A stretch of DNA of 64,000 nucleotides from Trogon surrucura. Taxonomy: Eukaryota; Chordata; Aves; Trogoniformes; Trogonidae. The first letter of the stretch is position 1, and every line of letters starts with the position of its first letter. The stretch is taken from NCBI GenBank assembly GCA_020746105.1, contig CM036642.1, forward strand, positions 2,139,501-2,203,500. The letters are read 5' to 3'. Made by a program: the position numbers and the translations under genes. The notes beneath the pieces are model-generated. The model did not search any database, was not told the origin of the DNA, and saw nothing but the letters and a program-made list of their open reading frames with translations. Shown piece by piece: positions 1 through 64,000 of this stretch.

Positions 1-498
1 TGGTGTTTGTTGGCTACTTTTTTCTTGCTCAAAAAAGTTAGTTACTTTTTTTTCTCTTCTTAAAAATAATGTAACAAACTGTTGTTATTGGGTTAAATAA
101 ACACACTAACTAAGAAGAGAGAACCTGACAGTGAAACAAACCCTTTATTTTCTGGTTGAGCAAAATATTTAATTCGACCCGAACAATTTTTCACCTGATT
201 TTTCACTTCTGTCATAAAATCAATTTCCTGCATAGCTCACTTCTCCCACACTGCTGCTGTGGTGGGGTTGGGGAATCCTTTTCTTCTTCCCTTTCTTTCT
301 GTTATTTTTTCCTTTCCATCCCTCTTTGCTTTTGTCTTTTTTTCCCTTTATTTTTGATGGTGGGTTTAGTTTTTGCAGGTTTTTTGCTTTTCCATGTTTT
401 TTTTTCTTTTTTTCTTCTTTTATTTCTTTCATTTTTTCCCTTTTTTTCTCTTTTTTCTTCTTCTCCTCCTCTTCTCCTCTTCTCCTCTTCTTCTTCTT

Positions 499-932
499 CT
501 TCTCCGTCTCTTCTCCGTCTCTTCTCCGTCTCTTCTCCGTCTCTTCTCCGTCTCTTCTCCGTCTCTTCTCCGTCTCTTCTCCGTCTCTTCTCCGTCTCTT
601 CTCCGTCTCTTCTCCGTCTCTTCTCCGTCTCTTCTCCGTCTCTTCTCCGTCTCTTCTCCGTCTCTTCTCCGTCTCTTCTCCGTCTCTTCTCCGTCTCTTC
701 TCCGTCTCTTCTCCGTCTCTTCTCCGTCTCTTCTCCGTCTCTTCTCCGTCTCTTCTCCGTCTCTTCTCCGTCTCTTCTCCGTCTCTTCTCCGTCTCTTCT
801 CCGTCTCTTCTCCGTCTCTTCTCCGTCTCTTCTCCGTCTCTTCTCCGTCTCTTCTCCGTCTCTTCTCCGTCTCTTCTCCGTCTCTTCTCCGTCTCTTCTC
901 CGTCTCTTCTCCGTCTCTTCTCCGTCTCTTCT
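499..932 (+). repeat. 11-bp minisatellite, about 39 uniform copies
   Basis: The unit is CTTCTCCGTCT. The single G recurs every 11 bases from 506 to 924, giving 39 copies with no visible substitution. Because 11 is not a multiple of three, all frames give the same 11-residue pseudo-repeat, explaining the apparent low-complexity proteins. Uniformity suggests recent expansion or ongoing homogenisation, or a collapsed assembly. Confidence 0.97.
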
Positions 933-950
933 TCCCTTTCTCCTCGTCTT

Positions 951-998
951 CTTCTCTTCTCCTTTTCTTCTCTTCTCCTTTTCTTCTCTTCTCCTTTT
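951..998 (+). repeat. Three exact 16-bp pyrimidine tandem units
   Basis: The unit CTTCTCTTCTCCTTTT is repeated exactly three times (951, 967 and 983) immediately beyond the minisatellite, showing a second repeat period in the same block. Confidence 0.95.
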
Positions 999-1323
999 CT
1001 TCTTCCACATTTCTACTTTTCCTTTCTGTCTGCCTTCCCCCCCCCCCCCTTTTCCTCTCCCCTTTGCCTTCCTTCCTCTCTTTGAACCTCTTTGAACCGC
1101 GCTAATTACGACGCGGCTCTTATGTAACTAATATGTGCAGGTAATATTGTGATTATATATCGGGAGCCATATGGTCCTGCGCAGTCACTTTCAGCGCAGT
1201 TAAACCGCTGAAGCGGATAAACTCCGTGTCCGTGCACAAAGTAATTGCACAAAACTAATTTGTGTTTGCAAACAGAGCTGAAATTAAGTATGTAAATAAG
1301 CAGAGCTGCAGACTAAATATTAT

Positions 1324-1336
1324 GGGGGGGGGGGGG
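1324..1336 (+). repeat. G13 homopolymer run
   Basis: Thirteen consecutive G residues, 274 bp after the end of a C13 run at 1037-1049. Length may be unreliable in the assembly. Confidence 0.9.
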
Positions 1337-4300
1337 AGGAGAAAGGGGAAACAACTTCATAACTGCAAAGTACAATCAGTGCCTGAGATGGAAATGGTAA
1401 GTGTTGATAATGTGCAGGGAGCTGAGGCTGGGAACAACTGTTAGAGGGTTTCAGGCTATAAATCCCCCGTGTCTCCCCTTGCCTAGCCCTCCCTCCAGCT
1501 GCAGCACCGTCGTTCAGGGGGGAATATATATATATATCTTAGAATTTAATGGGTTTTTGCTAGGAAATAGGCATAGTTTAACCCCGTGCCATTCGTTTAG
1601 TGACTCGGTTTTACTTAAAAACTTGGAAAAAAGAGCAGTTTATAGCCTAGGGTGAGCAGCATGATGCGGGCCTACACTCCTGCGACACAGAAATCGGGGG
1701 CCGAGGCAGCGGCTTGCTTCCTTTTTTTACTTAGGGGGCTGCTGGGGGAGTCTTGGACGTGGAGCAATGGGTAGGGCGGGCTCTGCAGGGGCTTTTTTTT
1801 TGCATTTTGAGATACCATCGGCTTGGAGATTTGGGCACGGGGCAGCGTTGCTCGCCCGTGCACCCCTCAGCAAAGCAGAGGAGGCAGTTTGCACCATCCC
1901 AAAATGCGTCGGGGGGTCCCGAGGGGGTCTGGAGACATCCTTGTGCGGCCCCAAGAGCTGGGAGGAGCGATGCTGGCCGGTGCAGAGAAGCTCTGCAGGG
2001 TCCCTCGGTCTCTTGGCCAGTGATGGGAAGGCTCCTTCCTTCCTCTGGCAAACGCCAGGCTCTGGAAAGCCCTGAGCAATTATCCTGAGCCGGTGTAAAG
2101 CCAGAGAAAAGGGTTCAATTGCACAAGTGCTTGGGAAAATGTCACCGAGCGTCCACGCACGTGACATCCTGTATTTACCAGGAGAAAAGGTGCTGGCGAT
2201 CCTGGCTCCTATTCCTAAACCCTCTCAAAGACTTGTCTTGGGACTGGAGGGAGAGCTCGGCTGCTCTCCGCAAGTTTTTTGCCGCTTTTAAATTAGCAGC
2301 GTTGTGTTTGGTTCCCGCAGACGGGTGCTGGCAGGTGACTGCAAAAATGAGTTGAAATCTGCCGGCGGAGGGCCGCCGCGCGAGTGCATTGTCATTATTA
2401 CTGCTATCATCATTAATGGTGATGTCCTTGTCGTGAAATTGGTGGATTTCAGCTCCGGTAGAAACTGGAGAGCTGGCAAAAAGAGAAAAAAAAAAAAAAA
2501 AACTTCCAAGAAAATAAAGCAGAATAGCTGCTTACCAGATGGATAAGGGGCAGAACTGCTTGAGGGGTATTAGAGCTCGTTGTTTTCAAGATGGTGCAAA
2601 AAGCACAAGGTAAAATAGATACATTAATTGATAAATAAATAAATACTCCGTGAAAACAGATGGGTCCCCTCGAGCCCAAAGCCATCTCTCTTTGTTTCTT
2701 TTCCAAGCCTGGGCTGCGCTCGACGTGCCCGCCCGCTCCCCTCCGCCGCAGCGGGTTGTCGGCGCCTGCTCCCTGCCCGGGTGGTTTTTGCCACAGGAGA
2801 TCCACCTGAACTAGCTCCGAGCCACCCAGTTTCTCTTCGTCACATGGGGAAAACACCCCCGCAGCAACCTCCGTGCCGACTTCTGCTTGGCTTCCCTGGC
2901 CCTGCTGCAAAACTCCGCCACCCTCCGCAAATCGGATGCGATTCTGCAGCTCTGCTGGGCAGGTGTGATGGGCTTTGGGTGGGGTTGCTTTGGTAGAAAC
3001 CAAAGGAAGGTCCCAGTCTCGTTGAAACTTTTAGTGCGTCCTCGGTTTTAGCCGCTAAACGGGACATCTTGTGCAAGAACCGCAAAGGCGAAGCCAACGC
3101 GAGACCTTTGGTGCGTCACTCCCGAGCGCTGCGCGTCACCCAGGTTAAAATTTTGGCTTTGCCTTGGCCGAAATCAGGGAACTTGTTGCCCATTTGCCAT
3201 GGTAGGATGGAGATCAGACCTCAGGCTGTGGTCAGCAAGGCTTTGGGTTTGGTAAACAGGAAGGTAAAATTTCCAGAGCTACCGGGAGGCTGATTTCTAC
3301 CCTTAGCCGTGATCATTTTGTTCTGTTGTTGTGCAAATGTTTTAAAAATAACTAGGGAGAAAAGAAATGCAAGTACAGGGGGAAAGCACTGATAAACACA
3401 GCCTGAAATGCTGTTACAGGCAGACTTTAGAGCCTGAAATCACCTCAAATGTATTCTGAATTACCTTGAGCATATTTAGACAGATCTATTTTTCATTGCA
3501 GGACATTAATGTACTGACTTGGGGGATTTTTTTTCTCTGCACAAACATTTCTGTCGCATGCTGTGAGGAAGGAGTAATAACCCTTCTTAGCACCAGGACG
3601 AGAAGAAAGACTTTCCGAGGGAATGGCTGGGGAGATAGCTGGGGGCACGGCTGCGAGTCGGGACTCGTGGTGGGGTATTTTTTCTGCAGTGCAAACCAAG
3701 GCGAGGTGAAACTTTGGAGTTGATTTGGGCTCTGGGGCCTCTGACGAGACCGAGAGTCGATTTTCTCACCTACCTTGTGCAGTCTGCGACGCTCTTGTGC
3801 TCTGTGCAGTGTTTATACCCCTAAAGGTTTGTGAATTGTGTCGATCTCCTTTCCGTGGGTTAGGATTCGAGGTGTATATTGTAAGAATTAATATAAAGAG
3901 AGGCAAATGAGCTTTTTCTCTCAGGCTCTGTGCTGTTTGGGCATCCTCCCTCTGCCAGGCAGATCTCTGGATGAACTAAATAGGAGCTTTGAGCGTCATG
4001 CTTCCCAAATCCTGATTTTTTTACTGGCTCAAAAGCAGGTTGAGATCACAGCCTCTCCGTCTCTCAGCGGTGGGAATGGAGATGCTCTGCGGGCTTGGAT
4101 GGAGGAGGAGGGTGCTGGAATAAAGAACCAGCATGGCTGGTGGCACGGAGACGGGTGGGAAGGTCTGAACAGCAGGTGAGGGGCGAGGGGAGCCCGGCAG
4201 ATGTTGAAGGGCTGGCCCAGACAGGTTTTTTTAGGAGAGGAGGAAGCAAAGGCACGCGGGCGAGACGGGCTTCTCCGACGAGCTGCTCCTCCCCGCGCAG

Positions 4301-6315
4301 CCTCCTGCCACGCTCTGCCGTGCCGGGAGGAGCTTTGCCGGGGGGTTGGAAGGAAAAGAAGGGTGGAGGAAGATTTATCTCGCTACATGTGGGTAGCTGC
4401 AGCTCCTGGGTTTTGCTGGGAGAGAGGGGATGGAGCCAAAGGCTTTGCCTGGCTTCTGAAGTAGGAGGACAAGGCGAAAGGGGGGTATCTCCCCTCCTCC
4501 TCTACGGGTGGCTCGCTGCTTGCTTGGAGTAGCTGTAAACCTTCCCCGTGTCCTAATGATTAATGACTGAGGCAAAGAAACACCACAGCTGCTGCTGAGC
4601 TCCTGCGGTCAGCAGCTTCCCACCCATGCTGTGCCCAGCCCTGGGGAGAGCAGCCTTTCATCGCCCGCGGGACCCGGAGTTGTCCTTGGATGATATCCTT
4701 GGAAGCCCAGCGGCGGACCTCGGGGCGGATATCCCTCTGGGTAGCTGAGAGTTAGAAGTTGCCCTTTGCAGCAAGGCTTTAGGTGTGAAATCAGAGCAGC
4801 TCTGGCAGATGCCCGCTGGGCAAAGGCTGTCGCCGGCGGTGGATGCCGTGGGAGATGGTTTGGTGCAGCTGTGCCGTCCCCGGCGCCGGGCAGGTGTCCA
4901 AGCAGATGACTTTACAGCAGGGATGAGCTGATACCTAGATGAAACGAGGCAGAAGCGATTGTGAAATCTCTTCTTTTTTTTTTTTTTCCCACCCCCTCTT
5001 CCACTGTTGCTACTCCCTCTCCTGTTCTCGAGGTCGTACTGCATTTCCACAAAACCTCGCTGGTGGCTGCGTCGTGTAGTCCTTCATCTAAATGCTTGGT
5101 TTCTGCTCAGAAGAATGGTATTGATGGCAAAAGTGTGGGATTTTCCCCTCATCTAGATAGTTTCCCTGTTGGAAAAGAAGATGGAGATGGAGAGCAATAG
5201 GTAGCTTTAATAATCTGCTAAAAACCCTTCTGAATGTTGAGTCTTGCTGCAAGACAAAATATTTTAAGAGATTTTCCCATCTTTTAATCGGTCGTGCTGT
5301 TCACGTCTTCTGAATGTGAGAGCCCGCGGCTAAAGAGGCCGTTGGGGAGGGATCCACCTTTGAGACTTTGGGGCCCATGGTTCCAAACAGGCGTGAAAAT
5401 AAGTTTTGTGGATGAACTCCGGAAAAATAAACCTGAAATAGGCGATTTTATTTTCGCTCTTTTTTTTTTTTAGACAATAAAGCCTCGGTTGTCAGACAGG
5501 AGCGTGCCCTTAAGCTAGTGACCTTGGCGGTTATCAGTGCTGCCGGAGATCTTTATTGCTCCCATCACACTTGCCGGGGATAGAGTTTTACTTGTGCTGG
5601 TGGCGTGACTGCTCGCGACGTGACTCGTCTGGGTGCGATGAGGGAGGGGGGGACGAGCCTCCGAGCGTGGCTTTGGGAGCGAGGCACTGCTTTTGCAGCA
5701 TCCTTCCCGCATCCCCTCGCTCCCCATGGTGGAATGGGACAAAAGGATGCCAGCTGGACCAGGAAAGGTGTGTGGATGTGCTCTGTCCCTGAAATATTGA
5801 GCAGTCCGGCTTGTCCGGGGCTAGAAGTATTGCAAACTTGAAGGTGGAGGGTGCAAGGAGACTTGTCTTGAAGGAATTGGTCTCGACCAGGCTTTTTCTC
5901 CAGGCCCCCCCCCTGGTTTTCCTTGTGGGAACTGGCCGCTGGTTGTTCGTGCCCAAAGAAGGCGACGCTTGGCCAAGCGAAAGGCGAAGAAAAGGGGCAG
6001 TGTCAGGAAGACAAAAGGGAACATTAAAAACCAACCGGCTTCTCCAGAAGAAAGCGGTGTGGTCTAAAGGAAGGGTCCTTGAGAAATATAAGGCATGAGT
6101 CCGAAGGAAGGGAAAAGGGAGCATGCCAAATTCCCCTCTAATCCCCTCAACAACAAGCCAGAGAGAATGAGTTGCCAGACTTTTCCCTGGGCTTGTTTTG
6201 CTTTGGTCCGGAGATTTTTGCAAACTCTGGCATGCCGGGAATTTTAATCAGGGCCAGGGCCTTGTTCGTGGTGGTGTTTATAATTCGGAGTGGAGGAGAA
6301 GGGCCAGATTTTACC

Positions 6316-6402
6316 CTTTAAAAAAAAAAAATAAAAAAAAAATCTCCAACCGAAAAAAAACAACAACAACAAAAAGCAAACCGGAAAAAAAAAAAAAAAG
6401 CT
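6316..6402 (+). repeat. A-rich simple tract
   Basis: Consecutive A runs broken by short words, including a CAA triplet stretch (6360-6371) and an A15 run. Probably a simple repeat or decayed poly-A; no retroelement body is recognisable on its 5' side. Confidence 0.85.
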
Positions 6403-7439
6403 GCTCCAGAGGGGAAGCTTACAAGCTGTTCCCATCCTCATTCTGTCCCGGCTGATGGAAAATCACCAGCGCTTGCCTCATGTAAATGGCACTTTATCCA
6501 CTGGAAATGTGAATGCTGTCACCAGTGCCCAGGTCTGTCAAGCTTATCAGCTGAGCTAGTGAGACGGAGAGATGCACCCGGTCCTGTTCACGCCAGGAGA
6601 GTGATAGATAATAACATTTCGAGGGGAGAAAAGGCAGCGAGGCTGACGGACGCGAATTAAGGCGCCCTGTGGAAGTCCGTCGCTTATTCACTCCTAGTTG
6701 CATATTCAAGGGAAACGGCGTTTGCTTTCCGGTTAGTTTTCTTTGTTCCTTTCAGGCTTTTTAAAAGTCAAGCCGGCAGAATTAATTCTCTTCTCCCCTC
6801 GCCCCCACCTCTGCCTGTGTCACTCCTCATTTGCACCTGTAATAGGGTCTGGCAGATTTATGTTGGGGGCTTTGGGTGCTGAGAAAATGAGGGATTGAAA
6901 TTTTTTTTTTTTCCCCCCTGTAGATAAAGCATGGGATGCCCAAGGAGGGGTAATAGAATAGGAATCCCTCTCCAGAAGCGAAGTGTTTTGTGCTGGAAGG
7001 TGTTGAGGGTGGCTGTACCACGTCATCAGTCAAAAATCTGGTTAAGCTACCACTGAGTTGGGCTGGAAACAGGCTTGGGAGGGGTTAAGGAGGTGTTTTC
7101 CCAGCCCGAAAAGAGGATTTCTGGGAGGAAATGGAGCCTGGAGATGGCTGGTTGCAAAAGAAGGCAGCTGGGCAACGAAGCCCAGAAAAAAAAGAGGTTG
7201 CAAAAGTTGGTTTTACGGGAACTAATCGTTACCTTGGCGCCGACGCGTGGGTAGGAAGGTTTCCAGTCTGCTGGGGAAGGACCACTGGGAGCAAGGAGCT
7301 GTTCCCGTGCAGATTTCGGGGAGAGCCGTGGGATCTCTGCTTAACTAGTGCCGTGCCCCAGCCCTTGGAGGGATTATTAATGCAGATCAGAGCTGCTTTC
7401 CATATGTATGATCCTGAAAATATCTTTTTCCAGGGTGAA

Positions 7440-7640
7440 CCTTAAGCACCAGCGCTATAATGTAATGAGTTAAACTGCTTGTTCGCAGTTCCACTAAAAG
7501 CAAATGGACTGGGAATTTGTTTTAAAAAACTGGACAGAGCTTTATCGGCCAATTAATCAGAATGTATAATGGATAAATTAAAGGGCAGAGTCAAGCGAGG
7601 CTGCCAAATAAAAACCAATAAAGTGCAATCTGCAAATGGA
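7440..7640. promoter_or_regulatory. AT-rich candidate conserved noncoding block
   Basis: TTAAT/ATTA-rich, complex sequence (AATTAATCAGAATGTATAAT, AAACTGGACAGAGC) in GC-rich surroundings. No repeat family is recognised. Conservation is inferred from composition only. Confidence 0.3.
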
Positions 7641-10600
7641 CATGCCATTATGGGATGCCGCACAAGAAGAGCAGAAAGGGGAGGGCATGATGTGCCTGTC
7701 GGGCTCCCTTCAGCTTCCTAGCCCAAATCTAGGGGCTGGGGGGTGTTGCCCCGATTTCAAGCTTTTCACAAGAAGTGTCGCGCTCGAGGGGTGTCACCCC
7801 TGTGACATGGAAGTCGAACGAGCCACCAGCCAGGTCCCAGGCTGCTGGAGATTTGGGAGCCTTTGCAGAACTCCAAATTAATTGAGGACCGTGGGGCTCT
7901 GCGGGCAACGCAGTGGACCCAGGGGGTGAATTTTGCGGTGCCCACGGGAGCTTCTTTTTTGCTTTTATTTTATTGGCCATGCTGGAAATAGCAGCGTTTG
8001 TGGTTCCCGGACATTACAACAACCGCTCCGCTGGTTTTATGAGCAAAAACCGGTTCTTCCAAGGAACTCTCAGGCAGGGGGTAAAAGGAAGAGCTGGCAA
8101 TCGTAGGAAGGAGTTGGAAGAGCTCATTTCCTAACCCAAGCTGTGCAAACCCTCCGCAGCCGATCAGTCGCTCCAACGACCGCGTGAGGCTGCGCGCCGC
8201 TCCCTCGGGGATACCCATCCCCTCCGGTGGGCAGATTTGCAACCCTCCTCCCTACACGCCTCCACGCATGGGGAATCTTCCCCACGACAAGTAAACCCAA
8301 GTAATAAATTGGCTTTGCAGGTAGAGTTTGGATTGGGGGGGGATTCTTGGCTGTGGGGTGCTTTCCTCGCAGGCTGTGCTCACGTCGTGCAGCTGAGTTG
8401 TGTCCTCTAGATTTAAGGAAAAAGCCGAAAATGTAGATTTTGCTTGCTAGCTACCATGTGGTACTTCTCAAGAGCATAAAACCCATCCTACTTCCTCGGG
8501 CTTTGTGTCGTAAAGTCGGTGAATGTGGCTCAGTTGGGAAAACGGGGCCACATCTGCGCCACGTCTCGCAGCACGAGCTGGGGCCACTTGCAGGTCACTT
8601 GGCACATCACAAGCGTTTGATGCGTCCTCTGAAGGGACAGCAAAGGTGTGAACCTGTCAGGAAGCAAAGCCACAAATAGCCAGGAATAGATATTTAGTTG
8701 AGTTTTTATTTTTCTCGAAGCATAAAAAAAAAACCCACACCGTGAAAGTGCTTCTTTAGGTCAATACGAGTGGGGCAGTAGCAGCACCAGGGCACTGTGA
8801 GCAAGGAAGGGAAAATATTGAAATGGTTTGGAGCAATATTTAGTTTGCTGAGAGACGGCTCCAATGGAGAAGGGAGTGACTGGAGCGCAGGCCCTGCCTT
8901 TTCTTTGGGAGCTTTGGATGCCAGACTGGTCCCGCCGCGCGCGTTGGGCGGTATCGCTCCCCGCAGAGGAACTTCCATAAGGAAATCTTCTAGTTGAGAG
9001 ACGAGGCCAAATCCTGACGAGCATATTGTTTGTGAGCAAACACCAACAGCTAGCTTCTCAGCTGCTGCAAACGGCATAGCCATGTGGTGACTTCCACTGA
9101 GCTGTATCAAATCCTTGCCTGTCTTTATATGCATCAGCTATTAACGTGTTGCTCCTGGCAGGATCGAGCCAGTGCTGCACGCGTGGGCGCTGATGGAGCT
9201 GGGAGTCAAGTCAGTCAAGACTTTCCCTAACTCTCCCGTCGTCTTTTGAAACCCTCCCTGGGTGCCTGCCTGCTTTTGCAGGGCTTTAAATATTTGCGCC
9301 AACCTTTCTTTCTCAGTCTTGCCCTCAAAAACTGCAGGGAGCCTAAGCTAAGCGTGGATTTCAGCGTGCATTTGTAGGGATCTGGACTTCCCATCCCTTG
9401 TTTCCCTCTCTGGGGATCGGGGGCTGAGAATCAGCTCTTCAAGGAGGTGAGGATTAGGTCTGGTGGATGTGCTGTCCGTCAGAGGGTCTCTCTGCATCCC
9501 ATCACCCTTTTCCATCATTCCTTTTCATCCGTCGTTCCTTCTCGCTGCTGCATGCAGCAAGGTCCAAGGCTGGTGGCCTCCTGATGGGTGCCGAACCATC
9601 CCCGTGAGCATCAACCCCCTGCAGGCAGCTTCAGGGGGGCTCCTCGGGGTTAGTCTCCTCGACCGGCTCCCCTTCCAGAGGCTCAGAACCAAAGAACCTG
9701 TTATTTTTGAGCGCAAGGAGAAGCAAAATGCAGAGAGGCATTGGGTGCCGTTGCATCTCCCTTGCCCATCTGCTGCTGCAGCAGCTCCTCGTCTGCTTTG
9801 GGAGGTCTTTGCTCCACGCAGCCTCTCGCTGGAGCCTCTGCCGGCGGCTGGGAGAGCAGCGTGGGAGAGGGTTGGAGCCTAGCGAATCTGGGCCTGTTTT
9901 CTTCTTTTTTGGACAAATAGCTTATTCTCTGCAAAATTCAGCGGTGGGTCGGCCAGCGCCATCTGTGAAGCCCTGCCAAATCTGGTGACGAGTTTCAGCC
10001 AAGAAAGAAAGAAAGAAAAGGGGAAATTAAAAAGCCTGGAAGAGGTCCATTTTCCAAACGGCTTTTCAAAACAAACATTTCAGGTCTTTCTTTCCAAATT
10101 AGGTTTTCTGTTGACATTTGCCCGTTTAATAATACATATTTTTAAAGGGTTCGGAGAAGACGACCTCAAGTATTTAAGGTATTTGACTTGGTGCTTCTGT
10201 GTGGGAAATATTTTTGCTCCCCAGACACAAAGCTGTGAGAAAAGCAGATCCAGTCTGCTCGAGGACCTGTTTGGGGCTTGCACGGTGGCCGTCGCAAGCT
10301 GGCTCTGCCCACAGCAGGGTCTACAAGTCCCATGTCGGTGGGAGGGTTGACTCCTCTGGCGAAGGGAGACGGTCTTGGGGTGCAAATGGTCCGACGTCTG
10401 CTCTGGCTCTTAAGCTCAGGATTGAAATGGGTTGCAAAGTGATGGGGTTTGCTATTTCAGAGGGAGTTGGCTTTTCTAGAAGAGCTGAGCTGCACCTGCT
10501 TGTGCTTCGATTTCCCCTCTCAAGACCGCTTTTCCTGGCTATCTCCTCTTCCTCGACATCCGTGCTTGCCCGTCCGCTTTTCTGCAAGAGCTGTGAGCCC

Positions 10601-13108
10601 TAGATCCATCCTCACCATCAGGTTTTCTGAGGATAGTAGCCAACATCTGGGGCCACGCTCTCATGACCCTAAGTGGGCAGAATCGCATAATGATTTAAGT
10701 TGGATGAGACTTCTTGGATGGCACGTGGTTAAACCTGACAAGCAAACCGGGTCCGTAGCGCCGGCGTTTGTTTGCTGCTTACAAGCAAAGCACGGGGCGT
10801 TCCAGTAAAATCTGCCTCCAGGCCGGCGAATGCAGGGAGGCCGGGGAGTCATCATCTTGCTCGAGCAGTTTATTTGGCTAAATACACCATTGATTTGTTT
10901 GGGCTGCATTCCGACTGTGTGGCCTTTGTAAGTCAATACAACTCCAGTCCTGCTCTACACTCGGTAATTGCCAGGTAGTAGAGTGTATTTAGGAAGTGCC
11001 GTGTTGTGCTCGAATGGGAGGTGATGGGAGGGTCCTCGTTTGGAGGAGAGAGGGGTGAGGGCTTGGTGGGGTGTTGCACAGGTTGGAGAGCAGAAGGAGG
11101 AGGAGGTGGGTGAGGGTACCGCGTCTCCACAGCACGAATCCATTTCTGGCATCGTGGTTATCAGCGTGATAGTCCCTACGATACGTGACTGTCTACTTCT
11201 GAGTGACTCTACTAACCCCAGAGTAAAACGTTATGGGTGGCAAAGGGGTTAAACAGCAGCCTGCTAGAGCTAAGTGCATGGATGGGTTTTTCTATTCCCT
11301 CTCAAGAAAAGGTCTCTGAAGGCAGGCAGCCATAAAACCTCAGTTGTTTTCCCTTAGAAACACAGGGGATCTACAAGGTAGAGCCCCCCAAACCTGTCCA
11401 AAATCGAGGCAGAAGGATTTCAGAGTCTCAGCGAGGAGTGAAATATTACTTCAAAAAGAACTCTTTGCATAACTTGATGGGAGAGCGGGCACACAGGCGA
11501 GTGAGATGCCAGCATGCTGATCTTGGGAGCTTCGCCTCTGCCCTCAACGTGTGAAAGCAAGAGGTGATCTTTGCATTTGAAATGCCCTCCCTATGGAGAG
11601 AGATTCCCCACAGGGAAGATGAGGCTCTTTTCTGATTTCCAGCCCTCTGCGCCCGCACGAGGGTTGATCTTAAACGCTGGTACTTATTAGCTGCTTTGCA
11701 TCTCGTGTCGCTGTCACTTCCACATCCACCGCCGACCGCTGAGGAATAAATACAATTAAAAAACCGAGTGAATCAGCATCTCCCTAGGACGGAGAGAAAG
11801 AAAAAGCATCTCTCGTGCTGCTTCTCCCCTCTCACGCCTCGCTGAGCCTCCTGCATCCCTGTGCCACCTGAACCTGTTCCCCCAGCAGCTTGTAGCCTTA
11901 TCTTTGCTGGTGCTGGAGCACAAATAAAGTACGTAACAAGAGTCTTTCAGGTCCATTAGAAACACAGAGGGAAGTAGTCAATGTTAGCCGAAGGAAGCCA
12001 GCAAAGGATGAAACCGTCGGGGTTGAACAAAACGCTATTTCCAGGCAGGGAGGAGGTGCTAATTGAATTAAATGTGAGGTGGCTGCCACTCATTCCTGAA
12101 GAAAAACCAGAAGGGGGGGAGAAGGAAAAAAAAAATCCGCCTTGAAAAATAAACCAACAAACTAAAAATACAGGTGTGGGGAGTTGCTGACAGCACGACG
12201 TGCTGCAGTTTTCCACCCGGCGCCTCGCTCCGAGCGTGTGTTTTTGTGCATCTTCCCGAGCCCCTTGGAGATGCCTTCCCTTTGATGCCGTGATCGATTC
12301 CCCTGAGGGACAGGCGAATGCTACCTGGGGAAGCAATTTATGATTATTTTTAGCTTTGCTGAGCGCCGAGGGGGATTCCAGAGGCAGGGCTGAGCCTGCT
12401 TTAACCCCTCGCAACCCACCCCATCGCCACGGGTTTGGTGGGAGGGTGTCAAAAGGAGGAAAATGTAATTTTTATCAAGGTAGGGATCCTTATAGCTCAT
12501 CCTCCTGGTGTGAAAGGGCTGTGATTTGTGAGGAATCACAGGATATTTGTAGGCAGAGAGAGAACCCTTCGAGGCACCAATGCCAAGGAGGAGGGATGGA
12601 GGAAATCAGTGCTCGTGGAGGGAAAAATGTTTAGAAAACTCAAGAGTTGTGGTTGGGAGCGGTGCTTGCATTGATGGCAGCATCCCAGGGAAAAAAAAAA
12701 AAAAACCAACCCCAAGTGGTCATTTGGGTTCAGCTCACAAACAAAACGTTTCAAAATGTCACTGGAATTAAAATCGGGCAGAATATCCCGACTGGATTTC
12801 GCTCTTTTTGCCTCGACAGAACCGAAGTAGGCTTGTGTTTGCTTTTGAGCTCTCAGATTTGCGGCCGAGGTAAAGCAAACGGAAAGGAAAGGTTGCAGCA
12901 AGAAGACTGTTTTAAACAGAAGAGGTTTGAGTTAAGGGCCAGTACGGAAAGGCGGGCCAATTGGTGCGAAACCAGGACTTGGGTAACAAAAATAGCTCTT
13001 TCTGCAGAGCATCTCATCCATCCCGAGTGATGGAATGGGGAGAGAAGGGAGCCGGAGCTCCTGGGTGCTTCTCCAAAGGGGCTTTTTGTCGTGGTGTGAG
13101 CCAGGACT

Positions 13109-13238
13109 CTCTAATTGCCGAGGAACCCGTCTTGAAATGTCACGGGAAGATTTATGTCGTGGTGCAGCCTCTCCAGGTGCTAATTGTGCGTTAGGCTCTT
13201 GGGCAATGGCTCCTGGGGAAAATAATCCCAGACTCTCC
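13109..13238 (+). repeat. Duplicated ancient element, copy A
   Basis: About 130 bp that align in the same orientation with 14874-15003. Shared words in the same order include CTCTAATTG, CCGAG, AAATGTCA, GGGAAAGATTTAT/GGGAAGATTTAT, GCAGCCTCTCCAGGT, CTAATT and AATGGCTCC. Flanks do not align. Either two copies of an old interspersed repeat or a duplicated noncoding element; the family is not recognised. Confidence 0.7.
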
Positions 13239-14873
13239 TGCGCTCTCTTCCCTCCCTCTCCCTTTTTCCCTTTCTAGTGGATCCTGGGGGGCTGGGAGGC
13301 ACCGAGAGGGACGAGTTCTAGCATGTCCACTGCAGAGAAAAAGCAGGTTTGAGTAGGATTAATAATAGAAAATGTCCCTGTGGGTGTGGCGTTAGGGATG
13401 GGAAGCAGCTTTTCCTTATTGCTGGCACTGGGAAATTTCTGGGTGGATCAGAAATGCGGCTGCTGGGGGGACTTCCCAGCAAGTGGGGCCCCGTCAAGCC
13501 CAAATTTCCTCCCCACAAGAAATTAAAAAAACCCATGAGCCCTCCCCAGAATGGCAGTAGATTCCAGGAATGAGCCACCCCTGGTGGTTTTGATCCAGCC
13601 ATCCTCATTTTGGTCGTCCTGAGCGAGGTGGCCCTGATGGAGGTCGCTGTCTGTGCTGGGTGATATGTTTGTGTCAAGCAGAACAAGTTTTTTTTTTTTC
13701 CTTGCCCAACTGAAACAACAATATTGATCTTCTTGGTCAGTTACATAAAGAGCATCTGCATTAATCTGATTTAATGGGGATTTAGCTGGCACGGGAGCGA
13801 ACCTGTTACTGTTCTAATCTCATTTCAGCAACACATCGCTGCTGGTTTTAATATTCTTCCTTTCTCCCCATCTCTGCTGTCCCAGTCTGTTTGGATCACA
13901 CTTTTCCTGGCCGGTTCTTGAGTTGTTTGAGCAGCTTTGCCATTCTTTGTTTTGGTTTTTTTTTTTTTTTTCCATGCTGGTTGTGCACAGACATCCCAAC
14001 TGCCCTCAGGGCTCCCAGCAGCCCCTAAACCCTTTTGCTTCTAGGCTTCCACCCCAAAATTCAGATGACATCCACTTATTTTACCTTATTTACACAAGTT
14101 CTGGTGGCGTTCCTGGGTGCTGCTGCACCTCCAGATGGTGAATACAGAGAAAAATACGTGAGTATCAGGGGAGGGAAGATGAAACACCGTAATTTTGGTG
14201 CTTCTGGTGGAGACTGGGGAGTTGCTAGGACCGAACAGCGAGAGGCAAATTAAAACATGGTATTAATTCCATTGACTATGATCATCATCTCGCCGGGGAT
14301 GAATTAAACCGCTCGCCGTGAGTATTATTCTAGACCCGAGGCTGCAGCAAGATGCCCACGGGACATTAACTCGACCTCATGGCAGAGATGGCTCGAGAAT
14401 CCAGCCTTTCCCCTCTTGAGCCCTCCCTGTATCGGTTTTGAAGGCGGGAGGAACCCCCTGACCCACCAGCCCTTCTTCTCCTGCCTCTCCAGGGCAAAAG
14501 TTAAAGCGAGGAGGTGTTACAGGGCACCAAACTGCCAAAATTGCAGGCAATATATTCTGGGCGAGGCTCTCAGATGGGACAGGCAGCAGGAGAGGAGCGA
14601 GATGAGGGACGGTAGCACAAAAAATGGCTTTTTTTTTTTATTTATTTATGACTGTTCCGTGCCCCATGGCTTTGGGGTCAGGGGGAGCTGGTCGCTGCCG
14701 AGCGAGGCAGCTCTTGGCAGCGGGGCGCATAACTTGTCGGGGAGCACCGGCGAGTTACAAGTCGGCAGCGGGTAATTTTTCCTTCTCTTTTGCATGGATT
14801 ACACTTGTTCTCAGCTTGGCCTTTTCAGCAGGGAGAGCAGTTTGGATACACATTACCTGCACAGCCGAGTGTG

Positions 14874-15003
14874 CTCTAATTGGCCGAGAATTGGTCCCAA
14901 AATGTCAGGGAAAGATTTATTTCCCGGCGCAGCCTCTCCAGGTACTAATTTTTCTATGGGCCGCCAGATAATGGCTCCGGTGCACAATAGCTCAGAGTCC
15001 CTA
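14874..15003 (+). repeat. Duplicated ancient element, copy B
   Basis: Direct counterpart of 13109-13238, 1,765 bp away, with scattered substitutions and small indels. The core GCAGCCTCTCCAGGT is identical in both. No protein is implied, although the chance translations also align because the copies are collinear. Confidence 0.7.
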
Positions 15004-16060
15004 ATCAGGATACAGAGCCGTAATTGGGTTGAAGGGATTTAAAATCATTAAAGCCGCATTCAAGGGGAATAAAAAAAAAGAACCCCCCACCTTTCCTTTC
15101 TACACCCCACCCCGCGAGACAGAGTGCCTGCGCTTAACGAGCAGCTCCTGGCATGCCACTGATGATATTCTGGTAATTGTGTCGGCAGCAGAGCAGCCCG
15201 AGAGGAGGTTACTGAGCATCCAGAAATGGGAAAGTCACGGATTCTGCCCTTTCGGTGGGTTTTTTTATTCTCGTCTGGCACCCAGCTCTGCCTGGCTGGT
15301 GGGGGCGACGAGTGCTGCTCCGTGCCTCGTTGCGGCCGCATCCGAGCATCCTCTCCCCTTGGGTGCAGGGGGAGGTCAAGGTTATTATCCCGATGGTACC
15401 GATGGCTCCACGCCGGCGTTTTGCCGCAGTTTAGGTGGCAAAACTGGTAAAAATCAGTTCTGCAGTGGGTGCAGGTAGGAAGCTGAGAAAAAGCTTCCCG
15501 TGCTGAGCAGAGCAGAATTGTTTGGTCTTGCTTTAATTTGCTTTGATTTTTTTTATTTTTTCCCCTCCCTTCTTCAGCGTCTCGCTTCACGCTTTCGCTC
15601 GCGGAAGGGAGGAAATGCGGCATCGGGCTGTTTCTCCCGACTTTTTAAATGCGATATCGGTCCCTCCCAAGGCTCGGCGTCCCCCAGCCTTTGTCAAGCG
15701 TGCGTCGCCTCTGATGGTTGGTGAGAACGGGGATCGAAATCACGCCGGTGTCTGGCCTTAATTTCCCTGAAGGCGCGCGGCGCATCGCTGCGCCCTCGCC
15801 TCCTCGGGAAGGATCCTGGGGAAAGGTGACGTCAAGAGACTCACCGATGGCGGGCAAGAGATGATGTCCAGGTTTAATTGGCAATGATTGTTTTGTCTCC
15901 CGTACAAAAGCAGCAAATCCCCAGAAGCTGGGCAGGAGCACAGCTGTTTGTGGCGAACAGAAGCTGCTGCTTATCTCCTTGTAGCAACCTGTCTCCAGGA
16001 GATCACGGCTTAATTAACTCGCGTGTTATCGGGAGTGAAATTGCACGGACATTGTTTAAA

Positions 16061-16152
16061 AGAAAGGAGAAGGCAAAAATCAGGAGAAGAAAAAAAATAA
16101 GGAGAAAATATAAAAAAAAAATAAGGAGAGATAAAGCGGGGAAGGAAGGAGG
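16061..16152 (+). repeat. Purine-rich (AAGGAGA) tract
   Basis: Almost pure A/G sequence with the word ATAAGGAGA repeated. It is low-complexity with no coding value. Confidence 0.8.
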
Positions 16153-16794
16153 CGACCTGGGAGGCGAGTGGAGTGAACTCTAGAGAGAGGCACGTGGCTG
16201 CTGGAGGCGGCGGGCGAGCGGGCGTGTGGTGGATGAGCCGGGATGCTCATCCAGACCCCGGCGTGGGGCGAGGGTGCAGGGCGGCAATGGGCTTGCCCAA
16301 AAACGCGGGCGAGTTTGCTGGGTTTGCCTCCCAGCTGTGCTCCGCGGGCAAGGGACCGCGGTGCACAGCTGGGGGCTGGAGATGCTTTTTGCTGGGCAAA
16401 GCTGACTCCTAGATTTAAAGCTTGTTAAAAAATCTGGGTCAGACGGCCTCACGCCTGGCTTGCTGTCCGTCCCGAGCGTGGAGGGAGCTGGCGGTGCGTG
16501 TTCTTGCTCTTTTACCCCAGCACTTCCCCACCTTGCTTGCAGACCTTGCAGCAAGGCAGAAGAGCTTGCCCCAGAGGCTCCCCTGGGGCTGCTCGCACGC
16601 AGCAGACAGTGATGGGGAGCAAACCCTGGCCACGGTGTGCCGATCCCCCCCCGGGGACGTACCGAGGTGTCAGTGAGGGGAAAGGCAAAGCAGCGTTTGG
16701 GCTTGGGATGGGGAGTCACCAGAGGGAGACTTGACAGCGTCTCCCATTCATGGCTCCAAGTGCCGCGCAGATCAAAGGCGGAGAGACAATGAGA

Positions 16795-17080
16795 CATTTT
16801 TGAACTAAGAACATTAATTTGTATCCGGAGCATTTTAATAAATAATTTCTGAAAATCCAGTTCAGCCCTGTCATCTCAAGCCAATTCCATTTAATACATC
16901 CAGCCTTCCGACTGACAGATTTTTAACACCGTAATTAGCATGTATGGCTCTTAAAAGCCTTCGCCGGTATCTCTGGCCTTCTCTGCTTTAAAGAGGCTGC
17001 TCTCCCCTCCTCCCGGCCCTCTCCTTTCGATATTGTTATTCCATTTGTAGTGTTTGTTGTGCCTGCTGAGACAGATTAAA
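16795..17080. promoter_or_regulatory. AT-rich candidate conserved noncoding block
   Basis: Complex AT-rich sequence with AACATTAATTTG, TTTTAATAAATAATTTC, CATTTAATACATCC and GTAATTAGCATG, flanked by GC-rich DNA. Looks like a homeodomain-site-bearing element; untested. Confidence 0.3.
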
Positions 17081-17224
17081 GACAAGAAGGAGCCCAAGAG
17101 TTGTTCTGTACTCCTGTGCAGCGCGAGGTGAGCACGGCAGAGCTCACAGATTCCAAATCCAGAGCTTTGCTTTTAAAACCAGGTGTCTGAAGAGTGGAGG
17201 TGCCTTCTGAAGCATTTCGTCGTT

Positions 17225-17305
17225 GCTTTGTTGGGGTTTTTTTTGTTTGATTTGGTGTTTTTTTTGGTTTAGGATTTTATTTTTGATTTTTTTTTTGGTG
17301 GAAGG
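17225..17305 (+). repeat. T-rich/G low-complexity tract
   Basis: T runs of seven to ten separated by G or GG words for about 80 bases. Simple sequence only. Confidence 0.8.
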
Positions 17306-19890
17306 GGAAGTGGGAGAAGCACGAAGGGTTTCTTTTTCCTTAATGAAAGTCGAGGTTCCTGTATAACAGCATATGAGTGAGAGCTGGGGCTTAAAAGGAA
17401 AATAAGAGAGGTTATGAAATACTTGGTCGTATTGTGAGGTTTGGCAGCGCCGAGAAAGATCCTTGTGCGTTATTGCCTAGAACAAAGCTTCGCGTGCTCC
17501 ATCCAAGGATGAAAGCGGTTCCAGCAGAAGGCAAACGCAGCACAGTCCCCTTATTTCCTCTTCGAAGTCTTTAAGTGGGATGTAAATCATGTGTAGCGCA
17601 GGTGCGCTCGGATCTGAGCCTCCCTCCTTGAGCAGAAATTGCCGGCGAGCGGCGGCGACGTTTGCCAGGTCCCGTTTGTGTGCGTGATCCGATACGCAGG
17701 AGGAGCACAGCGTCACTCCCTTAAGCAGCCCGAATGCGAGCGAGGGGGAACCAGACCTCGTCCAGAGAAACCGAGGTGCCAAATGCTTCCTTCTCGTGAT
17801 TTTGTTCCACTAAGGACTGAGCAAAATCTCAGCTCTGAATGCACGCCCGAGAGCTGCGCCCGCTCTCAGGCTGCGGATGCTGCTTATCGGAGCCACGATA
17901 GGAATCAAACCTGGAAACCCTCGGTCGCAGCACCTGACCTTTGGATCAGAATTGTCCTGTCCTGCCGAGGCATAAGCCTCGGGGGCATTCGTGTGTCTCT
18001 AAACCCGTGCTGAAACACCTAATGCTCTGCAGCAAGCGCTCTGTAACAACATCTTTCCAGGCACCTGGAGCTTAGGCAGGCGTCAGCCTTTCTATTTTGC
18101 CGCGGGATGAAAACGAAAGCGAGCAGAGACGGTGCCTGGCTTTGCTCTGACTTTGCATTTTCATTTTTTCCTACCGTGACACCTCGACGGGGCAGATGCT
18201 CGGCGGGGGGGATGCCACCCATCCCCGGCGTGCTGCAGCAGCCCTGCCAGCTTTGACAAGCTGATGGGCTTTGGCACCTTCCCTTCACCAGCTTGGAGCT
18301 GGCCCATGGCACGTCTGCTGGGTCCGCGGGGGGCTCGCAATGAAGTTGAGGGCTTAGCGTTGGCTTCTTCTCGCCGCTCCGGCGGTATTTTGTGGCGCAG
18401 GCTTGCAGCTGCAGCGGGCTCGCCTGCGCCCTGGTAGGGGTAATTATTCTGCGGGCCCCAGAAGTTGGTGCAGAGTTAAAGCTGTGCTGCAATCTGCTCG
18501 CGAACCCTCCCTCCCTGTTTTTCACAGAGATTGCGTTTAGTCGCCGGGGTCGGTGGCTGCTTTGCAGGAGGCAGCTGCGCTTCCTCGCGGTCTTTTGTTT
18601 CCAGATTGCCTTTTCGGGGAGAAATGCTAACATCCACATAGAAAGGATGGGCGAGCTCTTCTCTGCAAAGCCTCCCTCTCCTGTCTTCCTGGAGTCCCTG
18701 CAAAATGTCAAGAGCTCTTTTCCTGCGTCCTAAGTGCATCCACTTACGCAGGGTCCTGGTATTTTGGGAGCAAAAGCATTTACTCAGTCGTAGGCTGAGG
18801 AGGAGGCTGGATGCCTGTTTCTTCCTGTTTGCTCTGGGCCAGTCTAAAGGTCTTTGCAAACCAGAGTCTTAGATGTAGGAGGAATTATCTGTGATTTGCT
18901 GATCACAAAAAGTGGCATTTTTGGATGCCGTGCCAGAGGTGAGCCCGTCTGTTGTTAAAAACAGAGGAAAAAGGAAAAAAAAACCAAACCGAGCGACTGC
19001 CAAACAGTTAAGAAAGTTGAGCAGGACAAGGAAAGTTGAGGCTGCTCCGTAAAGTCAAGGTGAGCGAGGCGATGGCATTTACCTTGGAGATATCCGAGGC
19101 TCAGGATCTGGGATTAGTGTCAGCTCTCCTGTGGCAAGCTAAATTAGGAATGCAGAGGCTGTCTGTGTTTATGATACGGGGTTGTTAGGCGCTTCAGGTA
19201 CTGTCATTCTTATTTAAGGATATATTTAAGGATTAACAGTAAGAAGTCCAGCATTAGCAGGAGAGAAATGAATGTTAGCGAGCTTAGGCTTGGAGGGCTT
19301 ATTTTTGATCATCATCATGTGAGCTGCTTTAGGAGAGATGAGCTCCAAGATGGGGGGGGGAGAGATTCTTGTATTTTTGCAGGAGAAGAAAACCTTTTGC
19401 AAGTTTAAATAGAGATCAGAACTTAGCGACAATGACGGGGTAAAGCCGCGTAACTCCCCGAAGTCGGTGCCTTTGCCGGGTTGAGGATCTGGCTCGCCGC
19501 ATCCAGCCTATTTTTAGCCTCTTTCTTTTTGGTGGTGTTTTGCTCTTTTTTTTTCTGATGCAGAAGATGCGCGCTAAAACAACGTGCATGGACTCGTTTG
19601 CCATTCGAAATCATTCCATTTTTGAAATTGGCAGCCCTTCTGCTTCACCTCCATCACGACTGACCTCTAGTAGGTTACGTTGGCGCCGCGTGCCATCTCA
19701 GGGACTTGGAGGAGTCATCTCCCAATGCTTCTCCTTTCCACCGGGAGCAGGGGCAAAGATTTTCTCTCTGTCAGACCTTTCCTTCCATCTCAGCTCCACA
19801 TTTCGTCGGTGCAATGAGTTTAGTCCATTCTCATGGCCGAGAAGCAGAAAGAGGGACGTCTTGCTGTGTTATCGTGTGGTTTAAGGAGTA

Positions 19891-20046
19891 TCGTAGAATC
19901 ATAGAATGGCCCAGGCTGGAAGGAACTTTAGAGATCATTTAATCCAACCTCTTGGTCATGGGCAGGGACGCCTCTCAACTAGATGAGGCAACACATGAGG
20001 ACCAAACGGGAATCGAACCCGTGACCTTTGGTGTTTCGTGCACCCA
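19891..20046 (-). mobile_element. Composite SINE: tRNA-like head joined to CR1 3' end
   Basis: Read on the minus strand, a tRNA-like segment comes first. It has an anticodon-arm-like hairpin (about 20045-20029) and a perfect T-arm (20022-20006, five-base-pair stem around TTCGATT). An exact B-box match (GGTTCGATTCC, 20019-20009) and a TTGGTCC acceptor-like 3' strand complete it. The wording CAAAGGTCACGGGTTCGATTCC closely resembles tRNA-Ile. A CR1 3' terminus follows: CATCTAGTTGAGAGGCGTCC, then GGTTGGATTAAATGATCTCT, ending in ATTCTATGATTCTACGA. This order is that of CR1-mobilised avian SINEs such as TguSINE1. The 5' half of the tRNA (A box) is not recognisable, so the copy is truncated or decayed. 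It is not a functional tRNA gene. Confidence 0.65.
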
Positions 20047-20454
20047 ATCCCGTCTTTGAAATCTCCCTGATTCTCATCTGCTTGGATTTCTTCTCCTTTT
20101 TTTCCATGGTTATTTTTCAATACCGTAGTTGTGAGGTCCAGCTCGTCCTTCGGGGTGGGTTTGGGAGCACTGTGGGGTTTTCTTCAACTTTCCGTGTCCG
20201 AGCCCTGTGCCAGAGCCTTGCTGGCTGCCGGGATGGGCACCACGCAGCTCTGGTCCAGCGCTCCTGGGTGCAAGAGAAGAGGGTGGCCGGGCTGAAGGCG
20301 AGGGACAGGAGGTGAAAAAGTGCCAAATTTTGTGTTAAGAGCCGGTGGCGGAGCTCGCATCCTGCTGAGGGTGGCTGTGTCTGCTGCTTGACCGAGCTGG
20401 ACAACCACCGAGTCTCTATTACTTATGCGCTTCTTGAAGCTGAAAGAATTGCTA

Positions 20455-20560
20455 TTATCCCACATAATATTGCGTGACCTACATTCTTACTTGAAAGCCT
20501 CCAGCTAATAATTAGTTTTGAATTTCGATTTATAAATAAACACATTCGCCTTCCACTTTT
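20455..20560. promoter_or_regulatory. AT-rich candidate conserved noncoding block
   Basis: Contains CACATAATATTGCGTG, AGCTAATAATTAGTTTTG and TTTATAAATAAACAC. An isolated AT-rich complex block about 400 bp downstream of the SINE. Confidence 0.25.
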
Positions 20561-23500
20561 TAAAACAGCGGGGAGAAAGCAAACCTCTCGGTAGATGAAA
20601 TCCCCACCTCTGACTGCCAGCCTCTGACTTAGGGGCCGGGAGGGGATTTGATGGGCTGGGACGGTTTGGATGTAACGAGACCGCCGGGGATTTTCTTGGA
20701 AAACTGCGGGAGATTGGGGGATTGGGGCCATCTGGATAAATAGGGTCAAGCTCCACGTTGGCAGGGATGAGGCGGCGCGATGCGGCGCGGCAACTCGGCC
20801 GTGCCAAAGGAGCTGCGGAGAGCAGCGGATCGCTGCACAAAAGCGCCTGGCAGAAGGCACAGCCCTTCCTCCCTTCTCCCAGCACGGTCAGCAGCGCTGC
20901 CGCTGCTTCTCCTCCTCCTCCTCACCCGTCCATCTGCCCGCGCGGGTGCTGGGGAGGCGGCGTTGGCCTCAGCTCAACGCTTGGGACTCGGCACGGGCAG
21001 GGGATCGTTAGTCAAACAAACGGGTCGGGTGTTAATTAGCAGTCGTGGGGAAGGAAGGACGGTGACTTGCGACGTCTCCTGCGAGGAGACATGCTGCCAC
21101 GTCCCGGGAGATGGGTCCCGTCCGACAAGCGGCTTTCCCCGTAAGGTCCCGCAGGGGTTGTGGTGCTGGAAACACCTCCCGATCCGCCCTTCTTGCACGC
21201 ACCTCGGGGCTTTTTGTTGCGGAAAATGCAGAAAGCTGTCACGGTTGTAATGCTTGCACAAAATCCCGGTGTCCTCATTCAGTCATTCCTTGGCCGAGCT
21301 TTCCCCTGTATTTCGACTCCGCGTCCGGTCGCGGTTTTTCACGGTGTGATGCTGGGGGCGCAGGTCTGATGGGGATTTTTCGGTTCGAGTGTATTTTTTT
21401 TTTTTGCTTTTAAGAGAAACTGCATCTCAGGGAGACACATCCTTTGCCTCGACCAGGTGTTCCCTTCCTACCCCTTTGCCACTCCACCTCTCACACTTGC
21501 ATTTGGCAAGCGAGACAAGTGCTAACTTTCATCATTTCCTTTACGGTCCAAAAAAATATCCAGTCAAACCTAATAGGGGCAGGACAAATACGTGGAAATT
21601 AGTGTGAAATCCTATAGAAAAAGCATCCCTGGTGGGATCCCACGGGCGAGTTTTGCCATGCCGCGCGATGGTTTTCTTGCCCTAGTTGCTTGCCCATAAG
21701 GTGTTATCCTAAGTGATGCTGCTTCAGGTGCTATTTTTATTCAGGAAAATGTCAAATCCTTTCACGGAACTTAGTGACTTGTTGTCTTGGTAATTTCTGG
21801 CAGAAACAAGATCTATAAAAATCCCCTGTTGTCTTGGCACTAGGCTTTTCTCGTCTATTTTGGATGTAAATATTTTTCAGAATCGAGGGGGGGAAAAATA
21901 AAATAAATGGGAGCTGCTTTAATAGGACATGAGCGGTGCCATTTCTCCCCCAGAATGGCTCTTGTAGGGCTTCTCGAGGCACAGACGTAAGCGGGGATGT
22001 AGCTGCGTGCACTGATATTTATTATCCTGGTCCAGCGCCTTCTGAATAGGAGTCCTTGTACGTCGAGATCGTATCTGGGGCCCTTTCTTTCTTCATGCAC
22101 TGTTTCCTAATCTGAAGCCCGGCTCTCTGGGAGCGGGCAATCCAGCGACGAGTGGGGTTTATATTAATTTTGAATTGAGAGTGGCGGTGGAGGCGGGTTA
22201 GGGGGGGGAAACCTACACTATTTTTATTATTTTATTTTTTTTCCTTTGGGATTTCTGGCAAAGGCGACATCTGCAACGGCAAATAATCCCTTCAGGAGTA
22301 GCTCGTTTATTCCGTTTGAGGCAGGAAAGGGCTGGTTTTGGGGTGCTCATGCCTTCGTTCTAATTGTGCGGGGGAAAAGCGAGGCGGGAGCTGCCTGGCC
22401 CTTCTTGGGAGAGCAGGAGGTGACGAGCAGCATCTCTCCGGTCGCAACAAGATCCCCCAGAGTCCGAAAGGAGCAAAGCTTGGGCGCAAAAGCCAGAGCT
22501 GCCCTAATAAAACGTTTACTGGGGTTTGGAGACCTGCTCGCTCCGACACGGCGCGTACATGTGAAATGATGCCTTCGGAGGAGCCGGCTGCTCCTCTAAC
22601 GCGACCCTTGGGCTTTGCTCGCCGCCGGCTCCTCCATGTGAACACGAGCGGCGGCTCCCTTCTTCCTATTTAAAAGATTTCCGAAGCTAAGCCGGGCGGG
22701 TTGCAGTTTGGGGAGCAATGGGATGTCTTGAAGGCTTCGGAGGAGTTGAGGATGGCTTGGTCTCTGTCTCCCAAGTCCTGGCCGCCTCTGACTCTGCTGC
22801 AGGCTCCCTCCTCATCCTTCTCCTTCTTACTCTTGCTCGTCCCCTCCATAAATCGCTCCATCCCACATCCTGCCAAGAGCTCCGCTGGCTTTTCAGCCTG
22901 AGTTGCGATGGATCAAAACCCAAGGAAAGGGGAGATGGAAAAAAAAAACCCAACAAACAACCCAAACCTCAATCCCATTCTCTCTCGTACGTCCTTGGAT
23001 GTATAAACCGAGTGCGCTGGAGCTGGAAGGTGCGGAGGAGGAAAAGGAAAACACAAATCCCCCCAGGGTGCTGTTTTTCAAAGCGAAGCAGCCTTTGATT
23101 TGACTTGTTTGAGCTGGGCAGGGAAGGGAGCAGGTAAAAATCTTGCTGGGGCTGCTCTTTTGGAGGCTCTGGGCTCCCTCAAGCAGCTGCTGGTGCTGAG
23201 CCACCTCAGCACCTCCGCCAACCATCATCTGCTGCTTTTGCAGAGCAAATACTTCACCAGCTGATCCTTACTGCTCCAGCGGTTTGGGTTTGGCTACAGC
23301 ATCTTTTCTGCTTCTCGAGCATCTCCTGTGTCTTTCACGTAATTCCTTACCTAGTTTCCATTCATGGCGGGCCCTTTCTTTTAAGGTGCTTGAGTATGTT
23401 TGATCATCCACAATTTTTTCTTGCTGTTCCTTTGATAAAAAATGAAATCCGGGCACTTTTTGAAGACTTCTGCCCCATCCCCCTTTCTCTTTCTCCTTCC

Positions 23501-24454
23501 GTGCTCGCTGGGGAGTCAGCCCTTTTTGTAGGAAAATCGTCTAAATAAAAATTAGCGTTCAAAGCGTGACGTCTCCTCTTAAAAAGAAGAGGGTGAGGAG
23601 AAGGAAAGAAAAAAGAAATGACAAAAAACCACCATATATTCTTAGAGAGGTGACATCAAAATGGAAAACTATAAAGGACGCGGTTTTCAAAGGCTCTTAC
23701 GGGGACTGAGTCGCTTCGGCGAGCAGGCAGAGTCTCTCCTGACACTTCGTAAGCCTATCCCTGAGCTCCCTCCTTCCCCAAAAGGCTTTTTGGACTCGGT
23801 GGGTCGGTAGCTGGGCGCACCTGAGGCTGAGCCATCACGTCTGTGGAGGTGGAAATCTCACACGCCGCGCCACGACCCGTCGAACAAGGTACCCGGGGGC
23901 TCAGAGCATCCTCGGGGGTGACATCCAGCCCAGCGACGGTAGCGTTGGAGCTTTGGGTTGACACCTCCGTGGCGTTTCAGCAGGTTTGCATGTGGTCGAG
24001 GTTGGCAGAGCCATCTCTGCTGCAGGTAAAATACCCGCGGAGCAGCTCCGCGTTGTCCAAATCTGGATTTTGCGTCTGTTTTCTAAGGGAACGCATAACT
24101 CAGGGGGGGAAAAAATAAAGGGACCAACTCTTTCAGCCACTGATGCAATCGATCGTTTCTTTCGGAGAGGAGGAGCAGCAATTCATCTCTGCTTGTCTTT
24201 ATTATTGCTTTTTGCCCGGCTACCGAACAGCTTGTGTGGAGGGAAAGGTGGTCACTTAATGGTGGGGACCCTCAAGGAGGGTCCCGTTGTCCAGCGTGTC
24301 TGTGGTGGCACAAAGAAGGAGGTTTCTTGGTTTCGGAGCTCGGTGGAGCTCAGGGGCTGCGAGATGGGCTTGTGCCCAGCGACCCGCCGAAGTTTCGGGG
24401 CCGCGAATCGCTTCTTCGCTCCGTCCGCCTCAGCGTCACCTTGGATTAATTACA

Positions 24455-24535
24455 GTACAATGCAATATACATTTATATGGTGTTCTGCACAAGTGTCTCA
24501 GGGCCCTTTGCAATCTGAGAAATCTAATTAAGGTG
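24455..24535 (+). repeat. Possible ancient repeat tail (TTTATATGG...CCCTTTGCAA)
   Basis: The words ACATTTATATGGTGTTCTGC and GTCTCAGGGCCCTTTGCAA resemble a motif common in old vertebrate interspersed repeats (TTTATATAGCGC...CTCAAAGCGCTTTACAA). Similar wording occurs at 46940-47025. The family is not assigned. Confidence 0.35.
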
Positions 24536-25089
24536 CAGCCTCCAACATGAATGCTTATCACCGGAACGTGTACGGCGAGGCGGAGGCGGCGCGGCTCCAC
24601 CAGGAGCTGAACCCACACTCTCGTGGCGTTATTAATTACTCTGAGCTTGGTGTCCGAGACACCGATCGATACCGGGGGCCTCACTAGATAGGAAGCGGGA
24701 GGGAGCAGAAGATAACCATCGGCTTGGAGGCTGTTCTCAGCCTGGGAGGAGGAGGAGTCGCCGCTTTGCAGAGACACGTGCGCTAGCAGCACGTGTTTAA
24801 CAGCATCTTTGAGGCTGGAAGGTGATTTACTCGGTGTGGAGTTGAATTTTGACCTGGGGAGGGTCCTGCCTCGAGGACCAGGGTGGTGCCGGGCGTAGCA
24901 TCCTTCCACAGAGCTTTGCCACAAAACTTACTTGTTGATTTTCAGAGGATCTCATGAGTGGCTCCAGCCGTCGGGAATGCGGGGAAGGGAGGGAACGCCC
25001 CAAGCGCGATGAAAACATCAATAGCTGGGGGGAAAGGGAAAAGGAAAAGTGAAGTGGCCCTTTAAATGTGAGCCTCCAGAGCCCGGAGC

Positions 25090-25265
25090 CCAACTAGCGT
25101 TCCCTCAAGTATTCAAATGAGATTGCAGCATCAGATTGGTATGCATTAGGCTGGTCTCAATGAAAATTAACATGTAATTGCTTCAAATGAAGTAAGTGAG
25201 GAGGTAATCTGTTCTTAAATTGGATTCGCAGGATTTTGTGGTACCATAATGCAGCTGTGAAATGA
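25090..25265. promoter_or_regulatory. AT-rich candidate conserved noncoding block
   Basis: Non-repetitive AT-rich sequence with TTCAAATGAGATTGCAGC, TATGCATTAGG, TTAACATGTAATTGC and GCAGCTG E-box wording, sharply bounded by GC-rich DNA. No repeat family is recognised. Confidence 0.35.
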
Positions 25266-28200
25266 AATATATTTTAAGGATGATGTCCTCAAGGGGAGAA
25301 GGGAGGAAAGGGGGGAGTCTGTACTGGGAAGGGTCCTTTCCCTCCTTCCCTCTCTTATTTTCAGTCTCGTTAGGGCCATTTTCTAAACAGGGAGAGGGTG
25401 TTGGTGCGAGCGGCGCGGCCAGAGAAGTTCCCTTGTTTTTTGGTTCCATCGTGTTTTCTCCCTTGATATCCCTCCCATCCCTTCCCTGCTTCTCTTTTGG
25501 ATCTCCGTGCCAGTGCCCCTTCGGCACCTTCCCTCAGGGTCAAGTCCCCATCCCGTCGTGATGGGACATCATGAGATGAGGTGCTTCAGCTGCATTTGTG
25601 GGGCAGACAACCTTCTGGTTATGGGATGGGGGAGGTCTGGCTGTGTATTGGATTTTGAGTGTAAGAAGCTGTGTAGGTTCTTCCTAGGGAGCTCGTTTCC
25701 ACGAGGAGGTAGATGTCAGAGCAGGAGGTGCCGGTTACCGTCTTGTCTTGGCCACTTGTGACCTTGGAAGCCTCCTCTGCCAAAAGGGAAACTCCTCTCC
25801 CCATCACCCTGTGACCAAGAGCAACACTGCAAGGCTTAGGGGTTCATCACTTCTCTCCCACAGTCTTGTGCTGCCTCTCTTTTAGTTTCGAGGGTTTGCT
25901 CGTTGTTCTCCTTCTGTCCATCTCTGCCCATCTGCCAGCAGAAGCCGCACGAGCTTGGGCGTTGCGGTGAAGCTGCAATTAGGAGCGTGAGGGAGAACTG
26001 GTGCAGGCAGGGGATGCGGGAACCTGCAATTAATCTCACAATACAGGTACGCAGCGTGTAGCAGCTTGTATTTGCTGCAGGTGGTCCCGCTTGGTCAGCC
26101 ACAGCCAGAGCAAGCACCCTCCTCTCCATCTCCCCGTCACAGCCCTGAGTTAACCTCCTGGGAGAGATCTGCCAGTGCCTGGAAAACCCGATACCTCACC
26201 TGGTGCTCTTTGCTGGGTCAATCTCCTCGAGTTGTCCCTATGGGTGCCCTCCAGCCCTCTGCTTGCAGCCTTTCTGGCTCCCACACTTGCCTCCCCTGCT
26301 CCTCCCGACCCGCAGCATCCTTCAGCATCCCCGCTCCCGCTCTCGGCAGCCCTGGCAGAGAGCGCGCTCGCCCCTCGCCGCTGCCGTTTTGTGCCTCGAC
26401 TTCTAAGGAAAAAAGCCACTTCAGTGATAATTTCCCACTTGTAATAAGTTAAGTGTGCCGCTTCCTCGCGACTGCTTTTTCAGTGCGGTTGAAGCTCAGC
26501 AGTCCCTCGCCTGTGTGCTTAGTTAAACGCGCTCCTTTGCAGACCGTTGGGGTGGATGGCATCGCTTTATTCCCGGGCCATTAGTGTCAATTGAGCAAAG
26601 CAGAGCCGGGATTTATTCAGGGGGCACAGCTCGTAATTGAGCGAGTTCAGCGTCGGGGATCGGCGTTAACTGCTGGGAGTTGCAGCCTGGAGGAACCTCC
26701 CTGCTAGGCTGGAGGAGGAGGAAGGAGGGAGCTGCCAGGGTGGGCTGAGAAAAATGGGGAGTTGGGGTGTCTGGAGTGGCTCAACGTGGGGCTTGCGGGT
26801 GGCAAAGGAGCTTCTTTCTCGAGAGAAATGTACGGCGAGGAGAGATTTCAACAGGTTTTTGGAGGCAGAGGAGACTTCTTCTCCGCACCTCCTCGGATGA
26901 GGAGACCTTACTGTGCAGGGTTTCCGCTGCTCCGTAACGCTTGAGGGGAGAGGATGAGATCATTACAGAGTTATTTTCTGCTCTTGGCGTTTCGAAGCCT
27001 CCTCTCGAGGGCTCTCAAGATGGTGCGCAGGCAGCTGCCAGGGCCTGGACCTGCTCTGGCGTGGTGCCCTCCCTGCAGACGGGAGGACCCTTTGGTCCCT
27101 TTTGGGAAGGGGGTGGCTTTCACCCGGGTCTGTTTGCCTGCTGGCACCCAGGATCCTCCCCCGTGAGCAGTTACCTGGGCTTTGGGAACCTGAAAAAAGG
27201 AGAAAACTAGGAGGAGCTCAGTGCAAAATCCCCGCGGGGTGGCATTTCATTAGGAAGCCGGCTGTGTCCCTGCCCGGCTGCCTGCAGGCATCGTCGGTGC
27301 TGGCTTTCCCCCTTGTTCCCCGGTGCCATCAGTGTTTTTGGAGGGCACCCAGCAGATGGGCAAGGAGCGGGCTCCACAGGGTCGGCCGCAGGGGTGGGAG
27401 CCCAGGTTTGGGGCACGTCTCCTCGAGGCACCGTCTCGGAGCGTCCGCCCCTCATTGACGTTTTGCGGCACGCTCGGAGACGCCGCCGCGATGGAAGAGA
27501 TGCCGTGGAGCCCCGTTGTTAGCAGAGACAATAGGAGGATAAATAGAAAGGCTGGATGAGGCGAGCAGGGGACTTGGAAAGGTGCTAGTGCACTGCTGCA
27601 TTGCAGAGAGAGAATGACTTTTCCAGACAAGCCATCCCTGCCCGCTGCATCGCGACCTGCCCGCTTTGCAGCACAACTTGGTACCGGCGCGGGGCTCGGG
27701 GTGCTTTGTCCACTGCAAAGTGGGAGCTCCCGTTCTTTTTGCAGCGATTCCTTCCTCCCCGAGTCCGGTTTCCTCCTGTTTTCTTGGCATTTGCCAATCG
27801 GCTCGCCTAAGGCAGCGTACCGGGAGCTGTTTGCAGCTCTGCGAATCCCGGGCAATGAACCAAGGCGGATCTTTGCGAGCCCGGTATATTATTATTAATG
27901 TAATTAGCGTGAATCATTTGCATGTATAAACTTTCCATCGAGGAGATCAGGTACTTTGCAAACACGCGTTAACTCGCCCTCCCTGGCAAAAGGAGGTACC
28001 AGCTCTCTTTAAAGCCTCGCAGAGGGCAGAAATGAAGGGCAGGGGCTTGCGAGGAACCGGTGGGACAGGCAGGACCTCCCGGTGCAGAGCATCGACCGAG
28101 ATGAAACCGTCTGGGCAGGGAAGAGAGGGGGAAGCACAAAGGGGTTTTTCTTTTCCGCTTCTGAGCGCCGCTTTTGACCGGCTCAGCGTGGTGTTTGAAG

Positions 28201-29217
28201 AGGCACTGGGGGGGTGGCAGCAGATCTGAGGGCACCTCCTCACCCCGCAGCCTTTGGAGATGCTGCTGCCGGTGGAGGGGGGTTGCTGGAGGTAGACGCC
28301 AGCCCCAGCAGGTCGCTCTCCCCTTTTTCTGCTGAGTTAATCATCTGGTCAGCTCCCGCCTGGTAGGCAGCAAGTTCCCCAAGCAGGGAGTTTTGGTTTT
28401 TTTGAGTCCCGTGCCATGAAGAAATCCTCGGGCTGCGTCTTGGGTGGCATCACATCTGTGTGAGCTCGAGGGATGTCCTCCAGCTGATCTTGCAGCTGAG
28501 GGCGAGGATGACCAGGGTGGTCCTGGGGCTCAGGTGAGGATGGGCATGCTGAGAATGCTACAGCCATGCCAGCCTGCCTGGCTGAGCAGCCGGGGCTTTC
28601 AGCAGCCCAGCAGCCAACCCATGGACCCATTAGAACCCAGTAGCCACCGCGAATGTCCCCTGCAGCATGCAGGCGGGTTGACAGGACGGACCGTGATTGG
28701 TCTCGGTATGTGCAGCAAGTTGCCTGCATGCAACACCTAAAAAAAAAATTGAAAAAAAGGCGTTTCTCTGGGGTTGGCGTTTGGCAGGTGGGGTAGTAGT
28801 GCCTGTCGGTGCGGCTGCAAGCAGACGGTGCTGCAGTGAGTGCGTGCGAGCGGACGCGGTCTGCGTGTGCAGGGAAAGCGAGCAGATGCTGTAAATCCTG
28901 CTGAAGGAAGGGCTGGACCGGTAGAAATTGCTAGTGCGTGACTTAACCCGATACAGCAAGGAGTACGGAGAGGGAAACCGGAGTGGGTTGTGATGACGAG
29001 GCTTTTGGCTTAATAGTTTTTTTGTGGAAAAAAAAGCTTGTAGAGCACTTCCATGAGCATCACAGCTCGGGCCGTCCGTGGTTTGTGCATTCCAGTCGTG
29101 GGCAGCCTGTGACTCAGGGGTCAGTGGCCAAATTTCTATCGCCACCAGAGCAGAAACATCATAGGGAAGCCTGTGAGAGCGACGAGTCTGTGCCCGAATG
29201 GGATTGAGTTGTTCACA

Positions 29218-29340
29218 GCCCGGCCTTTAATTAATCCTAATAAATAACAATAAAAAGTGATAATCACAGAAATAAATCTGAGTTGTGGAGCTCCCGCCTC
29301 CGGCGGCGCTCTGGTTTAGTCGATCATTTATAGCACAGCT
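29218..29340. promoter_or_regulatory. AT-rich candidate conserved noncoding block
   Basis: CTTTAATTAATCCTAATAAATAACAA and related words, then CATTTATAGCACAGCTGATGG. A short AT island in GC-rich intron. Confidence 0.25.
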
Positions 29341-31324
29341 GATGGTGCAGAGGCTGGAAGGTGACGGCTGAGACGTGAGGTGCTGGGGACAAGGAAGGGC
29401 TGGACTTCTCCAGCCTCACTTGGGCGGTTTTTGCACCCAGTTTTAAGCCCTGAGCTAGCTCCTGCAAGCTGATTTCCAGCTGGGTTTAGCCCCTAGTGGA
29501 GGCAAAAAGCTGCTGGTGTGGAAGGGATCGCTTCAAAAATCCAGAGGGGCCTGGGAATTGCTGGGTTAGACTGGGAGGAAAAGGGAAGGACGTCGAGGAA
29601 CGCGCGATGGTGGGTCGGCACTGCGGCATGGCGGTGGCCTGGATTTGGGAAGGTGGTTTCTCCGGGGTGGGCTCATGTTGAAAATGAGGTGGTGGAAAGA
29701 GAAACCAGCCCAAGGAGGGGGTCAGCTTGTTCACAGCTCCAGACTGGGCCACCGACTTTGCCTGCCTCCCCACGCTGGAGCTTGTACCCTGACAATCACC
29801 ATGAAAGCGGCGATCAGGTTGGTGATTTCGCCCGAGTTCTTTTCAGTTCTAATTAACATTATTCATTTCTTGCGTGTCCTGCTGGGTTGAGACAATCTGT
29901 GCTCTCCAGCCCAGCCCCCTGGAACACCAGCGATCTACATAAGAGGCAACAAAAAAAAAGGTGTTGTGTGCCAATTAGTACACTTCAGTAATTAAAAACC
30001 TCCTTCCCACCACCGCTGGGCCACCTCCTCTCCCGGCGTTTTCGATGTGCAAACTCGCGAAAACAAAAGAGAGAAATTCGGGGAGGGGGGGGGATTTAGA
30101 GGGAAAGGGTTTAAAGGGAAAGGAGCAGCAGCATCTCCCCCAGACAGCGGGTTTGTCATCTTCCTGGAGGAGAAGGCTTTGCCTTCTGAGCGGGAACGTA
30201 ACCAGCATTAAGGGTCTTGAGAGAGAAAATTACCTCACCCGTGCTTCGTTATTTTTCCGTCCTCTTTTTGGAGGCACCCCCGGGGACCCCTCTCTCCTCT
30301 CCCTTCCTGGCACACCGTGGGGCCAGGAGGAGGGCGAGAGCCTCCAGCGAGGTGGAGGAACCATCTGCAGGGCTTTTTTGGTGGAAGCCGGGAGAGACTG
30401 CGAGCTCGGAGGAGGCTTTGCTGCCCACCCGTGCTCAGAGCCCGGTTTCTGAGGTTTTCCAAAGGTTTTCTGCTCGGCTGCTCATATGCAGGAGAGGAGG
30501 GATCCCATGCCCAGGCTGCTGGAGGAGGGGAAGGGGAGCAGATGGAGGAGGTTGGAAGAGCACTGGGTCGCTGCGAGCGTCCCGAGGAGGGACAGGGTTT
30601 GGCACGGAGGGCTGGAAGGAGCCGGGGTGGGAGCACAACCCGCCATCCCCTAAATAGCATCCTGTATCCAGAGGTCAAAGTACATCGTCCCCGGGAGATG
30701 CTTCTGCACTTTTATATATATAAATATATATTGACTCAAGAGCTTTAAGAGGCAGGGAAGAAAATAAAATAACAACTTGAAGCTCGCCGATCCCAGGGAC
30801 AGAGAAGCGTGTCTAGGTGATAAGAAGAGATTGTGACCGGGTGCTGTGAAGGGCGAAAGCGCTTATTTCACTGTTGCCTCATGCGTTACCTGAGCCCCGT
30901 TGCTTTTCAAAAGCACTTAAATGCCCATATGATAGAGGGGATGCTTGGCTTGCACACCGTCTGGCTCCATTATTATCCAGGGATCTCCAAGCTGAGGCAT
31001 TTTGCAAAAAAAAAAAAAAAAAGAAAAAAAAAGGCATGGAAGAGGAGAGGGGAAATATATATTCTTAATTCAGCCCGCTAAAGGGACCGGCCTGAGAAAT
31101 TCAAGCCACGTCTGGCTCCTCATCTCCCAGCCCTTCTCGGCGCCAGGGCTTTCGGCAGCAAGGTTGGACACCCCGTGTCACCTCCTGCCACCTCAGGAGC
31201 CGATTTTAAAGCCGTCCTCTGGGAAGAAATCTCCAGCTCCATGCAACTCGAGCGACTAAACTCTCGGGTTTTGCTCAAGCTGTAATGCAGCTGAGAACCA
31301 GAGCCGAGTTCTTGGTGTTCAGCC

Positions 31325-31440
31325 CAGGCTGAATCTATTGCCTTTTTTAATGCAGATAATAAAAATCTGCTCACATTTAATTTATTATTATCGTAATATC
31401 ATTATGGAACAGCAGTAAAATCGCTTAATTTATCGCCTGT
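31325..31440. promoter_or_regulatory. AT-rich candidate conserved noncoding block
   Basis: TTTTTTAATGCAGATAATA, TTTAATTTATTATTATCG, TAATATCATTATGG and CTTAATTTATCGCC within 700 bp upstream of the Ig1 exon. May be regulatory or just AT-rich. Confidence 0.25.
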
Positions 31441-32116
31441 TTTTCACACCAGCGAGGGAGGACGGCGCAGTAGCTTGGGTCCGTGCCCAGCAAATCAGCG
31501 GGAGGGTCCTGGGCTGCGGAGACGTGCCCGTCTCGCCTCGGGCATGTCGCGTCGCGGGGCTCCATCACCCCTCGCCTCCAAACGCCGCGTGTTGAGGCTG
31601 TGCGGGTTGTCGAAGCTCCTCCTGTAATTGTTAGGGCCAAAGAGATGCCTCCAAAAAGAGGCTAAATGAGACCAGAGGGCTTGTGCACCAGTGGGTACCC
31701 GTGCTTTGAGTTTCTTTGCCCAGCTGCAGGAGAACGTCGTGTGACGGGTTTGGGCACGAGGTAGCAACGTGCATCCAAAACAAAAGTGTGGTTTGGGCAT
31801 TGTCTCCGAGTTTGTAAAGGAGCAGATGGGAACAAAGGAGCGAAAGGTGACCGGAGCTGGGTGGCTCTGAACTCTGCATCTGAAATAGTTGTGAAGCTCT
31901 TGGGCGCATCTCAGGAGCCACCAGTTTAGATGGATGGGAGCACCATGAGTGAAGTGCTGGCGTTGTCCTCTTTGGATACCGACAGCACTCGGTCTCTGAA
32001 GCGGCTGCTGGCAGCCAAGCCGCAAGCGGTGGCAGAGCACGAGGAGGGGCTGGGGGAGGGAGGGCAGAGCCGGCAGGAGCGGCGCGCTGACGGGTCACCT
32101 CTCTGCTTCTCCCCAG

Positions 32117-32349
32117 GTGCTCCGTGGACAACCGAGTCACCCGAGTGGCCTGGCTGAACCGCAGCAGCATCCTCTATGCGGGCAATGACAAGTGGTGCTT
32201 GGACCCTCGGGTGGTGCTCTTGGCCAACACCAAAACCCAGTACAGCATCCAGATCCAAGACGTGGACGTGTACGATGAGGGCCCCTACACGTGCTCCGTG
32301 CAGACAGACAATCACCCCAAGACATCGCGCGTCCATCTCATCGTGCAAG
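32117..32349 (+). CDS. NTM: Neurotrimin exon encoding most of Ig domain 1
   Basis: This 233-nt exon encodes most of the first C2-type Ig domain of neurotrimin, a GPI-anchored neuronal surface adhesion protein that binds itself and other IgLONs. It follows a pyrimidine-rich tract ending in CCCCAG and ends at CAAG|GTAAGA. It is entered in phase 2, so its first G completes an Arg codon, and it leaves in phase 1. The B-strand Cys is the first full codon (32118). AWLNRS follows, with an N-glycosylation sequon at 32157, then DKWCLDPRV, and [19 protein letters not shown] carrying the F-strand Cys (32292). The extra Cys in WCLDP separates NTM from OPCML (WSIDP) and LSAMP (WSLDP), as I recall those proteins. 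The exon with the signal peptide and start of Ig1 is not in the window. Assignment is from family knowledge, not a search. Confidence 0.97.
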
Positions 32350-35300
32350 GTAAGAGGAAGGGGATACATCCAGAGGTTGGGCTTGGCGCTTTCATGTCTG
32401 TTCCTCCCTTTAGCCCTGATGCCTTCTCCTACCTTGAGCATCTAAGACAAGTTGGTGTGCACGTAGAGGTTGATCCACGGGCTTGGAGAGTCCCAGTGAA
32501 GCTGGGCAAGGCATCGATCCGCCTTTCCTGGAGCTGTCACGGGGCTCTGATACAGGCTACGGGCAGCCCTGCCTCCCCAAGTAGTCGCTGGCAAACCCAT
32601 GTTTGTTGTTGTGTTGTATGTAGATGTAGGTTTGTTGGGTTTTTTTTGTTTTCCACGCTTTTGTTTGCGCTTACTTGAAGTAAGACTTGTGTCGGGGGAA
32701 AAGAAAGCGCTGGCAGATTTGTGTACTTCGCGGGGGCGTGTGTGTGCCTAGCAACAATACGTGTTTGTGTGACAAAACTCCGTATTTCTGGGAGGAAGAG
32801 GAGGAGGAGGAAGGCCGTCACGGGGCGGTGGAGCACTCGCCTCGCTGAGGCAATGCACCCAGGCTCTGGAGAGGGGACGGGCAAGGGTGATGGTCAAGCA
32901 GATGGATGTTCACGCAAGGCAGCTCCCGTGTCCCTGAGTGCCGGGCAAGGGGGAGCCGGCGTGGCAGGGCAGACGGGACCCCTTGGGGAGGCAGCCTCGG
33001 GGAAGATAAATGGCAAAAAAATCTTGCTAGCCACCTTTTTTTCCTCCTCCTCCTCCTCTTTTGTGAGTTGGCCAGGAGCCCTCTTAGCGTGACACACCAG
33101 CTCGAGTATTGGAATCTCGTCTCGGGCTAATTTTCGAATGCTGATGGGTGTATTGATTTGGAAACAAGCTGGGTTAAAAAGGCATTGGTCTTGTACACAG
33201 AGTCGGGTTGAGCTAATCCGCCGTCGATATGCCAGGCCTGAGCGTTATTGACAGCCTAATGAATAGAAGGGGGGAAAAAAGCCCAAACCCGGGGCCTTTC
33301 TTTTCCCTCCCTTGCCGTTTTCTCTTTCCTCTTCAAGCAATCAAGCAGCTAAACAGAGACGGACTTTCTCCATCTCCATTAACCGCTGAGAGAGAGCGGG
33401 TGCGTTGCCAGCCCGGGCCCTTGCTGTTTATCTTGCAATCTGTTATTACCTGCCTGAGTTTCTTAAGCCAAAGTCGATCACCCGCGAGTTCCGAAGCCGC
33501 TATCGGGCGCCGGGGTGATGCAGAACAATTTCTATCCGTTCTCTTCCGATTCCCCTTTCCCGACCTAAATTTCCCGTGTCGCCAGACATCTGGGTTCATC
33601 CCTCCCGTGTCTCACTGCAGAGGTAGGACAAGGTTGGACCGGGGGAAAAGGTTGGAGCCCACACCGTGCATCCCTCCTCCTCGCTGAGCTTACGGGGATG
33701 TCCCTCGGAAGGGTCCGTGAGGAGTTTGGGGCATCCCTGGTGTCTGCCACGGTGCTGAGGGAGGCAAAAAATCAGAAGAGGGGTAGGGGTGGGAGCAGGA
33801 GCTTCCTTCAGGGTATGAGGGTTGGGGATGGTCCCTCAGGGCAGCGGGGAAGAATCCTCTGGAAAGCGCCAGGAGCCTTGGCTCTGGGAGGTCCACGTTG
33901 CACATTTATTTCTAGGTTGACTGTGCTGATGGCTGAGAGCCCAAAATAGGAGGGTAGAAGGCACCTCGAGAGCTAATTTAGCCTCTGTTCCCCGCCGCGA
34001 CGAGGCAGGGACGTGGCTGGCGAGCACGTGTGGAAGCTATTCTTGAAAATCTTTAACGAAGCAGGTTCTTGAGCCTCCCTAGACGATCTATTCTCCTGCT
34101 TCGCTACCTTTATAATTAGAAAACGTATAGCTAATGTCTAACTTAAACCTTCTTTGTTGCCGATGAAGCGGAGTTTTTCTCAGCCTGTTCCCAGCGGACA
34201 CGGGGAACAATTGTTCGGCGCCTTCTTTGTGACAACCTTTTGCTTTCGGGAAGGTTGTTATCCTGGTGCCCCTTAGCCACCTTCTCTCTGAAACGACGTG
34301 AGCCCCGTTTCTCCCACCTTTCCTCGCCGGTCAGGCTTTCAGAAGCACTTGTCAGTCTCAAAATCCCGCTACAAAAGGCGTTCGCTGCCGCTGCTGGAGT
34401 AGCAGGTCGGTGCGTTTCTCCTTCCCTCTGCGCTAACGTGGGATAAATGAACCTGGGAAGGAGACAAGACCCTTGGCTTTGAATGCATCCAAGTTGAGAC
34501 CTGCGGTTTTGGGGAGAGCTTTCAAATGGGGTCAGGCTTGACGCCGAGGTGATGCGAGCGGGCAACGTAGCTGCCAAAAGGTCTGAGGAGGGTCTTAGCA
34601 CCCGCATCTCCCCCAGAAAGGAGGTCCCAGCTCAATCATGTTTGCAGGGTCTGGAAGGTGGTCCGTGCCCATCCAGCTCGCTCAACCCGTGTTTCTTTTT
34701 AGGAGGAGTCATCCTAATTTTGAGAAAGCAGAGGGAAGCGGCGCTGCGCCTTCGCAGGAGTCCGCCTGGGAAGAGCGAGGCTTTCCTGGGTGAAAACCCC
34801 AGAGCAGCAAGAACCCAGGGAAGCTCTGCAAGTTCTGAACTTGCATCCCAGGGCGAGAAAGAGCGCTCGGGCCCCACCGACCCTCGGCGGAGCGATGCTT
34901 TCCCGTCCTTTCCTCTCCCGTATCCCGCTCCGCTTTCTTTAGCAAATCCCGCTTCTCGCCCCTGCAAAAAGCATCTCGGGCGCAGCCTCCTCCCCGAACG
35001 CTGCGAGGCCCTGCAGCTATTGAAGCTGGGTTCTTGGGTTTAAAAGAAAGAGGAGGAGGGTGTCTGGAAAGCTCTTATTTGTATTGATAATAAGCCGTCT
35101 CCAACGCGCGCCTGCAAAACCCTCCCGCCGCCTCCTCGTCGGACGCATTAGGGAAGAGTTGGCCTTATCTCGGCGCGGGAAACGGACTCGGGGAAGGAGG
35201 CTCGGTGCCTGCCAGAGTTTAATCTCATTTAGGCACGCAAATTTGCATGATAGAAAATGGTGGAATCTCAGGGCTTAGAAAGAAAGAACGAATGAAAGGG

Positions 35301-36266
35301 GGAAAAAAAAAAAAGTAAGAAAAATAAGGCAGGCAACTGGGGGATATTAGCGTTTTCCCGCTTCTTTATCACTTTCTCTGGCCCTGTCTGGCTCTTTCCG
35401 TTGTCACTGAAGCAACTAATCAGCCCTCCCCTTTTGTTTGGTGTAAATGAGTTTTCCCGCTCCTTCCCGGGTTAATCTGCAAATCCCCGCCTTTGTCTGG
35501 GAGTTCATTACCTGCTCGCAGGAGTCGGGGGGCTGCCCCGGTGCCGGGCAGGGGGGACACACGCTCGTGTGACACGTGTGACACGCCGGCAACGGCGCTG
35601 CCAAGGTGTGCGCCGGCGAGATAAAGCGGCCGGCGGGGCTGCGGCTCCCGAGGCAGCTTTGTTTCGAGCTCCGAACTCTGCCCAATTAATTTTTCCTTTG
35701 ATGCCGTTAAGCCCCTTTTGGCTCACGGGAGAGGGAAGGAGAACTTCTCGCGGGCGCTTTTTCCACCTTCGTCCCCTGTGGTCGGCGTCGCTCTTGCCCG
35801 GCAGCCCCAAGGGGGCTCGCAGGGAAAACGGGATAGGTGGGAATGTGCCTGGGTTTGGGTTTATTTTTATTTTTTTGTTGCTGAAGATGCTCAGATCGTT
35901 TGGCAGCAGTGGCAGAGCTGGTGTTGTCCTCCCTCGTGAGGGCAGCTGTCCTTTTTAGAAGCAAAAGCAGGTTCAGGTGATGCTTTCTCAAAGGCGGGCG
36001 AGGAGCTGGGAGAGCCTCCTCCAGACCCGGCAGCATGAAACCGAAATCCTCCCTCGCTTTCTCCGAGCGATGCTTCCCTTCCCCGGCTCCCTTTTGTTGC
36101 TAATCACCGTCCCTCCATCAAAGCCTCTTTTTCCCTTTGTATATCAGGGCTGTTGGGGAGGACTGAAGGTCTCCCACGCTCTGTCCTCCTTGTTGGCTTT
36201 GTATCCCTGTTGGCTGCTGCTCCCACGTCTCTCCCACCCTCGCCCGGGTGGGTTTAAGCCACCGAC

Positions 36267-36280
36267 GTGCCCCCTCGTGG
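36267..36280 (-). promoter_or_regulatory. CTCF-like core site
   Basis: The minus strand reads CCACGAGGGGGCAC, matching the CTCF core at all but one defined position. It lies just upstream of the MIR SINE. One motif match is weak evidence. Confidence 0.3.
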
Positions 36281-36337
36281 AGCCCCGTACCCGCCGCGGG
36301 ACCGGGCGGGTTCCCTCCAGCCTCCCCCCTTACCCGA

Positions 36338-36500
36338 GCCACTTGACCTCTTTGCAAATCAATTTAACATCTGCGAGGCAGAGATAATAATTGTCACCTC
36401 CTTCACAGGGGGGGTTGATGAGGATTAATTCATTAATGTCGACAGAGGTCTTTGAAGATGGAGCGCGCTATCTGAGAGCTAAACGTTATTATTAATTAGC
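36338..36500 (+). mobile_element. MIR SINE, core and 3' portion
   Basis: The order of words follows the MIR consensus: CACTTGACCTCTTTGCAAATC, CATCTGCGAGGCAGAGATAA, TAATTGTCACCTCCTTCACA, GATGAGGATTAATTCATTAA, GCGCGCTATCTGAGAGCTAA and a TTATTATTAATTA end. The tRNA-derived head is absent. MIR elements are ancient tRNA/CORE-SINEs shared by amniotes and mammals, so this copy is old. Confidence 0.72.
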
Positions 36501-36704
36501 AATTAGATTGTGGGGCGGGAGGACGGGGGAAAAGCAAAGACTCAGGAGCCTGGACTGCAACTTCTTTCTTTTGTGTGCGTGACCTGAGTTGTCGGAGGAG
36601 TTTTTTTCCAGCCAAAGGGGCGGCGAGGCAGCACCCCGGGATGCTCCTCCGGCGCCCGGTTTCCCGAGCGGCATAAAGCCGGTGGGGGTTTAATGAGGTC
36701 ACCG

Positions 36705-37010
36705 CAGTTTAATGCCGCTGCAGTAATCTCTTTTGTTTTACTACATTAAAATATTTGTGGTGGAACGGTCGGGGCCGCTGTAATGCGATGCCGTCACCTT
36801 AATGTTGCTGTTGCCATGGGGACGCTAATGGCGGCTCAATAACATTATTGCAATTTAATCTTGCGCCAATAAAATTAAGGGTAGGACCGTGAGACCTCAA
36901 CAATGTAATGTTGCTACAGGAACAGCATTGTTATCGTAATCGCGGGAGCAGAGTCAACTCAGCGTAGGGTAAGATGGGTACCGGCGCTTTCGGTGTTGCC
37001 ACGGTAACGC
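36705..37010. promoter_or_regulatory. TAATG/RFX X-box motif cluster (candidate enhancer)
   Basis: Five TAATG words, three followed closely by GCTG, GCTA or GCCGCTG (36710, 36781, 36800, 36826 and 36906), surround an imperfect X-box GTTGCCATGGGGAC (36810). Downstream is a near-perfect RFX X-box GTTGCCACGGTAAC (36995-37008) with inverted GTTGCC/GTTACC halves. RFX factors bind such inverted sites. Function here is inferred. Confidence 0.45.
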
Positions 37011-39215
37011 GGAGCATCTGCCGCGCATCCTCGCGGCGGGGGATGAATGGGAGGAGACGTCACCACTGCTCCGGTACTACAGCTACCCCAAGGTTGTCAG
37101 CGCAGGAAGGTCACGTCGCTATAAACTCACCTTAATCGCCTCATTCCCCGCTCGCCGTGTTTTTATCGGGGTCTTTCTTCTTCCCCCCGCGCCGCCGGAG
37201 CTCTTCGGAGCGGGTCTGTTGTTTCAGTGGCAGTAACTCTGCGGGGAAGGATTTAAAGCGCTGCCTCCGTCTCGTTCCAGATCCTTCTGCCCGGCGTTTT
37301 ATAGCATGTGGCTGTTATGGAGCGATAACGTTTTATATTTATGTGTCATCTTCCATCGGGAAGGATGCCGGCACGAGCCGCAAATCATCGCTGGGCAGGC
37401 GACCCGGCTCACGCCGCGTGCGGGAGGAGGGGGATTCATCCAAGGGCACGGAAGAGATACCCAGCGAGATACCTGCCTGCTGGGAGACTCTCTTGTTTCG
37501 GGGACTTCTCCAGAGCCCCCAGACTTTGCGAGGCGCGGCAGGGCTCTTCATCCCCAGCTGCGTGCCCGCTGGCCGAGTGCTGGGGTGGCTGTTGGTTTGC
37601 ACAAGGTGCAGGGGATGTCCCTGTGCCACGGTCGGGGGACATCCCAATGCCACCTATAGGCTCGCTGAAGTTTTCTTTGGCTTCCAGGGCAGGGAGGCAG
37701 AGCTGCTAACGTGTCCCCGGCATCCCTGCCGCATCCTTCTTGCTCAACTCCCCAGGTGCTCGCTCGCACCCCTGAACCACCTCCTCGCCTGCTTGGCAGG
37801 CAGGGATTTATCCTCCTCTTGGAGCTCCTGGGCTCCCTCCCGGCTCGTCAGGAAATCTCCATCCCTTGCTCGTTCTCCTCGTTGAAACACACATTTGGGC
37901 TCATTCGGCGAGGCAGCCGCTCGGCTCCCCTCGTGCGTCGGCGTTTGATCTCTCTTCGCGGGTATTTGGACCATGACCGCTGCCGTAATTCCTTGTCTGT
38001 CCTTTAATAAAAGGCCCGTGAGCCCCCTTGACACCGGAGCGGGGACCGGTGAGACCGGGGGCATCTCGCGTGCCAGCTCTTTGCGGCGATCCGGCACGGC
38101 GTCCGTCCTGCCAAACCGGCTCCTCCGGGAGCTAGAGGTTTGAAAACACGGCCGGCGGCTCATCTCCCATTTGCTGTTTTTCTCCATCATTTGCTTTATT
38201 AAATATTGATTTTCTGTTGCATTATTAAACCTTAAGTCCCGAGCATAAATTCAGACTTGATACTTTAATCTGGCCCTTCTTTTTGGCCTTGAGAGCTGTT
38301 TTTTTTCCGGCCGGTGCCCCCTGGAGCTTAGCCCAGAAGCCAAAACCTGTTGCAGAGCGGGCGCAGGGCGCTTTTCCCAAGGCAGTTCGAGCGGTTTAGC
38401 AGGCGATGTCCGCAGGGATGCTGGCATGCGATCCTGCCTCAGCCAAAACTCAGGCAAAGACGGATACACGGGTGTCGCGATTGCCACCGGCACATCCCCA
38501 ATAGCCGAGGTGGGTCACCTGGACCAGCAGCGGGTGGTCCCCATGCGCCTCCCCTTCGCTATCAGGGAGCTGCACGCAGCCCCGGCCGCTGCCAGAGCCC
38601 CACGCTGCCAGCAACCAGGTGTCTGAACATGTTTCCCGAGCCAACATAACTCCACAGCCAAGAGGGAGGAAGGGAGAGCAATGTGGCAATGCTGGCAGGT
38701 TCTGGGTTTTTTTAAAAAAAAATAATGGAGGGAGGAAAAGTGAAAAAAAAAGCAAGAGGAGGTTTGCAAACGGCTTTTGGACACCCATCCAAATCGGGGC
38801 ATGCTGGGCGGCACGAAACCCGCGCCTGGCAGCTGAGCAAGTGATTTAAAACTGGGCTCCCGGCGGTGGGGAAAGAGGCAGAGGGGGAAGCAGATGTGAA
38901 CACGGTACTGGAGATAAAGGCAAGGCCGAGGGAACAGCTGCCGAAGAGCCCGCCCGGCCGGCGCCACGGGCTGGAAAACCTCCGGCAAACATCCACCAGC
39001 TCATGGACGGGCTGGAGTGGGGTCGCTGAGTCTGAAGGGGAGAACTGGGGGGAAAATGTGGTGTTTTCCACACCCGTTTTGCTTTGGTCTTGAAGGGAGA
39101 GGTTGGAGTTTGGAGAAAGGCACCCGTGTCACCCGTTTTCACGCTGCATTGATGCACCCTTCACTGGGACAGGTCATTTCCTCTTGCCTTCCCAACCACA
39201 CGACTCCTTTTCTGG

Positions 39216-39238
39216 TTTGTTTGTTTGTTTGTTTTTTG
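39216..39238 (+). repeat. (TTTG)n microsatellite
   Basis: Four to five TTTG units ending in a T6 run. Confidence 0.85.
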
Positions 39239-39940
39239 GGCTATTATTGGGACTCTGGGCTCCGGCACTCCCGTCCGCTGCCGATTCCAGTCTGGAATTT
39301 TTTTCCTCTCGGGACCTAGTTGTCATCCGGAAGGCACGGGTTCCATGTTAACATATTCTCATGTATCTTTGATTTATTTGCATGCTTGCATAATATCTGT
39401 ACGTCGTTCAACATCCTCATGGTTATTTTAAGTGATATTTTCCCTTTTATTATGCCAGTTCAATCTTTTTTCCCAACCTCTCTCTCCCTGGTTCCCGTGT
39501 TATCCTCCTTCAGGATGTGATGGGGCACCACAGAGTGATGGGGGCATCACGGAGAGCATCTGTCAGAGTCAAGTGGACAGGGAGGAAAAGTGGGAAGCGA
39601 AGAACAAAAAGGCAAGGACCTTTGGAAAAGGGGTGGAAACGTGGAAAATACAAGGAAATTCGGTCTTGGAAGTGTTGTGGCGTTTTGGGGTCTGTGCAAA
39701 GTTGGTGGTGCAGGTTAGCGGTGAGTCCCCCCCTGCCTTGTCCTTCCAAAACGAGGTGGCTTTGTTCGTTAGCCCAGGTCAGTGTGTGCCAGGGAGAGCT
39801 CTACAGCACGGCCCCACCGGGTGCCGGCGAGAGGACAGGGACATCTTGGTGCTCTAGGTGGATGCGTGTGCTTATTTCTCAGGTCTGAGTTGCTGCTCCC
39901 ATCACCCCAGCAGCAGAGACGTCAGCTCTCCTTTCCCTTG

Positions 39941-40003
39941 AATCATAGAATCGTAGAGTTGTCTGGGTTGGAAGGGACTTTAAAGATCATCTAGTTGCAA
40001 TTC
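39941..40003 (-). mobile_element. CR1 LINE 3' end fragment
   Basis: The plus strand reads AATCATAGAATCGTAGAG, then GGGTTGGAAGGGACTTTAAAG and ATCATCTAGTTGCAA. This is the reverse complement of the CR1 3' terminus with its ATTCTATGATT end repeat. Only about 60 bp are preserved. Confidence 0.85.
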
Positions 40004-41024
40004 CCTCCACATCTATTTCCACTCCCCACCAATCCTTGGTAGCATCTGGCGTAAGACCGGGACAAGGCATCGAAGGTCTCAGAGTCCATCCCCGCTGGCT
40101 GTCCCCACGAGATGAGAGGACCAGGTCTTGATCCACCCCCTCACTACCAAAGCCTCCCCGTCACCCCTTGCAGTGAACGGGCTCCCCGATTTGTACCCAG
40201 GGCTGTCCTTGCCCCGACCAGCCTCAAGTTGGACATCAACAGAGATGTCTTCCCCGCGATTTGCCCTCCTCATAATCCCTCCTCACAGCCAGCCCGAGAG
40301 CCTCAGCCTTTGATCCTCCTCCTCTTTTGCAAACATTTCTGCCCGCTTGCGGAATTAAATCTCTCTCGCCGTGTTTTCCTTCCCTATCTTTTCTTTTCGG
40401 ACGAGCCTGTCTGAAATACTTATTTTTTTCCGCTTCTTCAGCAGCGGGGCTGTATAATTGATGGCCTCGCCGCGCCGAACATTAAACCCTTCCTGACCGG
40501 AGTTCATTACTTTCTGGAAAGCTCCGTTGTCTGTTTGTGCTCAGATGATTGTTGTTGCAGAGGGAAGGATGTTGTCGGCAGAAAGAGGAGGAGGGGCTGG
40601 ATTTGGCTAGGACCGCTTTGCAAGTGAATGGTGCTCGCTGGCTTTTTAGCACAATTTTGAGCGGAAAAGGCGTTTTCTAGCAAAAATGACATCCCCTCCT
40701 GAAGGCAGGAGCGCCAAACTTAGGGGGGTCCCTCCCAAACTTTGGCATCTCGGGAAGGATGAGCTCCGGGCGGTGCGGCCTCCGGCGCCGCGATTTCCCT
40801 CTTCTGGTGCTGGCGGGTCTCCAGGGTCGTTTTTGCGTGCCGCAGATCGCTTTCCGCGTCTTCTTCGGATGTTTTCTGGCATGACAGATCTTCGCTTTGC
40901 CCTCTGCCGCCGCTCCTTCTGGCTCCCCTTCTCCCTCCGTGGTTTTTCAGCACTTAAAACACAGCGAGGCCGAGGCGATTACAAGGATTGGGAGCTGCGG
41001 CGACACTTGCCTGCCAACAAGTAA

Positions 41025-41320
41025 TTGATTTATTAAAGACATTACAATACATCCATGGTTGAGCGTAAGAGTTTCCTTTGAACTCGCTCGGAAATCCAAA
41101 GGGATTGAGCCTGTTTGCAAGTACCGCAGGCGGAATAAATCCGCGCTCCCCCCTCGCCCGCCTCCCCTCCCCGCCGCCGCCGCAATTTCATTTCCCCGTG
41201 ACTGGCGCGAGTAAATATCACAGCTCGACAACTCCAGTCCAGTGACCGGTGTGATCCAATTTAATAGCATTTAAAAATTCAAAGTGATTGTTAGCCAAAT
41301 GGAAATGTAAGATTTCATAC
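41025..41320. promoter_or_regulatory. Candidate conserved noncoding block
   Basis: Two AT-rich complex segments (TAATTGATTTATTAAAGAC; CCAATTTAATAGCATTTAAA) flank a GC-rich core of CCG triplets. No repeat is recognised. Confidence 0.25.
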
Positions 41321-43723
41321 CCAGCCTGCCTTGGGGAGGAAAGGGAGAACGAGGGGAGGGTGCGGGGGATGGAGACAAATGGACTAGATAAAAAATAATG
41401 GAAAGTAACTTAATTAAAGAGGCTCGAGCCCGGTTAAAAACAGTAATGATTTTGAATCGGAGGACCGCAGGTTTTGAAAATGGAAGGGCAGGAGGAAAGA
41501 AAGGGAAAGGAAACCGCGGATAAAGAGACGGCGAAAAGATTAAATGGGAGGAGAAGGCGGCCAAGGAAGGAAGAGGTGAAAATAGCCCTGCCGTGAAAAG
41601 TGGGGGCACGTGGGGAACAGAGGGTGCCGTCGATGAGGTTGGGCGTTAGAAAGACAAACAGGGATGTGAAAGGACACGCGGAACGGGGAGATCTCTCCTG
41701 GTGGCTTTTCTGGTGTTTTCGGAGGCGTGAGGGTGGCCGAGAAGAAGAAAAAGGAGAAAAAGGGCCAAAGGGGGAGCGGTCCTACTGGCAAAGGAGAGCA
41801 GCCTCGGCGTGCTCGGGCAACCCCTATCCCATCCTCCTTTCTCTTTCCTTTGGACTCGGTCAAACGTAGCCTCTGCGGGTTGAAATTTGGGAACGGCGTG
41901 GTCGTTACCCCTCCGGATGGTTGTCGAGTGTCGGTGTTTCCAGCCTGGTTGTAAACACTTGGTTTTGTGCTCGAGTCGGGGGAGAGGGAGCGCGGAGATA
42001 AGGACGAATACGCGAGAGCGTCGCATGTTTTTAGTAGAAGGGAGATTTATTTCTCGCCGTGTCTTTTTAAGCCTCTAGATAGAGTGTAAAAAAAAGCCCA
42101 GCCCAACCCACACGCAACCTGTCTGCCTGAAATAGCCAAAATGTAATTTAAAGAGCGTCGTTTTAACTAATACTTCGCCCCAGAGACACCTGCCCTGTGT
42201 TCAGTGGAGACACGGGCTGTGTTAGAGCATCTGATTTAGCTTTGGGAAGGAGACCTGAGCTCCTTTGTTTCTGCCTGGTCCCTTTTGACGAGCGAAGCAG
42301 CACAGGGAGACCCCGCCGGTTCGTGGGGACCCGAGATGCGGAGGTTGAGCGTGGACCCCTCGCATCCCCTCCCTGGGGGAGCCAAGGTTTCGTGCCGAGT
42401 TTAGCAGGACAGAGCCTGCTGAGAGGAGGAACGTCATGTAAATTTTGGTAGGGGGAAGTCCATCTCTGGCCACAGAGAGGGCGTGGCTAGTGGCTCTGTC
42501 CCCACGCAGAAATGTCCCCACCTGCGGTTCTTCTCCCTCTGTATCTGAGCATCGCACGTGAGGGAGCGGTGCAGGCATCACGCCATCCTCTGCAGCGTAC
42601 TGCCCCGCAGCAAGGAGGCTTTTCTAATGGTGACAAACCAGACAAATTCCAAAAATAGCAATTTATTCTCCTGGGATGTGACCCGGTGGGAGAGAGGCTG
42701 TCTTCCTTAGGAGGTGGCAGCGCAGGGACGGCTCGCTTCTGCTGGGGGACGGCTATGGAGGATGAGGGAGAGAAGATGAAGAGAGGCGAGCGGCCGTCAA
42801 ATCCCTCGCTCACCCTTTCTGATCTGAAGTTCACTTGTAATATTTTTCTCGGCTCGGGTTGCTAATGCGTTTTGTTCTCCAGAGTGCGCGTGGCCCGGCT
42901 TCCCGCGCAGCCTTTAATTAGTTTCTGGATGATGACAACTCCGCTGAGAATCGTGTCGTCGTGTCCCTCCGATCTCGGGGGGAGATAAAGGAATCTAATA
43001 AAGACATCCAGCATTTCTAGGTGATGGGTTTGACAAGCTCCGTATTAACAAGAAGTCGCGTTCAAAGTTTCCGGGGCGTCCTCGGCGACGCCGCGGCTCG
43101 TCCCTGTGTGGGGACGTCTCTCGGAGGGTCTGGAGGAGCCTCCACTGCTGCTGAGTGGGTCAAAAGGGGCAGAACTGGGGACCTCATGTCCCCAAGCGGG
43201 ACGAGATGGAGTCGGTGTCGGTTCGGTGGCAACGGTGGAGGCAGTCGTGAAGAGGAGGTGCCTTGAGGAGAGGCGTCAGTAATGCTGGAAAGGTGAAGCA
43301 GGTGTCGTAAGGTTTCGAGATCCTTCCATTTGCTGTTGTTTATGAGGCATCGCTCGACTCGCAGGGGAATTCCCGGGTGGCTCGAGGTGCAAAAACGGGA
43401 AACGAGATCCTTGCTCCGTGCTCGGAGCTGAAAATGAGATCTGTCTAGACAGGGAGCGGAACCATCCAACAGCCCTTATTTGCCTGCATCTCTTTGCAGT
43501 TAGCAAGGCAAAAAACTGTATTCCTGCGACTTTATGGGCTCCTCTGCGAGTTAGGGTGTTGTGGCATTTTGGGATGTGTTTGGTTTTTTTGAATGAGGAG
43601 TATGAAGTAATGCATAAAGGATCATTAGACTCCTTTTGGAGAAGGCAGCAAAGCCCAGAGCGGTGCCAGGACTTCTTCCGGGCATCGTAAGGGGAACACA
43701 GAACTCGGGTCTCCCAAACTTTA

Positions 43724-44090
43724 GTTTGGAGAAGAGGAGGCTGAGGGGTGACCTCATTAATGTTTACAAATATATCAAGGGTGAGTGTCACGAGGATGGA
43801 GCCAGGCTCTTCTTGGTGACAACCAATGATAGGACAAGGGGTAATGGGCTGAAACTGGAACATAAAAGGTTCCACTTAAACTTGAGAAGAAACTTCTTCT
43901 CAGTGAGGGTGACGGAGCACTGGAACAGGCTGCCCAGGGAGGTTGTGGAGTCTCCTTCTCTGGAGACATTCAAGACCTGCCTGGACACGTTCCTCTGTAG
44001 CATTATCGAGGCGTTCCTGCTCTGGCAGGGGGATTGGACTTGATGATCTTTCGAGGTCCCTTCCAATCCCTAACATTCTGTGATTCTGTG
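43724..44090 (+). mobile_element. CR1 LINE 3' fragment, including the end of ORF2
   Basis: About 370 bp of a CR1 non-LTR retrotransposon in plus orientation. It starts near GTTTGGAGAAGAGGAGGCTG and ends in AACATTCTGTGATTCTGTGA, the CR1 3' end repeat. The frame up to TGA at 44041 is still open and reads [52 protein letters not shown], the recognisable C-terminal tail of CR1 ORF2 downstream of the reverse transcriptase. The 5' part of the element is missing, as is usual for these 5'-truncated insertions. It is not a host gene. Confidence 0.92.
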
Positions 44091-46934
44091 AAACCTCAGC
44101 GGTGGATTCCAGCTGCATAAAGCTGCTTATTAATAGTCGAGCTCCCCAAACTGTTGTCCGATTCCCCCGAGGCGTTGGGCTCGGCATCGCGCACTTTTTC
44201 CTTTCTGGGGTAGGAGAAAAGGAGACCGGACTCTCCTTTCATGCCCCGTTTATTCCGGCGTCTCCCTCGTAGCCCGTGGTAGGAGCATGGCTGATTTATG
44301 CTGTCGTAAGTGGAATCAGATTGGGCTCCCTTTTGGCACCGAGCTATAAAGTTTATCTGCAGAAACCCTGCTGCTCATGCGGTGAATTATACCCTCGTTC
44401 ACAAATACTTTACTAATGAATGATTGGAAACGTCTTGTTTGCCCCCTCTCCTCCTCTGAATTATGACGCCGCCGCGGCGTATAACCCGCCGCAGAGGCGG
44501 GCGTGGAGAATGTGGTGTCCTCCAAGCCGGGCAGAGCTTTGCCACGACGGGAGCCGTCGTCTACTTGAAAAATCATGTAGACACGTCTCGGTGCCGTGTG
44601 ACACATCTCATTACGCCCTGCTTTAAAAGGAGCGATCGCCATTAGTTAGTTATTAATTGCTTATTAAGGTCGTTACGTACGTCCTCTTCCTTTGCAGGCT
44701 GCTTTGCTCACATCTGACTGCCACCGGGTTTGCGGGGAGGGGGCTTGGTCCGTCGGCGGGGAAAAGGGGGCGATGCTGCAAACCCAGGGCGGCGGCAGCC
44801 CCATGTTGGGGTTCCAGCCGGCTTTGGCGGACCCCAGGGTCCCGTAGCATCGCTGCGAGCAGGATTGGGGTACCCGAGGCTACCCCTTGGCGGGTGTCGG
44901 AGCTGAGACCCCTGGTAGCAGCAGACTGGAGCCCCCAGGGAGGTGTGTGGGTGACCGCGGTCAGAGGGAAAACGGGAACCTCACGTTGAGGAAGCTGGCA
45001 GCGCGCATCACAGATCTCCTGCAGAACGCGAGTCCGCGTCCTCTTTTTCTTGCATCGAGACACTTTTATAGTTTTTCTTTGTCGCTTCCGTTGATCTGGA
45101 GCAGATGTTGCTCGTGCTGGAGGGTGGAGGCTTGCCTGGTTCACGAGGGGGGGAAGCGAGGCGCCGCCGGGAGAGCCCACCCGCTCGCCCTGCCCCGCTC
45201 CCGCGTGAGAAGAGATTCCATGCTCTGCAAAGGTCACTTTCTGTAGTAGCTGAGCTCCTGAAAATGGGTGGAAAGGAGGCGGTGAAGGCCAAAAAAAGGA
45301 CAATTAGTCCTCGCAGGGCCAGGGCAAGGGTGGCACAGGTGAGCGGCACGGTCGTTGCAAGCAAGGAAGATGGAAAGGGAAAGAAGGATGCTGGAAGATG
45401 GCAAGACCAGGGGGGATGCGCGACTTTGTTCCCCGCGCCAGCCCCGGGATGCGCGTTTGGAAGCGAAAGCATTGTGGGGATATAGCGAGAGCCGGTGGCA
45501 GGAGGGCGTCTGTGCATCGGGGAATGGATCCGTGTAGGCAAGCGCATATGTTCAGCTCCGTAAAGACATATATCACCTGACTGAACACCCTGGAACGTGT
45601 GACGCGCCATATGGTTTGGTTAAATATTTAAGCAAGCCGCTTTCCGTCCCGGGCACTCTGCGGGCAAACCGAGGGGAGCGCCCCAGAGGGAGGCCCTGAG
45701 ACCTTTCCCTGTGTCATGGCAAGGATGGTGGGGAGGGGGAAAGAAGAAAAGAAGTCAGATCGATCAAGCACCAGCCCGCCTCCGGGGAAATCTGCGCCGT
45801 GTCGCCGGAGCAGCTTGGCCAACACTGCCATGTTTAATCACTTCAGAGCGAGAGAGATGCTGAACACAAAAGGACTGCCCGCAAGGAGAGGGTTCCCGCC
45901 TGGGAAGCCTGCATTTATTTAGCTTTATTTATTTATTCGTTCCCAGAGGGGCACGGCTCCATCTGCATCCCGCGTTCGGTGTAAGAAATTTCCAGTCTGC
46001 CCCGTCGCGGCTGAGCGAACCGACGCGGGGAGCGTTCCAACGCGGAGGGCACGGGAGCCCGGGTGACCGTTAAATACTGTTAAGGATGTACTTGGGATCG
46101 CCTGTTCATTAAGGTTTCCCTCCCTAGCGGGCTGAAAGCCTTACGACGTACCTGCTCGCTCTCCAGAAAGGCCTTTTAAATAGCTCGCGTGGTTAATTAT
46201 TCAAGCGTTCAATTAGCATACAGTTGTTCCAGGCTCGGTGAGCTCTGCGGAGCCAGCTGAGTTGGGCTGGTGTGGATTCAGTAGAGAAAAGCCTTGGAAA
46301 GATCCCTCTTGGTTTAGTGAGCATCCCATTGACGGGGACAGACCCCGCTCCCGTTTTGTCGGGACGTGCGGCTGGAAGTTATCGCTTCTTCTGGGGCGAC
46401 GGCGCTCAAATCCCTGCGCCTTATCCCTTTCCACCTCTCCGAAATGGCAACAGGAATATCTCCTTGGCCTGGTTTTGGCGTCCAAACCGTGAGCCGGGAT
46501 CTTTTTAAAGCGTGTACGGGTTTCCTAGCTTGCGGTGCTGGCCTCGGCGGGGTGATCGTAATTAATTGCGTCTCCTCTGTGGATTACCTGGCTGATGGCA
46601 GAGCACCTCCCAGCTCCGGGCGGTCTCGGGAGACCCGTGCGGTCCCCTTACTCCAGGCTTAATGACACCGATGCATATTAATATTTCTTTGCTGTCGTCC
46701 TCGTGGCCTCCGCCGTCCCGCCCCAGAGCCCTCATCATTCGGGGAGCGTCTGATCCGCGGTCGTCCTCCGGCGGATGATTAGCAGATTAGCCGTCGTGGC
46801 CAGAGCAGCAAAAAAATGAACTCCCAGAAGCCCTTCAAAACAGAGAATAATTCATTACCCACCTTGATTTCCACTTAAAATGTACTTTAACTACACTTCC
46901 AACTACAAACCCTAAATCACCCTCGTGTTCACAA

Positions 46935-47025
46935 AAAATCCATCATTTTTTATTTTATTGCACGGCACTGGCATGACATAATCCCTTCCAGAGCGTCTCG
47001 GAGTGCTTTACGGATCAATAAATTA
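46935..47025 (+). repeat. Possible ancient repeat tail, second copy
   Basis: TTTTATTTTATTGCACGGC...CAGAGCGTCTCGGAGTGCTTTAC resembles the same old motif as 24455-24535. It lies at the end of an AT-rich stretch beginning near 46800. Confidence 0.35.
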
Positions 47026-47821
47026 CTTACCTGCACAGCAGAGGCAACGCGTGCAAGGCCATCGCAGTCATTCCGGCTCAACGAAGGTGTCGGGATGTGG
47101 AGAGAAGTCAGGCAAGGGGGTGTTCAAGGGGGAGAATGGTGTCCAAAGTCAGGATTTGGGGTTGTCATAGCGGTCCAGGCTGCGGTCGACGAACGGGGCT
47201 CGCCCGGGGAGGGTGGAAGGAGCAGGATGCTCCGCCAGAGATTAGCGACTCTCCCGCAAAGCGCCGTGGCGGGGAGCTGATGCGCTGCAGCGAGGCTCGG
47301 GAGAATGGCTTGAAAAAAAAAAAGAAAAAATGAAACCTGGGAAGGTGATGGTCTGTATTATGTTCTGCAGGTGCAGGCTGATAACAGCGGCCGATCGTTT
47401 TTCTCGTAGGGAAAACCCCAGCCCTCCCCGACAGCCCTTCTCATCGCCCCTTTTCCCATCACCCCACGGTCTGTACGCGTGTCCTCTCTTTGAATCTGTG
47501 CTCCTCCAGTCACTCCTGCTCCTGAGGGTTCGTGATGGCAGTGCCAGTGCAGCAGGGGGTCTTTCATCCCCACTGAATTTTTCTTCCTTTCCCCAGTGGT
47601 AGACCTTAGGGGCTCCTCCATGGATTTGTCTTCTTTGTGGCCAGAACTTGAAGGGGTTGGATGGGGTTTTCTCGGTAGGAGAAAAGATTCCTCGTGAGAG
47701 TGAGGGAATAGCTTGTCGAGGTGGGAGGAGGAAGGAGATTCAGCCTCTGCCACCCACATTTTGAGCTTCGAGTTGGAGTAGAACCGGTTGCATTTTCATG
47801 GTCTTTTTTGTGTCCCCGCAG

Positions 47822-47947
47822 TGTCCCCAAAAATCACCGAGATCTCTTCCGACATCTCCATCAACGAGGGCGGCAACGTCAGCCTCACCTGCATAGCCAC
47901 GGGCAGGCCAGACCCGACCATCACCTGGAGACACATCTCGCCCAAAG
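47822..47947 (+). CDS. NTM: Neurotrimin exon, first half of Ig domain 2
   Basis: This 126-nt exon encodes the N-terminal half of the second Ig domain. It opens with [18 protein letters not shown], which includes the short Ig1-Ig2 linker, and continues to [18 protein letters not shown] and RHISPK. The acceptor is TGTCCCCGCAG and the donor CCCAAAG|GTAAGA; both boundaries are phase 1, so the exon is symmetric. The B-strand Cys is at 47890, the core Trp follows in TITW, and an N-glycosylation sequon NVS lies at 47875. The SPK...[10 protein letters not shown] wording matches NTM; OPCML has PPQ...ISSDITVNEG, as remembered. It is joined in frame to the exon at 59846 through a split Ala codon (G|CC). 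Confidence 0.97.
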
Positions 47948-50900
47948 GTAAGAGCCGAACGCAACCGGAGATCATCCGGGAAGGGCATGAGCTGTTTGCG
48001 AGCGGCCGGGGAGGCGTCGTTGGTCAGGTCGCGAAGAGAAGGCAACGTGCTCCAAAAAGACATGACTTGAGGGTGGGTGTTGATGAGTCCGGTGAAGGAC
48101 CCTCCATCCTGGGGGTCCGGGAGAGGATCTCAGCGGTCTTGCTCACGTGGAGGACAGGCAGTAGGTACCGGGTCGGGCTTGTTGGGCTTTAAGGGATGGA
48201 GTGTGCTGATCCGGCAGCGTTGTGAAAAGTTTTCGTGGAATTCGCTTCAAAGGAGGACTGTAAATAGTGCAAATGAGCAGGCAAACACAGCAAACGTTAA
48301 TTGGTGGCCTTGTTAATTGGTAAGCAAAGCCCGAGCAGAACTGCGTGGGTGTGACTGCAGGGAAGCCAATTCCCGTGCGTGCCCGTTGGGGAGCGTATCA
48401 TTTCCACACTGTTTCCCTGCTGCTTTTTGGCGTTTGCGTGGCGGTGTGCTGCCGGCTTCTTCCCAGGTGGCTGCAGGGGTGAGATCTGGGGGGTCGGTGG
48501 GGGCCGAACCCCCACAGCCCGCGGGCAGCGCCTGGCACTGATCCTGCCAAAGCACTCGAGTTCAACCTCGGTCATTTTTCCCCTCGAGGCGTTGCCACCA
48601 TGGGCAGTTGTCCCAGGCAACCACCCCGAGCTCTCCTCGGGGACGCCCCGGCTGGACGGTCCGGCGGCTGAAGGAGACGGCGGTGACGAATGGCACCATG
48701 TCTGCTCCCTCTCTCCAGCCGCCTGACGATGACTGCCGTGTCTCGGCACAGCTCCATTGATTTTCCTGGTTTTTTCATTTTTTTTTGCTCTGTGTCTGCA
48801 CTGTAGCGAACTGCTGGGCCGGATCCATCGCTCTCCAGAGCCTGGGCAGAGAGCAAGGCAACTCGGTGGCGTCTCAACCCCTTCTCTTGTCAGGAACCTC
48901 TGTCAAAACCGTTCCCCCGCCGGTGCAGGTGTCGGTTTATCCGTCGTAGGTGATCGGCGGCTTTCAGTTGGGGTCTGGGTGTGGGCGAACGGTGAAACGA
49001 AGGGCACGGATCTGTGTGCTCCTCTGGCTCAAAATCACTGTCCCTGTCACCATCAGATGGTTGGGACAGTCCGCGCGCTCCCTTCTCGGAGCCTTTTCTC
49101 CTTTCTCTTCTTCCGTCGTCTACCCCGACAGCGTGGTTTGATCTCGCTCAACCTCCTCACCACCCGGTTTTCCGGGCATCTCGTTTCCCCTAGGAGCCCT
49201 CCCTCCCTCCCACCATCCATCCTCTCCTAACCGGGCTCCCGGCCGACGATGTCTGTGGCGCGGGCGATGTTCTGCGTCTGCTGCCATCCAGCAGGTTTCT
49301 TTCCCCCGGGGAATCTTTACCTGCGCTCGAACCAGATGTTTCCATTTTACTTAGGACTTAGCTGCTATGGAAACTGAGGATGCACCAGGAGAGGAAGAGC
49401 GAGCTAATCAGAAATTACCTGTGGCGCCGTGTAATTTGCAGCAGCGGCTCTAGCCTGATTTTTGGCCATGATTAGGCATTCTTGCTTTCAAAACTCGAAA
49501 GGAGCAAACGATTGAAGAGATTTACTGGCGGCCGGCCTCCCACTGCCGGGGGGTGCCGAGCCCAGAGGCAGCCCGAGGCGACTTCGGCGAGGTGGTCCTT
49601 CTCTTTCTTTCGCCGGGTCTGCCGAAGCCACCGAGGGGGACCTCTGCTTCTGCAAATTGCATTCGGCGCACGTAGGCAAGACAAGGATCAGAGGCGCGGG
49701 GACCGCAATAAGAGCCAGGGCAGGTGCGGGGAGGTGATCCGGCAAGTGCGGAGATGGTAACCCTCCCTCTGGGAGGACAAACTCCTGGTTTGGAGAGCCA
49801 GGAGCGAGCGAGAGCCCACAGCTAGCTGCCGGCCCCGTCCCTGGGGAAGTCTCGAGCGAGCCGCCTCCTGTTCCTTCTCGCCGTCTTTCTCCGTTTCACT
49901 TGGAGTGGCTGAGAAAAGGGGCGAGGGAGAATCAGTTCGGGGAAAGCTGGTGCATAACTTAAAGGATTTACGTAGGGGACGGGTAAGCAGCTGCCACTGG
50001 GGAGAGGCTTAGGTAGCGCTGCCTGTGCCAGGCACGGACGGAGCGGTAGCCGAAGGAGCCGGTCGCCGCGCCGAGGCCGGCGAGTGCTCCTCTGTGCACT
50101 AGCACTCCACGGGCTTTATTATTTTCTTGGCAACCGTAAGCCTTCCGAGCGGCTCTCGGTGGGAAACAGAGCGAATAAGTGCGTTCGCTTGCCGGGGGAG
50201 CACGCAGTCGGGACTTTCCAAGAGCCGCCCATCTCCCCCGTGACTCATCTCGCCCTTTTTCGACCGTGCATCGCTCTAGTCCTGTGCAATGTGTGCTCTG
50301 GCGAGCTCCGTCGAACCTCTGCATCTGCAGCTGTCGCTGCTTTATGGGGACCGTCGAGCCTGTTTATGAGGCCACGTTTGGTTTGGGGGCTGGATGAGGT
50401 CCTCTGGGGTCGGAACCGCAGCGCATGTTCGTGTTTGCCCCCCTAGGTGCTGAGCATCTCTCTGTGTCCGAGGCTTTGGGTGTGTTACGATCCACATGCC
50501 AACTGTTAAACTGTGCAGAAGTTTTCTAGGTAACGGTCCGGCTTTGGTCACTTGGGTGTTTGCATGGCTACTGGGCTTTTTCTTGATTTTGGGGGGTAAC
50601 TGATGTTGTTAGGGCGGTGGCCACACTCTCGGCCCTGTTTTTGTCTCTCGGGCCCACGGAGACTGGGATGTCTTGGCTAGGAAAAAGCCCCTCGACCCGA
50701 GCTGCTGGGCACAGGGAGACGCCAAAATCAAGCTGGCCGGGGGGTATTTATCCACACTGCAGACACAAGAGGAGCCCAACATCGACCTGTCCCAGATACC
50801 CTCCGCAATCGGTGCATTTCCTCTCAGCGGTCCTCTCTGGAAGAAGTACCGTAGCGGTCCCTTGTCTGGCGGGACCGAGGGGAGGATAAATCCATTGGAG

Positions 50901-51519
50901 ACGTGAGGCGCTCGGCCACAGTAGTAATCACAGCTTGTATATGCACTTAAGATAGATGAGACACGGTGGCCTAACGTGGCAGAGGTCTCGTGAGATCATC
51001 TGTCTATACATCAGCAGCAAACCAGCGCAGGGACTCAGGGAGAAGTCGGGTATATTCGGAGGTATCGATTCTGCCTGGCTCTTGTTGGCCCTTAAACAAG
51101 CAACAGGAAGGAAAAAATCCAGCCTGAGGAGTAGCTTGTCCCCGGGAAGGCCACACGTCCTCTCTTCTCAGAGGGCTGTGGGTTAAGCACGTGTCCGTTG
51201 GACCTTTGAAGGGGGAAAGATCTCTTGCAAGAGAGCAGATGGTTCGAGTAAGGCTGCTTCCTTGTTCCTCCCGGGTCGCGTTCTGTGGCGCTGTCTCTGG
51301 TCTCCTTGCGAGACGTTGGGCGAGCCAATGCAAGTGGTGGCACAAAGAAGGGCCAAGAATCCTCCTTCCCTGCAACCTCCCTGTTTCGCGGTGGCCGAGC
51401 CTTTCGTCTCCTCCTCTTTCCGGGAGGCGGATGTGGTCCCGGGCCCCGGCTAAAATAACCGAAGCGTTTCACCGGGCTCCCATCCTGTCGGCAGCTCAAC
51501 CGTCCCCTTGTTTACTGTT

Positions 51520-51790
51520 GAAATAATTACCGCTTTGCCATAATATTAGCTCTGAGCCGTGACTCCATTACCATTATCGCCGGAATATTACCCATTTATT
51601 ATCTCCCAGCAACCCTGGAAGATGAACACTAGGCTTCAGAGACCAATTGTTTTACAACAGACAGGATCTTGGTGTGCATTGTTTAATGAGGTAAACTCCA
51701 TTATAGCCGGCATTAATTTGGCTGCGGTGCACTCCACTAAATCATTGTTAACCTGTAAATCTGCCGCCGGTTTTTGACGCGGGATTAATC
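51520..51790. promoter_or_regulatory. AT-rich candidate enhancer
   Basis: About 270 bp of complex sequence dense in ATTA/TAAT cores (AATAATTACCGC, CCATTACCATTATCG, TTTAATGAGG, GGCATTAATTTGG, GGGATTAATCGG). It also has an AACAATGG-family SOX-like word (CAATTGTTTTACAACAG). Sharp borders against GC-rich DNA. Confidence 0.35.
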
Positions 51791-53139
51791 GGCGCGAGCC
51801 GGCCGGGACGAAGGCTCGTCGGCGAGGTCCCAATAAAGAGGTTGAGCCGGCAGCTTTTCCCATCCCGGTCCTGTGGGAGCGAGGTCTAGGATGAAGTTGG
51901 GATGGGGCGGCATCGCCTCATGGTCCCCAGGTTTTGCTTTCCTTCTCAAGGAGGGGCTCGAAGAGTGTTAGCACGCTCGCCTGTAGGCATCTCCGTTCAG
52001 CATTTCCTTCCACTGACTCCCGCAGCTCTTTGGAAGCGATAGGAGCTTATGTTCTAGTACGTGCGTGTAGATAAAAGTAATATTTCTGATGCCCCACACG
52101 GTGGAAACAAACTCTCGGAGCTGATTTGTTTGCGTATTTGGCATCGCCGCCTCGAAAATCAGCATCTCGGTACAAAAATAACAAGACCCCTACGAGCTAC
52201 AAATGAGGCAATGTCTTTCCCTTAAGAAAAAAACCAAACACCAACCAAACCTCGCAGCTTCAGCATATTCCCCAAAGATAGCTTTGCAATGTCACGCTTT
52301 CCCTCCTTGCCGGCGGCGGAGCGTGCTCAACTCTTTATCGCAGCTCTGGGGAACGGGTGGGCTCTCCTTACGCTGCCTTACGAGGGGAGGCAGGTTCGAT
52401 CTTTCAGCTTCATCCCGTCGGTCTGTGGCTGCTTTGCAACACCGCAGCGGCTTGCAGGAAAAATACCCGGACCTGTGCTGCCCAGCATGAGGGAGCCGGC
52501 AGCCCGTGCAAAGCCGTATTGGAAAGTATATCGGAGATTTATTTTTGTCCTTCCTCGTAGCGCCCATTCTCCGTCCCCAGCGTCCCCTCAGCTAACCATG
52601 GGAAGTCAGGGAGGCTCCTTCCCCGGCAGCAGCGGTGTCTCGCTCCCTGCCCGGGACTTGCCTTCTCATTCGGCCGGCGTGGGGGAGAGCGAGGGACAGG
52701 AGATGCCGGAGCTCTCGGCGCAAATTAAAACCTTTTATCAGCCCCATATAGCTGTGCAAACTAATTATAGTGGGGCCAAACTTCACCGGCGACTCCCCCG
52801 AGGTATTATTATAAAAATCTGAACGGTGGAAGCGCGTCCCCATTCTGTCAACACCGGGTCGCTCCAGCTATAGAAAACGCGGCTCCGGCTCGTTTTTAGC
52901 TCCCGCGATGCGCTTTGCGTAAGGTGCCGCGGTTGTTTGCGAGGGGGAGAGAGCCCGACCAGTCTGCCCAGGCCAGGGTGTGGGGGAACGTCCCCGAAAT
53001 TTCGATTCGGGGCCACGGGCGCCTCCTTCCCCGGAGAGATGAGACGTCCTCGCGCTCTTCCTCGGCGTGGCTTGCCGGCTAATGGGGCGGAGCTACCGCT
53101 CGCGCTCTCTATTAATGGAGCAGAATATAAACAGAATAA

Positions 53140-53310
53140 AGCCTTCATTTCCCGGGCTGTGATTTCATTATTAATATACTTTACAGTTCACAGGTTGTTC
53201 ATTTGCTTCCATGTTTTCTCAGCTGGTGTAATCTGCGGCGCGGAGTGAGAAGAGTCATAAAATTTCCATTTCCAGTTGAATGTGCGTCCAATTCGCCGTG
53301 AAATGTTTCT
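53140..53310. promoter_or_regulatory. AT-rich candidate conserved noncoding block
   Basis: GTGATTTCATTATTAATATAC, TTCATTTGCTTCCATG and CAGCTGGTGTAATC in GC-rich surroundings. No repeat family is recognised. Confidence 0.3.
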
Positions 53311-56300
53311 CTCTGTCGTGAATATTAAGTGCCCGAGGAGTCGCTAGCGGCGGGATTAGGCAGGGCGGGTTGCCAACCCCTCTGCGCGTCCCCCAGGGGA
53401 GTGAGAAGAAAAGGTGACGAGGCGAGGGTTAGGAACCGAGGGACGAACTGTGGCCGAGGGAGGAAGAGGGAAAGGGGGAGGAGAGAGAGGAATAGCGTTA
53501 AGGATGCTGGATGGAAAAGAGATGGGTCGCCATGGCAGGAGAAGGATGCTCCGACGGAGCAGACCCGCCCTTCACCTCCTTGTCTCCCCCCAACCTCGGC
53601 ACTCGGCGGGGAAGACGTCACATCGCGGTCAGCTCCGGTTCTTAAGTCAGTTGTTGGTGGCGGAGCCACAGGGAAAAGGACGGCAAAGCCAAATCCCGAC
53701 GACGTGCCCGGGTCGCGGGGGTAAATCAGGCGCCGGCCGGAGCCGACGGCACCGTTTCCTTCCAACTCTTTGCTCAAATGGCTTCAGCCCCTGCATTCCT
53801 CACTGCAGGGGAAAAAAAATGCCTCTTCCTTTCCCATCTTCTCTTGGTCGAGTCAAGATAATAATAGTCTTTTTCTGATCCCCTGAACTTTCCCATCTGC
53901 CTGGTAAAACAATGGCAATTTTTTTTCCTCCCGGTCTTTCTCTCTCTCTGTCTTCCTCTCTTTTATTTTTATCCTCCTCCAGTAGAATCTAAAGCCAGAG
54001 CAGTGCCGTTAGCCCGTGGGTTTTTCTCCTTCCTGTGATACACTGCTGGTTTCTTAAATGACTTTCTCCCTGCAATGCCTCTCACCGCCCTCCCCGGACC
54101 CGTAGCGAGGCCGGTACCTTCGCAGGAGGTCCGAAGTAGGGACGAGGGGCTCGAGCGCGGTCGCAGAAATAAAGAGGGGCTATAGATGATGGAGAGGCGA
54201 CAGCTGGCTGTCAGGGACGGAGGGGTCGGGGCGTCCCGTGGGAAGGAAAACGTTTGCAGAAAGCGGGCTCGCCGGGATCCGCGGGGAGAAGGGAAAGTTT
54301 CCCAGCTCCCTGTGACTTCTCGCCGGGGAGGGATTGAGCCGGCACTTGACGCTTCTTTTTTCCTTCTAATGCCATTATGCCGCTTGCCTCCCATCCTCGG
54401 GATATTTTCTTAATGCGGCTGAAATGCAGCTTAACGGAGGCTACAGCCGTTTTAACACTTGGGCTTGCAAGTGCTTCTTAAGAGCTCGTCCCGTGGAGAA
54501 AGCCTTTGGCTTTTCATTTACCATCCGAGGGACCCCGCGGTCTCGGTCGCCGGCGGCAGGTTTTCAGAGGAATCTTGGAGGAAAGCGGGGGCACCTCAGG
54601 TGGATGTGACCTTTTTTAAGGGCGGTTGGTAAGATCTCCAGCAAGTAGTGTTGTATCTTAGTGTTCTCCTGAGGGATCACCTCCTCACCAAGCCTCGTAC
54701 ACCGTGGCTTCTCTTGGTGGCTGCCAGAAATGAGATGGGCTCCGGTAGAGATGGGATTGTGAAGCAAGGAGCAGTGCTCCTGCAAAACAGGGCGCGTGTG
54801 TCCGAGCGGTTTTCTCCAGCAGCATCCGTCGTCTCGGTGTCAATTGTCGCGAGTTATTTAAGCGCCACACGCCCTACCCCGTCTGCCAGGCAGCCCCCTC
54901 CCCTTAGCTCGCCGCCCCTCCGGAGGAACTCGCCGGCAGAGGCCGAGCGCCAAACAACGGGACAAATTAAATCAGAAGCCCAGCTCGGGCACCCAGGGGG
55001 AAAACGCGCATCGGCTTTGACTTATTGCGCGGCGCACGCTTACAAGAGAGAAGCGGCGGCTTTTGTCACCGCGAGGGGCCATGAAAAATGAATTAGGGCC
55101 GCCGCTGGGAGAGGGCGCGCGGGAGAATCTTTCATTCCGGCGACGCCGTCCTCTCTCACCTTGCGAGCGGCGACGGGGAAAAAATCACGAGGAGGAAGGT
55201 AGAAAGGAAAGAAAGGGGAGAGGACTTTGTTTGTGGGGCAGAGCGTTAGGGTCCAGCTCGAGAGAGCGAGCACAGGAGGACTAGTGGCTCATTTGCCCTG
55301 AGGGCAAAGACCTTTTCCTGGGGCTCAGGGTCTTTAGTGGCGCCCCGGGAGGATGCCAAGGAGGGTCGACACCGGTTTGCCGAGCCGCCCCCGAGCCAGC
55401 TGGGCTCTGCCTCGCGTCAAAACCAAAAGGGCTCGTTCTTGCTTTGACTCGTTTGCTCCCGAGTTCGACTGTCATTCAAGGGGAGTTGGTCCCTGAGTTG
55501 TTTTGTTGCTTTAAATATTAATTTCCATAATCCTCCTGTTTCCCAAGGAGCTACTCATTGCAAACAAAGAGGTTTTTAAGGCTCCCCTTTTATTCCTGGT
55601 AACAAATAGGCCGTCCGAGGTGCGTCAACATCCCAGTGGCGAACCAAGCGCGGGTACCGAACCGCGTTTCGGGAGGGGACGGGGGGAGAAGCCTCCCCGC
55701 GGGATCCCGGGGACCATGGCGGCATCTCCCAGAGACGGAGACCGGGAACCCCCCGGGCAGCCGACCTTTTGCGCGGAGGCATCTCCGCCATGCCTTTTTG
55801 GAGATGGAAGATTTGAGAGCCGAAGGCCGGGGAGCACAATAGAAGATAGACTGCTTGTATCTTATTGTCTGGAGAATAGATGGGCTGCAGGCTCGCGGAG
55901 AATAGGAGCTGCCACTCAAGTGGCTTTAATAGAACAGGCGGCAGATAGATTTCAATAAAAGAAATGAGTCTAAATATTGTTAGCGCAGAAGAGAGGCAAA
56001 GGGAAAAAGATCTTGTTTGACGAGGCACAGTGGGGAAACTTTCAAGGACCTGTAAGCGAAAAAGTCCTCACAATGGGGCTCTAATGGGCTCATCCGTGTT
56101 GCCCCCGGCGTGGGGCCGCAGGGAATCCCACTCGGGGTGGGGCTCCGCTTCGGCGCAGGTTACGGAGCGGATGGTGAGTGTTGGACGGAGGCTGGGAGCG
56201 CCGGCTGAGCAGGCATCGCGCCTGCATCTGGAGGGTCTCCCCAAGTCTTGCATCCCGGTGATGAACAAGGGAGGTCATGTGTGCCCGTGTTGATGTTAAA

Positions 56301-56846
56301 GATTAGACTTGGTGTAGTACCTGTGAGCCCCCAGGGCGGTCTCGGGGCTGAGGGTGGGTGTGCTGAGCAGATGCAGCTACAGAGGGTGGCTCTGGCTCTC
56401 AGATATAGCGCCCAGTAGCCCAAGAAGGGGAAGAAAGCGTCCTGTGCGGTAGCGAAGTGTTGCCGAATGTGATTTAGGGAAGGCTGCGGGCAAGGAAAAC
56501 GCGGTATCTCCCCTCTCCTCGGTGACACGACATGCAACCGGTGCCAATCGCCGTCCCCGAGATGCAGTGATAATGAGAGTCCCATGGCCACGGTGGAGGA
56601 TGCTGCCGCGGAGCTTCGGCGGTGAGAGCGCCTTCCCCCGGGGCCTCATGCGGCATTGGGCCGCGGAAACATGCTAATTAACATGGAGAAACGTGTAAGA
56701 GGAGCGATGTCTTTCCTTGTTGTCGGGAAACTTCAAAAAGAGAGCACCTCGGCCCCAGTGAAAGAACAATGCGGTCTTTGATCCATCGTGTGCTTGTTCC
56801 TGGGATTACGGTCCTTCCTCTGAAGGCTCGTGTGATGCGAAGGAGG

Positions 56847-56902
56847 ATCATGGAATCATAGAGTCGTAGAAGAGGTTGGGAATGACCTCAAAGGTCATCG
56901 AG
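56847..56902 (-). mobile_element. Short CR1 3' end fragment
   Basis: The plus strand reads ATCATGGAATCATAGAGTCG, TAGAAGAGGTTGGGAATGAC, CTCAAAGGTCATCGAG, a diverged reverse complement of the CR1 terminus. Confidence 0.75.
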
Positions 56903-57534
56903 AGGGGGTTTTGTTGGTTAGGTAGGGATGCTTTTAAAGGCTTTGCTCCTTGAAGGAGGTTGTAGATGGAAACGGATCGGAGACCGTGGTACGGGGACGT
57001 GATATTTGGTAGAGGACGCAAGGAGCGTGTCGCACTTGCCTGGGTCAATAGGGTAATCTTAAAAATAAAAAAAAAAAAGTAATGCTTTTAAGGATTGCTC
57101 TGAACGAGTTCCATCAGGTTAACTATCCCCAAGCTTTCTCCGCCGGAGCGTGGCGGCATTAAGCCGACACGGGGGAGTTGGCAAGAAGGGGGCACGCGGA
57201 GGGGCGGCCGCCCTAAGCCGTGTCATTCGCCCGATGGAGAGATAAAGGGAACGGCGATTTCTGAATCGCCCGACCTTTGTGCCGTGGGTGCTAATTGAGC
57301 GGTAAAACTGATTCATAGGAGGCCGAGCGGGCGCTTCCCCCACCTCAAGACCCATCTGCTGGCTGGAGAAAAAGGCGGAGAGGGTCTGCGGCGCCGACAG
57401 TCGGCTCTCATTACCTTTGCGCATTTTATTTATCGGCTCTAAACTGTTCTCGGACGGCCGTTGCTGCCGCACCGGGGCGACGTCGGAAATAGATGGCTCT
57501 CGGTCTGAGCGCGTCGCCGGGAGCAGGGAGTCTG

Positions 57535-57850
57535 CGCGATGTTAATTTTTATTGCCAGGAGTAGCCATAAATTGATAGTTCGGAATGGCTGTAGGGACTG
57601 TAATTAACTAGTTACTATTTCACCTCCAAAAGGCGCAATGTTTCACGCTCTTACTTTTACTTATCTGGGATCGGTCGCTGTCAACAGCCGCTGCAGCCCG
57701 TATAAAGATTTATAGACCTTGGAGGTAAATATTGACTAATGGGCAGCTCGGCTTAATGTTCACCTTGAAGGACAATAAATTGCGCTATTGATCGAAGCCA
57801 GATGTCGATATCTGCATTGTTGTAAACATTTTAATAAAATTATCTCCATA
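57535..57850. promoter_or_regulatory. AT-rich candidate enhancer
   Basis: Roughly 315 bp of dense, complex AT-rich sequence: ATAAATTGATAGTTCGG, GTAATTAACTAGTTAC (containing the palindrome AACTAGTT), TATAAAGATTTATAGACC, TAAATATTGACTAATGG, GGACAATAAATTGCGC and TTTTAATAAAATTATC. The strongest enhancer-like composition in the window. Confidence 0.4.
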
Positions 57851-58479
57851 AAATATTCTCCGGTTCCGACCGATCCCGGCAAAGGCGACGGGCGGGGAAA
57901 TGGTCCCGGGACCGAACCCGTCGCCGGAGGATCGCCGAGGGGGAGGAGGCGGAAGGGAGACGAGCCGGGTCGGGAAAAGGAGGAGAAAGGGAAGGAGCAA
58001 GGCTCGCACGGGGTTAGTTCGTCATCCTCGTCCGTGGTTGTTCCATTTCTGGCGCGTATTATATTGTTCGTATTAATAACAATGATGATGGGTGCCGGCT
58101 GCGCTGGTTTTCTCGCTCCCGAGGAGACGAGCGAGCTCTCCCATTAATTCCCACAATATTTCAGCTCCTAATTAGGCTCGAGCGAGACAGCTTCAAGAAG
58201 TTCCTGCCAGCCATCGAGGTGGAGCAGGACCCATAGCGGCAGGGCAGCTCCAGCCCCGTGGGGCTGGTGGCGGTTGGGTGCCCGTCGCATCCCTCCAAAC
58301 GCCGGCAGGACCGCAGCACGATCCCCCAGGGCTCAATATATGCGAGAGCGATTGGAGAAATAATCCCCGTGCAGGATCAGGCCAGAGTATCTCGCAATGA
58401 CAGTCTTAATGCTATCCTCATTGTTATTTTGAGCATGAGGGATACTATATCCTGCTCGGGGCCAAAGCAGGAGAGGGCT

Positions 58480-58960
58480 CTGGCACAAAGCATCGCATCT
58501 GGGTCCGGAGCGGGCTGCGCACGCAGAATCCTCCTCAGAGCGCAGTCGGCCCCGAAACCCCGAGCTCTTTGCGCGCCGCCTCTCCGTCGGCCGATTCCAG
58601 CTCGCCGATCTCAGACCTCGGCGCCACGTGCGTGCAGGGGAAGCCTTCATCTCTCAAATGCCTGAGCTTTTGCAGGCGGAGAGCTGACCCTGGCAGTTAC
58701 TGCACTGAAGTCCTTTGCCGAGTAACGAAACGCACTCGCGCCGCCGATCAAACCGCCACAGCGAGCGACGATTCTCGCGAGTTGGCTCCGGCGCGCTCGG
58801 GGAAAGGCTTTCTGGTAGTCGGGCGGCGGAGCGCTCGCCGAGCCTTCGCGCCAACGGGAGCCAGGTTTGAGCGCGGAGCATGTGAAGGCCACCGGCTGTG
58901 TCGTTGTTGTATCAGCAGGCAGCGCTGTGCTCCAGAGAAGCTGATTCTAGGTCAGCTGTA
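58480..58960. promoter_or_regulatory. Intragenic CpG-dense patch
   Basis: Many CpG dinucleotides across about 480 bp, including GCGCGCCGCC, CGTCGGCCG, GGCGCCACGTGCGTG (E-box CACGTG) and ATTCTCGCGAG. No open frame resembles a known protein. May be an orphan CpG island; microchromosome background CpG is high. Confidence 0.3.
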
Positions 58961-59414
58961 AAAGGGATTTATTTTTTTCCCCCCTGCTCCTCTTTTAATT
59001 TTTTTTGCAGCGCACGCTGCTGCAGGCCTGCGTTTTGAGCGTCTCCAGAAGGTGTCGATTCGGGGGTAACACCCACCTTAGCGTAAAAACCAACGAACTC
59101 GGGGCGGGGCGGTTGTCAGTGAGCTACCAGGGCGGGAATTTCGGCAGGGGCGGCTCCTTATTTCTGTCATGTGGGGAGAGATGATCTGAAAGCATCCATC
59201 AGTAGGACGTGGGTGCCGGCGGGTACCTCCCATCCCCTCAATTTATACACATTTGTCAGGAGCGAGGCGCGTACGGTCGACCGGCGGAGCGCGACGGGTC
59301 GTGACGGCGGCGGCCGGGCGGGAAGCGAGAGCGGGACGAGTCCCCCGGGGACCGCGGAGCCACTCTCGGCCTCCGTGCCATCGGCGCTCGCTCCCCGAAA
59401 CAGCTGTCCGGAGC

Positions 59415-59640
59415 TAATTTATTTTCTAATGCTGCAGCGATGTTCATTTATAAATTACACTGGTAATTCGGAGCTATTATTAATTTCAGATGGTGTAGGG
59501 CAAGCCTAATTAAAATATGACACCAATTGCCACACATATGTACCAGGCCCTGCCGTTTAAAATTTATAGGAATATTAAGTGTGACACCGGTCTCGGAGAC
59601 ACTTCGCGCCATGATTACAGCGTCTCGGCCGCGGGAGATC
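59415..59640. promoter_or_regulatory. AT-rich candidate enhancer close to the Ig2 exon
   Basis: GCTAATTTATTTTCTAATGC, CATTTATAAATTACACTGG, CTATTATTAATTTCAG, CCTAATTAAAATATGACACC and ACACATATGTACC, ending 200 bp before the exon at 59846. Could act as an enhancer or in splicing. Confidence 0.35.
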
Positions 59641-59845
59641 CGATGGGGAGATGTAAACTGAAGGAAGGGAGAAGCAATTCCCATTCCTAGGCTGTCAAAA
59701 CCTCTTTCACAGAGGTCAGGGGATCACGGAGCCCTTTCTGTCAGGGCTTTTCTTGGGACGGAGGGGTTGGGATGTCACGGGGCGGGCGTCCTCGGGTTCA
59801 TCGTGGTCCCCTCTCGCTCAGTGCCGTCTCCCCTTGCCCCCGCAG

Positions 59846-59980
59846 CCGTGGGTTTCATCAGCGAGGACGAGTACCTGGAGATCACGGGCATCACGCGGGA
59901 GCAGTCGGGCGAGTACGAGTGCAGCGCCTCCAACGACGTGGCGGCGCCCGTCGTGCAGCGAGTCAAAGTCACCGTCAACT
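59846..59980 (+). CDS. NTM: Neurotrimin exon, second half of Ig domain 2
   Basis: This 135-nt exon completes Ig domain 2. It reads (A)[19 protein letters not shown], then [17 protein letters not shown] and QRVKVTVN. The F-strand Cys in YEC is at 59920. The acceptor is CTTGCCCCCGCAG and the donor AACT|GTGAGT; both sides are phase 1. The last base joins AC of the next exon to make the Tyr of NYPPY, the Ig2-Ig3 hinge. The SEDEYLEI...SGEYECSA wording is diagnostic of IgLONs, and [13 protein letters not shown] points to NTM over OPCML (APDVRKVKITVN, as remembered). The exon lies 11.9 kb after its partner but only 659 bp before the next one. Confidence 0.97.
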
Positions 59981-60639
59981 GTGAGTATCGCCTGGGGACC
60001 GCTGGGGATGGTGTCGGGGCAGCGGGAATCGAGGCCGACGCAGCCCTCCGGCCCCAGAGCGGAGACGGGCGGCGGCAGTTTGTCAAGCAGGTGGTGTTTT
60101 GCTTTTTTCTCTCCTTTTTGAGCTCTTTCTAATTATTTCCACCACCACCTCCTCCTCAGCTGTCTCCATCAACCTGGGTTTTCCGCCCGTGGTGAGATGC
60201 TGTGCTGATAACCTCCAGGGAGAGGAGAGAAGTGAGCAGTGAATGGGATTTTTTTTTTTTTCCTCTAAGAAAGAAAGAAAGAGCGAGCAAGGAGCACCAC
60301 TGATGCTCAGAGGCAGAGGGGAAGGAGCCTCCTCAAGTCCTCTCTGGCCACCCTTTCAGCTGCTCGGGGTTAGCTCGAGGGCAGCCGTGGCTCATGAGAG
60401 GCGGGGGGCTCCGGTCTCTGGAGAAGCCCATGCCCAGCTGCAGCGTGGGGTCCCCGGAGAGCCCAAAACCCCCTGGATGGCCTTTCCAGGGAGACAGGAG
60501 CTAGGCACGAGCTTAGAGATGCTTTTGACCCCTTCCTAACTGTGTGGCCACAAAAGGGCGTTTGAGGAGCAAGGGGAGAGAGCGTAGGATGCCCCGAGGC
60601 TGCCGGACGCCCAGTCGAGACCCCCGTTTTTCCCCACAG
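59981..60639 (+). other. NTM: NTM short intron, Ig2 to Ig3
   Basis: This 659-bp intron runs from GTGAGT to CCCCACAG. It contains a T13 run followed by an AAAG-type simple stretch (60249-60290). Nothing else is recognised in it. Confidence 0.93.
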
Positions 60640-60760
60640 ACCCCCCGTACATCTCGGACGCGAAGAGCACCGGGGTGCCGGTGGGGCAGAAGGGCATCCT
60701 GCTGTGCGAAGCCTCCGCCGTGCCCTCCGCTGACTTCCAGTGGTACAAAGATGACAAGCG
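60640..60760 (+). CDS. NTM: Neurotrimin exon, first half of Ig domain 3
   Basis: This 121-nt exon encodes the first half of the third Ig domain: (Y)[18 protein letters not shown], then [20 protein letters not shown]. The B-strand Cys is at 60705 and the core Trp at 60741. The acceptor is TTTTTCCCCACAG and the donor GACAAGCG|GTAAGAG. It enters in phase 1 and leaves in phase 2; the split codon CG|G gives Arg across the 250-bp intron. Reading through the donor would give an immediate stop (AAG CGG TAA), so retention of this short intron would truncate the protein inside Ig3. Family wording ([24 protein letters not shown]) fits neurotrimin. Confidence 0.97.
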
Positions 60761-61010
60761 GTAAGAGCTTGGGGGGAACACATCGAAAACCGACGAGGAG
60801 CGGTTAAGGGGCTGGATTTTTGCGGGATCCTCTGTAAGACAGGGTGAGCCCAAGAGGACACGGCGAGTCTCAGCCGTCAGAGCCCGGCCGAGGCGATAAC
60901 GGGGCAACCGACCCCTCCCGGGAGGAATTAGCAAAGGGAGGGGTGGAGGGAGGGAAACGGGAGTTTGGGGCAGCTCCCCGTGACGCTCTTTGCTTTTGAC
61001 TTGTTGCCAG
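60761..61010 (+). other. NTM: NTM 250-bp intron inside Ig3
   Basis: This 250-bp intron, from GTAAGAG to TTGTTGCCAG, splits an Arg codon in phase 2. It is GC-rich with no visible repeat. Its retention would stop translation at the first intronic codon. Confidence 0.95.
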
Positions 61011-61162
61011 GCTGGCTGAAGGGCAGAAAGGCCTGAAAGTGGAGAACAAAGCCTTCTTCTCCAGACTGACTTTCTTCAACGTCTCCGAGCAGGACTATGG
61101 CAACTACACCTGCGTCGCCTCCAACCAGCTAGGAAACACCAACGCCAGCATGATCCTCTACG
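61011..61162 (+). CDS. NTM: Neurotrimin exon, second half of Ig domain 3
   Basis: This 152-nt exon completes Ig3: [19 protein letters not shown], then [19 protein letters not shown] and [12 protein letters not shown]. The F-strand Cys (YTC) is at 61111. Three N-glycosylation sequons are visible: NVS (61078), NYT (61102) and NAS (61141), which is typical of the heavily glycosylated IgLON Ig3. The acceptor is CTTGTTGCCAG and the donor CTACG|GTGAGT. The exit phase is 1, leaving a single G that must be completed by whichever C-terminal exon is used. Retention of the following intron would add only Gly-Glu and stop (TAG at 61167-61169). Confidence 0.97.
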
Positions 61163-62994
61163 GTGAGTAGCGCCGCGGCCGAACGGCGAGAGGCCAGTTT
61201 TGTCTTTCGGGGGAGAGGCGTGTTTGGGGCTCATCCTTTTCGCACCAGTGAGCCCGGGGAAAGCGCGAAAGCCTCCGAGGGTAGTGAATTGCTTGGGTTG
61301 TGAGCGCCCTGCCGCAGAGAGGGGTTCGTTGCTGCGTTCGGGGTCTGCCGTCTGCGCAAAGTTAGGACTTGGCTGTCAGCATCTTCGTGCTCTGATGACT
61401 ACCTCAGAGAGGTGTTGTTGCAAGGCATCCTGCCGCGTCAGACAGCGGGAGGCGAGACAGGGCTCCGGGTCGTCGCGTAACGTGTCCCAGTCCAGTCCCG
61501 GGATAAATGGTCCCCGAGGCTCTACAGCTTTCCCTGTCGGGTTTTCTGCCTCTGCCATGCAGAGGTGTTCTTAGCGATGGAGCCGGAAGGAGCAGAGGGC
61601 GTGGAGGAGGATCAACTTTGTCCCCTTGTCAAAGAAGCAGCGCAACTGTCTTTCCGCTCGGGCAGTTGAGTTCTCCCTGGCCCGGGAACGGTGTAACGGC
61701 AACCGGCCTCCATCCTCCAACACCATAGCGTGTCGCTGTGTCATTTTTCTCTTCTGTCCTTACCTATTTGGGAGTAGTTGAGCCCACTGGTCCAAGCGAA
61801 GCTTCGCGTCCCCGGCGTGCCTCACCTTTCTTTCAGTGCCGGGTGCTGTCGGTCCGGAGGCGAGCGGAGGGGGAGAGGAGTCTTCCTCATCCCCGGATCC
61901 CTCGGCGGCCAGGCCAGGAGCTCATCTTGGATGTTAATGAGCCTAACGACCCTTAGTTCCCCAAAAATGTCCACGGTGTCAGTGATGAATGGTAACGGCC
62001 TTACCTGCCTGTTGCCTAGGGACTATCTCTGTTTCCCAGCAGCCCGCTCGGTTCATCGGGATCCCCAGCAACCCCATTTTTTAGGGCGCCAGACCCTCGC
62101 GGCAGCACAGACCCGCTCGCGGCCGGTTCCGTGCCGAGCACCCGAGCTGCTCGTACACCCTTAGCTCAGACATTATTGGCTCCCTAAGGGTTTATGAGGT
62201 TCAAATCCTAATAAGCGTGGCACCTCGCTTTGCCCTCCTTTAATGGAGGTAGAAAAAGGCTCCCAAAGGTCAAGATGACTTCTGTCTGCTGATGGCTCCA
62301 TGAGAGCCGCTTGTTCGTTGGTCCGTACGCCACGAGCGATGTGTCGTAGAGCACGTGCCACAGTGGCAGAGACATCTACATGTCTTTTATGACCCCTCCC
62401 TCAGCGTTATCGGTCTTGCTATGCGTTCCACCGGGGAATGAAAGGGGAGTCCTACGATACTCCTAATTTCCATAAAGCCATGTCCATGTAAAGCTCCTTT
62501 CCATCTTTATTCGTGGAGTTTGCTCAGCGGGGTGACGGCTCCCCAGGCCACAGACCCGAGGGGACCATGCCACAGAGAGGTCACCTGTAATTAGTAGCCA
62601 CGCCCTGAGCCCTGCACAGCTACCGTCGAGCATCCTCGGGCCGAGCTCCGTGGTCCCTAAGCAACGGGCACTTGGGAGATTAAAGTGTCTTTAATTATCG
62701 TAATGAAAGATGACAGGGATGTCGTAGGTGCTTTCTGATTCGCGTATGGGGACAGCAAACTTGGCTGCACACCCCTAGGTTCAGGGCTGGTCTGGGCCAG
62801 TGCCTCGATCTTCCCAAACAGGCAAATGCTCGTCCCAGAGGAGAGGGGCACAATTTGGGCTGCACAAGCCCCCTCGGTCCCTTTCCTACTCACATTCCCC
62901 GGCCCAGCGTCGAGATCGGGCCGAGCGAAACCCCTCGAGCCCGTGCTTTCCACTGCCCTTTTGCCTAAACTTTCCCTTGTTCTTTAATTTTTAG
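61163..62994 (+). other. NTM: NTM intron before the microexon
   Basis: This 1.8-kb intron lies between the Ig3 exon and the 33-nt microexon. It contains a weak exon-like stretch at 61913-61956 (see findings). No repeat is recognised. The rest is GC-rich unique sequence. Confidence 0.85.
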
Positions 62995-63027
62995 AAGAGA
63001 CAACTACCGCCCTGACACCCTGGAAAG
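62995..63027 (+). CDS. NTM: Neurotrimin 33-nt alternative microexon (EETTTALTPWK)
   Basis: This is a 33-nt microexon preceded by a T-rich tract (CTTGTTCTTTAATTTTTAG) and followed by AAAG|GTCAGT. It is phase 1 at both ends, so it can be included or skipped without shifting the frame. The split G of the Ig3 exon plus AA gives Glu, and the insert reads EETTTALTPWK. Human NTM isoforms carry a very similar insert (TTALTPWK) between Ig3 and the GPI-signal segment, and I recall the same residues in chicken CEPU-1. The peptide lengthens the juxtamembrane stalk and is rich in Thr, so it may be O-glycosylated (inference). Exon identity is based on remembered homologues plus splice signals seen here. 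Confidence 0.9.
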
Positions 63028-64000
63028 GTCAGTAATCCGGGGGCCTCCCCGACACCAGCGCTCCCCCCGCCCCATTTCCCTGTCCGGCTACCGCCCCGGC
63101 GAGAGCCCCGGCTCCCTCCACCTCAACCTCCCGCCCCAACACCCGCTCCTGCAGGTTTAGCGCCGCACCAGGGCTTTTTGCTGCTCTCTGGCCACCCTTC
63201 TGTCCTGTCTTTTGCGTCCTGTGCCCTCTGCATGCCTAGTTCTCCGCTCCCTCCCCATAGCTGGCCCGCCGACGGGGACATCTCCGGGGGCTAGTTTCCC
63301 AGTGTTGCTGTGTAGATGAGTTTTGGGCAGGTTATTCGTTCTCTGAGCTGCTTTCCGTGCCTTTATTCCGCGCTGTGGGAGGGGAAAGGAGGCGATCTCT
63401 CTCTGTGGTGGTATCTTCTCATCCGGCTGGCTCAGCGCTGTCTTGATTTTGGAGCTCTGTACCTGGTTGGACTTCATTTGCGATTCATAGAGCGACCAAC
63501 CTGTGGGGCAGCTCGGACACACAGGGAGGCGGCACGGAGATTATGGTATCTCCATCTCTGCCAGTGCGTACTGCGGGGCGGTCAAGGCACCAGGCGTCCC
63601 AGTGTCAAGGGTTTTTCCCGGCTTTGGGGTGTTTTGGTGAAAGCCAATGGATCGAATGCCCTCCCCATCCTTGCCCACAGTGAGAGCTCTGAGCTCCTCG
63701 GCTGTAGCAGTTTCTAAAGGCGTGGAGGGACTCGGTTCTTCTTCACCACCCTCCTCCTGCCATCTCATTCTTCTCTAGACAGTCAGGCCCGCGGGCAGAG
63801 CGCGTCGTCAGCCTTGAGCTCCTCCAGGGAGGGGGCGAAGCACCGAGTCCCGCCGGCAGGCTCTCTGCTGGGCAGGCAGGCGGTTGTCGTGCCCCCCCAC
63901 CCCAAGGAGGACAAGTAGGGATGTCACTAGGGCGAGCAGAGCGTGGGCAGCGTCGGGCGAAAGCTCTCCCCTGCCTCGCGAGGTGGAAACTCGGGCAAAA
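63028..64000 (+). other. NTM: NTM 3' alternative-splicing region, GPI exon not reached
   Basis: Downstream of the microexon I looked for the usual last exon (GPGAV..., a hydrophobic GPI-attachment signal and stop) and did not find it, so it should lie beyond the window. The only exon-like segment is the candidate secreted terminus at 63779-63918. The stretch 63028-63778 is otherwise featureless and GC-rich. Confidence 0.75.
63779..63918 (+). CDS. NTM: Candidate alternative 3' exon giving a secreted neurotrimin
   Basis: A long pyrimidine tract (63738-63776) ends in CTCTAG at 63778. The following DNA is open in exactly the phase needed after either the Ig3 exon or the microexon: G|AC gives Asp, then 45 codons from SQARGQSASSALSSSREG to PPHPKEDK and TAG at 63916. 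The tail is rich in Ser, Arg, Pro and Gly, and ends in charged residues. It lacks the small-residue omega site and hydrophobic C-terminus of a GPI signal, so the product would be secreted. A secreted chicken isoform, CEPU-Se, made by an alternative insert exon between Ig3 and the GPI signal, has been reported; this may be that exon, but I cannot compare sequences. A chance open frame of this length in GC-rich DNA is possible. The exon's 3' end is not determined. Confidence 0.42.

Follow-up and report, generated by a model that had tools for sequence, protein, structure and literature searches.

A segment in the last intron of the neurotrimin gene (NTM / CEPU-1), at 63779-63918, is judged by us, with somewhat better than even confidence, to be an alternative coding end of the gene that gives a secreted form of the protein, through splicing that we infer from the sequence. 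In some transcripts, the exon end at 61162 or 63027 would be joined to 63779 instead of the exon at 64244 that carries the GPI signal. The last exon would then gain 465 nt on its 5' side, would read DSQARG...KEDK and would stop at 63918, so that the GPI-coding part would fall in the 3'UTR, with the poly(A) site unchanged and perhaps given by the ATTAAA at 66024. As nonsense-mediated decay is not expected for a stop codon in the last exon, such a transcript should escape it. The predicted protein would retain three Ig domains, lose the GPI signal and be secreted, and could bind IgLON partners in soluble form, like CEPU-Se of the chick.

The whole stretch of DNA analysed (64,000 nt; hereafter the window) lies at C29:2139501-2203500 of an assembly of 1.166 Gb in 164 contigs. 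By its sequence the gene is neurotrimin, as the initial annotation had named it, since Neurotrimin structures were the best solved-structure matches of both Ig3 exons. The second Ig3 exon matched 6dlf and 6u7n (80.8 bits) best and OPCML (5uv6, 74.1 bits) and NEGR1 (6u6t, 51.1 bits) more weakly; for the first Ig3 exon the 6u7n match reached 70.2 bits and that of OPCML 59.2 bits. Open stretches with the IgLON motifs of the Ig1, Ig2 and Ig3 exons follow each other in exon order, with Ig1 at ~32100, Ig2 at ~47800 and ~59850, and then Ig3. No relative of the second Ig3 exon was found in viral or prokaryote contigs. The coordinates of all features are collected in the table.

Features of the 3' part of NTM (window numbering; a slash marks a splice junction)
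Feature	Position	Strand	Remarks
NTM exon, Ig domain 3, first half	60640..60760	+	sequence; 6dlf 70.3 bits
NTM exon (Ig3b), Ig domain 3, second half	61011..61162	+	phase-1 end, TAC G/gtgagt; 6dlf 81 bits
NTM 33-nt mini-exon, EETTTALTPWKG	62995..63027	+	phase 1 to phase 1; splice sites
Candidate polypyrimidine tract and AG	63734..63778	+	49 nt AG-free; four YCAY
Candidate alternative coding segment	63779..63918	+	46 codons and TAG; hydrophilic, no GPI signal
Weak possible donor	63915..63920	+	caa/GTAGGG, score 5.6; overlaps TAG
NTM GPI-signal exon, GPGAVHDGNNGAWRRGGCVWLLALPLAQLARQF-stop	64244-64344	+	acceptor 13.34, phase 1

Splice sites were scored with weight matrices of approximate vertebrate values, and the scores serve only for relative ranking. 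The Ig3b exon has an acceptor at 61011 (8.53) and a donor at 61163 (10.0), and the mini-exon an acceptor at 62995 (9.99) and a donor at 63028 (8.4) with a frame that fits the GPI exon. We take the mini-exon to be genuine on the basis of these splice sites and of known NTM isoforms. About 200 nt 3' of it, at 63229-63234, stands the sole copy of TGCATG, an RBFOX motif, between Ig3b and the GPI exon; its position would favour inclusion of the mini-exon. The GPI exon begins 244 bases beyond the end of the window, and its GPI signal was judged by hydropathy rather than with a predictor.

The candidate segment is located in the last NTM intron and starts 465 bases before the GPI exon; its acceptor has the context ...CCATCTCATTCTTCTCTAG/ACAGTCAG with the AG at 63777-63778. 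Joined to an upstream exon, which contributes a phase-1 G at 61162 or 63027, the segment has a split first codon (G/AC) and a frame that reads DSQARGQSASSALSSSREGAKHRVPPAGSLLGRQAVVVPPHPKEDK and closes with TAG at 63916-63918. The initial annotation had described exactly this site, and its polypyrimidine tract, AG, phase, 46 open codons and stop all proved correct to the base, as did the two upstream junctions, both of which are in phase 1. Likewise, the tail that it had called hydrophilic and free of a GPI signal has a mean hydropathy of -0.82 and a best 11-residue window of 1.13, versus 2.05 in the GPI tail, and conceptual splicing together with hydropathy gives a product that retains the Ig domains and has no GPI signal. 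The tail had no Pfam match and no convincing relative among the first 20 matches listed for the loci compared (best non-self E 0.018, with internal stops). A 301-base stretch around the segment matched one place in the genome, the window itself, in a search that skips common words. A known non-coding RNA was dropped as an explanation, the two Rfam matches over 59000-64000 being far below their gathering scores, and a tandem repeat was dropped as well, as Tandem Repeats Finder returned no row at 61000-64000.

The form of the transcript follows from the poly(A) signals. None of the ten hexamers looked for occurs between 63779 and 64243, and the first of the two commonest hexamers downstream is the ATTAAA mentioned above; rarer variants are present at 64570, 65123, 65429, 65449, 65812, 65822 and 65828. 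A self-standing terminal exon was therefore rejected, as there is no hexamer from the TAG to the GPI exon, and the segment is better read as the product of an alternative 3' splice site. The alternative terminal exon that had been proposed is thus partly supported, by its phase, coding-like frame and GPI-less tail, but is probably no independent unit: the candidate is better seen as the last exon lengthened on its 5' side.

The end of the segment also admits a cassette exon of 136 nt (63779-63914) that uses the donor at 63915 and is spliced on to 64244, by which the GPI exon would be frameshifted into a longer, basic and GPI-less tail. This we regard as quite unlikely. Among the GTs from 63786 to 64243, the one at 63915 scores second-best, and the shifted frame is open for 171 residues, counted from the first codon of the candidate, with its stop in the last exon. 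The donor at 63915, however, falls well short of the two real donors in score (5.6 versus 10.0 and 8.4). Splicing at the slightly better GT at 64165 (6.6) would place a junction ~250 nt downstream of the TAG, so that decay would be expected.

Even less probable, and in our view very unlikely, is that 63779 plays no part and that the secreted form comes from sequence retained or read through after 61162 (GE-stop) or 63027 (GQ-stop). Both read-throughs end within two codons and remove the GPI signal, and therefore a secreted form is possible in this way without the site at 63779. Since no acceptor is needed, though, this would not account for the GC pattern at 63779 or for the strength of its acceptor.

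The main competitor of an alternative coding end is chance, namely a cryptic acceptor in a pyrimidine-rich and GC-rich intron in which stops are rare, so that it opens a frame and is either unused or a source of splicing noise; we hold this to be possible, although less probable than the alternative end. Acceptors that score 9.9 or more and open 46 codons or more numbered 11 in 59.9 kb on the same strand, or 0.57 per 3.08 kb, and 19 in 73.9 kb antisense, or 0.80 per 3.08 kb. As that many are expected, the acceptor and open frame as first described do not go beyond chance. Of 214 AGs in the interval from Ig3b to the GPI exon, moreover, a fraction of 0.327 opens into at least 46 codons, and other strong local acceptors also open frames, such as 61837 (33 codons), 63155 (46) and 63681 (32). 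Against chance stands the rank of the acceptor: with a score of 9.92 it is third of the 216 AGs in this interval, outranked by the two real acceptors at 64244 and 62995 only, so that it tops the 214 that remain, and it exceeds the real acceptor at 61011. The acceptor at 63155 (7.16) provides a useful internal control, as its segment (63155-63294) likewise has exactly 46 phase-1 codons; the tail is partly hydrophobic, and with a GC difference of 0.08 it shows little coding-like pattern.

The GC content at the three codon positions is the second point against chance. The candidate frame has GC1/GC2/GC3 of 0.70/0.59/0.87 with a GC difference of 0.228; the pattern resembles that of exons of this gene region (Ig3b 0.46/0.34/0.80; GPI exon 0.82/0.58/0.91), and by it the frame looks coding. 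Of the open windows of 46 codons in four neighbouring stretches, which overlap each other, 0.31%, 0.54%, 0.95% and 0% reached 0.228; among ten further cryptic frames listed nearby, each of at least 30 codons, none did so, the highest being 0.08. Of the objects with an acceptor of at least 7 and 36-80 codons, one of four in these introns, the candidate, had a GC difference of at least 0.2, as against 0 of 50 when the last intron of OPCML and three other stretches of NTM were taken together; the OPCML intron (10.8 kb) contains eight acceptor-frame objects, all below a GC difference of 0.2. The GC difference of the candidate frame, 0.228, is followed by lower values downstream when measured without overlap: 0.065 for 63919-63990 and 0.08 for 63919-64056. 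A scan with overlapping sliding windows showed a GC periodicity that crosses the TAG without a sharp edge and has faded by ~64000.

Over ~304 kb of C29, 24 of 1196 acceptor-plus-frame objects reached 0.228 (10 of 476 with an acceptor of at least 9). Among GC-matched objects the candidate's difference was reached by 11 of 202, which speaks for chance (5 of 84 with an acceptor of at least 9). For the phase-1 set the corresponding counts were 3 of 257, and 2 of 34 after GC matching; restricted to acceptors of at least 9, they were 2 of 96 and 1 of 14. The order GC2<GC1<GC3 was present in 12 of the 24 objects, and eight of these twelve (seven of eleven distinct stretches) had a known protein or family as match, namely two NTM exons, an OPCML Ig exon, a C1q domain, an olfactory receptor, UBASH3B and an Fz domain, the last of which accounts for two overlapping rows. 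The remaining four had no Pfam match; one of them (L026:429) resembles MFRP. From the twelve objects that do not have this order a single one was checked, and it is an Ig domain by Pfam (L011). A GC pattern of this kind is thus rare and, in the right order, goes mostly with known proteins, and together with the rank of the acceptor it suggests that the candidate is probably more than chance.

A codon log-likelihood model, built with amino-acid frequencies and a variable GC3, gave the candidate -2.5, an unremarkable value that fits chance: 88 of 257 comparison objects were equal or above, and 61 of 257 were as high with as large a margin over the other frames. The model was set aside as a coding test, since it has little power (the real GPI exon scored -5.1) and did not single out the candidate. 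On the minus strand, within the intron that separates the two Ig2 exons, another acceptor-plus-frame object was seen at 55248, with 40 codons, coding-like GC and no Pfam match.

The last 45 nt before the candidate acceptor contain four YCAY, at 63743, 63746, 63760 and 63765, and as many were found before 3 of 532 strong acceptors. YCAY is the binding motif of Nova. The finding was made post hoc as one of five patterns examined, and the cluster is therefore only a lead. If it were of consequence, the Nova-type YCAY cluster before the upstream of the two acceptors, which lie 465 nt apart, could make the choice between them a switch, regulated in neurons, that sets NTM as anchored or secreted, and tissues that are free of the regulator, such as the oviduct, would use the upstream acceptor freely and bring NTM into egg white; we consider this scenario unlikely.

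The initial annotation had also appealed to a reported secreted isoform of the chick, CEPU-Se. Such an isoform does exist in print by title, as the reference lists of two papers (PMC10606101, PMC3402391) carry Lodge et al. 2001, whose title describes CEPU-Se as a secreted chick isoform of CEPU-1, and CEPU-1 is given as the chick name of NTM in a further paper (PMC5554145). In a proteomic study, CEPU-Se is named among low-abundance proteins of egg white (PMC5557595), and a review, in the passage that cites Lodge et al. 2001 among others, states that soluble and membrane-bound NTM alike are involved in outgrowth (PMC10606101). Neither the CEPU-Se exon nor its tail was found in the available text of the literature searched for a secreted or alternative end of NTM. 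The likeness to CEPU-Se lies in the gene, which is the same, and in the GPI-less NTM product that is predicted for the candidate; by this analogy, the product is probably a secreted NTM that resembles CEPU-Se, and the candidate may be the CEPU-Se exon itself. In that case it would already be known in chick; otherwise it would add one more secreted form.

Two other systems invite comparison. Shedding of IgLONs by ADAM10, as outlined in the review (PMC10606101), likewise produces soluble IgLON, but does so by proteolysis after anchoring, with no splicing and no new tail. The mouse LSAMP and NEGR1 genes also have alternative 3' ends; these isoforms, however, carry alternative predicted GPI sites, whereas the candidate would have none (PMC5288359). 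In the same study, all mouse IgLON transcripts examined have a putative, predicted GPI site, which counts against the candidate (PMC5288359).

If an alternative coding end at 63779 is true, one splice choice would set the anchored or secreted state of a neural adhesion protein, and a secreted NTM isoform, perhaps CEPU-Se of the chick, would gain a defined genomic exon. The switch would rest on one AG, which makes it testable by mutation, and the CEPU-Se reported in egg white would have a simple source.

Beyond the window, OPCML was found as a separate gene on the opposite strand, with a match at C29:2221587-2221736 and a GPI exon that starts at C29:2210817 (acceptor score 11.68). NTM and OPCML are arranged tail to tail, from 64344 to 71217 in window numbering (L002, L003), and their 3'UTRs converge, the ATTAAA of NTM being ~5.2 kb from the OPCML stop codon at 71217 on the other strand.
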